Shown one piece after another: positions 1 through 64,000 of a stretch of DNA of 64,000 nucleotides. Numbering within the stretch: the first letter of the stretch is position 1; the number at the start of each line of letters is the position of its first letter. The translations under genes and the position numbers were made by a program. Below the pieces are notes generated by a model. That model saw only the letters and a program-made list of their open reading frames with translations, had not been told where the DNA came from and searched no databases. The DNA comes from Hyphococcus sp. (GTDB lineage Bacteria; Pseudomonadota; Alphaproteobacteria; Caulobacterales; Parvularculaceae): contig JANQON010000006.1 in assembly GCA_028289605.1 (NCBI GenBank), forward strand, positions 124,001-188,000, read 5' to 3'.

Positions 1-50
1 TCGGCCGCATGTCGGCGCGCGGCGTCGAGAGACAGCTCGCCCGCGCTCAC
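1..50 (-). CDS. hpnD: Start of a hopanoid gene, probably presqualene diphosphate synthase (partial)
   Basis: Only about 16 codons are inside the window. A GTG at 50-48 on the minus strand opens the reading MSAGELSLDAARRHAA and runs off the left edge. This GTG overlaps the TGA of the hpnC gene (GTGA), which suggests translational coupling. In hopanoid loci hpnC is commonly followed by hpnD, which converts farnesyl diphosphate to presqualene diphosphate, the substrate of HpnC. The call rests on position and coupling; the visible residues are too few to prove the family. Confidence 0.5.
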   Translation of the reverse strand, partial: MSAGELSLDAARRHAA

Positions 51-934
51 GCCGCGCCCTTGCCTGCCTGCAAGAAGCCCGCTACAGCGCCGCGAACGCC
101 CGCCGATGCGAAATCGAGTTTGGAAAGCGCGACCCGGGACGCCAACGGGTCGCCGCGGCGCAAGAGTGCAATCAATCGAGCCGCAAGGCGTATGATCACC
201 GCCGATTCCATCGCAAGACTTTTCGACTTCAGCGCCGCCGGCAATTTATGCGCGTCGATCATCAACGCGTCGCAACCGTCGAGCATCCGGTGCTTGACCG
301 CATCCAGCGCCGCGCTCGACGCCGGTCGGTCTAGATCTTCGACGGCGCCGCCTTTTTCTTGCAACCATGGTTCGATCACATAGACCCGATCGAGGTCGCG
401 ACGATCGTCGCCGCAATCCTGCAGATGGTTGACGATCTGAAGCACCGTGCACAAGGCGTCGGAATAGCGGTAGCCGGCCTTGTCCTCGCCATGGAGGTCG
501 AGGAGATAGCGACCCACCGGATTGGCCGATAGCTCGCAATAGCCGAGCAGCTCTTCCCAAGACGCGTAGCGGGTTTTCTCCGCATCAAGCACGAAAGCCG
601 CGACCAGGTCGGAGCCGTGCTTCGTGGTCACGCCAACCTCGGCGAGGCTCTCGCGCAAGGCGACCGCTTTTTCGTAGCCCGGACCTTCCGGCGCATCGCC
701 CTGAAGAACGGCGTCGAACGCGCGCAAGCGGCGGATCTTCTCTTCAGGGGCGAGGTCCGCATTGTCGGCGACATCGTCGATCGCCCGCGCAAAGTCGTAA
801 TACTTCGCTACATGGGGCCGAAGGCGCTTGGGCAACAAAAACGAGCCGACGGGAAAGTTCTCGTCATTGGCGCCCTTGCCGGACGGGGTCTCGGCGCTGG
901 CGGCGGGCTCTGCAATATCGGCGGTCGTGGTCAT
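47..934 (-). CDS. hpnC: Hydroxysqualene synthase HpnC
   Basis: A 295-residue member of the trans-isoprenyl/squalene synthase fold. HpnC turns presqualene diphosphate into hydroxysqualene in the HpnCDE route to squalene and hopanoids. The family opening ENFPVGSFLLP is present, followed by the first Asp-rich motif (DDVAD) and the second motif in NHLQDCGDDRRDLDRVY. The frame is open further upstream, but the ATG at 934 has an AAGGTG Shine-Dalgarno about 10 bases before it and gives the usual length, whereas the upstream extension is low-complexity and overlaps the divergent gene's promoter. It is transcribed away from hpnB across a 114-bp gap that must hold both promoters, and it overlaps the start of the downstream hpnD-like gene. 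Confidence 0.9.
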   Translation of the reverse strand: MTTTADIAEPAASAETPSGKGANDENFPVGSFLLPKRLRPHVAKYYDFARAIDDVADNADLAPEEKIRRLRAFDAVLQGDAPEGPGYEKAVALRESLAEVGVTTKHGSDLVAAFVLDAEKTRYASWEELLGYCELSANPVGRYLLDLHGEDKAGYRYSDALCTVLQIVNHLQDCGDDRRDLDRVYVIEPWLQEKGGAVEDLDRPASSAALDAVKHRMLDGCDALMIDAHKLPAALKSKSLAMESAVIIRLAARLIALLRRGDPLASRVALSKLDFASAGVRGAVAGFLQAGKGAA

Positions 935-1048
935 CTCGCGGCGCACCTTAGCGATTTCCGGCGCCAATCCAAGCGGTCGATAGGCCGCGTTGTTTTCCTC
1001 AGTTTTCGCCTTCCCCGCCGACGCCGCGAAAGGATAGATAGGGCGGCC

Positions 1049-2212
1049 ATGATCTTGTTCCTCGCCACCCTGTCGCTCGCCGCCTGGATCTATCTCGCCC
1101 TGTTTCACGGCCGATTCTGGCGCGCCGACCAGCGGCTCGGGGATGCGCCGGCGCCGGCTTTGTGGCCGCCCGTCGCCATCGTGATCCCCGCCAGAGACGA
1201 AGCCGCCTCAATCGGAGAGGTGATCGCCGCTCATGCGGCGGCTGATTATTCGGGCGAGGTGTCGATTGTTCTTGTCGACGACAATTCGACCGACGGCACA
1301 GCCGATGTTGCTAAGGCCGCCGCCGGCGACGGCGCTGACAAACTCACGGTCATCAACGGCGCCCCGCTCGCTGAGGGATGGACCGGCAAACTGTGGGCCG
1401 TGCGGCAAGGGCTAGCCGCCGCCACAGAAATGAATCCCGCCTATGTCTTGCTTACCGACGCCGACATCGTTCCAGCGCCGGAAACGCTGTCGCGTCTTGT
1501 CGCGAAGGCGGAACGAGAGGGCTTGTCTTTGGTCTCGCTAATGGCGCGCCTCGATGCGCGCGGTCTGTGGGGCGGATTGCTGATCCCGGCCTTTGTCTAT
1601 TTCTTTCAGAAGCTCTATCCGTTCCCCCGCGTCAACGACGCAACGAGCGACGTCGCCGCCGCCGCCGGCGGCTGCATGCTTGTCCGCACCGACGCGCTGA
1701 ACGCCATCGGCGGCGTCGACTCCATCCGCGATGCGCTGATCGATGATTGCGCCCTCGCCCGTCGCATTAAAGACCACAAACCGGGCGCCAAAATTTGGCT
1801 AGGCCTCGCTAGCGACGAAGCCAAAAGCCTGCGCGACAATCGATCGCTGAATTCGGTATGGAACATGGTTGCGCGCACCGCTTACGCGCAACTCGCTTAT
1901 TCGCCGCTGCTGCTCGCCGGCACGGTGATCGGTATGGCGCTCATTTATCTTGTCCCGCCCGGCGTCGCGCTGACGCTCGCAATGCATGGCAATGAACTGG
2001 CCGCCGTGTTTGCACTCATTGCTTGGGGGCTGATGGCGTACACCTATTGGCCGACGCTTGGCGTCTACAAACAACAGCCATGGCAATCGACGACGCTTCC
2101 GCTTGCCGCCGCCTTTTACACAGCCATGACAGTGGATTCAGCGATCCGCCAAATGCGCGGCCGCGGCGGTCAGTGGAAAGGCCGCCATTATGATTTTCGT
2201 AACGTGTCCTAG
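1049..2212 (+). CDS. hpnB: Hopanoid-associated glycosyltransferase HpnB
   Basis: A 387-residue GT2-type membrane glycosyltransferase. The N-terminus is a membrane segment (MILFLATLSLAAWIYLALF), then the nucleotide-sugar-binding region with VAIVIPARDE, LVDDNSTDGT and LTDADI (the acidic metal-binding motif), and at least two hydrophobic segments near the C-terminus (around LAYSPLLLAGTVIGMALIYL and the AVFALIAWGLMAY stretch). This layout fits HpnB, a conserved member of hopanoid loci whose exact substrate is not settled. The reading frame is open back to 617, but that part is antisense to hpnC; the ATG at 1049 follows an AAAGGA and starts the family's usual N-terminus. Divergent from hpnC. Confidence 0.85.
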   Translation: MILFLATLSLAAWIYLALFHGRFWRADQRLGDAPAPALWPPVAIVIPARDEAASIGEVIAAHAAADYSGEVSIVLVDDNSTDGTADVAKAAAGDGADKLTVINGAPLAEGWTGKLWAVRQGLAAATEMNPAYVLLTDADIVPAPETLSRLVAKAEREGLSLVSLMARLDARGLWGGLLIPAFVYFFQKLYPFPRVNDATSDVAAAAGGCMLVRTDALNAIGGVDSIRDALIDDCALARRIKDHKPGAKIWLGLASDEAKSLRDNRSLNSVWNMVARTAYAQLAYSPLLLAGTVIGMALIYLVPPGVALTLAMHGNELAAVFALIAWGLMAYTYWPTLGVYKQQPWQSTTLPLAAAFYTAMTVDSAIRQMRGRGGQWKGRHYDFRNVS

Positions 2213-2314
2213 CAAAACCTGAATAACTTTTTTGTCCGGATACCGACAATTCGAAAGACCTCTTTAACTTTAGATGTCTTTGAATAGCGCCGCCGAAACG
2301 CAGAGGCGACGCCC

Positions 2315-2593
2315 ATGTCCCATACGCATAACTGTCTTGGACCGTATTTTCTTTCGCTGGTTTGCGAGACCGAAAACGATTTGAACCGCATCGAAACCGT
2401 TTACATCGACGGCTTTGAAACGGAGGCCGACGCATGGCGCGCATGCCGCGAGCTAAAGGGCTACGGCGCGATCGAAGCGGTCAACGCAAGCGGCGCTGAT
2501 ACGTCTGTCGATCGAGGCGACATCCTTCAAGTGATGATTGCGAAGACGTCGGCTGCGGATTTTCCGCCGGGGTTTGCGGTTACTGCGGCTTAG
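2315..2593 (+). CDS. Small hypothetical protein (92 aa)
   Basis: I do not recognise a family. The 92-residue product has no signal peptide or membrane segment. It is mildly acidic, with a central stretch (YIDGFETEADAWRACRELKGYGAIEAV) that looks like a compact alpha/beta fold. The ATG at 2315 is preceded by AGAGG about 8 bases upstream. The gene stands alone about 100 bp after hpnB, and a palindromic repeat begins seven bases after its stop. The 2213-2314 gap is AT-richer than its surroundings and may hold its promoter. That it is a real gene is supported by the ribosome site and codon usage only. Confidence 0.55.
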   Translation: MSHTHNCLGPYFLSLVCETENDLNRIETVYIDGFETEADAWRACRELKGYGAIEAVNASGADTSVDRGDILQVMIAKTSAADFPPGFAVTAA

Positions 2594-2599
2594 ATAACT

Positions 2600-2684
2600 C
2601 CGCTTATCCCGGCGAAAGCCGGGATCTCGAGCGGCATATTCGCAGCAAGCGTCATGAGATCCCGGCTTTCGCCGGGATGAGCGG
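2600..2684. repeat. Palindromic intergenic repeat, family A copy 1
   Basis: Long imperfect inverted repeat. The left arm begins CCGCTTATCCCGGCGAAAGC and the right arm ends CGCCGGGATGAGCGG, joined by a variable spacer of about 25 bases. It lies between two genes ending toward it (plus-strand orphan, minus-strand dioxygenase), so it could fold in transcripts of either as a terminator-like hairpin. Same family as eleven other copies in this window. Confidence 0.9.
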
Positions 2685-2711
2685 AAACAAAGAATTCATT
2701 TACAACCCAAC

Positions 2712-3560
2712 TCAACCCAACGACCGCTGAGGGTGCCGCCCATCCACATACCCCATAAACGGCGGATGGATTGAATAGCCGATCAACTGACGCGCCCGTT
2801 CGGGCAGGGTTTTCGCGATGTCCGGCGGCACGGCGATCGCCATGTTTTCGAGCTGCCGCGTCCATCCCGGACAATATTGCGGGGTAATGATCAGGCGTGA
2901 TGCGTCTGACCTGTTGGCCCCGCCGCGATGCCAAAGCGTTCCCTTTGCGAGCATCAACGAGCCGGCCGGCATGATCGCTTTGACCGCATCCGCCCGCGCG
3001 CCGGGATCGCCTTCCCGCGATCCCGCTTTTTCAAAGTCTTCGCTTTCCGCGGCGCCCTCAATCAGCTCTTCTTCCCAGAGATGACTGCCCGGCAAAATCT
3101 CTGTCGCGCCGTTATTCTCTGTTGTGTCGTCAATGGACCAAAACGCGCTGACGCCAAGGGACGGGCGCGGCCGCGGCCACTGATAATGGCTGTCGTCATA
3201 GTGCCAGGGTTGCGGCGTTTCGCCGGGATGCAGATTGATCGCAAGACACGCCGACAACAAGCAGTCGGCGCCGAGATCGGCTTCGGCAAAAGCGAGCGCC
3301 AACGGATGCGTAGCAAGATCGGCGAACACGCGCCCCTTCGCCAAGAGGGCGTATACGCGATTGGTTTCGCGTCCTTCGAATTCATTGCGCCCTTGAATAT
3401 TGGCGTTGATGTAGGGCTTCAGGCCGGCGCGAATGTCGTCGAGCTGCGCGCTCGTGAGAACACGGTTGAAGGTAACATATCCTTCGCGATCGAATTCCTC
3501 GCGCCAGTCCGCAAAAGAGCGTCCGCCAAGCCATTGTTGGATGTCGTGTATTTCGGTCAT
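2712..3560 (-). CDS. Phytanoyl-CoA dioxygenase (PhyH) family protein
   Basis: A 282-residue Fe(II)/2-oxoglutarate-dependent oxygenase of the PhyH superfamily. The facial triad is visible as H120-x-D122 in QPWHYDDSHY and the distal H211 in GTLWHRGGANRS, with downstream Arg residues for 2-oxoglutarate. Such enzymes hydroxylate lipid-like or small organic substrates. The ATG at 3560 has AGGGAT 8-9 bases upstream; longer in-frame starts have no better site. It is the last gene of a minus-strand run of sulfotransferase, propeller lipoprotein and HpnA-like epimerase, 61 bp after the epimerase stop. The substrate is unknown; a hydroxylated lipid or hopanoid is an inference from context. Confidence 0.8.
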   Translation of the reverse strand: MTEIHDIQQWLGGRSFADWREEFDREGYVTFNRVLTSAQLDDIRAGLKPYINANIQGRNEFEGRETNRVYALLAKGRVFADLATHPLALAFAEADLGADCLLSACLAINLHPGETPQPWHYDDSHYQWPRPRPSLGVSAFWSIDDTTENNGATEILPGSHLWEEELIEGAAESEDFEKAGSREGDPGARADAVKAIMPAGSLMLAKGTLWHRGGANRSDASRLIITPQYCPGWTRQLENMAIAVPPDIAKTLPERARQLIGYSIHPPFMGYVDGRHPQRSLG

Positions 3561-3621
3561 CGCTGCGATCCCTGTCGCCTCCGCGCCGACAACCATCGCG
3601 CATTCGCCGCGGCGATGAAAC

Positions 3622-4605
3622 CTATTTGCGCAGCCAGCCCTGCTCGCCGAACCAATGGACGGTCGCCTCAAGCGCAGGCTTCCATGGGGACGCCCGCCAG
3701 CCAAGCTCTCGCGCGGCTTTTTCGCTGGAAAACGAAACCTGACGGCCGGCGAGACGCACGCCCGTGAGTGGGGCTTTCGGCGGCTTTCCGGTCATCGCGG
3801 CGACGAGATGCGTGTCGACCGCGCCGGCGGCGAGCGCCACCCAGTAAGGCATCTTCGTTTTCGGCGCCGGTTGGCCGGAAACACTTTCGATTTCGATCAG
3901 CAAGTCTTTCATCGGCGTGTTGTCGCCGCCGAGCAAATAGCGTTCGCCTTTTTGTCCGCGCTCGCGCGCCGCAATCAACCCTTCCGCAATGCTGTCGATC
4001 GGAACGAAATTCAAGATGCAGTCGATATAGGCCGGCGTCGCCCCATTGGCGAAATCGAGCAACATGCGCGTCGGCGGCGTCAGCGCCGTATCGCCCGGGC
4101 CGAGTGGTTCGGTCGGCATGGCGATCACCGCGTCAAATCCTTTTTGCGCGGACGCTTCTACAAGGCGTTCGGCTTCCAGTTTCGATAGCGGATAGGGACC
4201 CAGCATGTCCGTAGGCGTGAGCCGATGGGACTCGTCCGCCGTGGAGACGCCGATAGGCGTGTTTTCGCCGACGAGCGTCGTCAGGCTTGAGCAGTGTACG
4301 AACTTTTCGACGCCGGCGTCCATGGCTGCGTTCAAAACGACCTCGGTCCCCTGGCGGTTGACGGTGTCGAACACGCCTTGGTCTTTCGCCCATAGCTGCG
4401 CGTTTCCGGCGAGATGAAAGACGGAGTCGATCCCCGCCATCGCCGCCGCAACGGCGCTTTCATCCGTGATCGAGCCCTGGACATCGTCGTTGGTCCCGGG
4501 CGCAGCAAGATCAAAAGACCGGACCGTTTCGCCGGCCGCCCGCAATTGACGGACCAGCGCTTTACCCACAAACCCGGCCCCGCCGGTGACAAGCGTTGCG
4601 GCCAT
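3622..4605 (-). CDS. hpnA: HpnA-like NAD-dependent epimerase/dehydratase
   Basis: A 327-residue extended SDR. It has the Rossmann glycine motif TGGAGFVG, the DxxAx site F-H-L-A-G-N, and the YxxxK motif in GPYPLSKLEAE. The stretch GPGDTALTPPTRMLLDF followed by PAYIDCILNFVPID closely follows the pattern of hopanoid-associated sugar epimerases (HpnA). The ATG at 4605 overlaps the TGA of the upstream lipoprotein gene (TGATG), so I prefer it to the in-frame ATG six codons earlier. HpnA is expected to process a sugar nucleotide or act on a lipid side chain; its substrate is not certain. hpnB/hpnC lie 2-3 kb away, which supports the name, but another extended SDR (for example a 3-beta-hydroxysteroid dehydrogenase type) is possible. 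Confidence 0.75.
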   Translation of the reverse strand: MAATLVTGGAGFVGKALVRQLRAAGETVRSFDLAAPGTNDDVQGSITDESAVAAAMAGIDSVFHLAGNAQLWAKDQGVFDTVNRQGTEVVLNAAMDAGVEKFVHCSSLTTLVGENTPIGVSTADESHRLTPTDMLGPYPLSKLEAERLVEASAQKGFDAVIAMPTEPLGPGDTALTPPTRMLLDFANGATPAYIDCILNFVPIDSIAEGLIAARERGQKGERYLLGGDNTPMKDLLIEIESVSGQPAPKTKMPYWVALAAGAVDTHLVAAMTGKPPKAPLTGVRLAGRQVSFSSEKAARELGWRASPWKPALEATVHWFGEQGWLRK

Positions 4606-5681
4606 CAGGACGCCGCCTCGCACACGATCAAACCCTCATCGACAACGGAACCGGCGATCAATCCGCGGTCCGTTTCGACAGCCGCCGTCGCCGCGCTGAA
4701 CAGCGCGCCTTTCGGATCGTCGAACAAAATCGTTGAATCTCCCGCAGCCGGATCGATGCGGACGATCCGCGAGCCTGCGCGACCAAAGCCCAGCTTGCGC
4801 TGAAACGCAAGCCGGATCAGCGACGGATGCAGCGCCGCAACAATCTCGCCGTCTTTCGACAATGTCAGGTTGTCCGGCGCCCCCGGCAGCTGTAGGGGCG
4901 TTTCTTCGACAAAAGTCGGCGCTGCGCGCGCGTAGCGTCGCAGTTTCTTTTCCCGCGTCGCCGCCACGATCAATTCGTCATCAGCGACCAATAAGCCATT
5001 GGCGAATCCGACCTTGTCGGCGATCCGAGCGCCGTCCTCTCCGATGACGCCGCCGCCCCGACCGCCGAAAACGTCTTCCACCGCCGCGCGCCAGCCGCAG
5101 CCTTCATGATCCGCCGTTACGAAGATGCCGCTGTCGACATGGGCGATATCATTGGCGGCGCAATGGGTCTCAGCAGCGGCGACCGTTCCGTTCGAATCGA
5201 TATTGATTTTCTGCGGACGCATGCGCCAGCGCCCCCCGTCCTTGACGTAACCTCGGTTGATAAAGGCGAGATCGCCGGTCGCCGGATCAAAGGCAATCCC
5301 ATGTGGACGCAGGCCGTTCTCAACGTCGTCCCGGTCAATGACCGACGACGCCGCAACAGGCGTTCCCGGCGACTGGAACAAGTCGTTGAACGAGATCGCA
5401 TAGAGCCCCCCTTCGGCCGGCTCCGGTCCGCTCTTTCGCGCCGCGCGTTCAGCGGCGCGGCGGTCATAAGCCGAGACGTATAAACGCTTATTGGCGAAAT
5501 CGGGCGCAAGGTCTTCTGCGCCTGTTACAGTCGCGCCGGTTTCCGCATCGATGATCGCGACCCGGCGACAATCAGCCTGCGTGTATCGCGCTTCGCCGAC
5601 ATCCTTTGCGCAGGACGCAGCGCAGACAAAAACAGCCGTGAGGAAAAAGAGCTTACGCCGCACTGTCCTGCGCCGCCCCAT
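4605..5681 (-). CDS. Beta-propeller lipoprotein, SMP-30/strictosidine-synthase-like
   Basis: A 358-residue predicted lipoprotein. The start MGRRRTVRRKLFFLTAVFV is a basic then hydrophobic signal sequence ending in the lipobox AASC. The body has repeated propeller-blade patterns such as RPHGIAFDPATGDLAFI, GFANGLLVADDELIVA and GAPDNLTLSKDGEIVA, typical of the SMP-30/gluconolactonase, strictosidine-synthase and arylesterase folds. The start overlaps the last 29 bases of the sulfotransferase gene, and the stop shares TGATG with the HpnA-like gene, so the three are probably translated together. Ribosome signals before 5681 are weak; a GTG at 5663 is an alternative. Lactonase or esterase action on an envelope lipid is plausible but unproven. 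Confidence 0.7.
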   Translation of the reverse strand: MGRRRTVRRKLFFLTAVFVCAASCAKDVGEARYTQADCRRVAIIDAETGATVTGAEDLAPDFANKRLYVSAYDRRAAERAARKSGPEPAEGGLYAISFNDLFQSPGTPVAASSVIDRDDVENGLRPHGIAFDPATGDLAFINRGYVKDGGRWRMRPQKINIDSNGTVAAAETHCAANDIAHVDSGIFVTADHEGCGWRAAVEDVFGGRGGGVIGEDGARIADKVGFANGLLVADDELIVAATREKKLRRYARAAPTFVEETPLQLPGAPDNLTLSKDGEIVAALHPSLIRLAFQRKLGFGRAGSRIVRIDPAAGDSTILFDDPKGALFSAATAAVETDRGLIAGSVVDEGLIVCEAAS

Positions 5682-6783
5682 TCTGCGCTGGTTGTTGCGC
5701 TGCGCCGGGTACGGCGTATCCCCATTTATCGACAAAATACTTTAGGCGGCTTTCCACTTTCGCTGCCGCTTCGTCCGAATAGGCGAATTTATTTTTCTGA
5801 AATGTCTTCACTGACGCCAAATAGCGTTCGAAGGCGTCGCGAGAGGCCTCGAAACCAGGCAGCGCCAGGGCCGAATAGATCTTGTCGAGCGCATCCATCG
5901 GCGCTTCATCAAGCTCTTTGTACCCCAGTTCGATCAGCAGCTCGGCGGGCGTATTCGCCGCGTCTTCCTCATAAGCTCGCATCATGCGCTCATAGACCGA
6001 CAATATGGTCTCATCGATGTCCACATGCTCGTAGCTTTGCAGCGCGAACTCTTTCAGGAGCTTCTGATAGAAATTCCGCATTGAAAGAAAGACTTCAAAG
6101 GGATTGCGGTGGATGTGGATGAACTTCGCCCCCGGAAACATTTCCCGCAGCATGGCGAGACGTCCGGTGTAAACCGGGTTCTTAATAAGGAGCGGCTTTT
6201 GTCCCTGATGCAGGTAGAGCTTGCGCAGGAAATAAGTGAATTGCCGGCGCCAGCTGCGAATGTCCGCCGGCGAACAGCCGTCAAAAAAGAGCCCGCGTTG
6301 CACATTCTCCGCGAAGTTTCGCGGAAAATAGATGCCGTGGTAAAATGAGACCTCCGACATATTCGCAATGGCGATTTCGTCTTCTTGCGGACTTTCCGGC
6401 GTCACCGGGATGTTATCGATATAGCGATGCTCCGGCAGCGCGCGTTCGAGCAGCGGCGCAAATGCTTTGGCGAGACCGAAGAGATCCCAGGGAAGTCCGG
6501 TCGCCACCGGCGGCACAAAGCCCCACTCCCCGCTCTGACACATGACGTTGTAGAGATGGGTCGTGCCCGACCGCCAGTGACCGAGGATAAAGACCGGCGG
6601 CGGCATATCGTCGATCGCCGGCAGGCGTTGCTCCATCACCAGCTTCTCGCCGGCTGAGAACGGCCATCGACCGAGCGCCGCCAAGGCGATCCCGGCGCCG
6701 GCCAGCGGCTTGGACGGCAGGCCCGATCGGCCGGTGACCGCACCCAATGTTCCGATATTCGCTCCGCTAAGTGGATGCGCCAT
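5653..6783 (-). CDS. Sulfotransferase family protein
   Basis: A 376-residue PAPS-dependent sulfotransferase. The 5'-phosphosulfate loop is FILGHWRSGTTHLYNVM (residues about 65-81) and the 3'-phosphate site is the FIHIHRNPFEVFLSM segment. The N-terminal 40 residues contain a hydrophobic patch (AGIALAALGRW), so membrane association is possible. The ATG at 6783 gives a normal family length; a GGGAAG lies somewhat far upstream. It heads a minus-strand operon with the propeller lipoprotein, HpnA-like epimerase and PhyH-like oxygenase, suggesting that a hydroxylated lipid or glycan is sulfated. A 237-bp gap separates it from the divergent tamA and should contain promoters in both directions. Confidence 0.85.
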   Translation of the reverse strand: MAHPLSGANIGTLGAVTGRSGLPSKPLAGAGIALAALGRWPFSAGEKLVMEQRLPAIDDMPPPVFILGHWRSGTTHLYNVMCQSGEWGFVPPVATGLPWDLFGLAKAFAPLLERALPEHRYIDNIPVTPESPQEDEIAIANMSEVSFYHGIYFPRNFAENVQRGLFFDGCSPADIRSWRRQFTYFLRKLYLHQGQKPLLIKNPVYTGRLAMLREMFPGAKFIHIHRNPFEVFLSMRNFYQKLLKEFALQSYEHVDIDETILSVYERMMRAYEEDAANTPAELLIELGYKELDEAPMDALDKIYSALALPGFEASRDAFERYLASVKTFQKNKFAYSDEAAAKVESRLKYFVDKWGYAVPGAAQQPAQNGAAQDSAA

Positions 6784-7020
6784 GATGTTCGTTAACTTCC
6801 CACGCAGTTTCAGTCCAAGGGGCTTAGCGCAGTCCGATCCGCTAATCCAGAAAGGCCCTGCGATAGACCCGAAATGAGCCCGCCATCGCCACAAAAAGCT
6901 CGGATTTGAAGCCTTGGATTAACAAAGTTATGACAGGGTTGCCAAATGCTTAACAGCTGAGGCCTGACATCTCCGGACACCCACACGATCAGGCGGCAAG
7001 GACAGGGTTGCGTAGGCTCC

Positions 7021-8787
7021 GTGACGCGCACGTTTTTACATTGGCATCGCCGCTTTTTTGTCGCCGTCGCGGCGGCTCTATGCCTTGCCGCGCCGCCGGT
7101 CCTGGCGCAGGAGACCTACGAGGTTGAATTCCGCGGCGCCCGCGGCGCGCTGAAGAAGAATCTCGAAATTATTTCCAACCTGAACAAGGGATTGCGCGAA
7201 TACCCGACCATCGCCGCCTTGCGGCGGGCCGCGCGCCGGGACATTGATGCGTTTGACGTCGCGCTGACCTCTTCCGGGTATTATCTGGGTGAGGCCTCGT
7301 TCACGATTGAGCGGGCCGACGACGACGGCAAACCGACGGTCGTGTTCCTCATTGAGCCGGGCGAGCGATTCACCGTCACTGAATACGAGATCCTGTATCG
7401 CGATGAGTTTGAGGGCCGGCCGACGACCATGACGCAAGCCGGCATTGAGCCGGACGGCTCCGCCGCCGGCGCCGATCTGCGCGACGCCCAGGTCGCTTTT
7501 TTGAACCATCTATGGAACTCAGGCTATCCGGGCGCCGAGACGGTCGCGCGGCGCGCCATCGCTCTACCGGACAAGGCCGAGGCGACCGCCGTCTTTGTCT
7601 TCAACAGCGGGCCGAAGGCGCGCTTCGGAGACATTCAGATCGAGGGTCTCGACAAGACCCACGACGACTACGTTCGCAAGTTAAAAACCTGGGAACAGGG
7701 CGATGAATATGAACGCGCCAAGATTGTAAGCTATCGCGACCGGCTCGGCGCGTCGGGACTGTTTTCGTCAATCAGCGTTTCGCCGGGCGCGCCGGACGAC
7801 GATGGCGAGGCTCCCGTCATCGTTGACCTCGAGGAACGCAAGCGCAGGACCATCGGCGCCGGCGTATCCTTTTCAACGTCGGAAGGCCCGGGCGGGCGCT
7901 TGTTTTTCGAGAACCGCAACATCTTCGGACGCGGCGAAGACTTTCGCATAGAATTGCGCGGCTCAGAAATCGAGCAGTCGATAGACTTCACCGCGCGCAA
8001 ACCCTTTCCCGAGCTCCCCGGTTACGTTTTCGCCAACTTTGGTTTGTCCAATGAAACGACAGACGCCTTCGACGCCCGCTCGATCAGAGTATCCGGCGGG
8101 GTGTCGAAACTGTGGCTGGACGACAGACTTGAAACCCGCAGCGCCATCGCCCTCGAAACGTCCAAAGTCGAAACAGCGACCAGCGAGGAACGCACCTACT
8201 TCGTCTCCGCGCCTTTGTCGGTCATCTGGGATTCGGAAAACGACCTGTTGCAGCCAACCAAGGGTTTTCGTGCACAACTGACAGTGACGCCTTATACAGG
8301 CTCCGACACGTTTACCCAGGCCGAACTGGGCGGACGCTATAGACTGTTCTTTGGCAAAGACGACGCCATGACGTTTGCCGCCCGCGGCGCGCTCGGCGCA
8401 ACCTTCGGCAACGCCCTCCTCGACTTGCCGGCGAACAAGCGGTTTTTCGCCGGCGGCGGCGGATCGGTGCGCGGATTTGCTTTTCAGGAGGCCGGTCCGC
8501 TGGACGCCAACAACGATCCGATCGGCGGGCGGTCCTTTGCGGAAGGCGGCGCTGAATTGCGCGGAAAAGTTACCGACAACATCCAGCTTGTGGGCTTTGC
8601 AGACGCCGGCACGGTCATGGCCTCGACGCTGCCGGACTTCAACGAGCGCTTCTTCGTCGGCTATGGCGGGGGCGTGCGGTATTTTACGCCGATCGGACCG
8701 ATCCGTTTTGATGTCGCCTTCCCGCTCAATGGTCGGCCGAGCGACCGGAACTTCCAGATCTATATCGCATTGGGGCAGCCGTTTTGA
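7021..8787 (+). CDS. tamA: Outer-membrane translocation and assembly protein TamA
   Basis: A 588-residue Omp85-family protein. A signal peptide (about residues 1-29, ending PPVLAQ) is followed by POTRA domains and a C-terminal 16-strand-type barrel. The conserved lid-lock motif GSVRGFAF is near residue 480, and the last strand ends in F (QIYIALGQPF), as expected for a BAM-recognised barrel. TamA works with TamB in moving or inserting outer-membrane components. The start codon is GTG with TAGG upstream. Its TGA overlaps the ATG of tamB (TGATG), so the pair is translationally coupled. Confidence 0.9.
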   Translation: MTRTFLHWHRRFFVAVAAALCLAAPPVLAQETYEVEFRGARGALKKNLEIISNLNKGLREYPTIAALRRAARRDIDAFDVALTSSGYYLGEASFTIERADDDGKPTVVFLIEPGERFTVTEYEILYRDEFEGRPTTMTQAGIEPDGSAAGADLRDAQVAFLNHLWNSGYPGAETVARRAIALPDKAEATAVFVFNSGPKARFGDIQIEGLDKTHDDYVRKLKTWEQGDEYERAKIVSYRDRLGASGLFSSISVSPGAPDDDGEAPVIVDLEERKRRTIGAGVSFSTSEGPGGRLFFENRNIFGRGEDFRIELRGSEIEQSIDFTARKPFPELPGYVFANFGLSNETTDAFDARSIRVSGGVSKLWLDDRLETRSAIALETSKVETATSEERTYFVSAPLSVIWDSENDLLQPTKGFRAQLTVTPYTGSDTFTQAELGGRYRLFFGKDDAMTFAARGALGATFGNALLDLPANKRFFAGGGGSVRGFAFQEAGPLDANNDPIGGRSFAEGGAELRGKVTDNIQLVGFADAGTVMASTLPDFNERFFVGYGGGVRYFTPIGPIRFDVAFPLNGRPSDRNFQIYIALGQPF

Positions 8788-11700
8788 TGCAACGGACCCT
8801 GATCATAACCGCGATCGTGATCGCAAGCCTGGCGTCCATCGTCGTGCTGGCGGCCGCTGCATTGTTCCACACGCCGCCTGGCCGCAACTTCATCATCACT
8901 CAGATCGAATCGGAGATCGCTGCGTCAGTCGGCGGCGCAGCGGAGATCGGCGCGCTCAAAGGATCGCTGCCCGGACACATCGTCGTCGAAGACCTGGTTC
9001 TTTCTGATCAGCAGGGCCCGTGGGCGACGATCGATCGTATTGAGTTGCGCTGGCGACCGTTCGCCCTTATCGACCGCGCCGTCCGCATCGACAACGTCGC
9101 CATCGAGCATGCGGCGCTGTTGCGCGAGCCGCCGGACCGGCCCGACGATGGAGAAGACGAACCGCTGACGATCAAACTGCCGGAACAATTACCGCTGATC
9201 GCCATCCGCGATCTTAAGATCGTGAATTTCAGCAGCAATCTTGGCGGCGTGCCGGCGCGCTTCGACGGCGCCGGTTCCCTCGACATGGGCGGAGAGGCCG
9301 TGTCGGTGCGCCTTAATCTCGCGAGCGCGGACAATTCTGAAACCATTCGGCTCGCCGCCGACGTTTCACCGGACGCCGACCGACTATTCATTGATGCGGA
9401 AGTCGTCGCAAGCGAGACTGGCTTGATTGCGGCCATCGCCGATCTCGGCGGTCCCATATCGCTGCGCATTAACGCCGACGGCCCTACAGACGACGCTGAA
9501 ATTACGCTGCGCGGCGTCGTCGGGGCTTATGGCGCGGTTGATGCGCGCCTCGACGCCGATCTTGCCGGCGCCGTCTCCGTCAGCGCGAAAGGAACATACA
9601 CAGCCGGCTCCCGGCTCGCCGATATCGCCGAACTGTCAGAGCCCGTTGCATTCGACGTCGCCCTTCAGGACATGCGCCGGGGCGGACAGCTCACCATCAA
9701 CCGCATGACGGGCGCGCCGGGTGAAGTCGCCGGCAATATCGTCTGGCGCGCATTGCGCGAGCGGGATAACAATCTGTCCGCAGATCTGTCATTCGCTTTC
9801 GCAGAAACATACCGGCCCGAGATACAGGCGTATCTTGGCGCCAACCTGAAAGTACAAACAGACTTGCGGCGCCGACCGACGGACTATGCGGCGACCTTGC
9901 GCATCGGCGCCGAAGGCGTCGACATCATGATCACGGACGGCGAGAGCGACCTTGAGACGATCTATAAGGGCGTTCTTTCAGCAGTAATCGCGCCGCGCGA
10001 TGAGATCCTGGCTGAAGAAACGCGCGTGGATACGCGCTTCGACATCGACGTTCAAGACAAAGCGGCGTTCCGCAACTTACGCGTCGCGATCGGCGACATC
10101 GCAGCCGCCGAGGGCGAAGCTGACTTCGACTTCAAAGATGCGTCGCTCCGTCTTGACGCAAATGTCGTTGCCGAACCCGCTTTCGTGACGTGGCTCGCGC
10201 CGACCCTCTCGCCGCAAGGAGCAATCTCCGCGAACATCGAAGCGATCGGCGCGGCGCAAGACTTTTCGCTGAATGCGACCGCCGAAACGCCCATTATCGG
10301 CATTGGCGACGGCGCCGCGCCGGCTTTAACGGCGAGGCTCGCCCTCGCCGGCTTGCCGTCCCTGCCAAACGGCGAGATCAACGCGGACGCCGTCAACGGC
10401 GCCGGCAGCTTCGCCGCAACGGTTCAATCCTCTGAGGACGAAGGCATCGCCGCGCCGCTCATTGCTTACAACGGCCCCGGCTTTTCCCTGAACGGATCAG
10501 CAGCATTTCACCCGGCGAGCCAATCCGGCGAGATCGATCTGACCTATGAGGGCGACGGCGGCGCCGAACCTTGGCCGGGTCTCAATCTGGTCGGCGCGCT
10601 CGACGCAACGGGCCGGTTTGCGCGCCAGAACGGGAACACCAAGCTCGCCGTCAACGCTGACGCCTTAAGAGCCAACAACATTGTAATCGAAGGCTTGCGG
10701 CTGCGCGCATCAGGCCCGCCCGAAGCCATCGCGACGACGCTCAATGCAACGCGCATCACGCCGGCGGATGACACCGACATTACCGACGTCGCCGTCGGCG
10801 CCGCGATTGATATCAGGAGCGCCTTACGCATTTGGCTGACGCAGATGCGCGCGACGCTGCTGGAGAACGACCTCAGTCTGCTGGAGCCGGGAACGATCGT
10901 CTTCCAGGACGGCGCGCAGATTGACAATCTGCGTCTCGGCTGGGGCCGCAACGGCCGGATCGCCGTCGACGGAAGCTTCAACGACACGCGCTGGCGCGGC
11001 GCGTTCGATCTCTCGGGCGTCAATATTCCGCTAACGGACGGGCGCGGAACCATGAAGGTTGATCTGGATACCGATGCGCCGGAACCCGCTGCGGGCTCGT
11101 TTACGCTACGCTCGCTCATTTCGGAAGAAGAAGCCTCCATCAGCGGCGATGTGCGCTGGGACGGCGAAAGTCTTATTGTCTCCAGCATTCCCGACCGGGA
11201 CGCCCTCGAAATGCGGCTCTCCCTGCCCGCGAAGCTGATACGGGCGCCGGCGCTCGCTGTCGAAACCGACGGTCCGCTCGACGGTTATATTCGATATGAC
11301 GGCGCGATCGAACCGTTCGCGGCGTTTTTTCCCTCAACGCTGCAGACGCTTGAAGGATTTCTCGCGGTGAACTTCCGCGTCGGCGGCACGACCGACAATC
11401 CGGAACTCATCGGCGCCGCAGAAATCACCGACGGCGCTTACACCGAACTCCGTTCCGGACTGTCCATCGCCGGTCTGCGCACCCGCGCCGACGCAAGTTA
11501 CTCCGCCGCCGGCACGCGGATCGAGTTTTCCGGCGGCGCCCGAGGCGGCGGCCAGTCGGGCGCCGACACCATCACCATATCAGGCGACATGACGCTGGCG
11601 GAGACGTCGCGCATCGATCTAGCCGTGGAGTTCGCAAACGCGGAATTGTCCGCCTCGCCGATCAACGTGTTGCGCGCAGACGGCGCCATTGAGATTGCGG

Positions 11701-12578
11701 GGCCTTTGGACGCCGTCGCCGCTAAAGGCGACATCTCCGTTAAAGAACTCGACGCAGAGATCGTAACGCCGGAAAGCACGGGCCTGGTGCCGATTGAAGT
11801 CGTCAACATTGAGGATATGGCCGACGATTCAAGGGCGCCGCCCGCAGCGACGACGACAAGACTTGAACTTAACGTCAATGTCGTCGCCGACGACCGCATT
11901 TTCATTCGCGGCCGCGGCCTGGACAGCGAATGGGCGGCGAATGTGCGCGCCGTCACGCAGCGCACTCAACCGGTGATTATCGGCGACGTCGCCTTGCGCC
12001 GCGGCGCGCTCGATTTTTCAGGCCGCCGCTTCACGCTGACGCGCGGCGAAATCGCTTTTGATGATTTGTCGCCAAACAATCCGTTGCTCGACATTCGCGC
12101 GGAACATGAGACCGGCGACGGCGTAACGGCGGCAATTGTCATTTCGGGCCGCTCTAAGGAGCCCGTGATCGAACTTGTGTCGACGCCGACCCAGCCGCAG
12201 GAGGATGTGATGGCGCTCGTCCTGTTCGGCAAGCCCGCAAGCGAACTCACGGCGTTCGAGTCGCTGCAGGCGGCGCAAGCGCTGGCGTCTCTCGGCGGCA
12301 TCGGTCCGTTCGGCGGCGGCGGGATTACCGGATCCATCCGCCAGGCCACAGGCCTTGATATGCTGAATTTCGACATCGATCCGGAAAACGGCGGCGGCTC
12401 GCTGACGGTCGGCAAATATGTCGCCGACGGCCTGTTTGTTTCCGCAACCCAGGACGCTCAGGGCAAGGGCGGGTCGGTCATTGTCGAGTATGAAATCACC
12501 GACAACATTTCAGTTGAAACGGAAGTCCGCCAGGACGGCGATCAGACGGTGTCGGCGAATTGGAAGAGAGATTTTTGA
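8787..12578 (+). CDS. tamB: Translocation and assembly module protein TamB
   Basis: A 1263-residue AsmA-like, bridge-type protein. The N-terminus is a single signal anchor (MQRTLIITAIVIASLASIVV), followed by a very long beta-rich periplasmic region and a C-terminal TamB domain (DUF490) that ends in an aromatic residue (ANWKRDF). Members span the periplasm from inner membrane to TamA and are linked to lipid transport and barrel insertion. I chose the ATG overlapping the tamA stop; a TTG one codon earlier would also be in frame. No other gene follows within 230 bp; a palindromic repeat lies downstream. Confidence 0.9.
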   Translation: MQRTLIITAIVIASLASIVVLAAAALFHTPPGRNFIITQIESEIAASVGGAAEIGALKGSLPGHIVVEDLVLSDQQGPWATIDRIELRWRPFALIDRAVRIDNVAIEHAALLREPPDRPDDGEDEPLTIKLPEQLPLIAIRDLKIVNFSSNLGGVPARFDGAGSLDMGGEAVSVRLNLASADNSETIRLAADVSPDADRLFIDAEVVASETGLIAAIADLGGPISLRINADGPTDDAEITLRGVVGAYGAVDARLDADLAGAVSVSAKGTYTAGSRLADIAELSEPVAFDVALQDMRRGGQLTINRMTGAPGEVAGNIVWRALRERDNNLSADLSFAFAETYRPEIQAYLGANLKVQTDLRRRPTDYAATLRIGAEGVDIMITDGESDLETIYKGVLSAVIAPRDEILAEETRVDTRFDIDVQDKAAFRNLRVAIGDIAAAEGEADFDFKDASLRLDANVVAEPAFVTWLAPTLSPQGAISANIEAIGAAQDFSLNATAETPIIGIGDGAAPALTARLALAGLPSLPNGEINADAVNGAGSFAATVQSSEDEGIAAPLIAYNGPGFSLNGSAAFHPASQSGEIDLTYEGDGGAEPWPGLNLVGALDATGRFARQNGNTKLAVNADALRANNIVIEGLRLRASGPPEAIATTLNATRITPADDTDITDVAVGAAIDIRSALRIWLTQMRATLLENDLSLLEPGTIVFQDGAQIDNLRLGWGRNGRIAVDGSFNDTRWRGAFDLSGVNIPLTDGRGTMKVDLDTDAPEPAAGSFTLRSLISEEEASISGDVRWDGESLIVSSIPDRDALEMRLSLPAKLIRAPALAVETDGPLDGYIRYDGAIEPFAAFFPSTLQTLEGFLAVNFRVGGTTDNPELIGAAEITDGAYTELRSGLSIAGLRTRADASYSAAGTRIEFSGGARGGGQSGADTITISGDMTLAETSRIDLAVEFANAELSASPINVLRADGAIEIAGPLDAVAAKGDISVKELDAEIVTPESTGLVPIEVVNIEDMADDSRAPPAATTTRLELNVNVVADDRIFIRGRGLDSEWAANVRAVTQRTQPVIIGDVALRRGALDFSGRRFTLTRGEIAFDDLSPNNPLLDIRAEHETGDGVTAAIVISGRSKEPVIELVSTPTQPQEDVMALVLFGKPASELTAFESLQAAQALASLGGIGPFGGGGITGSIRQATGLDMLNFDIDPENGGGSLTVGKYVADGLFVSATQDAQGKGGSVIVEYEITDNISVETEVRQDGDQTVSANWKRDF

Positions 12579-12639
12579 GAGTTCTCCGCTCGTCCGACAG
12601 TTCTGCAACAGCCTGCCGATTTTATTACTTCACAATAAT

Positions 12640-12713
12640 CCGCTCATCCCGGAAAAGGCCGGGATCTCATTCAGCAAATGGTTGGAGATCCCGGCCTTCG
12701 CCGGGATGAGCGG
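12640..12713. repeat. Palindromic intergenic repeat, family A copy 2
   Basis: Arms CCGCTCATCCCGGAAAAGGC and GGCCTTCGCCGGGATGAGCG around a short spacer. It lies between tamB and the P450 gene, both on the plus strand, so it could act as a partial terminator or a 3'-end stabiliser for the tam transcript. Confidence 0.9.
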
Positions 12714-12809
12714 CGTAGAGATTGGGATTGCATCCTACCGATTTTTAGCAGCGCTCTCCGTCCTTCGGAGAAGCTGTGATAACTGAGAGATTCCATTCAT
12801 CTTCAAAGC

Positions 12810-14048
12810 ATGTGCAATACAACCACGAATATGAGCCAGCTCACTTCCATCGACGTCTCCGATCCCGACCTCTGGGCCCGGCGCCAAACAGCGCCCCTGC
12901 TGGCGCAGCTGCGCGCGGAAGACCCCGTGCATTACTGCCAAGACAGCGCCTATGGGCCTTATTGGTCGGTGACCCGTCATCAAGACATCATGAGCGTCGA
13001 AACCGATCATGAGACCTATTCTTCGGCGGCCGAGCGGGGCGGCGTGGTGATTCATGACGCCCTCACCCAGAAATGGGCGACCCATACGCTGGAGGGGTTC
13101 ATTTCCATGGACCCGCCCCGTCACGGTGAACAGCGCGGCGCCGTCGCCGACATTGTCTCGCGCCCGAACCTCGCCCATTTCGAAGAGATCATCCGCAAGC
13201 GCACGTCAGCGCTGCTGGCGAACCTGCCGATTGGGGAAACGTTTGACTGGGTCAGCGCGGTGTCGATCGAACTCACAACGCAGATGCTGGCGACCCTGTT
13301 CGATTTTCCCTTTGAAGACCGCACCAAATTAACCCGCTGGTCCAACGTCGCCACGTCGGAACCCGGCCTGGGCGTCGTCGACAGCGAAGAAGACCGCATT
13401 CGCGAAATGAAACAGTGTCTGTTCGCATTCGCAAAGCTCCGCCGCGACCGCCAAAACCGCAGCGAAGCGCACGATCTGGTGACGATGTTGGCGCAGCATG
13501 ACGCAACGGCGAATCTCAGCCCGATGAATTTTCTGGGCAATGTGCTGGTGCTGATCGTCGGCGGCAACGACACCACCCGAAACTCTATGACCGGCGCTGT
13601 CGTCGCATTCGATTCGCACCGCGAGGAATGGGAAAAACTGCGGCAAGACCCGACCATGATGGAAAACGCGATTTCGGAAATTATTCGATGGCAAACCCCG
13701 ATCGCCCATATGCGGCGCACGGCGACCACGGACGCCGAACTCGCCGGAAAACCAATCAAAAAAGACGACAAGGTCGTCATGTGGTACGCATCAGGCAATC
13801 GCGATGAAGCCGTTTTCGACAATGCCGATGTCTTCGATATTGAGCGGGGGAATGCGCGCCGGCATTTGTCCTTCGGATTCGGCATTCACCGTTGCATGGG
13901 ACGCCGATTGTCCGAATTGCAGTTGAAAATACTGCTGGAGGAGATGCTTTCGCGCTGGAAGCGCGTGGAGGTCGTCGGCGACCCGGTTATGACGCGGTCA
14001 AATTTCGTGCACGGATACGACGCGTTGCCGGTAAAGATTGTCGCTTGA
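12810..14048 (+). CDS. Cytochrome P450, CYP153-like alkane/fatty-acid hydroxylase
   Basis: A 412-residue soluble bacterial P450. The I-helix oxygen-binding segment is LIVGGNDTTRNSMTG (near residue 250), the K-helix ExxR is SEIIRWQTP, and the heme loop is FGFGIHRCMG with the thiolate ligand C362. The combination GGNDTTRN plus LSFGFGIHRCMG is characteristic of CYP153 terminal alkane hydroxylases, which add oxygen to medium-chain alkanes or fatty acids. An alternative start is the ATG at 12831; neither has a good ribosome site. CYP153 enzymes need a ferredoxin and a ferredoxin reductase; neither gene is near, so electrons must come from proteins encoded elsewhere. Confidence 0.85.
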   Translation: MCNTTTNMSQLTSIDVSDPDLWARRQTAPLLAQLRAEDPVHYCQDSAYGPYWSVTRHQDIMSVETDHETYSSAAERGGVVIHDALTQKWATHTLEGFISMDPPRHGEQRGAVADIVSRPNLAHFEEIIRKRTSALLANLPIGETFDWVSAVSIELTTQMLATLFDFPFEDRTKLTRWSNVATSEPGLGVVDSEEDRIREMKQCLFAFAKLRRDRQNRSEAHDLVTMLAQHDATANLSPMNFLGNVLVLIVGGNDTTRNSMTGAVVAFDSHREEWEKLRQDPTMMENAISEIIRWQTPIAHMRRTATTDAELAGKPIKKDDKVVMWYASGNRDEAVFDNADVFDIERGNARRHLSFGFGIHRCMGRRLSELQLKILLEEMLSRWKRVEVVGDPVMTRSNFVHGYDALPVKIVA

Positions 14049-14101
14049 GTGACCGGCTGATGAAACATTGGGGATGACGTTTTTCAACTTGTCCGTCTTC
14101 C

Positions 14102-14253
14102 CCGCTCATCCCGGCGACCGCGCGCGAAGGCGCGCTGATCATCAATTGACCGCGTTGCGGTCGGGCCGGGATCTCGTTTAGGCCAAAGCGCCGAACGTCG
14201 TGAGACCCCGGCCTGGTCAGACGGGGGCCCAACCCCGTCTGACGGGTGAGCGG
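14102..14253. repeat. Palindromic repeat, family A copy 3, with nested module
   Basis: An extended copy of 152 bases. The outer arms CCGCTCATCCCGG and GACGGGTGAGCGG belong to family A, but the left arm is interrupted by a GC-rich block with GCGCGCGAAGGCGCGC and then an ATTGACCGCGTTGCGGTCGG hairpin. The right side carries a further small palindrome (AGACGGGGGCCCAACCCCGTCT). Similar nested blocks occur near 38950 and 55590. Confidence 0.85.
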
Positions 14254-14306
14254 TGTATAAAGGACTTCGTTCCAAGTTCCGCATCGCACGCAAACGCGCC
14301 GACGCC

Positions 14307-14561
14307 CTAATTCTTGTCTACCGGATAACACTCAGCATGAACCGGGGCGCCGTAGACTTGCGAGCTTGTCCAGGCTTCAGCGGCGTCTTCACATTCGTCG
14401 CGGGACGGATAGCTGCCGATAAACTCGCCTTCGCCGTCGGGGCCGACACCGACATATCCATACGCTGCAAACTCTGTTGCAACACCGGCGCATGAAGAGA
14501 CGAGCAACATCATTGCAACTGATATTGCGCCGCAAAACCTCAATGACAGACGTCGCTTCAT
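14307..14561 (-). CDS. Small lipoprotein of unknown function (84 aa)
   Basis: The product starts MKRRLSLRFCGAISVAMMLL and has a lipobox LVSSCAG, so the mature lipoprotein is about 60 residues. The rest has two Cys (ECEDAAEAW region and HAECYP) that could form a disulfide, and an aromatic/Gly-rich start (YGYVGVGPDGEGEF). No family recognised. Transcripts reaching it from upstream would cross a strong hairpin terminator at 14606-14651, so it may have its own promoter in the last 45 bases before the start or depend on read-through. Confidence 0.65.
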   Translation of the reverse strand: MKRRLSLRFCGAISVAMMLLVSSCAGVATEFAAYGYVGVGPDGEGEFIGSYPSRDECEDAAEAWTSSQVYGAPVHAECYPVDKN

Positions 14562-14604
14562 TCTTCGCTTCTTCTTCTGATTCCCAGCCTTTGGCGATGT
14601 GTGG

Positions 14605-14772
14605 AAAAAGTAAAGCCCCGGCGCCGACTGTCGTCGACGATCCGGGGCTTTGAGTGGAGTTCGCTTTTTGAACCCTGTTAAGCCGAACTTGGCGTTCGGA
14701 AGAGTGACGCGGCGGTTTCCCCCGCAAAAGACATCGGCGACAAACGATAGACCGATGCCTTAGAGCCCCTCA
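14605..14772 (-). ncRNA. Structured RNA candidate, class not recognised
   Basis: This stretch on the minus strand has no convincing coding frame but forms hairpins one after another. They are GGCATCGG with CCGATGTC (8 bp), a small GCGG/CCGC hairpin, CCGAAC with GTTCGG (6 bp), and GGGTTC with GAACTC (6 bp), ending in the intrinsic terminator. The early AGGGGCT could also pair with the AGCCCC of the terminator, giving a closing stem like that of 6S RNA or a switch between two folds. It does not show the signal-recognition-particle core, a tmRNA tag or RNase P signature. It is either a free small RNA or the leader of the lipoprotein gene at 14561. The 5' end is estimated. Confidence 0.45.
14606..14651 (-). 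terminator. Strong intrinsic terminator
   Basis: A perfect 10-bp stem, AAAGCCCCGG paired with CCGGGGCTTT (14612-14621 and 14642-14651), with a 20-base loop. Read on the minus strand, the stem is followed by ACTTTTTCC, a T-rich tail. It terminates the structured RNA candidate immediately upstream or attenuates the small lipoprotein gene downstream. Confidence 0.8.
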
Positions 14773-14862
14773 TATGCGCGTTTTACGCTTCAAAACGTAC
14801 CGCGCGAGGCGCAAAGCAGCTTAAAGCTCGATCAGGCGGCTAACGCAGCGCCCAAGCGGCTT

Positions 14863-15273
14863 TTAGCGCTTTTTACGCGTCGTTTTGCGCTTTGTGGTTT
14901 TACGCTTGGCAGTTTTGCGCTTGGCCGTTTTGCGTTTAGCCGGCGCCTTGCGCTTAGCGGTTTTCCGCTTGGTTGTTTTGCGCTTAGCTGTCTTGCGCTT
15001 AGCGGTTTTCCGCTTGGTCGTCTTGCGCTTCGCAGTCTTGCGCTTAGCGGTTTTCCGCTTAGTCGTTTTCCGCTTTGCAGTTTTCCGCTTTGCAGTTTTC
15101 CGCTTCGCTGTCGTCTTCCGCTTAGCGGTTTTTCTTTTTGCGGTTTTGCGCTTAGTCGTCTTGCGCTTGGCCGCTGTTTTACGCTTAGTCGTTGTCTTCC
15201 GCTTTGCAGTCTTGCGTTTTGCAGTTTTCCGCTTTGCGGTTTTTCTTTTGGTCGTTTTTCTTTTGACCGCCAT
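14863..15273 (-). CDS. Histone H1-like KRKT-repeat protein
   Basis: A 136-residue protein composed almost entirely of the repeat KRKTA or KRKTT (about 25 units), with one KRKAPAK interruption and a KRKTTRKKR end. It has no acidic or aromatic residues and no globular domain. Such Lys/Arg-rich tails bind DNA or RNA non-specifically, like bacterial H1-like proteins (BpH1, Hc2, the AlgP tail). The start ATG lies after an AGGTG (AGGTGAACC), a good ribosome site. It is encoded next to ssb, on the same strand, 139 bp downstream of it. Repeat number is likely to vary between strains, because the DNA itself is a degenerate 15-base tandem array. Confidence 0.8.
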   Translation of the reverse strand: MAVKRKTTKRKTAKRKTAKRKTAKRKTTTKRKTAAKRKTTKRKTAKRKTAKRKTTAKRKTAKRKTAKRKTTKRKTAKRKTAKRKTTKRKTAKRKTAKRKTTKRKTAKRKAPAKRKTAKRKTAKRKTTKRKTTRKKR

Positions 15274-15338
15274 GGTTCACCTCCGAATCATGATTCGAAA
15301 GCCATAACATAGCTTAATTTACTAAAAAAGTATTGTTT

Positions 15339-15362
15339 ATGCGGATGAATAAGCATCCGCAT
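15339..15362 (-). terminator. Inverted repeat between ssb and the H1-like gene
   Basis: A perfect 9-bp stem (ATGCGGATG with CATCCGCAT) and a 6-base loop. On the minus strand it is followed after 8 bases by TTTTTT. A second palindrome, TTTTTGCGCAAAAA, lies just after the ssb stop near 15398. Together they may end the ssb transcript or reduce read-through into the H1-like gene. The U-tract is not directly adjacent, so confidence is moderate. Confidence 0.45.
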
Positions 15363-15412
15363 ACGCGCTTTTTGTCATTTTTTGATTCGTTTTTGCGTTT
15401 TTTGCGCAAAAA

Positions 15413-15874
15413 TCAGAATGGAATGTCGTCGTCTAACTCATAACTTTGTTCGCGACCGCCGCCGCTTTGATTCGAAATGCCGCCGCGATCATTGTCGCGA
15501 TCAAAACTTCCGCCGCCGCCTGAACGACCGTCGAGCATCGTCAAATTCGAATTGAAACCCTGCAACACGACTTCTGTCGTGTATCGATCATTGCCGCTTT
15601 GGTCTTGCCACTTGCGCGTTTGCAGCTGACCTTCGAGATAAACTTTCGAACCTTTGCGCAGATATTGCTCCACAATGCGCGTCAATCCTTCATTGAAGAC
15701 AACAACGCGATGCCATTCGGTTTTTTCACGCCGTTCGCCGGTGTTTCTGTCTTTCCAGCTCTCAGACGTCGCCACTGAAAGATTTGCAATGGGTCTTCCG
15801 TCTTTGGTTTGCCGAATTTCAGGATCTGCGCCGAGATTTCCGACCAGAATGACTTTGTTGACGCTGCCTGCCAT
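15413..15874 (-). CDS. ssb: Single-stranded DNA-binding protein
   Basis: A 153-residue SSB. The OB-fold covers residues 1-110, with the family sequences [25 protein letters not shown] and [11 protein letters not shown] Gly/Arg/Asp-rich linker follows, and the conserved acidic tail DDDIPF recruits partner proteins of replication and repair. It is divergent from uvrA across a 197-bp gap that holds a LexA box, the classic ssb-uvrA arrangement of proteobacteria. The start ATG at 15874 gives the standard N-terminus. Confidence 0.97.
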
Positions 15875-15976
15875 GAAAACGCTCCGAATTATCCTGTTTG
15901 ATCAAGCAATCGCTTGGATTCGCCTCGCGCTCAACGATTGGTTATCCCCAATAACGGCGCGGCGTGCGGGCCAAAT

Positions 15977-15991
15977 GTTCACACCTTGTTC
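15977..15991 (+). promoter_or_regulatory. LexA (SOS) box, alphaproteobacterial type
   Basis: GTTCACACCTTGTTC is an exact match to the alphaproteobacterial LexA consensus GTTC-N7-GTTC. It sits 81 bp before the uvrA start and about 100 bp before the ssb start, so it should control uvrA and perhaps ssb after DNA damage. Confidence 0.85.
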
Positions 15992-16071
15992 TCTCTGTCA
16001 ACGGCGATATAACCATCCAACGACGCGCCGCGCGCGTAGGCCCCGAAGACGTACATATATAAAGAGCAAAA

Positions 16072-18984
16072 ATGAGTTTGAAATCGATCCGCGTCGTCGG
16101 CGCGCGCGAACACAACCTGAAGAACGTCACGCTGGAAGTGCCGCGCGACAAACTGATCGTCATGACCGGTTTGTCCGGCTCGGGAAAATCCTCCCTCGCC
16201 TTTGATACGATCTACGCCGAAGGTCAGCGTCGGTATGTGGAAAGTTTGTCTGCTTACGCGCGTCAGTTTCTGGAATTGATGCAGAAACCGGACGTGGATC
16301 AAATTGAAGGACTTAGCCCTGCAATTTCGATCGAACAAAAGACGACATCGCGCAATCCGCGTTCAACTGTCGGCACGGTGACGGAAATCTACGACTATAT
16401 GCGTCTGTTATGGGCGCGCATCGGCGTTCCGTTCTCGCCTGCAACCGGCGAACCGATCGCGTCGCAAACGGTCACGGAAATGGTCGACCGATTGATGAGC
16501 GCAGATGAAGGGTCGCGTTTCTATCTGTTGGCGCCGATTGTGCGCGCGCGAAAAGGCGAATACCGAAAAGAGTTCGCCGAATTGCAAAAACGCGGCTTTC
16601 AACGCGTGAAAGTCGACGGAACCTTTTACGAAATCGCCGACGTTCCCGCCCTCAACAAAAAAATCAAACACGATATCGAAGTCGTCGTGGACCGCATTGT
16701 GATCAAACCGGGCCTCGAATCCCGGTTGGCTGATTCGTTCGAAACGGCCCTGGAGCTTGCCGACGACATCGCGATTGCAGAAAGCGCCGATAAAGACACC
16801 GAAGGCGAGCGTATTGTCTTTTCCGCGAAGTTCGCCTGTCCGGTGTCTGGTTTTACTATCGACGAAATCGAACCGCGGCTGTTTTCGTTCAATGCGCCCG
16901 CCGGCGCTTGCCCCGCCTGCGACGGCCTCGGCACGGAAATGATCTTCGACGAAGATCTCGTCGTCCCGGACGGTTCTTTGGCCTTGAACAATGGCGCCAT
17001 TGCGCCCTGGTCCAAGGGCACGTCGCCATATTATGCACAAACGCTGCAGGCGCTGGCGCGCCACTACAAATTCAAGGTCACCGTTCCCTGGGAGGATCTC
17101 GACGAAGAAGCCCAGCATGTGGTGCTCTACGGCACCGACGATGAAGAGATTAAGTTCATCTACGCCGACGGCAGCCGCAAATATGAAGTGGTCAAACCGT
17201 TTGAAGGGGTCATCCCGAACCTCGAGCGGCGCTGGCGCGAGACCGACAGCGCCTGGGTTCGCGAAGAGCTGTCGCGGTTTCAGTCGATCATGCCGTGCGA
17301 AAGCTGTCACGGGTTACGGTTGAAGCCTGAAGCCCTGGCGGTGAAGATCGGCGCCCTGTCGATTTCTGAAGCGACGCAGTTTTCCATCAAGGCGGCGGGG
17401 AACTGGTTCAACGAACTGGAAAAGGTGCTCTCCGACAAGGAAATGGAAATCGCCGCGCGCATTTTGAAGGAAATCCGCGAGCGGCTGCACTTCCTCAACA
17501 ATGTCGGGCTCGACTATCTGACGCTGTCGCGCGCCTCGGGCACGTTGTCCGGCGGGGAATCCCAGCGCATTCGTCTCGCCTCGCAGATCGGTTCCGGCCT
17601 GACCGGCGTTCTCTATGTGCTCGACGAACCCTCGATCGGGTTGCACCAGCGCGATAATGCGCGGCTGTTGGAGTCCCTCACCCGCCTGCGCGATCTCGGC
17701 AATTCCGTCGTCGTTGTCGAACATGACGAGGAAGCGATCCGCACCGCGGACTATATTGTCGACATCGGTCCGGGCGCCGGCGTTCATGGCGGCGAGATCG
17801 TCGCGCAAGGTTCGGTCGCGCAAATCCAGAAAGCGAAAGCCTCGCTCACCGGAGATTATCTTTCGGGACGGCGCGAAGTGCCGGTGCCGGACGAGCGGCG
17901 CGTCATCAACAAGCGCAAGGTGATCAAGGTCAAAGGCGCCAAGGCGAATAACCTGAAAAACGTGACGGCGGACTTTCCCGTGGGACTCCTCACCTGCGTC
18001 ACCGGCGTTTCCGGCGGCGGCAAGTCGACCCTCACCATCGAGACATTATACAAGGCCGCTGCGCGACGGCTTTACAATTCGAAGGAAAGCCCCGCCGAGC
18101 ACCGGGAGATCACGGGGCTGGAAAACTTCGATAAGGTGATCGACATTGACCAGTCGCCGATCGGGCGCACGCCGCGGTCGAACCCGGCGACCTATACCGG
18201 CGCCTTCACGCCCATTCGCGACTGGTTCGCCGGCCTGCCGGAAGCGAAAGCCCGCGGCTACAAGCCGGGACGCTTCTCCTTCAACGTTAAGGGCGGGCGC
18301 TGCGAAGCGTGCCAGGGCGACGGCGTCATCAAGATCGAAATGCACTTTTTGCCCGACGTCTATGTCACCTGCGACGTCTGCAAGGGCGCGCGCTATAACC
18401 GCGAAACCCTGGAAGTGAAATTCAAGGGCAAGTCCATCGCCGACGTCCTCGACATGACGGTCGAGGAAGGCGCGGAATTCTTCAAGGCGGTCCCGTCGAT
18501 CCGCGACAAGATGGAAACGCTTAACCGCGTCGGCCTCTCCTATATCAAGATCGGCCAACAGGCGACGACGCTGTCAGGGGGCGAAGCCCAGCGGGTGAAA
18601 CTCTCAAAGGAACTTTCCAAACGCGCCACGGGCCGCACGCTCTATATCCTCGACGAGCCGACCACGGGCCTCCACTTCGAAGACGTCCGTAGACTGATGG
18701 AAGTCATCCAGGACCTGACAGAGGCCGGCAACACCGTCGTCATCATCGAACACAATCTCGACGTCATCAAACAAGCCGACTGGATCATCGACCTCGGCCC
18801 CGAAGGCGGCGACGGCGGCGGCGAGATCGTCGCCGCGGGCACGCCGGAGGACGTTGCGGCCGAGCCGCGGAGTTATACGGGGCAGTTTTTGGCGCCGATA
18901 TTGGGGGTAGAGCCGGTGGAAGCGAAGGTGAAGGCGAAGCCGGCGGTTAAGAAGAAGGGGACGCGGAAGCGGAAGGCGGCTTAG
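16072..18984 (+). CDS. uvrA: Excinuclease ABC subunit A (UvrA)
   Basis: A 970-residue ABC-type DNA damage sensor of nucleotide excision repair. It has two ATPase modules: Walker A loops [14 protein letters not shown] near residue 31 and [14 protein letters not shown] in the second half, and two signature motifs ([22 protein letters not shown]) each followed by a Walker B ([20 protein letters not shown]). Zinc-binding Cys sets are present, including [14 protein letters not shown] and CEACQGDG with CDVCKGAR. The C-terminus is a Lys-rich tail. Controlled by the SOS box upstream. The ribosome site is weak (AAAGAGC). Length and motifs are those of an intact gene. Confidence 0.97.
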
Positions 18985-19080
18985 GGAAGCGCTTTCAATT
19001 TCCGCCCACCCCGGAGCGTTGACGGACGGGAACCGTCAACGGCATCCATCGATGCTCACGCGCAACCTCGCGAATCGACG

Positions 19081-19215
19081 CCGTCATCCCGTGCGCGGCG
19101 CAGCATCTTGATGATGCGGCGCAGACACGGGATCGGACGGCTGTTGGAACACACCGCTCAAGGATTCCGGATCTGCAAAGCAGCGTTTCACGCTGCATTG
19201 CGTCCGGGACGACGG
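19081..19215. repeat. Intergenic repeat, family B copy 1
   Basis: An inverted-repeat block starting CCGTCATCCCGTGCGCGGCG and ending GTCCGGGACGACGG, with inner palindromes (CATCTTGATGATG and AGCAGCGTTTCACGCTGC). The second half is the reverse complement of the first part of the block at 51618. It lies in the 461-bp gap after uvrA (18985-19445), which otherwise holds only a family A repeat and no gene I can support. Confidence 0.75.
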
Positions 19216-19257
19216 CAGACACTTCGCTTTGACCCGACGCATTCCGCCTTCCCTCTC

Positions 19258-19341
19258 CCGCTCATCCCGGCGGAAGCCGGGATCTCGTTCAAACTAAAGT
19301 GATGTGCGGCGGGAGACCCCGGCTTTCGCCGGGGTGAGCGG
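19258..19341. repeat. Palindromic intergenic repeat, family A copy 4
   Basis: Arms CCGCTCATCCCGGCGGAAGC and GGCTTTCGCCGGGGTGAGCG flank a 30-base spacer. Second repeat in the uvrA downstream gap, 42 bp after the family B block. Confidence 0.9.
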
Positions 19342-19445
19342 AGGTTGATTAGAAGTGGAAGGCAGTCTCAACTGACCTGCACGGTGCCCACCTTGATCCG
19401 CCCAACCTCACCTGAGTAATCCCCCCAACCCCGGAGCCACCCGCC

Positions 19446-20030
19446 ATGCGCGACCTCGCTATTCTCACCTTCATCACCCTCGACGGCGTCATGCAGGCGC
19501 CGGTGCTGGCGGAGGAGGATCGGTCGGGCGGCTTCACCGGCGCCGGCTGGGCTAAGCCCTGTTGGGATGAAGTTATGGCGCAAGTCGGCGAGAAGGCGAT
19601 GGCCGAGCCTTATGACATGCTGCTCGGCCGGCGAACCTTCGACAATTTCTCCGGCGCCTTCGCCGGCGAGGTTCCGCCGGACAATTCGCCCATGACCGCC
19701 ATGAAGAAATATGTGGCGACAAGCCGGCCGGAGACGCTTGGCTGGGCAAACTCAGAAGCCATTACCGGCGACATTGCGGCGCGTGTTGCGGCGTTGAAGC
19801 AGCAAGGCGGCCCGCTGTTGCAGGTCCACGGCAGCTGGCGTCTTGTCCAGACGCTGTTGCAGGCGGACCTGGTCGATGAAATGCGTCTTTGGGTTTTTCC
19901 GGTGATCCTCGGCGGCGGCAAGAAACTGTTCGACGCCGGCGCGCCGCCGCGCACGTTTTCCCTCGTCGAAACGGCGTCGACGCCGAACGGCGTTGTTATG
20001 TCGATCTATCGGCGCAAGGCGGAAGGGTAG
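19446..20030 (+). CDS. Dihydrofolate reductase-like (RibD C-terminal) family protein
   Basis: A 194-residue protein of the RibD-C/DHFR-like superfamily. The start DLAILTFITLDGVMQAP is the typical first strand, PYDMLLGRRTFDNF is the conserved RRTF turn, and LLQVHGSWRLVQTLLQADLVDEMRLWVFPVILGGGKKLF is the characteristic C-terminal half. These proteins probably bind NADPH and reduce a small substrate, but the family (YyaP/YwjB-like) has no fixed reaction. It stands alone between two repeat-rich gaps. The start at 19446 follows GGAGCCACCCGCC. Confidence 0.85.
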   Translation: MRDLAILTFITLDGVMQAPVLAEEDRSGGFTGAGWAKPCWDEVMAQVGEKAMAEPYDMLLGRRTFDNFSGAFAGEVPPDNSPMTAMKKYVATSRPETLGWANSEAITGDIAARVAALKQQGGPLLQVHGSWRLVQTLLQADLVDEMRLWVFPVILGGGKKLFDAGAPPRTFSLVETASTPNGVVMSIYRRKAEG

Positions 20031-20076
20031 CATTGGGTCGGCCTCTCTTTTTATTGGCGCAGCCTCAAACCTAACC

Positions 20077-20160
20077 CCGCTCATCCCGGCGAAGGCCGGG
20101 ATCTCGTTCAGCTAGCATTGCCAAGTTTCAGGAGACCCCGGCCTTCGCCGGGGTGAGCGG
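20077..20160. repeat. Palindromic intergenic repeat, family A copy 5
   Basis: Arms CCGCTCATCCCGGCGAAGGC and GGCCTTCGCCGGGGTGAGCG. This is close to the consensus of the family. It lies between two plus-strand genes. Confidence 0.9.
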
Positions 20161-20245
20161 TGTAACAGAGGCGTCCCCTCCCCGTTTCCCTCCCCGTCCC
20201 TTCTCTGCTAACCTCCTCGCCGCCGTCGAGGGAGAGCGAGGCGGG

Positions 20246-20617
20246 ATGCAATTGAACGGGACGCAACAGAAGATCGTCATGGCCGCCGGCGCGGCGGCGT
20301 TGCTCGCGCTGTTGTTTCCGCCGATTAACACGGAACGCACTTTTTCCGGCCTGTCGGACGGTTACAGCAATATTGAGATCGTCCATCGCGAGTTCAGCGG
20401 CTGGACGTTTGTCGGCGCGGTCGATTTCTCGCGTCCGCCGAAATACGACCCGGACAGCCTAATGGGCCGCTGGCAAGCCATGACCGGCTCGAGCCTTGAC
20501 GACATGCGCCGGGGAAAGACGCGCGCCCATTGGCGCTACTGGATTTTCGAATTTTTGTTCATCGCCGCCGCCGCCGGCGCCGGATTGTTCCTGACACGGA
20601 CGGCGCCGCGTGGGTAA
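20246..20617 (+). CDS. Small inner-membrane protein of unknown function (123 aa)
   Basis: Two predicted membrane segments: VMAAGAAALLALLFPPI near the N-terminus and FLFIAAAAGAGLFL near the C-terminus. Between them is a loop of about 75 residues with many charged and aromatic residues, so the protein probably has a short hairpin topology. The ATG at 20246 follows GGGAGAGCGAGGCGGG; an earlier in-frame start would read through a repeat arm. The next lipoprotein gene starts 16 bp after its stop, so they form a two-gene unit. Family not recognised. Confidence 0.65.
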   Translation: MQLNGTQQKIVMAAGAAALLALLFPPINTERTFSGLSDGYSNIEIVHREFSGWTFVGAVDFSRPPKYDPDSLMGRWQAMTGSSLDDMRRGKTRAHWRYWIFEFLFIAAAAGAGLFLTRTAPRG

Positions 20618-20632
20618 AAGGAAGGGATCCTG

Positions 20633-21103
20633 ATGACGCTGAAACTGACCGCGCTCGCCGCCGCCGCGCTGGCGCTTTCCGCCTGCAGTAAAAACCTTGA
20701 CGCCCAATGCGCCTCCCTATTTGAGGACATGGCTAAGGAATTCGACAGCATCTTGGAAGAGGAGTCGCAAGACGACGTCGTTGACCGCCTGCAGAACCTC
20801 AAGCATGCAAAACGGATCGTTGCGTTGCGCGAGAAAGCGAAAAAACGGGTCAACAAGAAAATCGGCTCAGGGGAGATCTGGACCGAGCTTAATCCCGACG
20901 CCGGTCCGCGTCCGAGAAACCAGCGCATCGTCATCGAAGGCGTCGACCGGCGCAAAGCCGTCGCCTTGAACCAGTTCAACCAGCGCTGGTACAAAATCGA
21001 CCGCAGCGCCAAAAGCGACGCCGGCTGGCTGGGCGACGACGAGGACAATCCGCTGAACGCCATCTCGGCGCTGCGGTCTACGTGCAATCAGACGCTGCGG
21101 TAG
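20633..21103 (+). CDS. Lipoprotein of unknown function (156 aa)
   Basis: Signal sequence MTLKLTALAAAALALSACSK with a clear lipobox (LSAC). The mature part is highly charged with a likely helical or coiled-coil stretch (SLFEDMAKEFDSILEEESQDDVVDRL onward) and ends with a second half containing Cys (STCNQTLR). The ATG at 20633 has AAGGAAGGGA upstream. It follows the membrane protein gene by 16 bp, which suggests the two act together at the envelope. No family recognised. Confidence 0.7.
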   Translation: MTLKLTALAAAALALSACSKNLDAQCASLFEDMAKEFDSILEEESQDDVVDRLQNLKHAKRIVALREKAKKRVNKKIGSGEIWTELNPDAGPRPRNQRIVIEGVDRRKAVALNQFNQRWYKIDRSAKSDAGWLGDDEDNPLNAISALRSTCNQTLR

Positions 21104-21217
21104 AACAAATCCGCGCGGAAGCGCTTAGGATAGCCTTAGGCTTGTTCAATTCATGTGCTGTCGGCGCACAAGACCATCTAAGAAGCAGCCGGCCGTAGGA
21201 AATTGGAGAGACGAGAA

Positions 21218-21688
21218 ATGGAGATCACCCGCAAGAGCCTGCCCGAGCAGCACTATATTTATGTCGATCGCGAGGCGTCGTTTTCCAAAAACGATATCGC
21301 CGAGGCCATGGGATCCGGCTTCGGCGCCGTGTTCATGTTCACTAAGGAACATAACGTATCGCCGCTTTCCATGCCGGCGTCGATCTATATGGAGATGCCG
21401 TCCGACGATCGGATTCCATTCCGCGCCGCATTTTTCGTCAGCGCTGACGACGCGGCCAAAGCGACCGGCGAGGTGAAGGCGGCGGTGATGCCGGCGGGAG
21501 ATGTCGCCGCCGCGACGCATGTGGGGCCCTACGCCGGCCTCAAAGAGAGTCACAAAGCGTTGTGGGATTATGTGGAAGCAGAGGGTCTCGCCGCAGCGGC
21601 GCCTGTTTGGGAAATCTACATCGACGATCCGACCACCGTACCGGAAGCAGAACTGCGCACCGAGATTTACCGCGCCGTCGGCGCATAG
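21218..21688 (+). CDS. GyrI-like small-molecule-binding domain protein
   Basis: A 156-residue stand-alone effector-binding domain of the GyrI/AraC-E-bind superfamily (SOUL/GyrI-like fold). The two-repeat beta-alpha-beta2 layout is seen, and the end PVWEIYIDDPTTVPEAELRTEIYRAV carries the family's DDPxxVPExxLRTEI pattern. Such proteins bind hydrophobic cations or other small ligands; a few hydrolyse cyclopropanoids. I chose ATG at 21218 (GGAGAG upstream) over the TTG at 21203. No DNA-binding domain is attached. Monocistronic, with the next gene convergent. Confidence 0.8.
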   Translation: MEITRKSLPEQHYIYVDREASFSKNDIAEAMGSGFGAVFMFTKEHNVSPLSMPASIYMEMPSDDRIPFRAAFFVSADDAAKATGEVKAAVMPAGDVAAATHVGPYAGLKESHKALWDYVEAEGLAAAAPVWEIYIDDPTTVPEAELRTEIYRAVGA

Positions 21689-21734
21689 CCGTCGTTCACG
21701 GCGCGTCTCTGGCGCTCGGCGACCGCGCCCTCTC

Positions 21735-22292
21735 CTATTCAATCCGCGCGGCGGTCTCATCCATCCAGTGAATCCATTCGCCCTCCGGTTGGCGCGAAGT
21801 GCGGATTTCCGTTCGCCGCGAAAAGGCGCCGTCGCCCTTAAGCGTCCATTCGGACCGCACCCACTCCGTCACGCCGTCTTCAATCAGGAATTCCGCTGTC
21901 CAGTTGAGCTTTTGCGGATCCGCGCCGGGCGGCGCCGCCATCAACACCTTGATCGGCCATGTGGCGCTCAGCCAGAGCGACTCATAAACGCCGTAAATCG
22001 GGTTGTAGTTGAAATAGACGTCGTCATGGATCGGCGCCTGTCCCGCGCGCTCAAAGAAATACACGCACTTTATGTACTGATCCGACAGCGCTTCTTTGCA
22101 GGTCAAGTCGCCGACGGCGACGCGCTCCTTGTCGGTTCCGGGCTGATAAACGCGTTCAACCGACCATGCGCCGCTGAGAAAGGCGAGATCGCCTGTGGAG
22201 GGCGGCGCCGTCGCATCGTCCGCCATCGCCGCTGAAACGCTGATGCAAAGCACCGAGGCAAGGGTGGTTGTCGTAAACTTGCTCAGTCTCAT
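21735..22292 (-). CDS. Secreted DUF1579-like protein
   Basis: A 185-residue exported protein. The signal peptide MRLSKFTTTTLASVLCISVS ends near AMADD. The mature part begins with a lipocalin-like motif (LAFLSGAWSVERVY), then alternating beta strands (DVYFNYNPIYGVYESLWL; LNWTAEFLIEDG) as in the DUF1579 group of calycin-like domains. A ligand is not known. The ATG at 22292 has GGGAGAG upstream. A more distant relative may be the protein at 46403-47002. Confidence 0.65.
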   Translation of the reverse strand: MRLSKFTTTTLASVLCISVSAAMADDATAPPSTGDLAFLSGAWSVERVYQPGTDKERVAVGDLTCKEALSDQYIKCVYFFERAGQAPIHDDVYFNYNPIYGVYESLWLSATWPIKVLMAAPPGADPQKLNWTAEFLIEDGVTEWVRSEWTLKGDGAFSRRTEIRTSRQPEGEWIHWMDETAARIE

Positions 22293-22400
22293 CGTTCTCT
22301 CCCGGTCAGTCCCCTTCCCGAGATTTGATGACAAGCGATTTGCGCCGACACCTCAAGCGGATTGCTGACGGCGCCCGGATTCTGCGCGCCGCTTCTCATC

Positions 22401-22485
22401 CCGCTCATCCCGACGAAGGTCGGGATCTCTTTCAGAATCCAATGCCAGACAGCGGGGAGACCCCGGCTTTCGCCGGGGTGAGCGG
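22401..22485. repeat. Palindromic intergenic repeat, family A copy 6
   Basis: Arms CCGCTCATCCCGACGAAGGT and GGCTTTCGCCGGGGTGAGCG. Lies between two minus-strand genes for exported proteins. Confidence 0.9.
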
Positions 22486-22552
22486 AAACGGACACATCCT
22501 TGATGCAGGCAACGCCGACAGGCCGTTCTGCGCCTTTCTCGCCGGCGGCCGC

Positions 22553-23041
22553 CTATTCCGCGGGCGCGGTGTCGGTCTCATGCACGTCTTGAACGCCGCC
22601 GCCTTCGATACGCACGTCGAAGATCACGGAGTTTTCGGGACTGCCGAGCGGCGCCAGTTCCGCGCGCATGGGATCAGGCTTCAGCTGCATGTTGGCGCCG
22701 GTGCCCGCATCGACGATGAAACCAATGCCGCCGCCGAGAACGAAGTTCCCGGGAACGGCGGTGGCGCCGCCTTTTGCGCCGAGACGGGACGCCAATCGTC
22801 CCTCAGCCGGTTTGTATCCGTCCAGGGAGAAGGTGACGTTGAAATCGCGCTTCCGACTCAATTGCAGTTCGCACGGCGTTACGCATGCCCACCGCGTCTC
22901 CCGCTTTTTGGCGCGCACCACCGTCACCTCGGCGCCGGACGGCGCGCTTTCAAAGCGCACGCCCTGTTTCGTGCCGCGAACAACGGTGCCGCATCCGGCC
23001 ACGGCGAGCGCCGCGCTTGTGAGTATTACAGTACGGATCAT
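22553..23041 (-). CDS. PEGA-domain-like lipoprotein
   Basis: A 162-residue lipoprotein. The signal MIRTVILTSAALAVAGCG has a lipobox VAGC, followed by GTVVRGTKQGVRFESAPSGAEV, the classic PEGA-like opening, then WACVTPCELQLSRKRDFNVTFSLDGY. A Gly-rich stretch (GGGIGFIVDAGTGANMQL) may cross or touch the membrane. Such lipoproteins are common near the cell envelope, role unknown. The ATG at 23041 has GAGGGGCG upstream. Two Cys (ACVTPCE) could form a disulfide. Confidence 0.7.
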   Translation of the reverse strand: MIRTVILTSAALAVAGCGTVVRGTKQGVRFESAPSGAEVTVVRAKKRETRWACVTPCELQLSRKRDFNVTFSLDGYKPAEGRLASRLGAKGGATAVPGNFVLGGGIGFIVDAGTGANMQLKPDPMRAELAPLGSPENSVIFDVRIEGGGVQDVHETDTAPAE

Positions 23042-23274
23042 GTGAAGACGCCCCTCAAGGTTGTATTGTTATTGTTTGTGCAATAACCGACAACTAATGA
23101 TTGGCAAGCTAGGTTTATGAATAATTGCAAATCTGCAGGCTATCTGCAGTGATTGGGCGCGCATTGGATATTACGCTGCGTCGTTCCGGTCTGCAGGTTC
23201 GCATCCCTTTCCCGGCCCTCTCCGCTCTATGCTACGCTCGCGCGCGCAACGCCCCGCAAGGAGGGAGACCGCCC

Positions 23275-23631
23275 ATGTACGTCAACGGTTACCTGATCGG
23301 CGTGCCGGAAGAGAAAAAGGACGCCTATATCAACATCGCAAAGACCTTCGCCGCCGTCGCCGCCGACTTCGGCGCGTTGGAGATCTTTGAGAACTGGGAG
23401 AAGGAAGTGCCCGACGGCGACGTCACCGACTATCGCCGGGCGGTCAACGCCGAGCCGGGTGAGAGAATTGTTTTCTCTTGGGTGATCTGGCCGGACCGGG
23501 AAACCGCCGCGGTCGCGCACAAAGGCATGATCGAGGATCCGCGCATGCAGGGGCTGGGCGAGATGCCGTTTGACGGCAAGCGGATGATACTGGGCGGGTT
23601 CGAGCCGATCGTGACCTATCGCAAGGCGTAA
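23275..23631 (+). CDS. DUF1428 family protein (YbaA-like)
   Basis: A 118-residue dimeric alpha-beta-barrel type protein. The opening MYVNGYLIGVPEEKKDAY and the region FENWEKEVPDGDVTDYRRAV are typical of DUF1428, as is the MIEDPRMQGLG turn. Function is not established. The start is defined by an excellent AAGGAGGGA about 10 bases before the ATG at 23275; the longer open frame back to 23125 is not needed. Monocistronic. Confidence 0.85.
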   Translation: MYVNGYLIGVPEEKKDAYINIAKTFAAVAADFGALEIFENWEKEVPDGDVTDYRRAVNAEPGERIVFSWVIWPDRETAAVAHKGMIEDPRMQGLGEMPFDGKRMILGGFEPIVTYRKA

Positions 23632-23757
23632 TCGCCGACAGTATCGCGCCCTGAATGCGACCCAGGCTCGTTTTGGCCGAGCCTCTTCGCATCCGTCAGG
23701 GCTCGTTGCAGCGCAGATCGTCCGCGCCCGCCGGCGCGGCCGCCGCCGTTTCAAATG

Positions 23758-23776
23758 TTGAGGGAAGCGCCCTCAA
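23758..23776. terminator. Short perfect hairpin at the start of an AT-rich gap
   Basis: TTGAGGG, a 5-base loop, and CCCTCAA form a 7-bp stem 127 bp after the DUF1428 stop. There is no T-tract directly after it on the plus strand, so it could equally be a protein site. The following 110 bases are unusually AT-rich and lead to the small gene at 23908. Confidence 0.35.
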
Positions 23777-23907
23777 GTATTATATCGTTATTGCTCTTCT
23801 TTATTGCCGTTCTACATAATATCATTACTAATCTCGTATAGTTTTCGATTTTTTTTGTTGCTATTAGTCCCCCCGGTGTTGGGTGCTTTCTATTGCGGGA
23901 CAATATT

Positions 23908-24210
23908 ATGATCGACATTAATGACTTTCCTGGCGCCGTTTCCCACGAAATGCTGCTGGAAACCCACCGCATGACTGTTGCGACAGACGAACACGCCTAC
24001 ACGTTCAAAGTGGAAGTGTGGAAACGCCCAAGCGACGGACACCATTTCGGGGCGGTTTTTTGCAATGACAAGAGTTGGCCCGGATACCCTTCAGTTCGGG
24101 GCGAAGGCCCGGAAGACGTGCTGCGCTCGGCGCTTGAATTCGCAAAAGCAACCAAACCGCCGCGAGAACTGCTTTATCCGTTCGGCCGCAGCGGATCAAA
24201 CCAACGCTGA
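23908..24210 (+). CDS. Small hypothetical protein (100 aa)
   Basis: The product starts MIDINDFPGAVSHEMLLETH and has a beta-strand pattern (EHAYTFKVEVWKRPSDGHHF) followed by a helix (PEDVLRSALEFAKATKPPREL). Cytosolic; no family recognised, and no membrane segment. The ATG at 23908 is preceded by GCGGGACAATATT, a weak site. Codon use is in line with the neighbours, while the upstream gap is AT-rich. The next gene is convergent. Confidence 0.5.
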   Translation: MIDINDFPGAVSHEMLLETHRMTVATDEHAYTFKVEVWKRPSDGHHFGAVFCNDKSWPGYPSVRGEGPEDVLRSALEFAKATKPPRELLYPFGRSGSNQR

Positions 24211-24244
24211 AGCGAGTTGCGTTTGCAGACCGCGGCGGCGGCGC

Positions 24245-25255
24245 TTATTCCTCGTCGTCCAGCCGAAAGAAACGCACGGCATTGTTGTAGAGAAAATCTC
24301 TTTTTTGCTCCGGCGTGAGCGCATCGGTCGCCTCAACCAGATCGAGCGACCGCGAAATCATCCCTGGCCAGATCATCTGATCCGTACCGTACATGATGCG
24401 TTTGCCGAGGCCGGCGTCGATGGCGCGCCTCAGAAACTCTTCATAACCGCCTCTCGTCATCACTGTCTGCATGACGCCGGTCTCTGCATAGACATGCGGA
24501 AACTGCTGCATCAGCGCGAATGTGCGTTCGAATTGCGGCATGCCGGCATGCATGATGTAAACGCGAAGCTTTGGGTGGCGAATCAGAATCTCTTCCAGAA
24601 GCAGGGCGTCGCCCAGCGCAGCCCGGGCGCCCGTGCCCCAATAGGCGGCGCCGGGCGGCATGCCGCCGATATGGATGCCGACGGGAATGTCGTTCGCCTC
24701 CGCCGCCGCCCAATACGCGTCGAACGCCGGCGAGTTTGGTCCGTGTCCAGCATATTGGTTGGTGACTTCGGCCAGCACTTCAAATGCGCCGGATTTAAAT
24801 TCGGCCGCAATATCGTCTGCGGATATATCGGCCTCACGGGCCAGGTTGAACTGCCGACCGGCGATGATGTGATCAGGCGCAGCCTGCTTCCATGCGGCGA
24901 CCGTTTCAGGGGGGCCGCTGACGACGCCGCGGATGTTCCGTTTTTTCAGGACGGCGATGGTTTCACGCATCAGCGCTTCGTCGGAGGCTGCAGCCGGTAT
25001 CGGATCGGCGCAACCCGGATTCCTGTTCCAGGCGCCGAGCGTCTGCAACATGTTCTCTTTGACGGGATCGACGGGCGGCACATACTTTAAGTGTTCCATG
25101 CACATTTTCTGCCCCGGCGGCCCATAAGCCGAGACAGATTCTGCGTGCAGGTGCACATCGATCACCGGATCCTGCGCCGCGGCCGCCTGCGTCCCAAACA
25201 TCGCGGCGCAGAGTCCGAACGCGGCGGCGCCCAGCCCTTTAAGGTGGTGCTTCAT
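24245..25255 (-). CDS. Exported amidohydrolase 2 family protein
   Basis: A 336-residue metal-dependent hydrolase of the amidohydrolase-2 (TIM-barrel) family. The signal peptide MKHHLKGLGAAAFGLCAAMF ends at AAAAQ, so the enzyme is periplasmic. The first metal motif is VIDVHLHAES (H-x-H), the middle His is in PVGIHIGG, the next His in YIMHAGMP, and the terminal Asp in IMYGTDQMIWPGM. The family includes decarboxylases and hydrolases acting on ring acids, but the substrate here is unknown. A GGGGGAG ribosome site fixes the start at 25255 rather than further upstream. Divergent from the metalloprotease gene. Confidence 0.8.
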   Translation of the reverse strand: MKHHLKGLGAAAFGLCAAMFGTQAAAAQDPVIDVHLHAESVSAYGPPGQKMCMEHLKYVPPVDPVKENMLQTLGAWNRNPGCADPIPAAASDEALMRETIAVLKKRNIRGVVSGPPETVAAWKQAAPDHIIAGRQFNLAREADISADDIAAEFKSGAFEVLAEVTNQYAGHGPNSPAFDAYWAAAEANDIPVGIHIGGMPPGAAYWGTGARAALGDALLLEEILIRHPKLRVYIMHAGMPQFERTFALMQQFPHVYAETGVMQTVMTRGGYEEFLRRAIDAGLGKRIMYGTDQMIWPGMISRSLDLVEATDALTPEQKRDFLYNNAVRFFRLDDEE

Positions 25256-25421
25256 ATCAATCTCCCCCATTCGACACATCGAACGCGCCTCATCACTAAC
25301 CTGTTTGCAGCGACAGGGCAAAACGCATCGAACCGGCGAGCTGAGCCCAGGGGCCGACGGAGCGTTCATCCGCCGCCCGATGATCGGCGTAGACAAGACC
25401 AATGCAAATCGGGATTGGGCT

Positions 25422-26315
25422 ATGCATATCACAAAATTCTTCACCGCTGTCGCCGCGGCGACGCTCGCCGCCTGCGCTGTAGAAACACGCGAATCGTCCG
25501 GCGCAACGATAACGGCGACCTATTCGGACGCGCCGGCGCCGGCGATGGCGTCATTTGAAGAAGCCATGGATATCTGGTCGCGCTGTCTTGAAACCGACGC
25601 GCCGATTAAGATTCACGTTCAGTGGATCCAGCGCGGACCCACGGGATTCGCACTGCCTAACGGCGTACGAAACCTGCCGCATCTGCCCGTCGCCGACGTG
25701 TGGTATCCGACCGCGCTCGCCAATGCGCTTGCCGGCGCCCGGGCGAACGACAGCGACGACATGAATATTTTTCTGTCCGACAACGTAAACTGGCATTACG
25801 GCGACGATCAGTCGATCGCCCCCGACCAGGTCGATTTTGTCAATGTCGCCCTTCATGAGATTGCACACGGCATCGGCGTAAGCTCGGCGACGTTCGTACC
25901 CTGGGACGGAAACGGCGAGGCGAGCATTGGGTTGCCCAACCCGTTCGTCGACTTTTTCACCTATACGTTCGCAATTCCGACGCTCGACGGAACGCCTACG
26001 GTCTATGACAGCAAGATCCGGCTCGGAGACGGAAAAAGCATCCTGTCTTTTGAAAACGAAAGCGCGGAACTGACCGCCGCCCTGAACGATAAGACGCTTT
26101 TTTTCGACGGCAACGCGGCGATTCGCGCGAACGACGGAAACCGCGTTTATGTGACGCCCGGCAATATCACGCACATACCCGCGCCGGCGGACCGCCCGAC
26201 GCCGATCATGCTCGCCGACAGCGGCAGAGGCGAAAGCATTCGCACGCCGGATCCGATTCTGCTCGGCATGCTCGCTGATCTCGGCTGGCGCATCAGCGAG
26301 CGTTGCCTTGAATAG
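25422..26315 (+). CDS. Putative zinc metalloprotease lipoprotein
   Basis: A 297-residue predicted lipoprotein (MHITKFFTAVAAATLAACAV, lipobox LAAC). The zinc motif is NVALHEIAHGIGVSS, with the HExxH pair and the expected Gly spacing, and it resembles the M10/M12-like metzincin group; a third metal ligand is not clear (the usual HExxHxxGxxH His is replaced near V/S). A C-terminal ESIRTPDPILLGMLADLGW segment is typical of these secreted proteases. The ATG at 25422 gives a compact signal; an earlier ATG at 25380 is possible. Likely anchored in the outer membrane; substrate unknown. Confidence 0.65.
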   Translation: MHITKFFTAVAAATLAACAVETRESSGATITATYSDAPAPAMASFEEAMDIWSRCLETDAPIKIHVQWIQRGPTGFALPNGVRNLPHLPVADVWYPTALANALAGARANDSDDMNIFLSDNVNWHYGDDQSIAPDQVDFVNVALHEIAHGIGVSSATFVPWDGNGEASIGLPNPFVDFFTYTFAIPTLDGTPTVYDSKIRLGDGKSILSFENESAELTAALNDKTLFFDGNAAIRANDGNRVYVTPGNITHIPAPADRPTPIMLADSGRGESIRTPDPILLGMLADLGWRISERCLE

Positions 26316-26342
26316 CGCGCTCCGCCGCTAATCGGGCGCGGC

Positions 26343-26356
26343 TTGACCCACGTCAA
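26343..26356 (+). promoter_or_regulatory. FNR/FixK-type anaerobox
   Basis: TTGACCCACGTCAA fits the anaerobox TTGAY-N4-RTCAA exactly (TTGA-N6-TCAA half sites). It lies 56 bp before the start of the HemG-like gene, a position suited to activation by an FNR/FixK/Dnr-type regulator when oxygen is low or nitric oxide is present. Confidence 0.65.
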
Positions 26357-26412
26357 AACGGCCGCCACTTCGGGATGCGAGCATCGTCCCCTCTACGTAA
26401 AAGGAGACGGCC

Positions 26413-26958
26413 ATGCCGACGATCGCCATCATTTATGCGACCACTGAGGGACAAACCCGCAAGATCGCCAAGGCGGCGCGCAACCATTTTCTTGAGTTGC
26501 ACTGGGCGACGCGACTCTTCGACGCCGCAGATCGGCCGGGGGCGGATGTCTTGGACGGGGCGGACGCGGCGCTTCTCGCCGGCTCCTTGCATGCGCATCA
26601 CTATCAAAAAGCGCTTGCGCATTTCGCGAAAGACAACGCCGCGCGCCTCAATGCGATGCCGACCGCCTTTTGCGCCGTGTCCCTGTCGGCGATGGGAGAC
26701 GAGGAGGAAAAGGAGGGCGCCGAAAGATGCGCCCGCAAGTTTTTTGACGAAACGGGCTGGTCGCCCGGCGCCGTCCATCACGCCGCCGGCGCGCTGATGT
26801 TCGCCAAATACGACTTCTTTCGCGCCTGGATCGTGAAGCGCATTGCGCAGGATCGCGGGCTGCCGTCCGAAAGCGGAGACGATTACGAGTTTACGGACTG
26901 GACGGCGCTTAATGCCTTTTGCGACGACTTCGCGCTCAGCGTCGCGCCGCCGGCCTGA
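26413..26958 (+). CDS. HemG-like flavodoxin (protoporphyrinogen oxidase family)
   Basis: A 181-residue flavodoxin-fold protein. The FMN phosphate loop is IIYATTEGQTRKIA, and GSLHAHHYQKAL is the second flavin contact; the end DDYEFTDWTALNAFCDDFA follows the pattern of HemG, the menaquinone-linked protoporphyrinogen IX dehydrogenase. HemG oxidises protoporphyrinogen in haem synthesis without oxygen. A strong AAAAGGAGA site precedes the ATG at 26413, and an anaerobox lies upstream, which is consistent with use under low oxygen. Alphaproteobacteria usually rely on HemJ, so this may be an additional enzyme or a flavodoxin with another task. Confidence 0.75.
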   Translation: MPTIAIIYATTEGQTRKIAKAARNHFLELHWATRLFDAADRPGADVLDGADAALLAGSLHAHHYQKALAHFAKDNAARLNAMPTAFCAVSLSAMGDEEEKEGAERCARKFFDETGWSPGAVHHAAGALMFAKYDFFRAWIVKRIAQDRGLPSESGDDYEFTDWTALNAFCDDFALSVAPPA

Positions 26959-27070
26959 GGGTCGGGGCGGCGCGCGGCCGAGGCTTCCTCTTCCCTCGCC
27001 CCGGCGCGACGGATTATAATCCGAACGGCGTTTGAAAAAGGCTGACGCCGCCGCGAGAGGTCCGACACCC

Positions 27071-28003
27071 ATGAGCGTGCATCATTACCTGATGTTTTTC
27101 CTGCCCGTCTTCGCGGCGATGATCGCTGCTGAATTCTGGATCGGCAGGAAGCGCGGCCTGCGTCTTTACACCCGGGACCAGTCCATTGCTTCCGTTGTCA
27201 TCGCCGCCGGCCAGCGCCTGATCAGTTTTGTTCCGCTCAGCCTTGTGGGCGTTATCTGGTTTTACGCCTTCGACAACCGCTTGTTCGACCTGCCGACCGG
27301 CGCCTGGTGGTATATCCCGTTGCTCTTTCTCGGCGTTGAGTTTTTCTACTACTGGTTCCATCGCTTGAGCCACGAAATTCGTTGGCTGTGGGCGACCCAT
27401 TCGGTGCACCACTCGATTGAGGAGATGAATTTCCTCGCCGCCTATCGGTTCGGGTGGACAGGGCGTATTTCCATGGGCGGGCTTGTTTATGCGCCGCTCT
27501 GCCTCATCGGATTTCCGCCGACTCACATCGTCATCATGCTGGCGGTCAACCTGATGTACCAATCGTGGCTGCACACCAACCTCATCGGCAAGCTCGGTCC
27601 TCTTGAAGGCATCGTCAACACGCCGTCCGCCCACCGCGTGCATCACGCCAGAAACGCCGACTATCTTGATCGCAATCACGGCGGCGTCTTGATGATCTTT
27701 GACCGGATCTTCGGCACCTATGTCGAAGAACGCAGCGATACGCCCGTAGAATACGGACTCATCAGACCATCGGGCTCGGCTAACCCGGTGCGGATCGCCT
27801 TTCATGAATGGGGCAACATGATCAACGATCTCAAAAAGCACCCTGTGGGCGCCTGGCCGATGCTGCTGTTCGGTCCGCCGGGTTGGGCCCCGAACGGCGA
27901 AGGGGAGACCAGCGCGCAGCGGCGGGAGAAATTTCGCTTGGCGGAGTCGCGAGACAACGCCGCCGGGATCGCCGCGGACGCGGGACGCGTCAACGCGCTT
28001 TAG
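27071..28003 (+). CDS. Sterol desaturase/fatty acid hydroxylase family protein
   Basis: A 310-residue integral membrane di-iron enzyme. The His clusters are HRLSH (about residue 97), HSVHH, and HRVHH in NTPSAHRVHHARNADYLDRNHGG, enough for two iron ions. At least four membrane segments are seen (YLMFFLPVFAAMIAAEF, SVVIAAGQRLISFVPLSLVG, WWYIPLLFLGVEFFYYW, IVIMLAVNLMYQSW). It probably hydroxylates or desaturates a lipid tail. The ATG at 27071 (GAGAGG upstream) is preferred to a TTG at 27032. It shares the ending FHEW...LLFGPPGW with the paralogue at 45070. The stop overlaps the next, convergent gene by four bases. Confidence 0.85.
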   Translation: MSVHHYLMFFLPVFAAMIAAEFWIGRKRGLRLYTRDQSIASVVIAAGQRLISFVPLSLVGVIWFYAFDNRLFDLPTGAWWYIPLLFLGVEFFYYWFHRLSHEIRWLWATHSVHHSIEEMNFLAAYRFGWTGRISMGGLVYAPLCLIGFPPTHIVIMLAVNLMYQSWLHTNLIGKLGPLEGIVNTPSAHRVHHARNADYLDRNHGGVLMIFDRIFGTYVEERSDTPVEYGLIRPSGSANPVRIAFHEWGNMINDLKKHPVGAWPMLLFGPPGWAPNGEGETSAQRREKFRLAESRDNAAGIAADAGRVNAL

Positions 28004-28353
28004 CCGGCGCGCGCCGCATAAAGGCTGGCTGCAATTTCATCGCCGTCCTCCAGGGTCACGATGACGACGATGCGTTCATATTCATCGCCTTCAAAGGCGT
28101 CGAGCCGCTCCCAATGGGCTGGCAGATCGGCGGATTCAAAAACATCGACAGCCACCGTCTCAGCGCCGTTATCGAGCACCAAGGCGGGATAGCCCATCGC
28201 CGCCCCCCAGCCCTCTTCGACGAGACGTCCCCTGACGGTTCCCTTTAGCCAACGCCCCTGCAGGTCGGACAATTGATGGTGGTTCGCCCGGCCCGGCGCC
28301 AGCGTGCCGTATGTGGCGAGACGGGTCTGGGCTGAACGGTCAGGCGAGTTCAT
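28000..28353 (-). CDS. Gamma-glutamylcyclotransferase-like (AIG2 family) protein
   Basis: A 117-residue AIG2/GGCT-fold protein. The family loop YGTLAPGRANH and the catalytic-glutamate region LDAFEGDEYERIVV are intact. GGCT enzymes release 5-oxoproline from gamma-glutamyl amines. A nearby plus-strand YbdK-like ligase (30087) acts on glutamate too, so a link with gamma-glutamyl metabolism is possible but speculative. The start has GTGAGAG upstream. The gene downstream of it on the opposite strand overlaps by 4 bp; the upstream gene for a solute-binding protein is 24 bp away, suggesting a two-gene unit. Confidence 0.75.
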   Translation of the reverse strand: MNSPDRSAQTRLATYGTLAPGRANHHQLSDLQGRWLKGTVRGRLVEEGWGAAMGYPALVLDNGAETVAVDVFESADLPAHWERLDAFEGDEYERIVVIVTLEDGDEIAASLYAARAG

Positions 28354-28377
28354 CTCTCACTGGCGCCGACGGCGGCG

Positions 28378-29196
28378 TTATCCCGCGGGTACTGCGGCGG
28401 CGCAGGCGTGTGGCGGCGGCGCGGAAGCGACCGCATAGTCGTCGGAGAACCACTTCTCTTCCATGTCATCCCAATAGTCTTCGAGGTCCCGTTCGATCAC
28501 CCAGGCGTTGAGGGCTTCATGTAACGCATCGGCGCCTTTCGCCGTCGCATAGGCTTCGATCGTGCGCGTGAGGGCGAATTCGTGCGGCGCGCGATATTTG
28601 TAGGTTTTCATCTTTTCCGCGATCTCTATGTAGGGGTCAAACAAGACCGCGCCGTCGACGGCGCCGCGTTCCAGCGCATCGAGAATCTCGGTGAACGACG
28701 AAAAGCCTTTCAGATCGGCGCCGGGGAATTCGCCATTGGCGACCATGCCTGTAACGCCGCCATACTGATAAGCGATGGAGATATCCTTGCGGTTTAGACC
28801 GCGCAGGGTTCTCGCTTTTTTGCCGGTCGCGCGGCTGATAACGACAAAGTATTCGGTGTCGCGATAGGGCAGCGAAAAATCGAGCAGGCGCCGCCGCTCC
28901 GGCATATTCGAATAGCCGGACGCAATCATGTCCGCTTCGCCGGACAGCACCGCTTCGGCGAGTTCGCAAAACGGCTTTTCCACAAATTCAACGGCGAGCC
29001 CCAGGCTGTGCGCGAGCGCGCTCGTCGCCTCGATTTCATAGCCGGAAAGGGTCCCGTCCTCGGCTTTGATCACAAAGGGCGATAGCGGCGCGACCGCGAC
29101 GCGCAGGGCGCCGCGCTCCCTGATCTCATCCAGATCGCCGGCGGCGGCCGAGCCGGCGCAAAACAGGGACACAAGGGCGGCGAATAGGCGAATCAT
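28378..29196 (-). CDS. Orphan family 3 extracellular solute-binding protein
   Basis: A 272-residue periplasmic protein of the polar amino acid (SBP_bac_3) type. A signal peptide (MIRLFAALVSLFCAGSAAAG) is followed by LRVAVAPLSPFVIKAEDGTLSGYEIE, the standard ligand-lobe start, and SGEADMIASGYSNMPERR (equivalent to the SPxTxxR loop). The C-terminus has a Pro/Ala-rich tail (SAPPPHACAAAVPAG). No permease or ATPase gene is adjacent, so it may be a sensor or lytic-transglycosylase-type relative rather than a transporter part. The ribosome site is CGGAG. Confidence 0.75.
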   Translation of the reverse strand: MIRLFAALVSLFCAGSAAAGDLDEIRERGALRVAVAPLSPFVIKAEDGTLSGYEIEATSALAHSLGLAVEFVEKPFCELAEAVLSGEADMIASGYSNMPERRRLLDFSLPYRDTEYFVVISRATGKKARTLRGLNRKDISIAYQYGGVTGMVANGEFPGADLKGFSSFTEILDALERGAVDGAVLFDPYIEIAEKMKTYKYRAPHEFALTRTIEAYATAKGADALHEALNAWVIERDLEDYWDDMEEKWFSDDYAVASAPPPHACAAAVPAG

Positions 29197-29290
29197 CGGC
29201 GTGCTCCGGGCGATCTCGGCGCCACTATGCCACGCATTGCGTCATAGCCAAGACTTGAAACCGCACGCCGAGCGTGGTTCTCAAGACGGC

Positions 29291-30046
29291 ATGACCCGCG
29301 TCTCGACACCCTATTACATCGCTCGCGAAGACCGTTTCGGCGACAGCCCGATCCTCGTCTTCTGCGACCACGCCTCAAACGCCATGCCGGCGGAGATGAA
29401 CTGCCTCGGCCTGCCGAGCGACATGCTGGAGACCCATATCGCCGTCGACATCGGCGCCGGGGCGGTGGCTGAAGCCATGGCGCGCAACCTTGGCGCGGGC
29501 GTTCTGACCTGCGGATACTCTCGGCTTGTCATTGATCCGAACCGGTCGCCCTCCGCCCCCGATCTGATCCCCGCCGTCGCTGACCAGATCCCCGTTCCGG
29601 GAAACCGCAACCTGACCGACGCGGAGATTGAGGCCCGGCTGCACGAGTTTCACGAGCCTTATCATGAACGCCTGGGCGCGGCGGTGACCGATTTCGGCGC
29701 GCGCTTTGACAGACCGCTCGCGGTTTCCGTTCACAGCTTCACTAACAGGTTGATGGGCGCGGGAGACGAGCGCCCCTGGGGCGCGGGGCTTTTGTGGCGC
29801 CATGATGAAGCGGCGGCGCGGTTTTTCATTAAGTGGTTGGAAGCGCAGGTCGACTGGCCGGTCGGCGACAACGAACCCTATGACGCCCGGGTCTTTAACT
29901 ACTCCGTAGACCGCCATATCGCGCCCATGGGCATGCGTCACCTCACCCTTGAGGTGCGACAGGATTTGATTTCCGACGACGAAGACGCAGCGCAGATCGC
30001 CGACCTGCTTGCGCGGGGCGTCCAAGAGTTGCGAAAAACGCTATAA
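29291..30046 (+). CDS. N-formylglutamate amidohydrolase family protein
   Basis: A 251-residue member of the FGase family, which releases formate from N-formylglutamate in histidine breakdown. Recognisable parts are LVFCDHASNAMPAEM (metal His region), GYSRLVIDPNRSP and AVSVHSFTNRLMG, with the ending RHLTLEVRQDLISDDE. The reading frame is open upstream to 29066, but that part is antisense to the solute-binding gene; the ATG at 29291 fits the family N-terminus, although its ribosome site is weak. Histidine-degradation genes (hutHUI) are not near, so the actual N-acyl substrate is uncertain. Confidence 0.75.
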   Translation: MTRVSTPYYIAREDRFGDSPILVFCDHASNAMPAEMNCLGLPSDMLETHIAVDIGAGAVAEAMARNLGAGVLTCGYSRLVIDPNRSPSAPDLIPAVADQIPVPGNRNLTDAEIEARLHEFHEPYHERLGAAVTDFGARFDRPLAVSVHSFTNRLMGAGDERPWGAGLLWRHDEAAARFFIKWLEAQVDWPVGDNEPYDARVFNYSVDRHIAPMGMRHLTLEVRQDLISDDEDAAQIADLLARGVQELRKTL

Positions 30047-30086
30047 TCAGCGAAGCTTGGCCGCTCTATTGAGAGGTTATGCCACG

Positions 30087-31226
30087 ATGATGCCCGCCCT
30101 CACCCTTGGCGTTGAAGAAGAATATCTGCTGGTCGACCCGACGACGCGCGATCTCGTTCAGGAGCCGTCGCCGGACTTTATGGCGGTGTGCAAGGAAAAA
30201 CTCGGCGAACGGGTGACGCCCGAGTTCCTGAAATGCCAGGTGGAAATCGGCACGCCGGTCTGCGCCGATATTTCCGACGCGCGCCATCATCTCACCGCCC
30301 TGCGGTCAGTGATTATCAACACGGCCGAGAAGCACGGCATGCAGGTCATGGCCGCGTCGACCCATCCATTCGCCGAATGGGGTCGGCAAAAACACACCGC
30401 GGCGCCGCGCTATGACGTTCTGGACAAGGACATGGGCGGGGCGATCCGGCGCATGCTGATTTGCGGCATGCATGTGCACGCCGGCATCGAAGATGAAGAC
30501 CTGCGCATCGATCTGATGAACCAGGCCCGGTATTTCCTGCCCCACCTCCTCGCGTTGTCGACGTCCTCGCCGTTCTGGGGCGGCCACGACATGAACATGC
30601 GCTGCGCCCGTCTCGGCGTATTCGATTCCATGCCGCGCACGGGCATTCCGGATCGGTATGAAAGCTGGTCGGAATATGTGCGGGTCATCGACCGGCTTAT
30701 TTCCGCCGGGGTGATGGAGGACGCAACAAAACTGTGGTGGGACATGCGCCCTTCGGCGCGCTTTCCCACCGTTGAAATGCGCATCACCGATGTCTGCACG
30801 CGACTGGAAGACGCCCTGTGCATCGCCGCGCTCTATCAGAGCCTCTTACGGATGCTTTCGCGCATGCGGCAGAAAAACCTCCGTTGGCGGATTTATCCGA
30901 GGATCATGCTTGAAGAAAACCGCTGGCGCGCGCAGCGCTACGGCTGCTCCGGCTCCATGATCGATCTCGGCCGCGGCGCCTGCATGCCGTTCAGCTCGCT
31001 GATCGAGGAAATCCTCGAAATGGTGCACGAAGACGCGGCAGCGCTCGGCTGCGTCCACGAAGTCAATCATGCGCGGACCATCCTGAAGCGCGGCACCAGC
31101 GCCTGTCGCCAGCACGACGCCTTCGCCGAGGCCAAAACCGGCGGCGCGGACGACCGCGAAGCGTTTGTCGCCGTGGTCGACATGCTGGTGCGGGAAACCG
31201 CCGCCGACCTGCCGGAGAACAAATAG
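30087..31226 (+). CDS. YbdK-type carboxylate-amine ligase (GCS2 family)
   Basis: A 379-residue protein of the glutamate-cysteine ligase family 2 fold. The start GVEEEYLLVDPTTRDLVQ is the ATP/metal motif, and HVHAGIEDEDLRIDLMNQAR with SPFWGGHDMNMRCAR follow as in YbdK. YbdK has weak glutamate-cysteine ligase activity; the natural substrate of most members is unknown. Two ATGs in a row (30087, 30090) follow GAGAGG. It starts 40 bp after the FGase-like gene, so the two may be co-transcribed. The tRNA-fMet region follows downstream. Confidence 0.8.
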   Translation: MMPALTLGVEEEYLLVDPTTRDLVQEPSPDFMAVCKEKLGERVTPEFLKCQVEIGTPVCADISDARHHLTALRSVIINTAEKHGMQVMAASTHPFAEWGRQKHTAAPRYDVLDKDMGGAIRRMLICGMHVHAGIEDEDLRIDLMNQARYFLPHLLALSTSSPFWGGHDMNMRCARLGVFDSMPRTGIPDRYESWSEYVRVIDRLISAGVMEDATKLWWDMRPSARFPTVEMRITDVCTRLEDALCIAALYQSLLRMLSRMRQKNLRWRIYPRIMLEENRWRAQRYGCSGSMIDLGRGACMPFSSLIEEILEMVHEDAAALGCVHEVNHARTILKRGTSACRQHDAFAEAKTGGADDREAFVAVVDMLVRETAADLPENK

Positions 31227-31246
31227 CGCGCGGCGCCTTTTTTCCC

Positions 31247-31275
31247 TTGCGCCCGCCGCCGCCCTTGGCTATATC
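31247..31275 (+). promoter_or_regulatory. Likely promoter of the initiator tRNA
   Basis: TTGCGC and TATATC with a 17-base spacer form a plausible -35/-10 pair. A start near 31282 would reach the duplicated tRNA 5' fragment at 31350 first and the complete tRNA at 31557 about 275 bases further. Hand-picked pattern; not proven. Confidence 0.45.
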
Positions 31276-31343
31276 CGCCGCTCGCCTTTTCCTTATTGTT
31301 GGAAAACGACGAACAATCAACGCGCTAGCGCGCTGGTTGGCAT

Positions 31344-31633
<290 letters not shown>

Positions 31634-31759
31634 ATTCTTTCATCGAACGATTATGCGTTGCAATCGCCTTTTCGCGGTTCGCTTTTTTGTTCGCGGTAAT
31701 AGTGTGTTGAAATATTTGTTCTTGATTTGTTCTATTGAGGACGGTACATTGACAGTATT

Positions 31760-32515
31760 ATGCAGTTCGAATTCTGGCCCGACATGCGGGCTGGATTACT
31801 GGTTGAAATCCAGCAACGCTTGTATCGCCGGTTTGGCCCTCCGGGGCCGTTCCTGGCTCTTGATCCAGTTCGCCAGCTGGCGCTCGCGGTGATCGGCGGC
31901 AAGACACGCAGCGCCGTTTCCAAGACCGCGTTTGAAGCCTTGCTGAGCCGGTTTCAGACGTTGGAGGCGGTGCGGGACGCGCCGGTTCGGGACATCCACG
32001 CCCGCATCAAAACCGTGACATTCGCCGACGACAAGGCGGCGCGCCTGAAGGCGGCCCTACGCCGGCTGCCTACGGCGAACGGAACGATGTCGCTGGAGCA
32101 CTTGCGCCCGATGGCGGTCGAGGATGCGCTTCGCTGGCTCGAACGCCTGCCTGGCGTCGGTCGCAAAGCGGCGGCGGCGACATTGAACTTCAGCACACTG
32201 CGCAAATGCGCCCTCGTGATCGACACGCACCACCTGCGCATCATAAAGCGCATCGGGCTGGTTGATCGGCGCGCAAATGTGAGACGCGCTTACGATTGCG
32301 TGATCCCTGCGGTCCCGGACAGATGGACCGCGCGTGACATTGACGATCACCATCAGCTGCTGAAACAACTTGGGCAACGGATTTGCACGCATCAAAACCC
32401 CTCTTGCGGCGCATGCCCACTAGCGGACTTATGTGAAAGCGCTTCGACGTTTGACGATCTTGCGCCAGCGCGGACGCAGATATCTGTCCGTGAACTGCAG
32501 ACGAGTTGTCGCTAA
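31760..32515 (+). CDS. Endonuclease III-like HhH-GPD DNA glycosylase
   Basis: A 251-residue DNA glycosylase of the Nth/MutY superfamily. The helix-hairpin-helix LERLPGVGRKAAAATL carries the catalytic-type Lys, VIDTHHLRIIKRIG holds the catalytic Asp, and a full [4Fe-4S] set is present: C209-x6-C216-x2-C219-x5-C225. Enzymes of this type excise damaged pyrimidines. It differs from housekeeping Nth in its N-terminal half and in THH for THV, so it may be a second, specialised glycosylase. The ATG at 31760 lacks a strong ribosome site. It lies 126 bp after tRNA-fMet behind an AT-rich stretch, which could indicate acquisition. Confidence 0.8.
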   Translation: MQFEFWPDMRAGLLVEIQQRLYRRFGPPGPFLALDPVRQLALAVIGGKTRSAVSKTAFEALLSRFQTLEAVRDAPVRDIHARIKTVTFADDKAARLKAALRRLPTANGTMSLEHLRPMAVEDALRWLERLPGVGRKAAAATLNFSTLRKCALVIDTHHLRIIKRIGLVDRRANVRRAYDCVIPAVPDRWTARDIDDHHQLLKQLGQRICTHQNPSCGACPLADLCESASTFDDLAPARTQISVRELQTSCR

Positions 32516-32557
32516 TATTAGAACGTTCGCTTGGTCCACCGCCCGCAATGGGTTGCG

Positions 32558-33673
32558 TTACGACGTTTGCGGCGCCGGGCGCCCTTTGCCGAAGCGCGCT
32601 TTTCGCCGCTCCTTGCGTTCCCGCCGCGCCTGCCTGGCGAGATCTGACAGAATGCCTTCGCGCAATCCGCGATCGGCGACGCGAATGCGCGCTGTCGGCC
32701 ATTCGCGCGCGAGCGCATCCAGGATGGCGCAGCCGCAGACGACAAGATCGGCGCGCTCCACGCCGATGCATGGCTCGTTGGCGCGATCCTGAAACGACAT
32801 CTCGCGCAGCTTGGTTGTGACGGCGCCCGCCTCTTCCAGAGTCAGCCACAGCCCGTCCACTTTCTCCCGGCGATAGCGCGGCAATTCCAAATGTACGCCG
32901 GCGATCGACGTCACCGTGCCCGACGTGCCGAGAAAATGCGCCTTACCCTGATGAAACAGCGGAAGAATCCCTGCCGGATCGCCGAACGTGGCCAGCGCGC
33001 TGCGCGCTTCGGCGACGGCGTTCTCATAGTCCGCGCGTGTAAGATTGCGCCCGCCCCACTTTTCGGACAGGTTGACGACGCCGATCGGCATCGACATCCA
33101 GGCGGCGACGTCAAATCCGCCTTCAGGGTCCCGCCGCATCCACGACAGCTCCGTCGACCCACCGCCGATATCAAAAATCAGCGCGGCCTCGGCCTGCGCA
33201 TCAATCAATTCCGCGCAGCCTGACACCGCAAGGCGCGCCTCCTCTTCGGTGCTGACAACATCGAACCGCAAGCCCGTTTCATTGCGGACGCGCTCCAGGA
33301 ACTGCGCGCCGTTCTCGGCGGCGCGGCAGGCCTGGGTGGCGATGCACCGCACATGCGTGACGCCGCGCTGTTCAATTTTTGATGCGCAGATTGCGAGCGC
33401 TTCAAGCGCCCGTTCCATTGCGTCCTCCGACAAAACGCCGGTTGTCGACAGCCCCTGTCCGAGACGCACAATGCGGGAATAGGCGTCAACGATGCGGAAT
33501 TTCCGCCCCTGTGGGGCGGCAATCAAAAGTCGGCAATTGTTGGTGCCCAGATCAAGCGCCGCATACCGCTCGCGCAACGGGCGACGACGTCGCTTCGTTC
33601 TGCTTTTCCCGCTCTGGCTGGCTTGTTCGCCGCCGGCCGCGCCCGACACGCCGCGACGTTCCCCTTCACTCAC
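32558..33673 (-). CDS. Ppx/GppA family exopolyphosphatase or pppGpp phosphatase
   Basis: A 371-residue protein of the ASKHA fold. The phosphate-1 motif is AALDLGTNNCRLLI, the phosphate-2 loop is FDIGGGSTEL, and LGTSGTVTSIAGVHL follows. These enzymes degrade polyphosphate or convert pppGpp to ppGpp. The N-terminal 35 residues are basic and low-complexity (GKSRTKRRRRPLRERY), as is the Arg/Lys-rich end (ARRERKERRKARFGKGR), which may bind polyphosphate or nucleic acid. The start is GTG with GAGGACG upstream. In many alphaproteobacteria rlmE follows; here the convergent glycosylase gene does. Confidence 0.85.
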   Translation of the reverse strand: MSEGERRGVSGAAGGEQASQSGKSRTKRRRRPLRERYAALDLGTNNCRLLIAAPQGRKFRIVDAYSRIVRLGQGLSTTGVLSEDAMERALEALAICASKIEQRGVTHVRCIATQACRAAENGAQFLERVRNETGLRFDVVSTEEEARLAVSGCAELIDAQAEAALIFDIGGGSTELSWMRRDPEGGFDVAAWMSMPIGVVNLSEKWGGRNLTRADYENAVAEARSALATFGDPAGILPLFHQGKAHFLGTSGTVTSIAGVHLELPRYRREKVDGLWLTLEEAGAVTTKLREMSFQDRANEPCIGVERADLVVCGCAILDALAREWPTARIRVADRGLREGILSDLARQARRERKERRKARFGKGRPAPQTS

Positions 33674-33780
33674 CGAATTTCTGCGTCCTCGCTATGCCGC
33701 GGTCACGCGCGCGGCGGAATTCATAGCGAGGATAGGCAAGCGGCGCCGATGCGGCAATAGCGGCGGCGCCACAGGAAAGC

Positions 33781-33942
33781 TTATATGATGGTCAGAAAAC
33801 AGCCCGGCAGCGGGCGTCCTGCGCAGGTGTCCTGGGCGACGCCGGCGAAATCAACATCTAGCGCCGCTGCGAACCCGGTAAACAGCAATACAGCGAAAAC
33901 AATGAGGCCCAGGGCTTTCGCGATGATCACGATCGCGGACAT
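33781..33942 (-). CDS. Psp-locus membrane microprotein (53 aa)
   Basis: The product MSAIVIIAKALGLIVFAVLL continues with FTGFAAALDVDFAGVAQDTCAGRPLPGCFLTII. It has one transmembrane or signal segment and two Cys in the short tail. The start at 33942 is set by AAAGGAGAG, a strong ribosome site; the longer open frame is not needed. It is the last gene on the strand of the phage-shock operon, 112 bp after pspC, so it may be co-transcribed. No family recognised. Confidence 0.6.
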   Translation of the reverse strand: MSAIVIIAKALGLIVFAVLLFTGFAAALDVDFAGVAQDTCAGRPLPGCFLTII

Positions 33943-34054
33943 TTCTTCTCTCCTTTCTGCGCGTCTGCGCTTGTCAGCGGCGCGCACTTTTCCTGCCCGC
34001 CCGTCCCCCGGGGCGCAAAAAAAGAACTCAATTTGTCGTAGTCTAGGCTTGGCG

Positions 34055-34528
34055 TCAGGCGCCGCGCTCAAGGTCGCGGAAGGCTTTCCGCAGTCCGTAT
34101 TCGTCCGACGTCACCGCCGTTTCCAGCTCGGCGATGCGTGCGTCCAGTGCGCGAAACCGATGCTTCAACTCGGAGAACGTCACCTTCGGCCTGGTTGAGA
34201 ATGTTCGCCAGAACTTCTCTTCCTCTGTAGACTGATAGGCGGTGATTTTTGGACCGTCTTTCAGAATGAAAGCCGCGATAACATAAGCGACGATGGTCAG
34301 CGGCCCAAAAACGAAGAAGGACGCGAACAACACCAGCCGGATAACCTCAACGGGCCACCCATAGTAATTGCTTATGCCGGCGCAAACGCCCGCGATCCAG
34401 CCGCGATCTTTGTCCTTGTACAAACGGTGTCTGTTCGGACCCGGTCCCGGCGCGCCTGCGCGATGGGCGTAACCGCCCTTGTCGCGATAGTGGTGATGGT
34501 GGTGATGATGATAATGCCGTTCACGCAT
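34055..34528 (-). CDS. pspC: Phage-shock protein C, with His-rich N-terminus
   Basis: A 157-residue PspC-domain protein. The N-terminus MRERHYHHHHHHHYRDKGGY has eight His among the first 13 residues, then the PspC motif RHRLYKDKDRGWIAGVCAGI-like region and a membrane segment (VIRLVLFASFFVFGPLTIVAYVIAAFIL). A C-terminal coiled-coil (ELKHRFRALDARIAELETAV) follows and may contact PspA or PspB. PspC senses membrane stress and recruits PspA. The ATG at 34528 overlaps the end of pspB by 8 bp, with CCGGAG upstream; the longer upstream frame is antisense noise. Confidence 0.85.
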   Translation of the reverse strand: MRERHYHHHHHHHYRDKGGYAHRAGAPGPGPNRHRLYKDKDRGWIAGVCAGISNYYGWPVEVIRLVLFASFFVFGPLTIVAYVIAAFILKDGPKITAYQSTEEEKFWRTFSTRPKVTFSELKHRFRALDARIAELETAVTSDEYGLRKAFRDLERGA

Positions 34529-34766
34529 TGGGACGCTCCGGATAGTCCTGTCGCCAGTCCGGCGCTTCCTTGTCCAGGATCGTTTCCAGCGCCTCGACGC
34601 GTCGCTCAAGGCGTTGCGCCGTGCGCCAGAGATCGTCGACAAGACGTTCATCATCGGCGGAAATCGATTTGGTTTTGCGCAATTCCGTCTGGTAGTGCAA
34701 AAACACCGCCGGACAGGCCACGAATATGATCGCGACAATTGCGACAACCCACGCAAAATCAGCCAT
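34521..34766 (-). CDS. pspB: Phage-shock protein B
   Basis: An 81-residue PspB. One N-terminal membrane segment (FAWVVAIVAIIFVACPAVFL) is followed by a cytoplasmic leucine-zipper-like helix (LVDDLWRTAQRLERRVEALETIL) and the ending DKEAPDWRQDYPERPNA, whose APDWRxxY core is diagnostic. PspB and PspC together transmit membrane stress to PspA. It overlaps pspC by 8 bp and is 15 bp after pspA. Confidence 0.93.
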   Translation of the reverse strand: MADFAWVVAIVAIIFVACPAVFLHYQTELRKTKSISADDERLVDDLWRTAQRLERRVEALETILDKEAPDWRQDYPERPNA

Positions 34767-34781
34767 TAAATCGCCCTTCCC

Positions 34782-35465
34782 TTAACCCTCGCTAGATTGT
34801 GATGTGCGTGCGGCGATGCGCGCTTTCAAGGCGTCGAGCTCAGCTTTTACCGCATCTTCCGATTCCAGCTCGGCGAATTCGTCCTCTAGCGTCTTCGGAC
34901 GACCCAGCGCCCAGCTTTCCGCTTCCGCCTCCAACTCATCGATTCGGCGCTCGTAGCGGTCGAACCGCGCCATAGCGTCGTCAATCCGTCCGTCATGGAC
35001 TTGTCGACTGATCCGCACGCTGTCGGATGCTGCATTGCGGCGCAACTCAAGCGAGCGTTGCTTGGCGCGCGCTTCTTTTAGCTTCGCCTGCAGCTTATCG
35101 AGATCATCGTTGGTTTTGGCCACCGTCTCGTCGATGGCGACAAGCTCCTTATCGAGAATATCGACCATCTCTCCGGCTTTGCGTTTGGCGGCGATGGCGC
35201 CCTTGGCCAAGTCGTCGCGGCCTTTTGCAATGGCCAGTTCCGCCTTGGATTCCCATTCGCTGGCGCGCTTCTGGAATTCGTCGCGCTTACGTTGGATTTC
35301 CTTTTTGTCGGCGATGGCCCGGGCCGCGTTGGCCCGCACTTCGACAAGCGTGTCTTCCATCTCCTGAATGATCAGCCGCACGATCTTCTCCGGATCTTCG
35401 GCGCGGTCGAGCATGGAGTTGATGTTGGAATTGACGATGTCGCTCAATCGGGAAAAAACGCCCAT
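34782..35465 (-). CDS. pspA: Phage-shock protein A
   Basis: A 227-residue PspA/IM30 coiled-coil protein. The amphipathic start MGVFSRLSDIVNSNINSMLD and the following RAEDPEKIVRLIIQEMEDT match the Escherichia coli protein nearly throughout. PspA holds the activator PspF inactive in the cytoplasm and, under stress, forms scaffolds on the inner membrane. It is downstream of a 41-residue microprotein and the sigma-54 promoter, and the first large gene of the operon. Confidence 0.95.
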   Translation of the reverse strand: MGVFSRLSDIVNSNINSMLDRAEDPEKIVRLIIQEMEDTLVEVRANAARAIADKKEIQRKRDEFQKRASEWESKAELAIAKGRDDLAKGAIAAKRKAGEMVDILDKELVAIDETVAKTNDDLDKLQAKLKEARAKQRSLELRRNAASDSVRISRQVHDGRIDDAMARFDRYERRIDELEAEAESWALGRPKTLEDEFAELESEDAVKAELDALKARIAARTSQSSEG

Positions 35466-35477
35466 GAGGTTTCTCCT

Positions 35478-35603
35478 TTAAAATATGATGCCGCCGAGGA
35501 TGAAGCCGATGAAAAAGGCGCCCCAGGCGAAGCCGGCGCGGCCCGAGACGGCGCGTTCCAGGCGGTTCTCCCAGTAGCGGTCGTCATATCGGGATCGGTG
35601 CAT
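35478..35603 (-). CDS. Psp-locus membrane microprotein (41 aa), first gene of the operon
   Basis: The 41-residue product starts MHRSRYDDRYWENRLERAVS and ends GRAGFAWGAFFIGFILGGIIF, a charged amphipathic head with one C-terminal membrane segment. The start at 35603 is fixed by AAAGGAGA. It is 12 bp ahead of pspA and directly behind the sigma-54 promoter, so it is expressed with the Psp response. No family recognised; PspG or PspD relatives are possible by position but not shown by sequence. Confidence 0.65.
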   Translation of the reverse strand: MHRSRYDDRYWENRLERAVSGRAGFAWGAFFIGFILGGIIF

Positions 35604-35650
35604 TTCAGTCTCCTTTCGGCGGTGTTGTTGAACCCGTCTGGCCTTAACCA

Positions 35651-35667
35651 TTGCGAAAGCCGTGCCA
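35651..35667 (-). promoter_or_regulatory. Sigma-54 promoter of the psp operon
   Basis: On the minus strand TGGCACGGCTTTCGCAA fits TGGCACR-N4-TTGCW at every position but one (C for T in the -12 element). The GG and GC are correctly spaced, and the start point would be about 40 bases before the first microprotein. PspF, the matching enhancer-binding protein, is encoded divergently. The AT-rich stretch 35690-35760 (with similar GTGATTTTTAC and inverted AAAAATTCAC blocks) is the likely PspF binding region. Confidence 0.85.
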
Positions 35668-35799
35668 ACTTTGGCCATGACGTCTAAGGCGTTGTTTTCA
35701 CTGACAATAAAAATTCACATGGACATTCGCCGTTGAAATTATGGTGATTTTTACACATATATGGGCATCGTTTACCCGCAAAATCGGTATTTTACGCCT

Positions 35800-36849
35800 A
35801 TGGAAACGCCCCCATCGCCGCCGGAATTAATCGGACATAGCCCCGTCTTTTTAGACGCGCTGGCGCACGCCTCAGCCATCGCGCCGGTGGAACGCCCGGC
35901 GCTGATTTTGGGGGAACGCGGTACGGGCAAGGAACTGCTGGCCGCGCGGATCCACTTCCTGTCGGCGCGTTGGGACGGACCGCTCGTCAAACTGAATTGC
36001 GCCGCCATGAACGAAGAGCTTCTGGAAAGCGAACTCTTCGGCCATGAAGCCGGCGCCTTCACCGGCGCATCCAAGAAACACCGCGGCCGATTTGAGCGGG
36101 CCGAAGGAGGCACCCTTTTTCTGGACGAAATCGCGTCCGCGTCGGCCAGAGTGCAGGAGAAACTGCTGCGAGTGATTGAATACGGAGAATACGAACGGGT
36201 CGGCGGCGAGGAAACGAGAACCGCCGATGTGCGCATCGTCGCCGCCGCTAATGTCAATCTGAGGGCCCGAGCGCGATCCGGAAAGTTCCGTGCCGACCTG
36301 CTGGATAGGCTCGCTTTTGACGTTGTGGTCGCGCCGCCCCTGCGCGACCGGCGCGAAGACATTCCCCTGCTCGCCGCCCATTTCGCCGGCGTCATGGCGG
36401 CCGAACTCGGCGCCGATTTTCCGGGCCTGGCGCCGGCGGCGGTCGCCGCTCTTTTGGCGCATGACTGGCCGGGGAATGTCCGGGAGCTGAAAAACGCGGC
36501 CGAGCGCGCCATGTTTCATTGGACGCAGCAAGACGGCCCGGCGCAAATCGAATCAGTCGTGATCGATCCGTTCGCCCAGGACGGCGTCCCGGCGGCGCCG
36601 GCGAACGATCAGGACCATGTTAAATCGTCCCTCCCGAAAAAAACGCCGCCTCCCACCGAAAGTGTTAACGGAGCGTCTCTGCGCGACCATCTCGACGCCA
36701 TCGAAAAGCGCTGCGTCACCGATGCGCTGGCGCAGACCGGCGGCAGCCAAAAACGCGCGGCGACACTACTGGGTCTGACGTACGATCAAATGCGCGGCGT
36801 CGTGCGCAAACACGACCTCGACGCCAAGAAGATTTCCGGAAATTCATAA
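35800..36849 (+). CDS. pspF: PspF, sigma-54 activator of the phage-shock response
   Basis: A 349-residue AAA+ enhancer-binding protein without a receiver domain, as in PspF. Walker A is GERGTGKE, the sigma-54-contact loop is ESELFGHEAGAFTGA, Walker B is GGTLFLDEI, and RADLLDRLAFDVV holds the arginine-finger region. The C-terminal helix-turn-helix (SQKRAATLLGLTYDQMRGVV) binds the upstream enhancer. The sequence is close to the E. coli protein over the whole AAA+ core. I chose ATG at 35800 because it gives the short N-terminus of the family; ATG at 35761 is possible, and neither has a good ribosome site. Divergent from pspA. Confidence 0.93.
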   Translation: METPPSPPELIGHSPVFLDALAHASAIAPVERPALILGERGTGKELLAARIHFLSARWDGPLVKLNCAAMNEELLESELFGHEAGAFTGASKKHRGRFERAEGGTLFLDEIASASARVQEKLLRVIEYGEYERVGGEETRTADVRIVAAANVNLRARARSGKFRADLLDRLAFDVVVAPPLRDRREDIPLLAAHFAGVMAAELGADFPGLAPAAVAALLAHDWPGNVRELKNAAERAMFHWTQQDGPAQIESVVIDPFAQDGVPAAPANDQDHVKSSLPKKTPPPTESVNGASLRDHLDAIEKRCVTDALAQTGGSQKRAATLLGLTYDQMRGVVRKHDLDAKKISGNS

Positions 36850-37018
36850 AGCGCCGCAAGACTCTGAAACCTTGACGTTTTGGAATGTTCAAGACCGCCG
36901 TAACGCTACAATTGAACTTGATCGCTCTGGGGAACGGCGCCCTTATATCGGGTATTGGGACGTCCTCCTCCGACCGGACGCGGGGCCGTTATTCATCGCA
37001 AGCACAAAGGGAGCTTTC

Positions 37019-38830
37019 ATGCATCGAAGCGTAATGCGCGCCGGGGCGGGCGCGCTTGTTGCAGCTGCGGGACTGACCGCAACGGCAATGGCTCAAACGA
37101 TCGACTTCGGCGAACGGCCGGTCGCCCCCTCATCGGGCGCTTCAGAACGTTATATTGTCGTGTTCAAAGAAAGTACGACGGCGTTTTCGGCTGAACGCGC
37201 CATCAGCGACTTTACGATTACACGCACCGGCGAGGTGGGCCATATTTACCGCCGCGCCATTAAAGGCTTTTCCGTCACGGCGACGGAAGCGGAGCGCAGC
37301 CGCATCGCCTCGGATCCGCGCGTGGCGTTCATCGAGCCGGATCTGCCGATGAGCATCGACGCTCAGACGACGCCGACCGGCATCAATCGCAGCGTTGCGG
37401 CTGGCAACGCTAATATCGACATCGACGCCACTGACGACTTCCGGGTCGATGTTGATATCGCCATCTTGGACACCGGCATCGATCGCGAGCACCCTGACTT
37501 GAACGTGGTGGGCGGCGTTGACTGCACCCGGATCATCGGCGTTTGCGACAACAGCCGCGACGGCGATGACGATCACTATCACGGCACCCATGTGGCCGGC
37601 TCCGCCGCAGCGATCGACAATGGCGACGGCGTCGTCGGCGTTGCGCCGGGCGCGCGTCTGTGGGCGGTGAAAGTGCTCGATTCCCGGGGATCGGGTTTCA
37701 CCTCCGGCATCATCGCCGGCATCGACTGGGTGATCGACCGCGGCGATATCGAAGTCCTGAATATGAGCCTTGGCGGCGCCGGCAGAAGCACCGCCTTTCG
37801 CAACGCCATCGACAATGCGGTGAACAACGGCGTTGTCGTGGTCGTGGCCGCCGGCAATTCGAATCGCGACGCCAACAACTATTCGCCGGCCTTTGTGCCG
37901 AACGCGATCACGGTGTCCGCGCTCGCCGACTTTGACGGCTTGCCGGGCGGCAATGGATCGCGGACCTGTCGCAACGATCAAGACGATACGTTGGCGAATT
38001 TCTCAAATTGGGGATCGGCGGTCGACATCGCTGCGCCGGGCGTCTGCATTCTTTCAACCATTCCCCTGGAGCGGGGTCAGTTCGGCACGCTAAGCGGCAC
38101 GTCGATGGCGTCGCCCCATGTCGCCGGCGCCGCGGGATTGTTGGCCAGCGGATCAAACGCGCCGCAAAACGCCAACGACGTCCAGTCCATTCGCAACGCC
38201 CTTGTCGGCAACGGCAACTTCAACTGGACCGATGATTCCGGGGACGGCATCACCGAAGCGCTGCTCGACGTCTCCGGCTTCAGCCCGACCCTGTTGCCCA
38301 CCGGCGGCGGCGGAGGCGGAGGCGGCGGCGGCGGAGGCGGCGGCGGCGGCAATGTCGCCCCGACGGCGAGCTTCGACGTTAGCTGCGACTTCCTCAGCTG
38401 TTCGTTCACGGACGGATCCACCGACGACGTCGGCGTCGTCAGCTGGTCCTGGGATTTCGGTGACGGCTCGTCATCGTCGACGCAAAACCCGTCTCACAAT
38501 TATTCGGCCGCCGGCGACTATACGGTAACGCTTACCGTCGCTGACGCTGAAGGCGAAACCGACAGCGCCAGCCAGACTATTACCGTTGACGACGACTCAT
38601 CCGGCGGCGGCGGCGGCGGCGGATTCGCGGTCGGCGACTCCGTTGTGATCGCTGTGATGGACCGGTGGCGCAGCGAGCCGGGCGGCGGCATGCGCGGCGA
38701 CCGGCTGCCGGTCGGAACGCCGGCGGTGATCATCGACGGACCGGCGACGGTGAACGGCGCCGTCTGGTGGAGAATCCAAACGCCGAACCGCATCGGTTGG
38801 TACCTCGAAGCCAATCTCGCACCGTCCTAA
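37019..38830 (+). CDS. Secreted subtilisin-family protease with PKD and SH3-like domains
   Basis: A 603-residue S8 protease. Signal peptide about 1-25 (ATAMAQ), an I9-type propeptide (RYIVVFKESTT...RAIKGFSVTATEAE), then the catalytic domain with D151 (LDTGIDREHP), H188 (HGTHVAGSAA) and S362 (GTSMASPHVAG). A linker of 16 glycines leads to a PKD domain (APTASFDVSC...WDFGDGSSSSTQNPSHNYSAAGDYTV), then a second Gly run and an SH3-like end (VWWRIQTPNRIGWYLEANLAPS). The gene has AAGGGAG before the ATG at 37019 and a textbook terminator after the stop. Monocistronic. Substrate unknown; probably extracellular. Confidence 0.9.
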   Translation: MHRSVMRAGAGALVAAAGLTATAMAQTIDFGERPVAPSSGASERYIVVFKESTTAFSAERAISDFTITRTGEVGHIYRRAIKGFSVTATEAERSRIASDPRVAFIEPDLPMSIDAQTTPTGINRSVAAGNANIDIDATDDFRVDVDIAILDTGIDREHPDLNVVGGVDCTRIIGVCDNSRDGDDDHYHGTHVAGSAAAIDNGDGVVGVAPGARLWAVKVLDSRGSGFTSGIIAGIDWVIDRGDIEVLNMSLGGAGRSTAFRNAIDNAVNNGVVVVVAAGNSNRDANNYSPAFVPNAITVSALADFDGLPGGNGSRTCRNDQDDTLANFSNWGSAVDIAAPGVCILSTIPLERGQFGTLSGTSMASPHVAGAAGLLASGSNAPQNANDVQSIRNALVGNGNFNWTDDSGDGITEALLDVSGFSPTLLPTGGGGGGGGGGGGGGGGNVAPTASFDVSCDFLSCSFTDGSTDDVGVVSWSWDFGDGSSSSTQNPSHNYSAAGDYTVTLTVADAEGETDSASQTITVDDDSSGGGGGGGFAVGDSVVIAVMDRWRSEPGGGMRGDRLPVGTPAVIIDGPATVNGAVWWRIQTPNRIGWYLEANLAPS

Positions 38831-38854
38831 GCGGCGGTTCGGGACGAAAAAAAC

Positions 38855-38886
38855 AAACCGGCCGCTTTAGAGCGGCCGGTTTTTTT
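38855..38886 (+). terminator. Intrinsic terminator of the subtilase gene
   Basis: A perfect 12-bp stem, AAACCGGCCGCT paired with AGCGGCCGGTTT, a 4-base loop and a run of T. An A-rich run precedes it, so it can work for both strands, including for the minus-strand phenylalanine hydroxylase gene beyond the repeat. Confidence 0.93.
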
Positions 38887-38917
38887 GTGGGGTTGTTCGC
38901 CAAACAGAATTTTTGGC

Positions 38918-39072
38918 CCGCTCATCCCGTCGGACGGGGTTGGGCCCCCGTCCGACCCCGCGCGCGAAGGCGCGCTAGCTAAAAATTGACCGCGTTGCGG
39001 TCGGACCGGGATCTGATGAAATTAGCGCCGGAGTATGCCGTACAAGGTCCCGGCCTTCGCCGGGATGAGCGG
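38918..39072. repeat. Palindromic repeat, family A copy 7, with nested module
   Basis: An extended copy with family A ends (CCGCTCATCCCG and CCTTCGCCGGGATGAGCGG). Inside it carries GCGCGCGAAGGCGCGC and then AATTGACCGCGTTGCGGTCG, the same nested block as at 14102, plus a left palindrome GTCGGACGGGG...CCCCGTCCGAC. It ends four bases before the phhA stop. Confidence 0.85.
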
Positions 39073-39075
39073 GTT

Positions 39076-39978
39076 TTAACCCCCAAACTGTCCGCGTGAA
39101 ACCACCTTGTCCGTATCCAGAATACGTTCCGGATCGATCGGTTCCTTGCCGGCGCCGCGTTTGTAATAGGGCGTGAAGTCGTGGTCGCAGATTTCAAACA
39201 ATTGGTCGAAGTTATCGATCACGAAGTAAGTCTTCTGAAAATCGTCGACCATATAGGCCGTGTTCAACACTCGCTCGAGATCAAAGGCGATGCGGTTCGG
39301 CTTAGGACTTTCGACCGAATATATTGTCTCGTCTTTTGACGACAGCATGCCGGCGCCGAAGGCGCGCAAGCCCTCGTCGGTCGAAATCAGCCCAAACTCC
39401 ACAATGTACCAGTAGAGCCGCGCCAGCATCTTGGTGGCGCCGTGTTCGATGGCCTTGGGACCGCCAATACCGTATTTCTGCATATAGGTGGAAAATACGG
39501 GGTTAGAGAGCAGCGGCACATGGCCGAAGAAATCGTGAAACACATCCGGCTCGACCAGATAATCAATCTCGTCTTGCCGGCGCATCCACCAGCTCACCGG
39601 AAACCGCTTGTTGGCGAGATGGTCGAAAAAGACGCCGTCCGGAATCAATCCCGGCACCGCCTTCAATTCCCAGCCGGTCGCCTTGGCGAGTATCTCATTG
39701 GCGTCGTCAAGACGCGGGATCGCGGAGCCGGCGTTGAGCTTTTCGAGCCCTTGCAGATACTCCTTGGCCGCATAGCCGGGCAAAAGCTTCATCTGGCGAT
39801 TATAGAGAAACCGCCAGCGCTCCTGCTCTTCTTCTGTATACTGATCGTATGGCTGTTCGATCGTATAATCCGCGCGCATATGCTCATAGTCGCCGCGCAG
39901 TTGATGCGTGGTGTTCGCCTCAAACGGATTGGCTTTCGGCTCGTTATCAGAAGAGCCGTCCTCAGCAGGTTTTGTCAT
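39076..39978 (-). CDS. phhA: Phenylalanine 4-monooxygenase
   Basis: A 300-residue biopterin-dependent aromatic amino acid hydroxylase making tyrosine from phenylalanine. The iron ligands are H148 and H153 in EPDVFHDFFGHVP and E194 in LYWYIVEFGL. The family regions IPDGVFFDHLANKRFPV and AYMVDDFQKTYFVID are intact. An AAGGGG precedes the ATG at 39978; ten earlier codons are in frame but have no better site. No pterin-recycling dehydratase (phhB) is adjacent. The family A repeat begins 4 bp after the stop. Confidence 0.95.
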   Translation of the reverse strand: MTKPAEDGSSDNEPKANPFEANTTHQLRGDYEHMRADYTIEQPYDQYTEEEQERWRFLYNRQMKLLPGYAAKEYLQGLEKLNAGSAIPRLDDANEILAKATGWELKAVPGLIPDGVFFDHLANKRFPVSWWMRRQDEIDYLVEPDVFHDFFGHVPLLSNPVFSTYMQKYGIGGPKAIEHGATKMLARLYWYIVEFGLISTDEGLRAFGAGMLSSKDETIYSVESPKPNRIAFDLERVLNTAYMVDDFQKTYFVIDNFDQLFEICDHDFTPYYKRGAGKEPIDPERILDTDKVVSRGQFGG

Positions 39979-40051
39979 GCCCCTTAAATAGGCCGTCAGG
40001 CGGGACATTTCATGTCAAAAATTCCCGCCTGAACGCTATTTTCTGTGCGCC

Positions 40052-40576
40052 CTAGACGCCGGCGGCAAGCATTGCCTGACGCTGGGCGAAGACCTCCAGT
40101 TCGCCGCGGCGCAGCACGCCGTTGCGGTTGAAGTCTGCAGCGTCGAAAACCCCCTGCTGCGCATTTGTGAATTCGTCTTCGTTGAGGCGTCCGTCATCGC
40201 CGGCGTGCAGGTAAAAGACGTTGCGCGCAACGGCGTCGACCCGGGCGTGCTCCGCCGCGCTCAGCGACGCCGGCGCAAACCCCGCAAGCGTCACCCGGGC
40301 CGGGCCCGCTTCGCTTTCGATGACGATGAACCCATTGAGCCGCGCCAGCTCAGCGGAAACAATTGCCAATGCAGCATATTCATCCGCATCGAGCGCGCCG
40401 TCCTGATTGCGGTCGGCACGGTGAAAGACCGTCGCCGCGTGATCGGCGAGCGCCTCTTCAGTCAGCGCCTTCAGGGCGTCGCCGCTGTAAGCCTCGGGCA
40501 AGTCGCTTGCTGACGTATAGGCCAATCCCGCGGCGGCGAGGACGGCGGCGGCGGACTTTATCACGAACGTCATCAT
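40052..40576 (-). CDS. Exported EF-hand calcium-binding protein
   Basis: A 174-residue protein with an N-terminal signal peptide (MMTFVIKSAAAVLAAAGLAY). One canonical EF-hand loop is DRNQDGALDADE; two weaker ones follow (AGDDGRLNEDE and DFNRNGVLRRGE), the last lacking a good acidic residue at position 5. A periplasmic calcium-sensing or buffering role is plausible. GGAGAG precedes two consecutive ATGs (40576, 40573). The 284-bp gap upstream to the ABC exporter holds no gene I can support. Confidence 0.75.
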   Translation of the reverse strand: MMTFVIKSAAAVLAAAGLAYTSASDLPEAYSGDALKALTEEALADHAATVFHRADRNQDGALDADEYAALAIVSAELARLNGFIVIESEAGPARVTLAGFAPASLSAAEHARVDAVARNVFYLHAGDDGRLNEDEFTNAQQGVFDAADFNRNGVLRRGELEVFAQRQAMLAAGV

Positions 40577-40860
40577 CTCAAGTCTCTCCGTATCCGATGA
40601 GAGAACCATCGACAGCGAACGGGACCAGCGTTGGGACGTTTCGTGATCATTCCGCGGCGAATGGGGTCTTTTCGTGAACGCGCCTGGTTTTGCGGCCGCG
40701 ATTTGGCCTTTTTTCCATCGGCGGTTGTGCGGTTCTGCCCAGCAGACGCCTTGAACGGCGCACAGCCCTTCCCCGGCCGACAACCCTTGAGTGAACCAAT
40801 TTCGCCGCTCCGGCGACTTCTAACCAAATCAGCTATGGTGCGCCCCCAGGGAGATGCGGG

Positions 40861-41709
40861 ATGATCCGGGTAAACGAATTGAGCTTTACGTATGGCGGCG
40901 GCGCGCCGGCGGTCGCCGATCTCTCTTTCGGCGTCGAGCCAGGAGAGATTTTTGGGTTTCTCGGCCCCAGCGGCGCCGGCAAGACGACGACACAGAAGAT
41001 TCTCCTGCGTCTGTTGCGCGGCTACAAAGGGAGCATCGAGGTCTTCGGCAAGCCGCTTCAGCGTTGGGGGCGAGACTATTTTCAGAATGTCGGCGTCAGT
41101 TTTGAGTTCCCCAGCCACTACGCAAAACTGACGGCGCTGGAGAATTTGAAGCTCTTCGCCGCATTCTACGCCGGCCCCACCGCTGATCCGGCGGCGCTGC
41201 TTGAAGAGGTCGGCCTCGCCGAGGACGCGGACAAACGGGTTGAGCACTACTCCAAGGGCATGCGCATTCGCCTCAACGTCGCCCGGTCGCTGCTCAACAA
41301 TCCGCAGCTCTTGTTTCTGGACGAACCCACCGCCGGCCTCGATCCCGCAAACGCAAGGCGCATTCGCGACCTCATCGCGGACCGGCGCAAGGCCGGCGCA
41401 ACGGTCTTTTTGACAACGCACGATATGGGCGTCGCCGAAGCTTTGTGCGACCGAGTCGGACTGCTGGTGGACGGCCGTCTGGCGGCGCTTGATTCGCCGC
41501 GCGCCCTGCGCCTCGCCCATAGCCGCCGCGCGGTCGAAGTGACCTTTGTCAAGGACGGGGCGCGCGGATCGGAGACCTTTGATCTCGACGGCCTGTCGGA
41601 GAATGCGCAGTTTCGCGACCTCCTCCAGCGCGCGCAGATCGAGACGATCCATTCGCTCGAGCCGACCCTCGACGACGTCTTTATCAAGCTAGCGGGGGCG
41701 GCGACATGA
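40861..41709 (+). CDS. ABC exporter ATP-binding protein
   Basis: A 282-residue ATPase. Walker A is GPSGAGKTTTQK, the signature motif is SKGMRIRLNVARSLL, Walker B is LLFLDEPTAGLDP, and the switch His is in FLTTHDMG. The C-terminus has the extra domain common in drug or lipid exporters of the DrrA/CcmA class. The next two genes encode its membrane subunits (first overlapping by 4 bp), so this is a complete half of a three-gene exporter. GGGAG precedes the ATG. Substrate unknown. Confidence 0.9.
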   Translation: MIRVNELSFTYGGGAPAVADLSFGVEPGEIFGFLGPSGAGKTTTQKILLRLLRGYKGSIEVFGKPLQRWGRDYFQNVGVSFEFPSHYAKLTALENLKLFAAFYAGPTADPAALLEEVGLAEDADKRVEHYSKGMRIRLNVARSLLNNPQLLFLDEPTAGLDPANARRIRDLIADRRKAGATVFLTTHDMGVAEALCDRVGLLVDGRLAALDSPRALRLAHSRRAVEVTFVKDGARGSETFDLDGLSENAQFRDLLQRAQIETIHSLEPTLDDVFIKLAGAAT

Positions 41710-42416
41710 GCGCGCTCCCGGTCCTCATCGCCAACGACGTGCGGCTCCTTTATCGGTCGGGCTATATCGCCGTGTCCGCCATCGTCATCATTCTGTTCGC
41801 ACTCGGCGCGTCGCGCCTTTCTATTCCGCCGGCCGGGTTCGTCGCGGATTTCGCTGCGGCGATTGTGATTTTCCTTGCGGTGATGTCGCCGTTCCTCACG
41901 GTGGGCGTCCTCCTCCTCAACGAGCGCACGGAAGGGGTGTTGATCAGCCTCGCCGTCTCGCCGGCGCCACTCTGGCAGTCGCTCCTGTCACGGACGATCG
42001 TGATCGCAGCTCTTTCCGTTGTAGAAATGTTCGTATTATTTTTCGCCGCGTTCGGATCAAGCGTTGACGCGGGGCTGTTACTGGCGGGACTGGTGTCGAT
42101 CAGCGTTGTGTCGATCCTATTGGGCGTCGTCGCCGTCGCGCCGCACAGCGCGCTTTACGAATATATTTTGCCGATGGTGGGCTGGGTTCTGTTTTTGAGC
42201 GCGCCCGCCATGGCCGCGTTCGCAAGGCTCGATCCCCTTTGGACTGTCTGGCATCCGATGGCGCCGGCGCAGCGCCTTCTCGCCGGCGCCTTCGGCGCGC
42301 CAGGCGGCCTGCCGCTCGTCTACAGCGTATTAGGCAGTATTCTCTGGGCCGGACTGGCGGGCCTCGCCGCCGCAAGGGGCCTTGCCCGCATGCAGCGCGC
42401 CGAAGGGGAGGAATAA
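41706..42416 (+). CDS. ABC exporter permease subunit 1
   Basis: A 236-residue membrane protein with about six hydrophobic segments (for example YIAVSAIVIILFALGA, AAIVIFLAVMSPFLTVGVLLL, GMVSISVV-like SVVSILLGVVAVA, MVGWVLFLSAPAMAAFA). The NERTEGVLISLAVSPAP loop with its acidic start is the coupling-helix-like region seen in ABC-2-type permeases. The start overlaps the ATPase stop (ATGA). Paired with the second permease 3 bp downstream. Confidence 0.8.
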   Translation: MSALPVLIANDVRLLYRSGYIAVSAIVIILFALGASRLSIPPAGFVADFAAAIVIFLAVMSPFLTVGVLLLNERTEGVLISLAVSPAPLWQSLLSRTIVIAALSVVEMFVLFFAAFGSSVDAGLLLAGLVSISVVSILLGVVAVAPHSALYEYILPMVGWVLFLSAPAMAAFARLDPLWTVWHPMAPAQRLLAGAFGAPGGLPLVYSVLGSILWAGLAGLAAARGLARMQRAEGEE

Positions 42417-42419
42417 ACC

Positions 42420-43214
42420 ATGGCGCAATCCGTTGGCGCAACCTCGCCCGCCGCTTTCATCAGCGCCCTTGTCGCGGCGGATATGCGCAATGTGGCGCGC
42501 AATCGCCTGCTCGCCCTGTTTGCATTTGCGCCCCTCCTGATCGCGCTCATCTATCGGTTTCTTGTGCCTGATGAGAGCGTTCTCGCCGAACTGGCGGGCG
42601 CGCGTTTCAGTATCGACCTCGAAGCGATCCGCCCCCTGATCGTCAATGCGCTTACGAATCTGCACGCGCTCTTGATGGCGATATTCGTCGGCGTCAGCGC
42701 GTCGATGATCGGCGCGGTTTACGGCCTGTTGCTGGTGGAAGAGCGCGAAGAACGGCTGACGGCGAATTTGCGCGTCACCCCCGTCAGCTTCGCCGTCTAC
42801 ATGACCGCGCGCATGGCCCTGCCGACCGTCGCCGCCATGATCATCACCGCACTCGCCTATCCCGTCGCCGGCATGGCGCCGTTGCCCGTGATCCAGGTTT
42901 TCGCCATCGCCGCCGCCGGCGCAACCCTGGCGCCGGCCATCACCCTCGGGGTCGTCGCCTTCGCCCCGGGCCGCGTGTCCGCGCTGGCGCTGGTGCGGCT
43001 GTTCTCGTTGTGCGCAGTGCTCCCGGTGATCGCCTGGTTCATCAGTCCGCCTATGGAGTGGATCTTTGCACCCATAGGCGCTTATTGGCAGATGCGCGCG
43101 CTTTGGTCCGCCATGGCCAGCGGCGGCGTCGGGCCCGACCTCGCAATCGCGATCGTCGTCAATCTCGCATGGACGGGCCTCTTTTACTGGCGGTTTGCGC
43201 GTCGGCGGGAGTAA
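42420..43214 (+). CDS. ABC exporter permease subunit 2
   Basis: A 264-residue membrane protein of the same type as its neighbour, with a matching EEREERLTANLRVTPVSF loop and about six membrane segments (LLALFAFAPLLIALIY, LMAIFVGVSASMIGAVYGLLL, VFAIAAAGATLAPAITLGVVAFA and others). The two permeases and the ATPase form a translationally coupled operon. The last bases run to within 6 bp of the convergent ThuA-like gene. Confidence 0.8.
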   Translation: MAQSVGATSPAAFISALVAADMRNVARNRLLALFAFAPLLIALIYRFLVPDESVLAELAGARFSIDLEAIRPLIVNALTNLHALLMAIFVGVSASMIGAVYGLLLVEEREERLTANLRVTPVSFAVYMTARMALPTVAAMIITALAYPVAGMAPLPVIQVFAIAAAGATLAPAITLGVVAFAPGRVSALALVRLFSLCAVLPVIAWFISPPMEWIFAPIGAYWQMRALWSAMASGGVGPDLAIAIVVNLAWTGLFYWRFARRRE

Positions 43215-43220
43215 CGGATT

Positions 43221-43964
43221 TCAGTCTTCTCCCGCCGTCCACGCCAGCGCGTCTTTCACGAGGCGTAAATAAGTCGGGTCGCGCATAATCCACTCGCCGT
43301 GACCCGGCTGGACGAAGACCACACGGCCAGCTTTGGACGGTCCGATCCAAGCCAACAAAGGATCAGATCCAAACGCCGTCGTGCGCAACAACGGTTTAAC
43401 AGAGTCAGAAACCCATAAATCGATATAACCTTCGTCATCGTATCGCCATGGAGAGGCAATGCCTTCCGTAATCGGATGAGACCCGACGCGAACGGCGACA
43501 CCGGTAAAATCCGGGAAATAGCGCGACGGCGGCAGGTCCTCATGCCCGTCGAGCACATAGAGCCCGCCGACATGGCGCCGTTGCCATTCCGGCCAGTCAG
43601 GATAATTAGCGATCGCGTGATGCAGGACGACGACGCCGCCGCCGCGCCGCAAAAAGTTCATTAGCGCGTCGCGCTCTGCCGGTTCAGCCGTGTTGTCGCG
43701 GTGATAAATCAGCACCGCGTCGATGTCTCGCAGCGCCTCTTCCGTGAACAGAACAGGGTCGTCGTCAATGCTGCGCACAACGAGATCAATGGCCGGATCG
43801 GCGTCAAGGGCGCGCACAATGTTTGTGTTGTAGCCGACGCCGCCGACAGTCATGAGGATGCGCGATTCGGAAGGCGGCCTTTCTGCAGCAGCGTCGGCGG
43901 CAAGAGACGTCGCCGCCAGGAAGGCCGCGAAAATCGTCAAGACTGTTTTTGCGGTCAATAACAT
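43221..43964 (-). CDS. Exported ThuA-like domain protein
   Basis: A 247-residue protein with a signal peptide (MLLTAKTVLTIFAAFLAATS) and a ThuA/glutamine-amidotransferase-like fold. The nucleophile-elbow region is replaced by GGGVVVLHHAIANYPDWPEW, as in ThuA, and WRYDDEGYIDLWV with GRVVFVQPGHG follow. ThuA-like proteins are linked to trehalose or other sugar use, but the reaction is not known. The start lies 4 bp after the SDR stop, so they form an operon, with GAGGGGTGAGGAC upstream. Confidence 0.8.
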   Translation of the reverse strand: MLLTAKTVLTIFAAFLAATSLAADAAAERPPSESRILMTVGGVGYNTNIVRALDADPAIDLVVRSIDDDPVLFTEEALRDIDAVLIYHRDNTAEPAERDALMNFLRRGGGVVVLHHAIANYPDWPEWQRRHVGGLYVLDGHEDLPPSRYFPDFTGVAVRVGSHPITEGIASPWRYDDEGYIDLWVSDSVKPLLRTTAFGSDPLLAWIGPSKAGRVVFVQPGHGEWIMRDPTYLRLVKDALAWTAGED

Positions 43965-43968
43965 GTCC

Positions 43969-44796
43969 TCACCCCTCCGCCTCTTCGCGCTGCCGCTCGA
44001 CGATCTGCGCGCCCATGCCGGCGATCACCTCAAAGAAAGCGTCCGGGTTGGCGTGGCGCATTTTGGTCGCTTCCAGCTCCATGCCTTTGGCGAAAATGAT
44101 TTCCGGAACGTTGTTCGCGACCGCATCGAGGATTGCTGCGGCGCAGTCGGCGGGATCGTCGCCGCTATCGATCGCCTCGTCGGAACGCCCGCGGGCGGAG
44201 CCGTCTCCGGTCATGGCGTTGCGCGCCACATTGGTTGCTACTGAACCGGGCAACACGTTGGTGACTTTAATATTGTGCGGCTTGTCCGCCTCGGCGCGCA
44301 ACGCATCCATATAGCCGATCAGCCCATGCTTGGCCGCGCAATAGGCGGTGCGCAAGGGCGCACCGATGCGCCCGGCGACCGAACTGATCGCCACAATATG
44401 AGCGCCGCCGGCGTCAACCATGCGCGGCAATTGCAATTGCGTGAGCCAGATCGGCGCAATGAGATCGACGTCAATGAGGTCTCGATAGACTTCCGGCGCT
44501 GTGTCGACGGCGAGGCTGCGCTGACTGACCCCGGCGTTGTTGACGAGAATGTCGACGCGGCCTTTCCACCCCCAGGCGGTCTCGGTCGCCTTGGGCAACG
44601 CCGTATAGTCGGTCGCTTCAAACGGCAAAACCAGCGTGTCGCCGGCAATGCCGTCTGCAACCTCGTTCAACGCCTCAACACGGCGTCCTGAAAGAATGAC
44701 GTCCGCGCCCTCCTCCGCAAACGCATCCGCAAGCGCTTTGCCGATGCCCGACGACGCGCCGGTGATCCATACGACCTTGCCTGAAACTCGTGTCAT
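43969..44796 (-). CDS. Short-chain dehydrogenase/reductase
   Basis: A 275-residue classical SDR. The cofactor loop is WITGASSGIGKALAD, NNAG is in DILVNNAGVSQ, and the catalytic tetrad includes S in VAISSVAGRIG and Y-x3-K in TAYCAAKHG. Most likely an NAD(P)-dependent alcohol dehydrogenase or reductase of the DHRS7-like group (the AISSVAGRIGAP pattern). GAGGACC precedes the ATG at 44796. Forms an operon with the ThuA-like gene. Substrate unknown. Confidence 0.85.
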   Translation of the reverse strand: MTRVSGKVVWITGASSGIGKALADAFAEEGADVILSGRRVEALNEVADGIAGDTLVLPFEATDYTALPKATETAWGWKGRVDILVNNAGVSQRSLAVDTAPEVYRDLIDVDLIAPIWLTQLQLPRMVDAGGAHIVAISSVAGRIGAPLRTAYCAAKHGLIGYMDALRAEADKPHNIKVTNVLPGSVATNVARNAMTGDGSARGRSDEAIDSGDDPADCAAAILDAVANNVPEIIFAKGMELEATKMRHANPDAFFEVIAGMGAQIVERQREEAEG

Positions 44797-44900
44797 GAGG
44801 GTCCTCGCTGGTTGATTGGAAGAAAACTTAGGACGGATGACGTGTAGGCGAAAGTCGGGTTGCTTTGCTCTTGAACCCAGAAATGCAGCGTCAAACAAAA

Positions 44901-45040
44901 TTCCTTCGTCCTTCGAGACGCAATTTTGCCTTCATCCTGAGGAGGCCGCCCTTCGAGACGCCGCCTTGCGGCGGCTCCTCAGGATGAAGAGGCCGTCACG
45001 AAGGACGAAGGCAAAATTGCTCCTCAGGATGAAGGAATTT
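44901..45040. repeat. Intergenic repeat, family C
   Basis: A block of about 140 bases with paired motifs: TTCGTCCTTCGAGACGC, a central GCCGCCTTGCGGCGGC palindrome flanked by CCTGAGGAGG/CTCCTCAGGATGA, then ACGAAGGACGAAGGC and CCTCAGGATGAAGG. This is a different family from A and B, related by pattern to the CCTCAGGATG/CTTCGAGACG elements common in alphaproteobacteria. It fills most of the 272-bp gap between the SDR and the sterol-desaturase-like gene. Confidence 0.75.
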
Positions 45041-45069
45041 TGCAATAGCGCGACAGATCCAAAACCCCC

Positions 45070-45960
45070 TCACCCCTCGCGCCGCGTCTCCTCCCACCGC
45101 TCTTTAATCATCGCAGAGGTCATGCGCGAGCCGTCGGGCGACCAGCCGGGCGGTCCGAACATATATCCCATCGCATCTTTGAAGGACCGCGCGGAGACGA
45201 CGTCTTTCGCGATGCCGATCCATTCATGAAAGGCAATCATAAGCGGATTGAAAACACCGAGATTTTTGACAATGCCGTAACGCGGTTTTTCTTCGTCGCT
45301 TTCAGGGATGAACGTTCCAAACATCCGATCCCAGATAATCAGCGTGCCCGCATAGTTCGCATCAAGGTAGCGCGGGTTCGTCGCGTGATGGACGCGGTGA
45401 TGGCTGGGCGTGTTGAAGATCCATTCAAATGGACCCATGCGTTTGATCAGCTCGGTGTGGATCCAGAATTGGTAGATGAGATTAACCGCGCCGACAAAGA
45501 GCACCATCGCCGGATGAAAGCCGAGAAAGATCAGCGGCGTTTTGAAAAGGACCTGTCCGATAATCTGACCCGTCCAGGTCTGCCGCAGGGCCGTTGTAAG
45601 ATTGTAGTGCTGCGAGGAATGGTGAACCACATGGCTCGCCCAGAACCAGCGCCGTTCATGACTGATGCGATGCCACCAGTAATAGCGCAGATCGTCGAGG
45701 ACAAAGCACAGCAGCACCGCCCACCACGTGTTGGGAATGTCCATGAGCCGGAACTCATAAGCCGCATAGAAAACCGCCCCTACCGCCGCGGCGCCGCCGA
45801 GCAACGGGGCGAGCTCGCTGCCGAAGCCCATGATAAGGCTCGCCGCGGAATCGCGCGCTTCATAGCGCCCGCGCCCGGTGAGCTTTGCGACGGCGATTTC
45901 AATGAGCACGAGCGCGGCGAAGGCGGGCACGGCGAAGGCGATGATATCGGGAAACTCCAT
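45070..45960 (-). CDS. Sterol desaturase/fatty acid hydroxylase family protein (second copy)
   Basis: A 296-residue membrane di-iron protein with His boxes HRISH, HVVHH and HHRVHH in NTPSHHRVHHATNPRYLDANYAGTL. It shares with the protein at 27071 the FHEW and FGPPGW motifs of the C-terminus, so the two are paralogues; the middle regions differ. At least four hydrophobic segments are visible. It probably oxidises a lipid. It lies 13 bp after a small membrane-anchored gene, with AGAGGG before the ATG, so they form an operon with the exported protein further upstream. Confidence 0.85.
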   Translation of the reverse strand: MEFPDIIAFAVPAFAALVLIEIAVAKLTGRGRYEARDSAASLIMGFGSELAPLLGGAAAVGAVFYAAYEFRLMDIPNTWWAVLLCFVLDDLRYYWWHRISHERRWFWASHVVHHSSQHYNLTTALRQTWTGQIIGQVLFKTPLIFLGFHPAMVLFVGAVNLIYQFWIHTELIKRMGPFEWIFNTPSHHRVHHATNPRYLDANYAGTLIIWDRMFGTFIPESDEEKPRYGIVKNLGVFNPLMIAFHEWIGIAKDVVSARSFKDAMGYMFGPPGWSPDGSRMTSAMIKERWEETRREG

Positions 45961-45973
45961 GGCCCTCTAAATA

Positions 45974-46369
45974 TCACTCGCCGGCCAATTTTCTAACCCA
46001 TTCAGCAGTTTCGCCGGCGTTGATATGGGCGGCTGGTCCGCCCGCCCCGGGCGGGACAACGACGATGCCGTTCGCTTCCGTCTTCACGGCGGCGGCGCCG
46101 GCGGGGAACCGGCGAGTGACGAGATCGATCCCAAGGCGGCAAACCACCGCGAAATCGCCGTTGGCCCCTTCGGCGAGCGCGGCCCGCCCGCCCGCGTCGA
46201 CGAGCCAGCGCGTCGGCGCGAAGTCCGGCTCGTCAAAGGCGAGACGTTCGCTCGCCCGGGCAACGTCGAGCGGCGGCGACGGCGCGCGAAAGGCGAGCCG
46301 CGCCGCCAACACCAGGACAGCGATCACGCCCAGCGAAATCGCTGAGTCGATGAGAAGGTTTCCCGTCAC
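45974..46369 (-). CDS. Membrane-anchored hypothetical protein (131 aa)
   Basis: One N-terminal membrane segment (ISLGVIAVLVLAARLAF) followed by a soluble Ala/Gly-rich domain (RWLVDAGGRAALAEGANGDFAVV). No family recognised. The start is GTG at 46369 with a weak ribosome site. It sits between an exported DUF1579-like protein (33 bp before) and the sterol-desaturase-like gene (13 bp after), so all three are probably co-transcribed and may act on the same lipid step. Confidence 0.6.
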   Translation of the reverse strand: MTGNLLIDSAISLGVIAVLVLAARLAFRAPSPPLDVARASERLAFDEPDFAPTRWLVDAGGRAALAEGANGDFAVVCRLGIDLVTRRFPAGAAAVKTEANGIVVVPPGAGGPAAHINAGETAEWVRKLAGE

Positions 46370-46402
46370 GCCGCCGGACGCCCTGTCGCCGTCACACGCT
46401 GG

Positions 46403-47002
46403 CTACTCGGCGCATGGAAGACGCGTCGCCGCCAGGCGAAACTGTTTGACATAGTCTCCATTCTCATCCTTGCCGTAGCTCACCCGGCTCCAGCGGTTTT
46501 CATCTTCGACATGAAATGTCGCGCGAAAATCCGGGCGTTCCGGATAGACCTGCCACATGGTGAGTACGCCGTCGATCACCTTGGCGCGCAGGTCCTGAAC
46601 CTGCTTGCCGGACGTGGCGATCCACATCATGTCCCATTCTTCAGCATCCGGATCATACATGCGCACATTGACGCCGCGGGGCGCAGCCGGGTTCTGCGCC
46701 GGGTCCGGATTAAACCACTCATCGTAAATGGCCATGCCGCCGAGACCGTAATAGCCGTTCCAGCGCGCAGTAACGCCGGGCTGCGGCGGGGACCAGCTTT
46801 CGCCCAGCCAGCGATGCATGGTAATTTTGTAGTCCCCGATCAGAAATGCGAATTCAGCAAGTTCCGCAGGCGCGTCGGCGTGCGGCGCGCCGTAGTCGCA
46901 GCTTTTCACCGGCGCCGTCGGCTGCGCCGCGGCGGATGATATTGCAAATGGAATTGCAAGAGCGCCCGCCCAAAGCGCTGCCTGTTTCAAAGCACCAGTC
47001 AT
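46403..47002 (-). CDS. Exported DUF1579-like protein
   Basis: A 199-residue protein with a signal peptide (MTGALKQAALWAGALAIPFA, cleaved near SSAAAQ). The mature part has the calycin-like opening ELAEFAFLIGDYKITMHRW and strands such as GGMAIYDEWF and EEWDMMWIATSG. Two Cys (CDYG and LPCAE) near the two ends may form a disulfide. AAAAGGAG sits before the ATG. Probably first in the three-gene operon that includes a sterol-desaturase-like protein; ligand unknown. Confidence 0.65.
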   Translation of the reverse strand: MTGALKQAALWAGALAIPFAISSAAAQPTAPVKSCDYGAPHADAPAELAEFAFLIGDYKITMHRWLGESWSPPQPGVTARWNGYYGLGGMAIYDEWFNPDPAQNPAAPRGVNVRMYDPDAEEWDMMWIATSGKQVQDLRAKVIDGVLTMWQVYPERPDFRATFHVEDENRWSRVSYGKDENGDYVKQFRLAATRLPCAE

Positions 47003-47080
47003 TATTGGCTCCTTTTGGTTTCAGGAAGCCGGAGACTAAGTGAACTGGCGACCGGGTAAACCCCGCCTTAGCACCAAACT

Positions 47081-47166
47081 CCGCTCATCCCGGCGCAGGC
47101 CGGGACCTCTATCGGCGTGTTCAGAGCTTGAATTGACGAGATCCCGGCCTGCGCCGGGATGAGCGG
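47081..47166. repeat. Palindromic intergenic repeat, family A copy 8
   Basis: Arms CCGCTCATCCCGGCGCAGGC and GGCCTGCGCCGGGATGAGCG. Compensatory GCAGGC/GCCTGC changes compared with copies 2 and 5 keep the stem paired, which is evidence that the folding is maintained. Lies downstream of ndk. Confidence 0.9.
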
Positions 47167-47208
47167 AATAAATGAAGGAAGAAGGGGCGCTCCCGCCCCC
47201 CGCATCCC

Positions 47209-47631
47209 TTAACCGACAATCTCGTCGTCGGCGAAGAAGAATTTGATCTCGTCGCGCGCCGTGTCCGGACCGTCTGATCCGTGGACGGTGTTTTCACCGA
47301 TTGATTCGGCGAATTCGGCGCGGATGGTGCCCGCGGCGGCGTCTTTGGGATTGGTGTCGCCCATGATCTCGCGGTTGCGCATGATCGCGTTTTCACCTTC
47401 CAGGACCTGAACGATAACCGGCGCGGAGATCATGAAATCAACGAGCTCGCCGAAAAACGGGCGCTCCTTGTGCACTGCGTAAAAGCCTTCCGCCTGTTCG
47501 CGGGTCATATGGATGCGTTTGGAAGCGACCACGCGCAGGCCGCCTTCTTCCAGCTTGGCCACAACCTTTCCGGTGATGTTGCGGCGCGTCGCGTCGGGTT
47601 TGATGATGGAGAAGGTGCGTTCGAGCGCCAT
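47209..47631 (-). CDS. ndk: Nucleoside diphosphate kinase
   Basis: A 140-residue NDK transferring the gamma-phosphate between nucleotides. Start [17 protein letters not shown]; the active His is in [17 protein letters not shown]. The catalytic region and the Kpn loop are intact. AAAGGAT precedes the ATG at 47631; the longer upstream frame is antisense to the DUF4870-like gene's promoter. Monocistronic, followed by a family A repeat. Confidence 0.97.
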
Positions 47632-47756
47632 GGCTGCTATCCTTTGGTCTGAAACTGGTGATTCGGCGGCGCTCATATCAACGCCGCCGTCTTGCGGCAA
47701 GCGTCTGGCGCGCGCTTTCGCTGATTTTAGGGGAGCCGCCAAGGAGACAGAGATCC

Positions 47757-48149
47757 ATGTCCGAGACACCATCGCCGCAGCAGGAGGCCTCGCATCAGGG
47801 CGAACCGCAGATTTCCACCAATCCCGCCGAACGGGGCAACGCCAATCTGATTTACATCCTCTATCTGGTGGCGATCGCCGTCGGCCTGACCGCTGTTGTC
47901 GGCGTCGTCATGGCCTACATGGCCAAGGAAGAGGCGCCAGACTGGCTGAAAAGCCACTACAACAACCAGATCAATATCTTCTGGAAGGGCCTTCTCTATA
48001 TGGTCGTCTCGTCCCTGCTGATGATGGTCCTTATCGGGTTCGTGCTCATCCTCGTCGCGTTCGTCTGGTATATCGTCCGCGTCGTCAAAGGCATGCAGGC
48101 CCTGTCAAAAGGCGAACCGATCCCCAATCCGGGCAGCTGGGGCTTTTAA
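47757..48149 (+). CDS. DUF4870-like membrane protein
   Basis: A 130-residue membrane protein with three hydrophobic segments ([55 protein letters not shown] and the adjacent [11 protein letters not shown]). The order NLIYILYL... [11 protein letters not shown] ... GEPIPNP is that of the DUF4870 group. The N-terminal 28 residues are a disordered Gln/Pro-rich head. AAGGAG precedes the ATG at 47757. Divergent from ndk. Overlaps the end of the convergent trmL by four bases. Confidence 0.75.
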
Positions 48150-48595
48150 GCGCCCCACCCCAATTGCCGGCGCGCTTCGGCCAGAACGATTGCGCCGGTC
48201 GTCGCCACATTGAGCGAGCGAGCGCCTTCGGCCATGGGGATGCGCAGGCGCGCGTCGGCGGCCTCATGGACTTCTGCCGGCGCGCCGGCGCTTTCCCGGC
48301 CCAGGAGGATAATGTCGTCTTTACGGAATGCGAAATCCCACAGCGGGTCCGATCCCGCGGTCGTCATCAGGACGATGCGCGACGGCGCCGCCGTTTCGAG
48401 GAACGCCGACCAGCCGGCATGCGCCGTCGGGCTCGCCAGGGCGCCGTAGTCCATGGCGACCCGGCGCAGGGCTTTGGCGTCGAGGGGAAACCCGCAGGGC
48501 TCGATAATCTCCAGGCTCGCCCCGAAACAGGCGGCCGCACGGATCGCCGCGCCGGCGTTTTGGGCTATGTCGGGCTGATAGAGAACAAGCCGCAT
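48146..48595 (-). CDS. trmL: tRNA (cytidine/uridine-34-2'-O)-methyltransferase TrmL
   Basis: A 149-residue SPOUT methyltransferase. Motif 1 is LYQPDIAQNAGA, motif 2 is ILLGRESAGAP, and motif 3 is IPMAEGARSLNVATTGAI, the knot that binds S-adenosylmethionine. TrmL methylates the wobble nucleotide of leucine tRNAs. Small single-domain length is normal. Start ATG at 48595 lies close to the bc1 operon's promoter; the downstream gene is convergent. Confidence 0.93.
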   Translation of the reverse strand: MRLVLYQPDIAQNAGAAIRAAACFGASLEIIEPCGFPLDAKALRRVAMDYGALASPTAHAGWSAFLETAAPSRIVLMTTAGSDPLWDFAFRKDDIILLGRESAGAPAEVHEAADARLRIPMAEGARSLNVATTGAIVLAEARRQLGWGA

Positions 48596-48742
48596 GGGGG
48601 TGAAAGTCCTTAATAACGACCGGGGCTCGCGACGCTAGGCCGCATTTCCGAACCGCCTAGACTTCAGACATATGACGTGCAAAACACCACGCGCAAATTT
48701 GATCATAAAAAGCGCAGATTTCGCGAAGGGCGATATAACAAA

Positions 48743-49354
48743 ATGACCACTTCCGATCCCGCCAATACCGACACCCCTCCCGGTTCGGATCCTAACCGCC
48801 GCGATTTCATTCACATTTTCAGCATCGCAGCCGCCGTCGGCGGGGCCGGCGCCGTCGCCTGGCCCCTGGTGCACCAGATGAATCCCGACGCTTCGGTGCT
48901 GGCGCTCTCCACCAAGGAAGTTGACATCTCCGCCGTCGAGGTGGGTCAGGCGATCAAGGTCTTCTGGCAGGGCAAGCCGGTCTTCATTCGCCGCCGCACG
49001 CCGGCCGAGATTGAAGAGGCCGAACAAGTTCCGCTGTCCGCGCTCGTGGACCCGGATGCCCGCAACGACAACCTATCCGGCGGCGTGGACGCGACCGACG
49101 ACAACCGCACCACGAGCAGCGACGGCCAAGCGACGCCGGAATGGCTGGTGCTGGTCGGGGTCTGCACCCATCTCGGCTGCATTCCGTTGGGCACTAGCGC
49201 AGGCGAGAACAAGGGCGAATTCGGCGGCTGGTTCTGCCCCTGCCATGGTTCGCATTACGATACGTCTGGCCGCATTCGCAAAGGCCCCGCGCCTGAAAAC
49301 ATGCCGGTGCCGCCCTACCAGTTCGTGACCGACACGACGATCCGGATCGGTTAG
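48743..49354 (+). CDS. petA: Ubiquinol-cytochrome c reductase, Rieske iron-sulfur subunit
   Basis: A 203-residue Rieske protein. A Tat-like signal ([20 protein letters not shown]) anchors it, and the [2Fe-2S] ligands are in CTHLGC and CPCHGS, with the disulfide Cys of each box present. It carries electrons from ubiquinol to cytochrome c1. The ATG at 48743 is preceded by GAAGGG; a longer open frame from 48677 has no good site. First gene of the petABC operon (14-bp and 4-bp gaps follow). Confidence 0.97.
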
Positions 49355-49368
49355 GAGGAGCAAAGACA

Positions 49369-50652
49369 ATGAGCGGTCATCCGTCCACCTACAATCCGTC
49401 CTCAGGTCTGGAGAAATGGCTCGACAAGCGCCTGCCGATCGTCCGGTTCGGCGCCGACTTCATGGATTTTCCGACGCCGAAGAACCTCAACTACTGGTGG
49501 ACTTTCGGCGCTATCCTTGTCGTCTGCCTCGTCATTCAGATCATCACCGGCGTCGTCCTCGCGATGCACTACACGCCGCATGTGGATTACGCCTTCGCCA
49601 GCGTCGAGCACATCATGCGCGATGTGAATTACGGCTGGCTCATGCGCTATATTCACCAGAACGGCGCATCGATGTTCTTCATCGCCGTTTACATCCACAT
49701 GCTGCGCGGCCTCTATTACGGCTCTTACAAAGCGCCGCGGGAAATGTCCTGGATCCTCGGCGTCATTATCTTCCTGTTGATGATGGCGACCGCGTTCATG
49801 GGATACGTCCTGCCCTGGGGACAGATGTCCTATTGGGGCGCGACGGTGATCACCAACCTGTTCTCGGCGATCCCGCTGGTGGGCGAGTCAATCCGCACGC
49901 TTCTGTGGGGCGGCTTCTCGGTCGACAATCCGACCCTCAATCGCTTCTTCTCGCTGCACTATCTGTTGCCGTTTGCGATTTTCGGCGTCGTCGTGCTGCA
50001 TATATGGGCGTTCCACACGTCCGGTAATAACAACCCGACCGGCGTCGACGTGAAGGATGTGAAGAAAGACACGATTCCGTTCCACCCCTATTACACGGTG
50101 AAAGACGGCTTCGCGATCGTCCTCTTCCTGATCATGTTTGCTGCCTTCGTGTTCTTCCAACCGAATGCGCTGGGTCACGCCGACAACTACATCGAAGCCA
50201 ACCCGCTGGTGACACCGGCCTCGATCGTGCCGGAATGGTACTTCCTGCCGTTCTACGCGATCCTGCGCGCCGTCACGTTCGATATCGGCCCGATTTCGGC
50301 CAAACTCGGCGGCGTCATCGCTATGTTCGGATCAATCCTGGTCCTGTTCATCCTGCCCTGGCTCGACACATCGAAGGTGCGCTCCATGCGCTATCGCCCG
50401 GTAGCGCGCATGTGGTTCTTCCTGTTCATTATCGCCTGCATTGCGCTCGGCTATCTCGGCGCCAAGCCGGCGGAAGGCGCCTATGTCATGTGGGCGCAGA
50501 TTTTCACCGCCTACTACTTCGCCTTCTTTCTGCTGATCCTGCCGCTCCTCGGCATTATGGAGACGCCGAAGCCGATGCCCCGCTCAATCGCGGAGGCGGT
50601 GCTCAAACCGAAATCGCCCGAACCGGCGCCCGCCGCCGTTCCCGCAGAATAA
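49369..50652 (+). CDS. petB: Ubiquinol-cytochrome c reductase, cytochrome b subunit
   Basis: A 427-residue cytochrome b with eight membrane segments. Heme-ligand His pairs lie in the second and fourth segments (in [18 protein letters not shown] and in [17 protein letters not shown]), and the Qo-site motif [14 protein letters not shown] is intact. The N-terminus is soluble and lacks a signal peptide. GGAGGAG precedes the ATG. Second gene of petABC; complete and not fused to c1. Confidence 0.98.
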
Positions 50653-50656
50653 AGCG

Positions 50657-51589
50657 ATGCGCCCCATGATGAGATCCACCCGCCTGATCGGCCTCTCCTT
50701 GCTCGCCGCCGTCGCCGCCGCAACCGGCGCTCACGCCGCCGGCGGCAAGGCCAAGGAATTGAAACACAACCACTGGCACTTCTCCGGTCCGTTCGGCACC
50801 TTCGACAAGGACGCGGTGCAGCGCGGGTTCCAGGTCTACGAAGCGGTCTGCGCCAATTGCCACGGCGTTGAGCTTCTGTCCTTCCGCAATCTCGGCCAAA
50901 AGGGCGGTCCATTCTATCTCGACAAATGCCCCGCCGGCATTCCGGACTCGGTTGATTGTTCCAACCCGAACGAAAACCCTGTCGTGAAGGCCATCGCCGC
51001 CAACTATAAATTTCAGGTGACCGACGGCCCGGACGAGTTCGGCGAAATGTTCCAGCGCCCGGCCCTGCCCTCTGACCGCATTCCGGGCCCCTATCCGAAC
51101 GAACAGATTGCGCGCCTGGCCAACAACAACGCCCTGCCGCCGGATCTGTCGCTGATCACGAAGGCGCGCCACCACGGGCCCGACTATCTCTACAGCCTGC
51201 TGACAGGATATGAGGAGCCGCCGTCTACGGTCGAGGTCGCGCCGGGTCAGTACTACAATCCTTACTATCCGGGCGACATGTCGCAAAATCTGAAGCCTGA
51301 ATATGTCGCCGAGGACGGCTCGCCGGCGGAAGGCGTTGAGGTGCCTTATGGCGGAGTGTTCGCCATGGCGCCGCCCCTGTTCGACGGCGCTATCGACTAC
51401 ATCGACGAAGACACGCCCGAAACCGTGGAGCAATACGCCGCCGACGTCACCGAATTCCTGATGTGGGCCGCCGAGCCGAAAATGGAAGCGCGCAAATCGC
51501 TTGGCGTCGTCTCCATGATCTATCTCTTTATCTTGGCGGGTCTGCTTTACTGGTCGTACCGAAAGATCTGGTCGGACGCACCGCATTAG
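50657..51589 (+). CDS. petC: Ubiquinol-cytochrome c reductase, cytochrome c1 subunit
   Basis: A 310-residue cytochrome c1. The signal peptide (about 1-27, ending in AHAAGG), the heme motif CANCHG near residue 72 and a Met ligand region are present, with a C-terminal anchor (MIYLFILAGLLYWSYRKIW). The alphaproteobacterial GTFDKDAVQRGFQVYEAVC opening is seen. ATGs at 50657, 50669 and 50672 are possible starts. Third and last gene of the operon; no terminator-like hairpin except the family B repeat 29 bp downstream. Confidence 0.96.
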   Translation: MRPMMRSTRLIGLSLLAAVAAATGAHAAGGKAKELKHNHWHFSGPFGTFDKDAVQRGFQVYEAVCANCHGVELLSFRNLGQKGGPFYLDKCPAGIPDSVDCSNPNENPVVKAIAANYKFQVTDGPDEFGEMFQRPALPSDRIPGPYPNEQIARLANNNALPPDLSLITKARHHGPDYLYSLLTGYEEPPSTVEVAPGQYYNPYYPGDMSQNLKPEYVAEDGSPAEGVEVPYGGVFAMAPPLFDGAIDYIDEDTPETVEQYAADVTEFLMWAAEPKMEARKSLGVVSMIYLFILAGLLYWSYRKIWSDAPH

Positions 51590-51617
51590 GCGGGCTCAAC
51601 CTAGGCAAGACAGCAAG

Positions 51618-51758
51618 CCGTCATCCCGGACGCAATGCAGCGTGCAACGCTGCGTTGCAGATCCGGGACCTTTCTCCATTTGCCGTGAGCGGTCCGTTCG
51701 AAACATGTTTCGAACCTGCGCCGCGTCATTTCATGACGCAGCGCGCACGGGATGACGG
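51618..51758. repeat. Intergenic repeat, family B copy 2
   Basis: A 141-bp block starting CCGTCATCCCGGACGCAATG and ending ACGGGATGACGG. It contains GCAGCGTGCAACGCTGC and a GTTCGAAACATGTTTCGAAC palindrome. Its first 45 bases are the reverse complement of the end of the block at 19081. It fills much of the 338-bp gap between petC and the ornithine decarboxylase gene, where I see no gene. Confidence 0.75.
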
Positions 51759-51927
51759 TTCGTCTTGACCGCCATTTTTACTTTACAACCCAATCGACAA
51801 TCCTTAAGTGGCGCTCTCGCCAAGTCCGGGATCCTCTCGTGGGGCTGGCGTTCTGGTCAGACGCTGACGCGGGAAAGAGGCCTTTAAGGCCGTCGCCGCA
51901 TCGGCCCTAGCTTAGAGGTCCCATGAG

Positions 51928-53118
51928 GTGGCGAACGACAAAGACGCGAGCGACGTAGCCGCTCTCACGCATCCCGCCGATCCGGTATTTTGCATTCGAC
52001 CCGCCGCCGCGGAAAAAGCGGCGCGCTGGTTCGCAGCGAACTTTCCCGGCGACACGTTTTACGCAGTCAAGGCAAACCCGTCGCCCTGGCTTCTGCGCGC
52101 GCTCCATGCTGCGGGCGTTTCGAAATTTGAAGTCGCCTCCATCGCCGAAGTCCGTCTCATCCGCTCGTTGTTCAGACATGCGGAAATCGCGTTCATGCAT
52201 CCGGTCAAGTCGGCCGAAGCGATTGCGGAAGCGTATACTGAACACAGCGTACGGATCTTTGCGCTCGACAGCGATCAGGAGCTCGACAAGATTCTGGCCG
52301 CGACCAACGATGCCGACGACCTGACGCTGTGCCTGCGTCACGCCGTTCCCAACGATGCGGCGAAGATTTCCCTCAGCCGGAAGTTCGGTGCGCGCAGCGA
52401 CGAAGCCGTCGCGCTGCTCCAGCGCATGCGCCAGGTCGCCGACCGGCTCGGCGTGGCGTTTCACGTAGGCAGCCAGACCATGGCGCCGGCGGCGTTCGTC
52501 AACGCCATCGACATTGTCGAACAGACGATCGTCAAGGCCGGCGTCATCGTCGACGTCCTCGATGTGGGCGGCGGGTTCCCCGCTTCCTATCCGGGTATGA
52601 CGCCCCCGCCCCTCAGAAGCTTCATCGACGCGATTTCGGCTCGTTTCGACACGATGCTGGTCGCCGAAAACTGCGCCCTCTGGTGCGAACCCGGCCGCGC
52701 GCTATGCGCGGAAGCGTCGTCCCTGATCGTCCGCGTCGAAGCGCGCAAGGGCGACAGCCTTTACGTCAACGAAGGAGTCTACGGCGCGCTCTTTGACGCC
52801 GGGCATCTCAACTGGCCGTTCCCCGCGCGCCGCGTCGGCGCCCAAAACGGACCGGCCGCCGTCAACGCTTTTGAGCTTTTCGGGCCCACTTGCGACGATC
52901 TCGATCACATGCCGGGCCCGTTCTACCTGCCCGCCGACATCGCCGTCGGCGACTATCTGGAAATCGGGGTTATCGGCGCTTACGGCGTCGCCATGCGAAC
53001 CGGCTTTAACGGATTTGCCGGCTACGCCGAAGTTGTCGTCGAGGACGGACCCATGCTGACGGTCTTCGACGACGCCGCGCCTATGCCCGCCAACGCGAAT
53101 GAGACATCCCATGGCTGA
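51928..53118 (+). CDS. Ornithine decarboxylase (fold III, PLP-dependent)
   Basis: A 396-residue alanine-racemase-fold decarboxylase. The PLP lysine is K48 in FYAVKANPSPWLL; DVLDVGGGFPASYPG binds the phosphate, and FGPTCDDLD carries C322, the catalytic Cys of eukaryote-type ornithine decarboxylases. It makes putrescine from ornithine (lysine is possible in some relatives). The start is GTG with GAGGTCCC upstream. The next gene, a deoxyhypusine-synthase-like enzyme, begins inside its last codons, so the two are translated together. Confidence 0.9.
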   Translation: MANDKDASDVAALTHPADPVFCIRPAAAEKAARWFAANFPGDTFYAVKANPSPWLLRALHAAGVSKFEVASIAEVRLIRSLFRHAEIAFMHPVKSAEAIAEAYTEHSVRIFALDSDQELDKILAATNDADDLTLCLRHAVPNDAAKISLSRKFGARSDEAVALLQRMRQVADRLGVAFHVGSQTMAPAAFVNAIDIVEQTIVKAGVIVDVLDVGGGFPASYPGMTPPPLRSFIDAISARFDTMLVAENCALWCEPGRALCAEASSLIVRVEARKGDSLYVNEGVYGALFDAGHLNWPFPARRVGAQNGPAAVNAFELFGPTCDDLDHMPGPFYLPADIAVGDYLEIGVIGAYGVAMRTGFNGFAGYAEVVVEDGPMLTVFDDAAPMPANANETSHG

Positions 53119-54163
53119 CGAACACCGCTCCAACCGCAAAGCAGAATTGCTCGCTGACACCGTCGAGCATATCGACATCACGTCTTTCGACGCGCGGCCC
53201 ATTATCGCCGCTATGGACAAGATGTCGTTTTCATCGCGCGACCTCGGCCGCGCCGCCGGCATTTACAATCAGATGCTGGAGGACAAAGACTGCACGGTCT
53301 TTCTCACCCTAGCCGGCTCCACCTCCGCCGGGGGCTGCATGGATCTTTATGCAGATCTTCTTGAAAACAACATGATCGACTGCGTCGTCGCCACCGGGGC
53401 CTCGATCGTCGACATGGATTTCTTCGAAGGCCTTGGGTTCAAACACTATCAGGCGCCTCAGCAGGTCGACGATAATGATCTGCGCGATCTCTATATCGAC
53501 CGCATCTACGACACCTATATCGACGAGGAAGACCTGCAGGCGGTCGATCACACCATCGCCGAGATCGCCGACGCCGTTGAACCCGGGCTCTATTCGTCGC
53601 GCCGGTTCATCCGCGAGATGGGCCGGTACCTCGCCGAGCACGGCAAGAAAGAGAAGTCCCTCGTCCGCCTCGCCTACGAAAAAGACGTGCCGATCTTTTG
53701 CCCGGCGTTCTCCGACTCATCTGCCGGGTTCGGTCTTGTCAAACACCAGGCGGAACGGATTAAGGCCGGCACGCCCTACGTCTCCATCGACTCCGTCGCC
53801 GATTTCCGCGAGCTCACCGACGTCAAACTGGCGTCGGGCGAGTCAGGCTTATTGATGGTCGGCGGCGGCGTGCCGAAAAACTTTATTCAGGACACGGTCG
53901 TGTGCGCGGAAATTCTGGGTCACGACGACGTTCCGGTGCACAAATACGCCGTCCAGGTCACTGTCGCCGACGTACGCGACGGCGCCTGCTCTTCCTCCAC
54001 GCTGAAAGAAGCGGCGAGCTGGGGCAAGGTCTCCACCGTCCTTGAACAGATGGTGTTCGCCGAAGCGACGACCGTCATGCCGCTGATCGCGTCCGATGCT
54101 TATCATCGCGGCGCATGGAAGAAACGCGCGCCGAAACAGCTGGCGAGGATGTTTGAGGATTGA
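53111..54163 (+). CDS. Deoxyhypusine synthase-like protein (likely homospermidine synthase)
   Basis: A 350-residue NAD-dependent aminobutyltransferase-fold protein. The characteristic regions are TVFLTLAGSTSAGGCMDLYADL, CVVATGASIVDMDFFE and DGACSSSTLKEAASWGKV; K306 in SWGKV aligns with the catalytic Lys of deoxyhypusine synthase. Bacteria lack hypusine, and bacterial relatives (named SpeY in cyanobacteria) have been tied to homospermidine synthesis from putrescine and spermidine. Its overlap with the ornithine decarboxylase gene supports that. Starts at 53099 or 53111 are both in frame. Confidence 0.85.
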   Translation: MADEHRSNRKAELLADTVEHIDITSFDARPIIAAMDKMSFSSRDLGRAAGIYNQMLEDKDCTVFLTLAGSTSAGGCMDLYADLLENNMIDCVVATGASIVDMDFFEGLGFKHYQAPQQVDDNDLRDLYIDRIYDTYIDEEDLQAVDHTIAEIADAVEPGLYSSRRFIREMGRYLAEHGKKEKSLVRLAYEKDVPIFCPAFSDSSAGFGLVKHQAERIKAGTPYVSIDSVADFRELTDVKLASGESGLLMVGGGVPKNFIQDTVVCAEILGHDDVPVHKYAVQVTVADVRDGACSSSTLKEAASWGKVSTVLEQMVFAEATTVMPLIASDAYHRGAWKKRAPKQLARMFED

Positions 54164-54185
54164 TGGAAAGCGGGTGACATTATTT

Positions 54186-54286
54186 CCGCTCATTCCCGCG
54201 AAAGCGGGAATCCATCGAGCCTATAGAACCGCGCGAAGCGCGACTTTTTTTGTTTACTGGATCCCCGCTTTCGCGGGGATGAGCGG
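54186..54286. repeat. Palindromic repeat, family A copy 9 (variant arms)
   Basis: Arms CCGCTCATTCCCGCGAAAGC and CGCTTTCGCGGGGATGAGCGG, a variant with ATTCCCGC in place of ATCCCGGC. The right end lies only 9 bases before the speB ATG, so GAGCGG of the repeat may also be the ribosome site of that gene. Confidence 0.85.
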
Positions 54287-54295
54287 TTGGTACCA

Positions 54296-55201
54296 ATGAA
54301 CATGACACCAAAACCCCTCCCCCCCGCCGACGGCTTCCTCGGCCTCGAAGCGGACGACATCGCCGGCGACGACACGCCGAAGGCGGTCGTCATCCCATTC
54401 GGCCTTGAAGCCACCGTCTCCTACGGCGGCGGGACGGCGAAGGGTCCGGCGGCGATGATCGCGGCGTCTCATCAGGTTGAACTCTTCGACGAGGAACATT
54501 GGCGCGAGCCGGTTGACGCGTTTCGGCTGGAAACCTGGGACGAGCCCGTCATTCCGGAAAAAACCGAAGACGCCCTCGACCTTTTGGCGTTCCTGACCGG
54601 CAAGGCGCTCGACGACAACGCGTTCCCGCTCGTCTTCGGCGGCGAGCATTCGATTACGCCGGGCGCTATTCGTCCGTTTCTCGAGCGGTATCCTGATCTT
54701 GCGCTTCTGCATTTCGACGCCCATGCGGATCTGCGCGACGGGTATGAAGGCGAGCATTACTCCCATGCCGCCGCGATCCGGCGCTGCCTCGACGCGCCGA
54801 ACCTGTCAGTCGTTTCCATCGGCATAAGGAATATTTCAAAATCGGAGATCCCGTTTCTGGAGGCGAACCGCGATCGCATTCACATCCACTGGGCCAAGGA
54901 TAAACAGCACTGGGACGTGGAAGACATCGTCGCGCCGCTGAAAGGCCGGCCTGTCTATGTCACCTTCGATCTCGATGGATTTGACGCGAGCCTCATGCCC
55001 GCGACGGGGACCCCTGAACCCGGCGGCCTCTTCTGGGACGACGTCACGCCGATCCTGAAGCGCGCGGCGGAAGTCTCCGCCTGGGTCGGCGCCGACATCA
55101 ACGAACTGGCGCCCAGACCGGAATTACACGCGTGCGATTTTCTTGCGGCGAAGCTGGCGTATAAGATTTTGGGGTATCGGTTTTTGACGGGGGCGAGGTA
55201 A
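54296..55201 (+). CDS. speB: Agmatinase/ureohydrolase family protein (SpeB-like)
   Basis: A 301-residue arginase-fold enzyme. The metal ligands are in GGEHSIT, FDAHADLRDGYEGEHYSH and FDLDGFDASLMPATGTPEPGG, the complete set for two Mn ions. The GTPEPGG ending and short N-terminus fit agmatinase better than arginase; formiminoglutamase is less likely. It would release putrescine from agmatine, which makes sense behind the ornithine decarboxylase pair, though no arginine decarboxylase lies in this window. ATG at 54296 follows a family A repeat directly; an ATG at 54302 is also possible. Confidence 0.85.
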   Translation: MNMTPKPLPPADGFLGLEADDIAGDDTPKAVVIPFGLEATVSYGGGTAKGPAAMIAASHQVELFDEEHWREPVDAFRLETWDEPVIPEKTEDALDLLAFLTGKALDDNAFPLVFGGEHSITPGAIRPFLERYPDLALLHFDAHADLRDGYEGEHYSHAAAIRRCLDAPNLSVVSIGIRNISKSEIPFLEANRDRIHIHWAKDKQHWDVEDIVAPLKGRPVYVTFDLDGFDASLMPATGTPEPGGLFWDDVTPILKRAAEVSAWVGADINELAPRPELHACDFLAAKLAYKILGYRFLTGAR

Positions 55202-55228
55202 TTCGTCATCCCGTGCGCCCCATTTGAT

Positions 55229-55313
55229 CCGCTCATCCCGACGAAAGTCGGGATCTCAGGCGGCATACTCTGAGTTTGCTTCACGAGATCCCGACTTTCG
55301 TCGGGATGAGCGG
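55229..55313. repeat. Palindromic intergenic repeat, family A copy 10
   Basis: Arms CCGCTCATCCCGACGAAAGT and ACTTTCGTCGGGATGAGCGG, fully complementary although the inner bases differ from other copies. First of three copies in the 582-bp gene-free stretch 55202-55783, where I see no supportable gene. Confidence 0.9.
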
Positions 55314-55531
55314 GAAAAACTGATTCAGTGACAACAAACCAATCAGTTGAATCCGCCCGCCGTCACACAACCAGAACCGAAGATTCTTTCACCAAACCCG
55401 CATTCGGTGCGTAGTTATGCTCCCCCCTTCTGGGTCGGGGTATGATGGGGGGTGGAAGGAATTTGGTTTAGTGACGTGTCGCTTCTTGTCATCGGCGTAG
55501 GCCGTGAGTCGCCACTGCGATCTACAGTAAC

Positions 55532-55649
55532 CCGCTCATTCCCGCGCAAGCGGGAATCCACAGCAATGCTCGTTCTGGATTCCCGCCCGACCGCAACGCG
55601 GTCAAATTATGATCAGCGCGCATTCGCGCGCGGGCGCGGGAATGAGCGG
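55532..55649. repeat. Palindromic repeat, family A copy 11, with nested module
   Basis: Arms CCGCTCATTCCCGCGCAAGC and GCGCGGGAATGAGCGG. The right arm is interrupted by CGACCGCAACGCGGTCAAAT and CGCGCATTCGCGCGCGGG. This is the nested module of copies 3 and 7 in the opposite orientation. Confidence 0.85.
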
Positions 55650-55688
55650 ACCAATGACAGTCTGAATTGACTTCCACAAAAAACATAT

Positions 55689-55774
55689 CCGGTCACCCCG
55701 GCGCAGGCCGGGGTCTCATACAACACACGCCGGAGCATGCCTCACGAGATCCCGGCCTGCGCCGGGATGAGCGG
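55689..55774. repeat. Palindromic intergenic repeat, family A copy 12
   Basis: Arms CCGGTCACCCCGGCGCAGGC and GGCCTGCGCCGGGATGAGCG. It ends 10 bases before the fadJ stop on the minus strand and may serve as that operon's terminator. Confidence 0.9.
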
Positions 55775-55783
55775 ATTAAATGT

Positions 55784-57976
55784 CTAAGCCGCCGCCGAAT
55801 ACAGCTTTTCGCCCGACTGCGCCTTGTCGCGGAAGGAAGCCGGCGGGTGGAAGCGTTCGCCATAGCGTTGCGCGAGGCTCTCGGCGGTGCGCACGAAGTC
55901 CTCAACGCCGATGGTGTCGATGTAGCTCATCGGACCGCCAGTCCAGGGCGCAAAGCCCCAGCCGAAGATGGCGCCGAGATCGGCCGATGTGGGATCGGGC
56001 ACGATGCCGTCGGCGAGGCAATGAGAGGCCGGGATCAATTGCGCATAAAGAAGACGCTCTTTGACCTCGTCCATACTCGGCTGCTCGTCGGCGATCGGAA
56101 AGTGCTCCGAGAGACCCTGCCAGAGATGCTTTTTGGCGCCTTCCGGATATTCGTAGAAACCGCCGCCGGACTTGCGTCCGTGCCGGCCGAGACCTTCGAC
56201 CATCTTTTCAAGAAGATCTTCCGTACCCGTCGGCTGGTAATCGTCGCCGAGCTCTTTCTTGGTCGAGCGCGACAGCATCAGGCCGAGAGACAGGGACGTT
56301 TCGTCGGTGAGCGCCAGAGGCCCGACCGGCATGCCGAGGCCCGCCGCCGCGTTCTCGATCAGGGCGGGTTTGACGCCTTCCTTCACCATCAGCATGGCTT
56401 CGTTGATGTAGGGCGGCACGACGCGGTTGGTGTAAAAGCCGCGTACGTCGGAAACGACGATCGGCGTCTTACGGATTTTGCGGTTGAAGTCGAGGGCGAC
56501 CGCGAGCGCTTTGTCGCCGGACTCCTTGCCCGGAATGATTTCCAGAAGCGGCATCTTCTCGACCGGCGAGAAGAAGTGCATGCCGATGAACTGTTCGGGA
56601 CGCTCCGAATGGCGCGCCAGCCCGGTGATCGGCAGGGTCGAAGTGTTGGAGGCGAAGATCACGTCTTCGCCGATGACCGCTTCGGTCTTTTTGATGACGT
56701 CGGCTTTGACGTCCGGATCTTCGAAGACCGCCTCAATAATGAGGTCGACGTCTTTCAAGTCGTTATAGTCCGCGGTCGGCTTGATTTTCGCGAGGAACGC
56801 GTCGGCGGCGTCCTGGGTCAGCTTGCCCCGGGACACGCGCTTGTCGAGGATCTTTTTCGAGTAAGCGACCGCGTTTTGCGCTGCGTCCATATCCCGGTCG
56901 AGGACGACCACGTTCATGCCGCCTTTGACCGCAACGTGGGTGATCCCTGCGCCCATCAAGCCGGCGCCGAGCACGCCGACGGTTTTAAGATCGGAAGCCG
57001 GCACGTCTTTCGGGCGCGCCGCGCCTTTCTCCGCCGCCTGCTTGTTGATGAACAGGGTGCGGATCATGTTCTTCGCCTGCGGGTCGGCGAGGAGTTTGGT
57101 GAAATACTTCGACTCGATCCGGATCGCGGTGTCGAAGGGAACGATCGAGCCTTCATAGAGGCAAGAGAGGATCGACTGCACCGCCGGATAGTTGTGCTTG
57201 GTTTCCTTCTGGCCCATCGCATTGGCGCCGACAAAGAACTGGACCGCGCGCGGGTCCATGGCGCCGCCGCCGCCGGGGAATTTGAAACCTTTCTTATCCC
57301 AGGGCTGGGTGACCTTCGGGTTGGCTTTGACCCATTCCTTCGCCTTGGCGACCACTTCGCCGGCGGGAACCACTTCCTGGACGATGCCTTGGGCTTTGGC
57401 CGTCGCCGGATCGATCGGGCGGCCTTGGGTTGCGAGCATCGCGGCGTTTTGCAAACCGGCGAGCCGTGGCAGACGCTGGGTGCCGCCCGCGCCCGGCAAC
57501 AGACCCACCTGCACTTCGGGCACGCCAAGCTGCAGCTTCGGATTGTCCGCGACAACGCGGTGATGCGAGGCGAGCACAAGCTCAAGACCGCCGCCGAGCG
57601 CAAGACCGTTCACCGCCGCCGCGACAGGCTTGGCGTGGGCGTTACCTTTGATGAGATCCTTCGCGGAGTTTCCGCCGGTCTCAAGCTTGCGCAGCACGCT
57701 GTTGAGCGTGAATGCGTTCTCAAACGCTTCCTTCATGGAGGATGCAGACGACCCGCCCAGCATGCCGAGATCGGCGCCGGCGAGAAAGCCGCTTTCCTTG
57801 CCCGACGTAATGACCGCGCCTTTGACATTGTCGTCGGCGACGAATTCGTCGACCCATTTGGCGAAGTCGCTCATGAGCGCTTCGTTCCAGACATTCATGG
57901 ACTGGCCGGGCAGATCGATCGTGACGAGTGCAATACCGTCGCCGTCAACTTCAACTGAGAGTGTTTCGTAGCTCAT
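55784..57976 (-). CDS. fadJ: Multifunctional enoyl-CoA hydratase/3-hydroxyacyl-CoA dehydrogenase
   Basis: A 730-residue fatty acid oxidation protein. The N-terminal crotonase domain (residues about 1-290) has the oxyanion region ESGFLAGADLGMLGG and LALGGGLELVLASHHR. The C-terminal half is the 3-hydroxyacyl-CoA dehydrogenase with GVLGAGLMGAGITHVAVKGG (near residue 335) and FIGMHFFSPVEKMPLLEII. It converts trans-2-enoyl-CoA to 3-ketoacyl-CoA. AGGGAAG precedes the ATG at 57976, 22 bp after the thiolase stop: an operon of two. Confidence 0.93.
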   Translation of the reverse strand: MSYETLSVEVDGDGIALVTIDLPGQSMNVWNEALMSDFAKWVDEFVADDNVKGAVITSGKESGFLAGADLGMLGGSSASSMKEAFENAFTLNSVLRKLETGGNSAKDLIKGNAHAKPVAAAVNGLALGGGLELVLASHHRVVADNPKLQLGVPEVQVGLLPGAGGTQRLPRLAGLQNAAMLATQGRPIDPATAKAQGIVQEVVPAGEVVAKAKEWVKANPKVTQPWDKKGFKFPGGGGAMDPRAVQFFVGANAMGQKETKHNYPAVQSILSCLYEGSIVPFDTAIRIESKYFTKLLADPQAKNMIRTLFINKQAAEKGAARPKDVPASDLKTVGVLGAGLMGAGITHVAVKGGMNVVVLDRDMDAAQNAVAYSKKILDKRVSRGKLTQDAADAFLAKIKPTADYNDLKDVDLIIEAVFEDPDVKADVIKKTEAVIGEDVIFASNTSTLPITGLARHSERPEQFIGMHFFSPVEKMPLLEIIPGKESGDKALAVALDFNRKIRKTPIVVSDVRGFYTNRVVPPYINEAMLMVKEGVKPALIENAAAGLGMPVGPLALTDETSLSLGLMLSRSTKKELGDDYQPTGTEDLLEKMVEGLGRHGRKSGGGFYEYPEGAKKHLWQGLSEHFPIADEQPSMDEVKERLLYAQLIPASHCLADGIVPDPTSADLGAIFGWGFAPWTGGPMSYIDTIGVEDFVRTAESLAQRYGERFHPPASFRDKAQSGEKLYSAAA

Positions 57977-57998
57977 TATGGTCTTCCCTGTGATTCGC

Positions 57999-59210
57999 TT
58001 AGTTGACGCGCTCGATGATCGTCGCCGTGCCCATGCCGCCGCCGATGCACAGCGTCACCAGCGCCGTTTCCTTGCCGGAGCGCTCCAGCTCGTCGACCAT
58101 GGTGCCGAAGATCATCGCGCCGGTGGCGCCGAGCGGGTGGCCCATGGCGATCGCGCCGCCATTGACGTTGATTTCGTTGTGATCGATGTCGAGGGCCTGC
58201 ATGAAGCGCAGCACCACCGAGGCAAAAGCTTCATTGAGCTCCCAAAGATCGATGTCTTTTTTGTCCATGCCGGCGCGGGCGAGCACTTTCTTCGCCGCAA
58301 ATTCCGGTCCGGTCAGCATGATGGTGGGCTCAGAGCCGACCGACGCCATGGCGCGAATGCGCGCGCGGGGTTTCAGGCCCAGCTTCTTGCCGATGTCTTC
58401 ATTGCCGATCAGCACCGCCGCGGCGCCGTCAACAATGCCGGACGAATTGCCGGCGTGGTGGACGTGGTTGATCTTTTCGATCTCGCCGTATTTCTGCAGC
58501 GCGACGTAGTCGAAACCCGGAAATTCGCCCAGCGCCGCGAAAGAAGGGTTCAAGGCGCCGAGGCTTTGCATGTCAGTGTTGGCCCGGACGGTTTCGTCAT
58601 GGTCGAGCACCGCCTCGCCAATCACGTCCTTGACCGGCACGATCGACTTTTCAAAACGCTTTTCGTCCCAGGACTTCGCCGCGCGCTTTTGCGATTCGAC
58701 CGCATAGGCGTCGACGTCGTCGCGGGAAAAGCCGTATTTGGTGGCGATCAGGTCGGCGGAGATGCCCTGCGGCACGAAGTACGTTTTGAACGCCACCTCA
58801 GGATCGGTCGGCCAGGCGCCGCCGTCGGATCCCATGGGCACCCGGCTCATGGATTCAACGCCGCCGCCGATGGTGAGATCAGCTTCGCCGGACTTCACTT
58901 TGGCCGCCGCAATGTTGATCGATTCAAGGCCAGACGCGCAGAACCGGTTCACGTGAATGCCCGCCGTCGTTTCGGAGAAGCCCGCATTCAAAATCGCCGA
59001 CCGGGTCACCACCGCGCCCTGTTCGCCCACCGGCGAGACGCAGCCGAACGCCACATCGTCGATCTCCGCCGTGTCGATCTCGCTGCGGTCTCGGACAGCC
59101 TCCAGCACCTGGGTCGCGAGGCTCACCGGCGTGATCTCATGCAAGGAACCGTCGGCCTTTCCTTTTCCGCGCGGGGTGCGGACGGCGTCGTAAATAAAAG
59201 CGTCGGTCAT
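57999..59210 (-). CDS. Acetyl-CoA acyltransferase (thiolase), partner of FadJ
   Basis: A 403-residue thiolase. The acyl-enzyme Cys is in [22 protein letters not shown] holds the second-site His, and [11 protein letters not shown] is the C-terminal catalytic Cys motif. Paired with the FadJ-type protein downstream it would split 3-ketoacyl-CoA in the last step of beta-oxidation (fadI- or fadA-type). ATG at 59210 has AAAGGACCTCC upstream; the open frame extends further only by 15 codons. Upstream is the divergent putA. Confidence 0.93.
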
Positions 59211-59435
59211 GGGGAGGTCCTTTCGGCTGGTATTCGTCGGGGCGCGTCCAATCACGCCCGAAAAACAGGAAATTGGCGCTTGTTACCTATGCCCTCGCCG
59301 GAGCTTGCGCAATGGCGAAACGCAGTGGCCGCGCGCCCGATTAGAATGTCAATAACAAGTCCTGCAGCGCAAGATGACAGACCCGGAGGAAATCGGTATT
59401 GCGGTGGTGAATCAACGCTTTGAAGGATCGCTTTT

Positions 59436-62400
59436 ATGAGCCGAGAGACGAGCGTCCTCTCCCCTTTGCGCAACCATATTCGAGATCACACCTTGGCGAC
59501 CGAGGCCGGTTTGACGCGCGATCTCGCGTCCTTGATTAACCTTGACGAAAACGCGCGCAAAACCGCCCAGACCCGGGCGGCGGATTTCGTGCGCAAGGCC
59601 CGCGCAAACGCCGTACGGTCCGGCCTGATCGACAAGTTCCTGCAGGAATACGGCCTGTCGACGGCTGAAGGCGTCACGCTCATGCGCCTCGCCGAAGCGC
59701 TCTTGCGAACGCCGGACGCGGCGACGGCGAACTCCCTGATCGAAGACAAGATCGAGGCGGGCGACTGGGCCGCTCACAAAGGCAAAAGCCCCTTTCCTCT
59801 CGTCAACTTTTCCACCCGCGCCCTGATGCTCACCGCCGCATGGCTGGACGATGTGGAGGCCAAAGATCCGCTGCGCCGCATGGCCAAGGCCACAAAGGAC
59901 GCCCTCGACCGCCTCGGCGAGCCGGTGATCCGGGCCTCGGTGGCCCAGGCGATGCGCATTATGGGCGAGCATTTCGTTCTCGGCGAAACCATCGAGGAAG
60001 CGGTCCGGCGCGGACGCAAATTCAGCGCCGCCGGCTATCAGTTCTCGTTCGATATGCTCGGCGAAGCGGCGCACACCGCCGCCGACGCGGAAAAGTATTT
60101 CAACGATTACGCAGACGCCATCGATGAAATCGCGCGGCACGCCGACGCCGAGAAGAGCGTCGACAATCCCGGCATATCGGTGAAACTCTCAGCGCTGCAT
60201 CCGCGCTATGAATACGGAAAGAAAGAACGGGTTCTGAAAGAACTCGGCGAGCGCACCGCGAGCCTCGCCCGGCGCGCAAAAGCCGCCAATATCGGTTTCA
60301 ATATCGATGCGGAGGAAGCCGACCGGCTCGATCTTTCCCTCGACATCATTGAACAATTGATGCGCGATCCGATGCTGGCCGACTGGCGCGGCTTCGGCGT
60401 TGTGGTTCAGGCCTATCAGCGCCGGGCGCCGTTCGTGCTGGACTGGCTGGCGGCGCTCGCCCGCGATACTGGCCGACGCATGATGGTGCGGTTGGTCAAA
60501 GGCGCCTATTGGGATTCGGAGATCAAGCGCGCGCAGGTCATGGGGCTCGAAAGTTATCCCGTCTACACGCGCAAGACGCTGACCGATCTTTCCTATGTCG
60601 CCTGCGCGCGCAAGATCCTGTCCGCGACGGACGCGTTCTACCCGCAATTCGCCACCCACAACGCCCTGACCGCGACAACCGTCATGGAAATGGCCGGCGA
60701 CTATGACGACTACGAGCTGCAGCGCCTGCACGGCATGGGCGAGGCGCTCCATGACAGTCTCATCGAGGACGGCGCACGCTCGCGCATCTACGCGCCCGTG
60801 GGCGGGCATAAAGAGTTGCTGCCCTATCTCGTCCGTCGGCTGTTGGAGAACGGCGCCAATTCCTCCTTCGTCAACCAACTGATCGATCCTGACTTATCGG
60901 TGGAGGACATCGTCGCCGACCCGATCGAGGAATTTGCGTCTCTCGATCCGATTGAAAACCCGGGCATACCGGCGCCGCGAGATCACCTCGGCGGCAGGGT
61001 GTCCGCGCAAGGGTGGGACGAAACTGATCCCGGAACGGTGGAGTCGCTACTCGCCGCGCATAAGGACATGCCGGACGCCATCGCCGCGCACCCAATTATT
61101 GTCGGAGACGTCGCGGGGGCGGAAACGCAAAGCGTCCGCAATCCGGCCGATCGCGAAAAGATCGTCGGCGACATTCAGAACAGCGCACCCGCCGATGTCG
61201 CGGCCGCATGCGAAGCCGCGGCCGCGTTCGCGCCGGAATGGGCGGCGACGCCCGCCGCGCATCGCGCTGACATGTTACGCCGGGCGTCAAAGATGCTTGA
61301 GGAACGCGGCGAGTTCTTCATGGCGCTCGCTGTCGCCGAAGCGGGCAAGACATGGCCCGACGCCGTCGCCGAAATACGCGAAGCGGTCGACTTCCTTCGT
61401 TACTATGCGGATGAATGTGAGAAACTGAGGGGCGAACCCCTCGGCGTCGTCGCCTGCATCAGTCCGTGGAACTTTCCCTTGGCGATTTTTCTCGGGCAAG
61501 TGAGCGCTTCCCTCGCCGCCGGCAATTGCGTCATCGCCAAGCCGGCGGAGCAAACCCCGCTGATCGCATATGAAGCGGTCAAATTGCTGCACGAAGCCGG
61601 CGCGCCGCCGAGCGCATTGCAGTTTGCGCCGGGAGACGGGCCGTCAGTCGGCGGACCGCTCGTTGAGAACGACCATATCGCGGGCGTTGTCTTCACCGGA
61701 TCAACCGCTACCGCGCAACGCATCAAACGCACCCTTGTGGATTCCGGGCGCCATGACTCCGCGCTCATCGCCGAGACCGGCGGCATCAACGCCATGATCA
61801 TCGATTCGACGGCTCTTCTCGAACAGGCCGTAACCGATACGGTTGCATCCGCGTTTCAGAGCGCGGGACAACGCTGTTCCGCCTGCCGCGTCGTCTGCGT
61901 GCAGGAAGACGTGTTCGATCGCTTCCAAGAGATGCTCGCCGGCGCCATGGCGGAACTTGCTGTCGGCGATCCAGCGCTGTTGGCGACCGATGTCGGCCCG
62001 GTCATTGATGCGGAGTCACGCGAAAATATCGAGCGACATTTAACGCGCCTGGGGTCGCAAGCGCGCCTGATCGCAACCGCGCACGGCAATGAAGACGGCG
62101 CAGATGGTACGTTCATTCGACCCGCCGCATATGAAATCGAATCACTCAGCGACCTGAAGGAAGAGATCTTCGGTCCCGTTCTGCATGTGGTGAGGTATTC
62201 CTCGGACAGGCTTGTCGAGCTTGTCCATGAAATCAACGGTCTCGGCTTCGGCCTCACCATGGGCGTACACACCCGTATTGACGAAACCATGCATGCGATC
62301 ACCAGGCGCGCGCAGATCGGCAATGTCTATGTGAACCGCAATCAGATCGGCGCCGTTGTTGGCGTGCAGCCTTTCGGCGGCGAGGCGCTCTCCGGCACCG

Positions 62401-63113
62401 GGCCGAAAGCGGGCGGTCCGCATTATCTTCACGCCCTGACCCGGCGGTCTAATCCCGTGTCGGAATCGATGTTGTCTCTGGACGATGCGCCCCTCAACGG
62501 GACCGCCGAACGGGCGCTGGCCCATGCGCGCGACGCGTACGGCGAATGGAGCCTTTGCGACCGCGTCGCCGTGGTCGAGGCGGCGCTGCAGCAGATCGAC
62601 GACCTCACGGATGCGTCGCGCCGCAATATTCTGGACACGGCGCATGCGGCCGTCGGCAATCGCGAGCTGCCCGGACCCACAGGCGAGTCCAATACGCTGA
62701 AACTGCGCGGCCGCGGCGTCGCCCTCTGCCTCGGCGGCGACGCAGCGTCGGACGGCGCGCAAATCCTTACCGCCGTCGCAGCCGGCAACGCGGTCATATG
62801 CGGCCATTCCCCAACGGCCTCCGAAATCATTCGCGCCTTTGACGACGCCGGCGCGCCGGAGCGCCTCATTGCGACGCTGAACGGCGCCGTTCCCGAGGCC
62901 GTTTTGCTGAACGACAGTGTTCGCCTCGTCGCCTATGACGGCGGCGCCGAGGGGCGCGCGCGACTGGAGCAGGTAATAAAGCGTCGCAGCGGCGCCATTA
63001 TCCCCGTAGTCTCCACCAACGACCCGCCATGGCGGTTTTGCACTGAGCGCACTTTAACCATAAACACGACAGCGGCCGGCGGCGACGTGCGGCTCTTGTC
63101 GCTTAACGAATGA
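59436..63113 (+). CDS. putA: Bifunctional proline dehydrogenase/P5C dehydrogenase PutA
   Basis: A 1225-residue PutA. The N-terminal half is the FAD proline dehydrogenase (key regions around FGVVVQAYQRRAPFVLDWL and MVRLVKGAYWDSEIKRAQ), the second half an aldehyde dehydrogenase for P5C with E780 in AETGGINAMI and C814 in SAGQRCSACR. A C-terminal ALDH-like extension (about residue 1020 to the end) replaces the minimal form, and there is no N-terminal ribbon-helix-helix, so it is the type B layout with no self-regulation. GAAGGATCG precedes the ATG. Catabolises proline to glutamate. Confidence 0.95.
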   Translation: MSRETSVLSPLRNHIRDHTLATEAGLTRDLASLINLDENARKTAQTRAADFVRKARANAVRSGLIDKFLQEYGLSTAEGVTLMRLAEALLRTPDAATANSLIEDKIEAGDWAAHKGKSPFPLVNFSTRALMLTAAWLDDVEAKDPLRRMAKATKDALDRLGEPVIRASVAQAMRIMGEHFVLGETIEEAVRRGRKFSAAGYQFSFDMLGEAAHTAADAEKYFNDYADAIDEIARHADAEKSVDNPGISVKLSALHPRYEYGKKERVLKELGERTASLARRAKAANIGFNIDAEEADRLDLSLDIIEQLMRDPMLADWRGFGVVVQAYQRRAPFVLDWLAALARDTGRRMMVRLVKGAYWDSEIKRAQVMGLESYPVYTRKTLTDLSYVACARKILSATDAFYPQFATHNALTATTVMEMAGDYDDYELQRLHGMGEALHDSLIEDGARSRIYAPVGGHKELLPYLVRRLLENGANSSFVNQLIDPDLSVEDIVADPIEEFASLDPIENPGIPAPRDHLGGRVSAQGWDETDPGTVESLLAAHKDMPDAIAAHPIIVGDVAGAETQSVRNPADREKIVGDIQNSAPADVAAACEAAAAFAPEWAATPAAHRADMLRRASKMLEERGEFFMALAVAEAGKTWPDAVAEIREAVDFLRYYADECEKLRGEPLGVVACISPWNFPLAIFLGQVSASLAAGNCVIAKPAEQTPLIAYEAVKLLHEAGAPPSALQFAPGDGPSVGGPLVENDHIAGVVFTGSTATAQRIKRTLVDSGRHDSALIAETGGINAMIIDSTALLEQAVTDTVASAFQSAGQRCSACRVVCVQEDVFDRFQEMLAGAMAELAVGDPALLATDVGPVIDAESRENIERHLTRLGSQARLIATAHGNEDGADGTFIRPAAYEIESLSDLKEEIFGPVLHVVRYSSDRLVELVHEINGLGFGLTMGVHTRIDETMHAITRRAQIGNVYVNRNQIGAVVGVQPFGGEALSGTGPKAGGPHYLHALTRRSNPVSESMLSLDDAPLNGTAERALAHARDAYGEWSLCDRVAVVEAALQQIDDLTDASRRNILDTAHAAVGNRELPGPTGESNTLKLRGRGVALCLGGDAASDGAQILTAVAAGNAVICGHSPTASEIIRAFDDAGAPERLIATLNGAVPEAVLLNDSVRLVAYDGGAEGRARLEQVIKRRSGAIIPVVSTNDPPWRFCTERTLTINTTAAGGDVRLLSLNE

Positions 63114-63206
63114 CCGGCCGCGCGCCGAAAATACGACTCTTGTCGCGGGCGAGGCTCGATTCACCGCACAAGCGCTTGCGCAGATTAGAGGAGCATCGTT
63201 GAAAGC

Positions 63207-64000
63207 ATGGATGGATCAGGGCGCTCTGAAATGACGGCGGCATCGGTATCCGACCCCAAGGGCGGACCCTTCCTTGGCGCGGCGGGCCGTACCGGCCACT
63301 GGATGAACTGGCTGTTCGCCGACAAGAACCGCATGTTCTGGGTGCTCCAGGTTGCGGGCTGGCTCGGCTTTTTCATTCTCCACGTGTCGAGCGTTTCAAC
63401 CTTCGTCGCGGGCCGCACGCCCGAGGCGTTGCTGTATTCCCTGGCATCGTCCCTGGTCGGATTTTTAACGACCAGCATTCTCGCACGCCCGATTTATCAT
63501 TATGCGCGGGGACAAAAGCCAACCTTTATATTGGTCATCGCCATCCCTTCCACCATTTTGATGGCGGTCGCCATGGCGGCGATGAAAACAAAGATCTTCA
63601 GCTACATCTTCGGACCGGAATGGCTCGATACCCGAAACATGCCCTTCGGGGTCGGCAATCAATTGCTGCTGCTCTTGCCCGATATTCAGGCGAACCTGTT
63701 TCTGCTCGGTTCCTGGGCAGGCTTCTATTTCGGGATCAATTATTACCTGAACCTGCGCAATGAGATGGAACGCGTCGTTCTTTCCGCCCGTCTCGCTGAT
63801 CAGGCTCAACTGAAAATGCTGCGCTATCAGCTGAACCCCCACTTCCTGTTCAACACGTTGAATGCGATTTCGACCCTGGTGCTGGAACAGGAAGGCAAGC
63901 ACGCGAACAAGATGATCTCGCAGCTCTCCGCTTTCCTGCGATACTCCCTCGACAGCGATCCCCTGCTGAAAACGTCGCTCGCGGAAGAAGTGCGCGCGCT
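63207..64000 (+). CDS. LytS/YehU-type sensor histidine kinase (partial)
   Basis: About 264 codons are visible; the gene runs off the right edge. Several N-terminal membrane segments (FWVLQVAGWLGFFILHV, LLYSLASSLVGFLTTSIL, FILVIAIPSTILMAVAMAAM, LLLLLPDIQANLFLLGSW) precede the His-kinase region with LRYQLNPHFLFNTLNAISTL, the HisK-type (PF06580) phosphoacceptor box. The ATG at 63207 follows AGAGGAG 13 bases away; 63231 is an alternative. Expect the ATPase domain and a LytR-type regulator beyond the window. Confidence 0.85.
   Translation, partial: MDGSGRSEMTAASVSDPKGGPFLGAAGRTGHWMNWLFADKNRMFWVLQVAGWLGFFILHVSSVSTFVAGRTPEALLYSLASSLVGFLTTSILARPIYHYARGQKPTFILVIAIPSTILMAVAMAAMKTKIFSYIFGPEWLDTRNMPFGVGNQLLLLLPDIQANLFLLGSWAGFYFGINYYLNLRNEMERVVLSARLADQAQLKMLRYQLNPHFLFNTLNAISTLVLEQEGKHANKMISQLSAFLRYSLDSDPLLKTSLAEEVRA

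Follow-up and report, generated by a model that had tools for sequence, protein, structure and literature searches.

Organization of the locus

Within the window, the whole 64,000-nucleotide stretch of Hyphococcus sp. DNA that was analysed, four minus-strand genes (6783–2712) adjoin the hopanoid genes hpnB and hpnC, and open frames were confirmed for all four. The packing described in the sequence-only reading was borne out: the sulfotransferase and propeller genes overlap by 29 nt (an alternative in-frame propeller start, GTG 5663, is possible), the propeller/epimerase junction is a TGATG with the epimerase ATG at 4605, and a gap of 61 nt separates the epimerase gene from the PhyH gene.

5653..6783, minus strand: sulfotransferase (Sulfotransfer_3), core gene 1; 376 aa, ATG at 6783, stop ends at 5653
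4605..5681, minus strand: paraoxonase-1-like beta-propeller with lipoprotein-type signal, core gene 2; 358 aa, ATG at 5681, stop ends at 4605
3622..4605, minus strand: extended SDR epimerase of an apparent HpnA sister clade ("HpnA2", a name coined here), core gene 3; 327 aa, ATG at 4605
2712..3560, minus strand: PhyH-family 2-oxoglutarate/Fe oxygenase, genus-level accessory; 282 aa, ATG at 3560
2315..2593, plus strand: small conserved ORF, 92 aa; a 36–45% identical ORF lies at the matching position in several loci
1049..2212, plus strand: hpnB, hopanoid-associated glycosyltransferase (TIGR03469, 512 bits, above cut-off)
47..934, minus strand: hpnC, squalene synthase component (TIGR03464, 253.8 bits, above cut-off)

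The small ORF gave no Pfam or NCBIfam match and may lie outside the cassette. Leftward beyond the window the hpn cluster is extended by hpnE and hpnG (minus strand) and hpnH (plus strand). HpnE and HpnH score above their NCBIfam cut-offs, HpnG (182.4/187.1 bits) and HpnN (741/752) slightly under and an HpnM-like gene well under; an hpnC paralogue occupies the hpnD position.

Conservation in Parvularculaceae

Propeller and epimerase genes are adjacent in 32/32 loci fetched from other Parvularculaceae genomes and the sulfotransferase is present in 31, the contig of the remaining locus ending there, so that the adjacency is more than chance. With start codons placed by script, the 4-nt propeller/epimerase overlap was found in 26 of 31 loci, and an overlap of sulfotransferase and propeller in 26 of 29. 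A strong propeller orthologue is encoded in 33 of 36 family genomes, 32 of them with Shc (the single exception is 76% complete); where it is missing, in three genomes, Shc is missing too. Sulfotransferase, propeller and epimerase form a conserved core. The earlier proposal of a four-gene unit tied to hopanoid genes, with co-occurrence in relatives as its check, therefore stands for these three genes, which are kept together and hopanoid-linked, but not for the PhyH gene, found in 21 of the 32 family loci, every one from the window's genus.

Linkage to hopanoid genes across bacteria

A class survey of 289 genomes yielded Shc in 76 and a sulfotransferase orthologue in eight, all eight with Shc above cut-off (Fisher p 2e-5, uncorrected for kinship). 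Named loci make up 80 of the 570 relatives among the matches listed; Shc was sought in L083–L132, and HpnH in 30 of the 34 loci L096–L129 and 20 of the 33 loci L130–L162. At a sulfotransferase identity of at least 43%, Shc is present in 39 of 40 named genomes (26 of 27 without L083–L095), these Shc-associated relatives spanning several phyla, and under 43% in only 5 of 10 tested loci; Bacteroidota and archaea yielded homologues at greater distance (all among the matches listed). Sulfotransferase orthologues track hopanoid synthesis.

Neighbouring hpn genes were located by targeted tblastn. In other families of Alphaproteobacteria, too, the core lies within hpn clusters, in differing gene orders: four to eight hpn/shc genes share the cassette's fetched stretch in L056, L185–L189 and Azospirillum brasilense, and the same holds for L237, where the propeller is missing. 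Litchfieldella L114 has hpnH and hpnG at most about 6 kb from epimerase and sulfotransferase. Membership of the cassette genes in hpn/shc clusters thus extends across several families. Azospirillum L124, L126 and L128, of the same sulfotransferase clade, have neither Shc nor HpnH, and that branch therefore does something else. In the genomes of L104, L107 and L110 Shc is present and HpnH was not found, and the 19-kb stretch with the Skermanella aerolata sulfotransferase gene lacks the epimerase, the propeller and all hpn genes.

All trees were built with a quick method, that of the sulfotransferase from seven family or survey loci plus L092–L162 without L106. In the sulfotransferase and epimerase trees the G028 copy groups with copies from Paracoccaceae/Sphingomonadaceae MAGs, as if the genes had moved as a unit.

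Properties of the core proteins

Alignments comprised 20 (sulfotransferase), 27 (propeller), 15 (PhyH) and 24 (epimerase) rows, window included, hand-picked from 29, 31, 21 and 32 near-full-length relatives, respectively. The sulfotransferase matches Pfam Sulfotransfer_3 (5e-27, 96 bits, cut-off 27) and has the loop GHWRSGTT, which we take to bind PAPS, invariant in all 20 rows; score and loop place it in the PAPS sulfotransferase family. In a model of medium quality (pLDDT 81) the closest solved structures by predicted fold are mycobacterial STF1 (2zq5) and STF9 (2z6v), in that order, albeit at 15–16% structural identity. By sequence four solved structures were matched, STF1 first, together with STF9, an olefin-synthase sulfotransferase domain (4gox) and CurM (4gbm). 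An APS kinase for PAPS supply is present, as it is in 53 of 60 relatives.

For the propeller protein neither Pfam nor NCBIfam gave a match. The ten best PDB matches of its AF2 model (pLDDT 92.6) are all PON1 (E 2e-17 to 6e-16), and the protein is predicted to adopt the paraoxonase-1 fold with the metal-site residues kept. Serum PON1 (3sre, 1v04) N168, D183, H184, N224, D269 and N270 align with conserved residues; N168, N224, D269 and N270, presumably the calcium ligands, correspond to N177, N228, D270 and N271, invariant in 27 rows. E56 and H127 are likewise invariant and are candidates for PON1 E53 and H115, which we assume to have a role there, but they lie outside the reported PON1 alignment. 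Structural identity to PON1 is 18% and, unlike the serum enzyme, the protein here is a bacterial lipoprotein, with a nearly invariant Cys23. Propeller homologues in G254 (166 bits) and G140 (122 bits) are encoded beside P450s in genomes without Shc, on stretches where no sulfotransferase or epimerase was found; the propeller alone is therefore not a hopanoid marker.

The epimerase (Pfam Epimerase, 3e-30) keeps the GGxGxxG and YxxxK motifs, and its closest solved relative is the Gluconobacter SDR 3wj7 (Gox2253, as we understand it), matched over the full length at E 2e-69. Like HpnA in a canonical hpn cluster, it has these SDR motifs and is linked to hopanoid genes, here hpnB/hpnC, in a genome with Shc; it differs in scoring 312.7 bits against the HpnA profile TIGR03466 (cut-off 367.65), in being linked with sulfotransferase and PON-like lipoprotein genes, and in its placement outside the HpnA clade, since a starred branch in the quick trees splits it from 31 HpnA rows. 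These trees used selected fetched loci, the second omitting the long rows L078 and L079; row L075 (G058), labelled "module", has the propeller and no sulfotransferase beside it. Score and tree placement exclude canonical HpnA, and an SdmB-type steroid dehydrogenase was rejected on score (NF052578, 148.6 bits where >600 is needed) and also on the tree. The suggested phylogenetic choice between HpnA and steroid dehydrogenase thus fell to neither: the epimerase probably sits in a clade that is sister to HpnA. HpnA above cut-off was found in 56 of the 289 surveyed genomes and in 0 of the 8 that carry the sulfotransferase, whose orthologue accordingly occurs in 0/56. Six HpnA2-side genes without a sulfotransferase lie in Shc genomes, and G058 combines Shc, HpnA above cut-off and a propeller-HpnA2 pair, with no sulfotransferase on the fetched stretch.

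A putative hopanoid-sulfating cassette

In the established pathway the product of Shc, HpnH and HpnG is a C35 hopanoid whose side chain derives from ribose. A sulfated lipid, as the sequence-only reading had supposed, is the natural inference from the gene set, and we consider it probable that the core genes form a tailoring cassette, so far unrecognised, which sulfates the hopanoid side chain. Linkage, Shc co-occurrence, catalytic motifs and the predicted folds of two proteins are the observed part of this proposal. The HpnA2 dehydrogenase would reduce or epimerise the ribose-derived side chain, after which the cytoplasmic sulfotransferase would transfer PAPS-derived sulfate to a side-chain hydroxyl. 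An HpnN-type transporter, whose gene is a neighbour in several loci, may carry the anionic lipid outward. The paraoxonase-like lipoprotein would be tethered at the periplasmic face and may there hydrolyse a side-chain or head-group lactone or ester; that it acts on a ribonyl-type lactone is no more than a guess. In the window's genus PhyH might often contribute a hydroxyl. The mycobacterial sulfolipid pathway likewise pairs a PAPS sulfotransferase (Stf0) with an RND/MMPL lipid exporter (MmpL8), but acts on a trehalose lipid, not a triterpenoid, and no homology is claimed.

The literature searched contained no report of a sulfated hopanoid. Passages of a 2025 study of Alphaproteobacteria (PMC12583986) describe three strains with BHP genes but no Rohmer product, among them A. 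brasilense Sp7, which carries the cassette inside its hpn cluster, and S. aerolata, which carries the sulfotransferase; this coincidence has p 0.003, assuming that the gene is confined to these two among the species studied there. According to the same passages, S. aerolata gives some BHPs by LC–MS, and the authors point to adenosylhopane as the sole BHP detected in A. brasilense and to detection limits for the other two strains; hpnA and hpnB are given there as without established function, with "no obvious candidate" genes near hpn clusters.

Alternative readings

The PhyH protein (Pfam 2e-29) has the catalytic residues of its oxygenase family, H120, D122, H211 and R222, presumably the HxD...H metal triad and the 2OG arginine, invariant in 15 rows, and in 19 of the 21 PhyH-bearing loci its gene starts 30–68 nt past the epimerase. 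Both features would suit a four-step route in which PhyH hydroxylation is integral and supplies the hydroxyl for sulfation; yet PhyH was not found in 11 of the 32 family loci (in one of these, L064, the contig stops short), and among the matches listed none was found in the 80 named loci outside L084–L090. A fixed four-gene pathway is ruled out by this genus-bound distribution, "hydroxylated" is therefore a local trait rather than part of a shared route, and PhyH as the integral supplier of the hydroxyl is very doubtful.

Sulfate could instead be a leaving group. In curacin and olefin-synthase sulfotransferases, sulfation activates a hydroxyl and elimination follows; here it would activate the side-chain hydroxyl for elimination or ring closure, and the mature hopanoid would be unsaturated, anhydro or cyclic. 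The olefin-synthase domain and CurM are two of the four sequence-matched structures and match by fold too, but STF1 and STF9 outrank them by fold, STF1 leads by sequence, and no conserved elimination partner was seen in the fetched loci, which makes this outcome quite unlikely. We also regard it as unlikely that the target of sulfation is a different lipid or an envelope glycan (carotenoid, glycolipid or polysaccharide) and that the cassette has only its neighbourhood, or HpnB/HpnN, in common with hopanoids. The Azospirillum branch without Shc, the Bacteroidota and archaeal homologues among the matches listed and the lack of an established HpnB function in the cited passages of PMC12583986 speak for it; against it stand Shc in 39/40 listed genomes from several phyla and the recurrence of the cassette in hpn clusters of differing gene order.

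Implications

Hopanoids rank among the main sterol analogues of bacteria, and much-used molecular fossils derive from them. With somewhat less than even confidence, we suggest that sulfated bacteriohopanepolyols are widespread, overlooked anionic membrane lipids, bacterial counterparts of sterol sulfates, in Parvularculaceae, Azospirillum and other Alphaproteobacteria, some Gammaproteobacteria, Cyanobacteria and Planctomycetes. They would be missed by the usual BHP methods and by Rohmer (vicinal-diol) degradation, and hpn strains might lack Rohmer products, or show precursor BHPs only, because sulfated BHPs escape these methods. The cassette is a candidate of the kind that the cited passages of PMC12583986 report missing near hpn clusters, and it offers a concrete product, a sulfated side chain, together with a gene marker for it. 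A. brasilense Sp7, with the cassette in its own hpn cluster, is a tractable organism in which it is a possible reason for the detection of adenosylhopane only. If the proposal is true, inventories based on Rohmer degradation would undercount the producers of sulfated hopanoids.

Gene block and genomic surroundings

Four minus-strand genes are packed together in the window, at the positions and with the junctions described in the sequence-only reading:

6783-5653, minus strand, sulfotransferase (clear family score)
5681-4605, minus strand, propeller lipoprotein (no Pfam or NCBIfam match)
4605-3622, minus strand, epimerase (clear family score)
3560-2712, minus strand, PhyH (clear family score)

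The junctions are, in this order, a 29-nt overlap, a TGATG and a 61-nt gap. Both neighbouring genes, hpnB and hpnC, scored above their cut-offs. Left of the window, the place of hpnD is filled by an hpnC paralogue (57 bits to hpnC), HpnE and HpnH scored above and HpnG and an HpnN-like transporter slightly under their cut-offs, and a farnesyl diphosphate synthase and an HpnM-like gene were located as well. Squalene-hopene cyclase (Shc) lies apart from the hpn cluster, on contig C10 of this genome (16617-18449). PAPS supply requires APS kinase, which is encoded in the genome; as it was also found in 53 of 60 relatives, it is not specific.

A small ORF downstream of hpnB (2315-2593) keeps its position in several loci. 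On the other side, tamA/tamB (7021-12578), divergent from the cassette, come next, followed by a SolI-related cytochrome P450 (12810-14048; 408.8 bits vs. a cut-off of 850) with close copies in loci L036, L037 and L057; most other stretches stop shortly past tamB.

Protein analysis

GHWRSGTT and other blocks were invariant in the sulfotransferase alignment (20 rows), and the structures nearest to its model (pLDDT 81) were mycobacterial STF1 and STF9, then CurM and tyrosylprotein sulfotransferases. For the propeller model (pLDDT 92.6), the ten best PDB matches were all PON1 (E 2e-17 to 6e-16), followed by strictosidine synthase (2e-10). An HMM alignment placed N168, D183, H184, N224, D269 and N270, functional residues of PON1, on positions that were invariant or near-invariant across 27 rows of the propeller; Cys23, the end of a lipoprotein-type signal, was also nearly invariant. 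A PON-like propeller adjoining a P450 in two genomes without Shc (G254, L183; G140, L184) is a paralogue with another role.

The epimerase retains GGxGxxG and YxxxK, with 3wj7 as nearest solved relative. In quick trees, the cassette epimerases were separated from 31 HpnA rows; six more genes, from genomes without the sulfotransferase, fell on the cassette side, and two of these adjoin GH3-family genes. The role of HpnA itself is described as unknown or merely suspected in PMC5462960 and PMC12583986. For genome G028, of the same family, the sulfotransferase and epimerase copies both grouped, each in its own tree, with Paracoccaceae and Sphingomonadaceae MAG copies and not with their own family, as if the two genes had moved together.

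Cassette-side epimerases without sulfotransferase adjoin a GH3-family gene in G125 and G288, genomes of two families (L231:3411-5940, L233:3091-5859), a pairing that possibly belongs to another head-group route. In locus L075, from G058 of another family in the order, the stretch carries the propeller–epimerase pair but no sulfotransferase; this genome has HpnA above cut-off and Shc.

PhyH retains its metal and 2OG residues, and SptF, PrhA and AusE, all meroterpenoid oxygenases, are among the structures nearest to it.

Conservation of the cassette

Sixty relatives including the own genome were compared (36 Parvularculaceae, 24 of other families), with E under 1e-30 defining a strong propeller orthologue. 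It was present in 33/36 family genomes and 0/24 of the others. Loci were fetched from the 32 orthologue-bearing family genomes besides the own one. Propeller and epimerase stood side by side in all 32; the sulfotransferase was seen in 31 (in L054 as a fragment before the contig end), the remaining contig ending there. hpnC was on the stretch in 29 loci, the other three contigs being cut. tamA followed the cassette in 23; six further stretches end at that point, and it was not found in L048, L052 and L056, where sequence continues. PhyH occurred in 21/32 loci. All 21 belong to the window's genus, which supplied 27 of the 32; the five from other genera lacked it. Thus, of the four-gene unit originally proposed, three genes are conserved together, but PhyH is genus-bound.

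Beyond the family, the best 80 of 570 relatives from named genomes were inspected. Among the matches listed, those closest to the window were Parvularculaceae (Alphaproteobacteria), including Marinicaulis, Parvularcula and Amphiplicatus records. Of the 47 loci L083-L129, 37 carried an epimerase relative and 27 a propeller relative on the stretch. Among those listed at 31-38% identity (L130-L162), none of 33 had the propeller and 2 only (L156, L158) a distant epimerase-like gene. By hpn queries, L056 and L185-L189 carry 4 to 8 hpn/shc genes on the same stretch as the cassette, as does L237 without the propeller. In Azospirillum brasilense (L102, L103, Sp7) and in L101, epimerase, sulfotransferase, propeller, hpnN, shc, hpnG and hpnH follow one another; L112 combines the cassette with hpnG, hpnH and hpnN; hpnH, hpnG, epimerase and sulfotransferase span about 6 kb in Litchfieldella (L114); and in L117 (Myxococcales) the sulfotransferase occurs with shc and hpnH. 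Gene order varies between families, so the cassette is not one frozen block.

Co-occurrence with hopanoid synthesis

Within the family, Shc was found in 32/33 genomes with the propeller orthologue, the exception being 76% complete; the three genomes without the orthologue had no Shc either. Of 289 evenly drawn alphaproteobacterial genomes, eight from five families had a sulfotransferase orthologue (each at least 530 bits; four flagged with one stop, open frames of 365-397 aa being full length). All eight had Shc above cut-off vs. 76/289 of the whole survey (Fisher p 2e-5, kinship ignored; naive chance over five families 1e-3), and in all eight the epimerase adjoins the sulfotransferase. HpnA above cut-off was found in 0/8 of these genomes and in 56/289 overall, the sulfotransferase being in 0/56.

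Among the matches listed, Shc was found in 39/40 named genomes with at least 43% sulfotransferase identity (L083-L121, L127), the Shc match in L119 being weak and partial and a few others split; the sole miss was L113, a 1.8-Mb assembly. At weaker identity, 5/10 tested loci had Shc; HpnH was found for 22/30 tested loci of L096-L129 and 6/20 weaker ones. The check proposed with the initial reading, co-occurrence in relatives, thus came out in its favour for the three core genes, which are kept together and track Shc. In one branch within the sulfotransferase clade, that of Azospirillum L124, L126 and L128, both Shc and HpnH are missing; in L124 and L128, a distant HpnB-like glycosyltransferase adjoins the sulfotransferase.

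Relation to published hopanoid chemistry

In PMC12583986, 54 alphaproteobacterial strains were examined, and three with bacteriohopanepolyol genes (Microvirga massiliensis, A. brasilense Sp7, Skermanella aerolata) gave no product of Rohmer degradation. Its authors explain this for A. brasilense by adenosylhopane alone being detected, and suggest detection limits for the other two. In A. brasilense Sp7, plasmid ABSP7_p1 bears the hpn cluster with the cassette inside it; for S. aerolata, the record of strain 5416T-32 shows the sulfotransferase, with 0 hpn genes on a 19-kb stretch. Sulfation of the side chain could protect it from vicinal-diol cleavage; the match, in two species, is an after-the-fact coincidence. 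Marinicaulis and Amphiplicatus are listed among taxa without shc in that paper; contrary to this list, Shc scored above cut-off in G398 and G402 (Marinicaulis; L086, L090) and G404 (Amphiplicatus; L092). No report of a sulfated hopanoid was found in the literature searched, which mostly lay outside subscription journals.

Overall interpretation

The initial finding is confirmed and extends further than was first described: a conserved three-gene cassette tracks hopanoid synthesis, with PhyH as a local addition. Of the sulfated and hydroxylated lipid route initially suggested, the tie to hopanoid synthesis stands and a sulfated product is predicted from the gene content, but the hydroxylating part, PhyH, is only local. 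The link of the cassette to hopanoids is well supported, and its most likely role would be to sulfate the hopanoid side chain.
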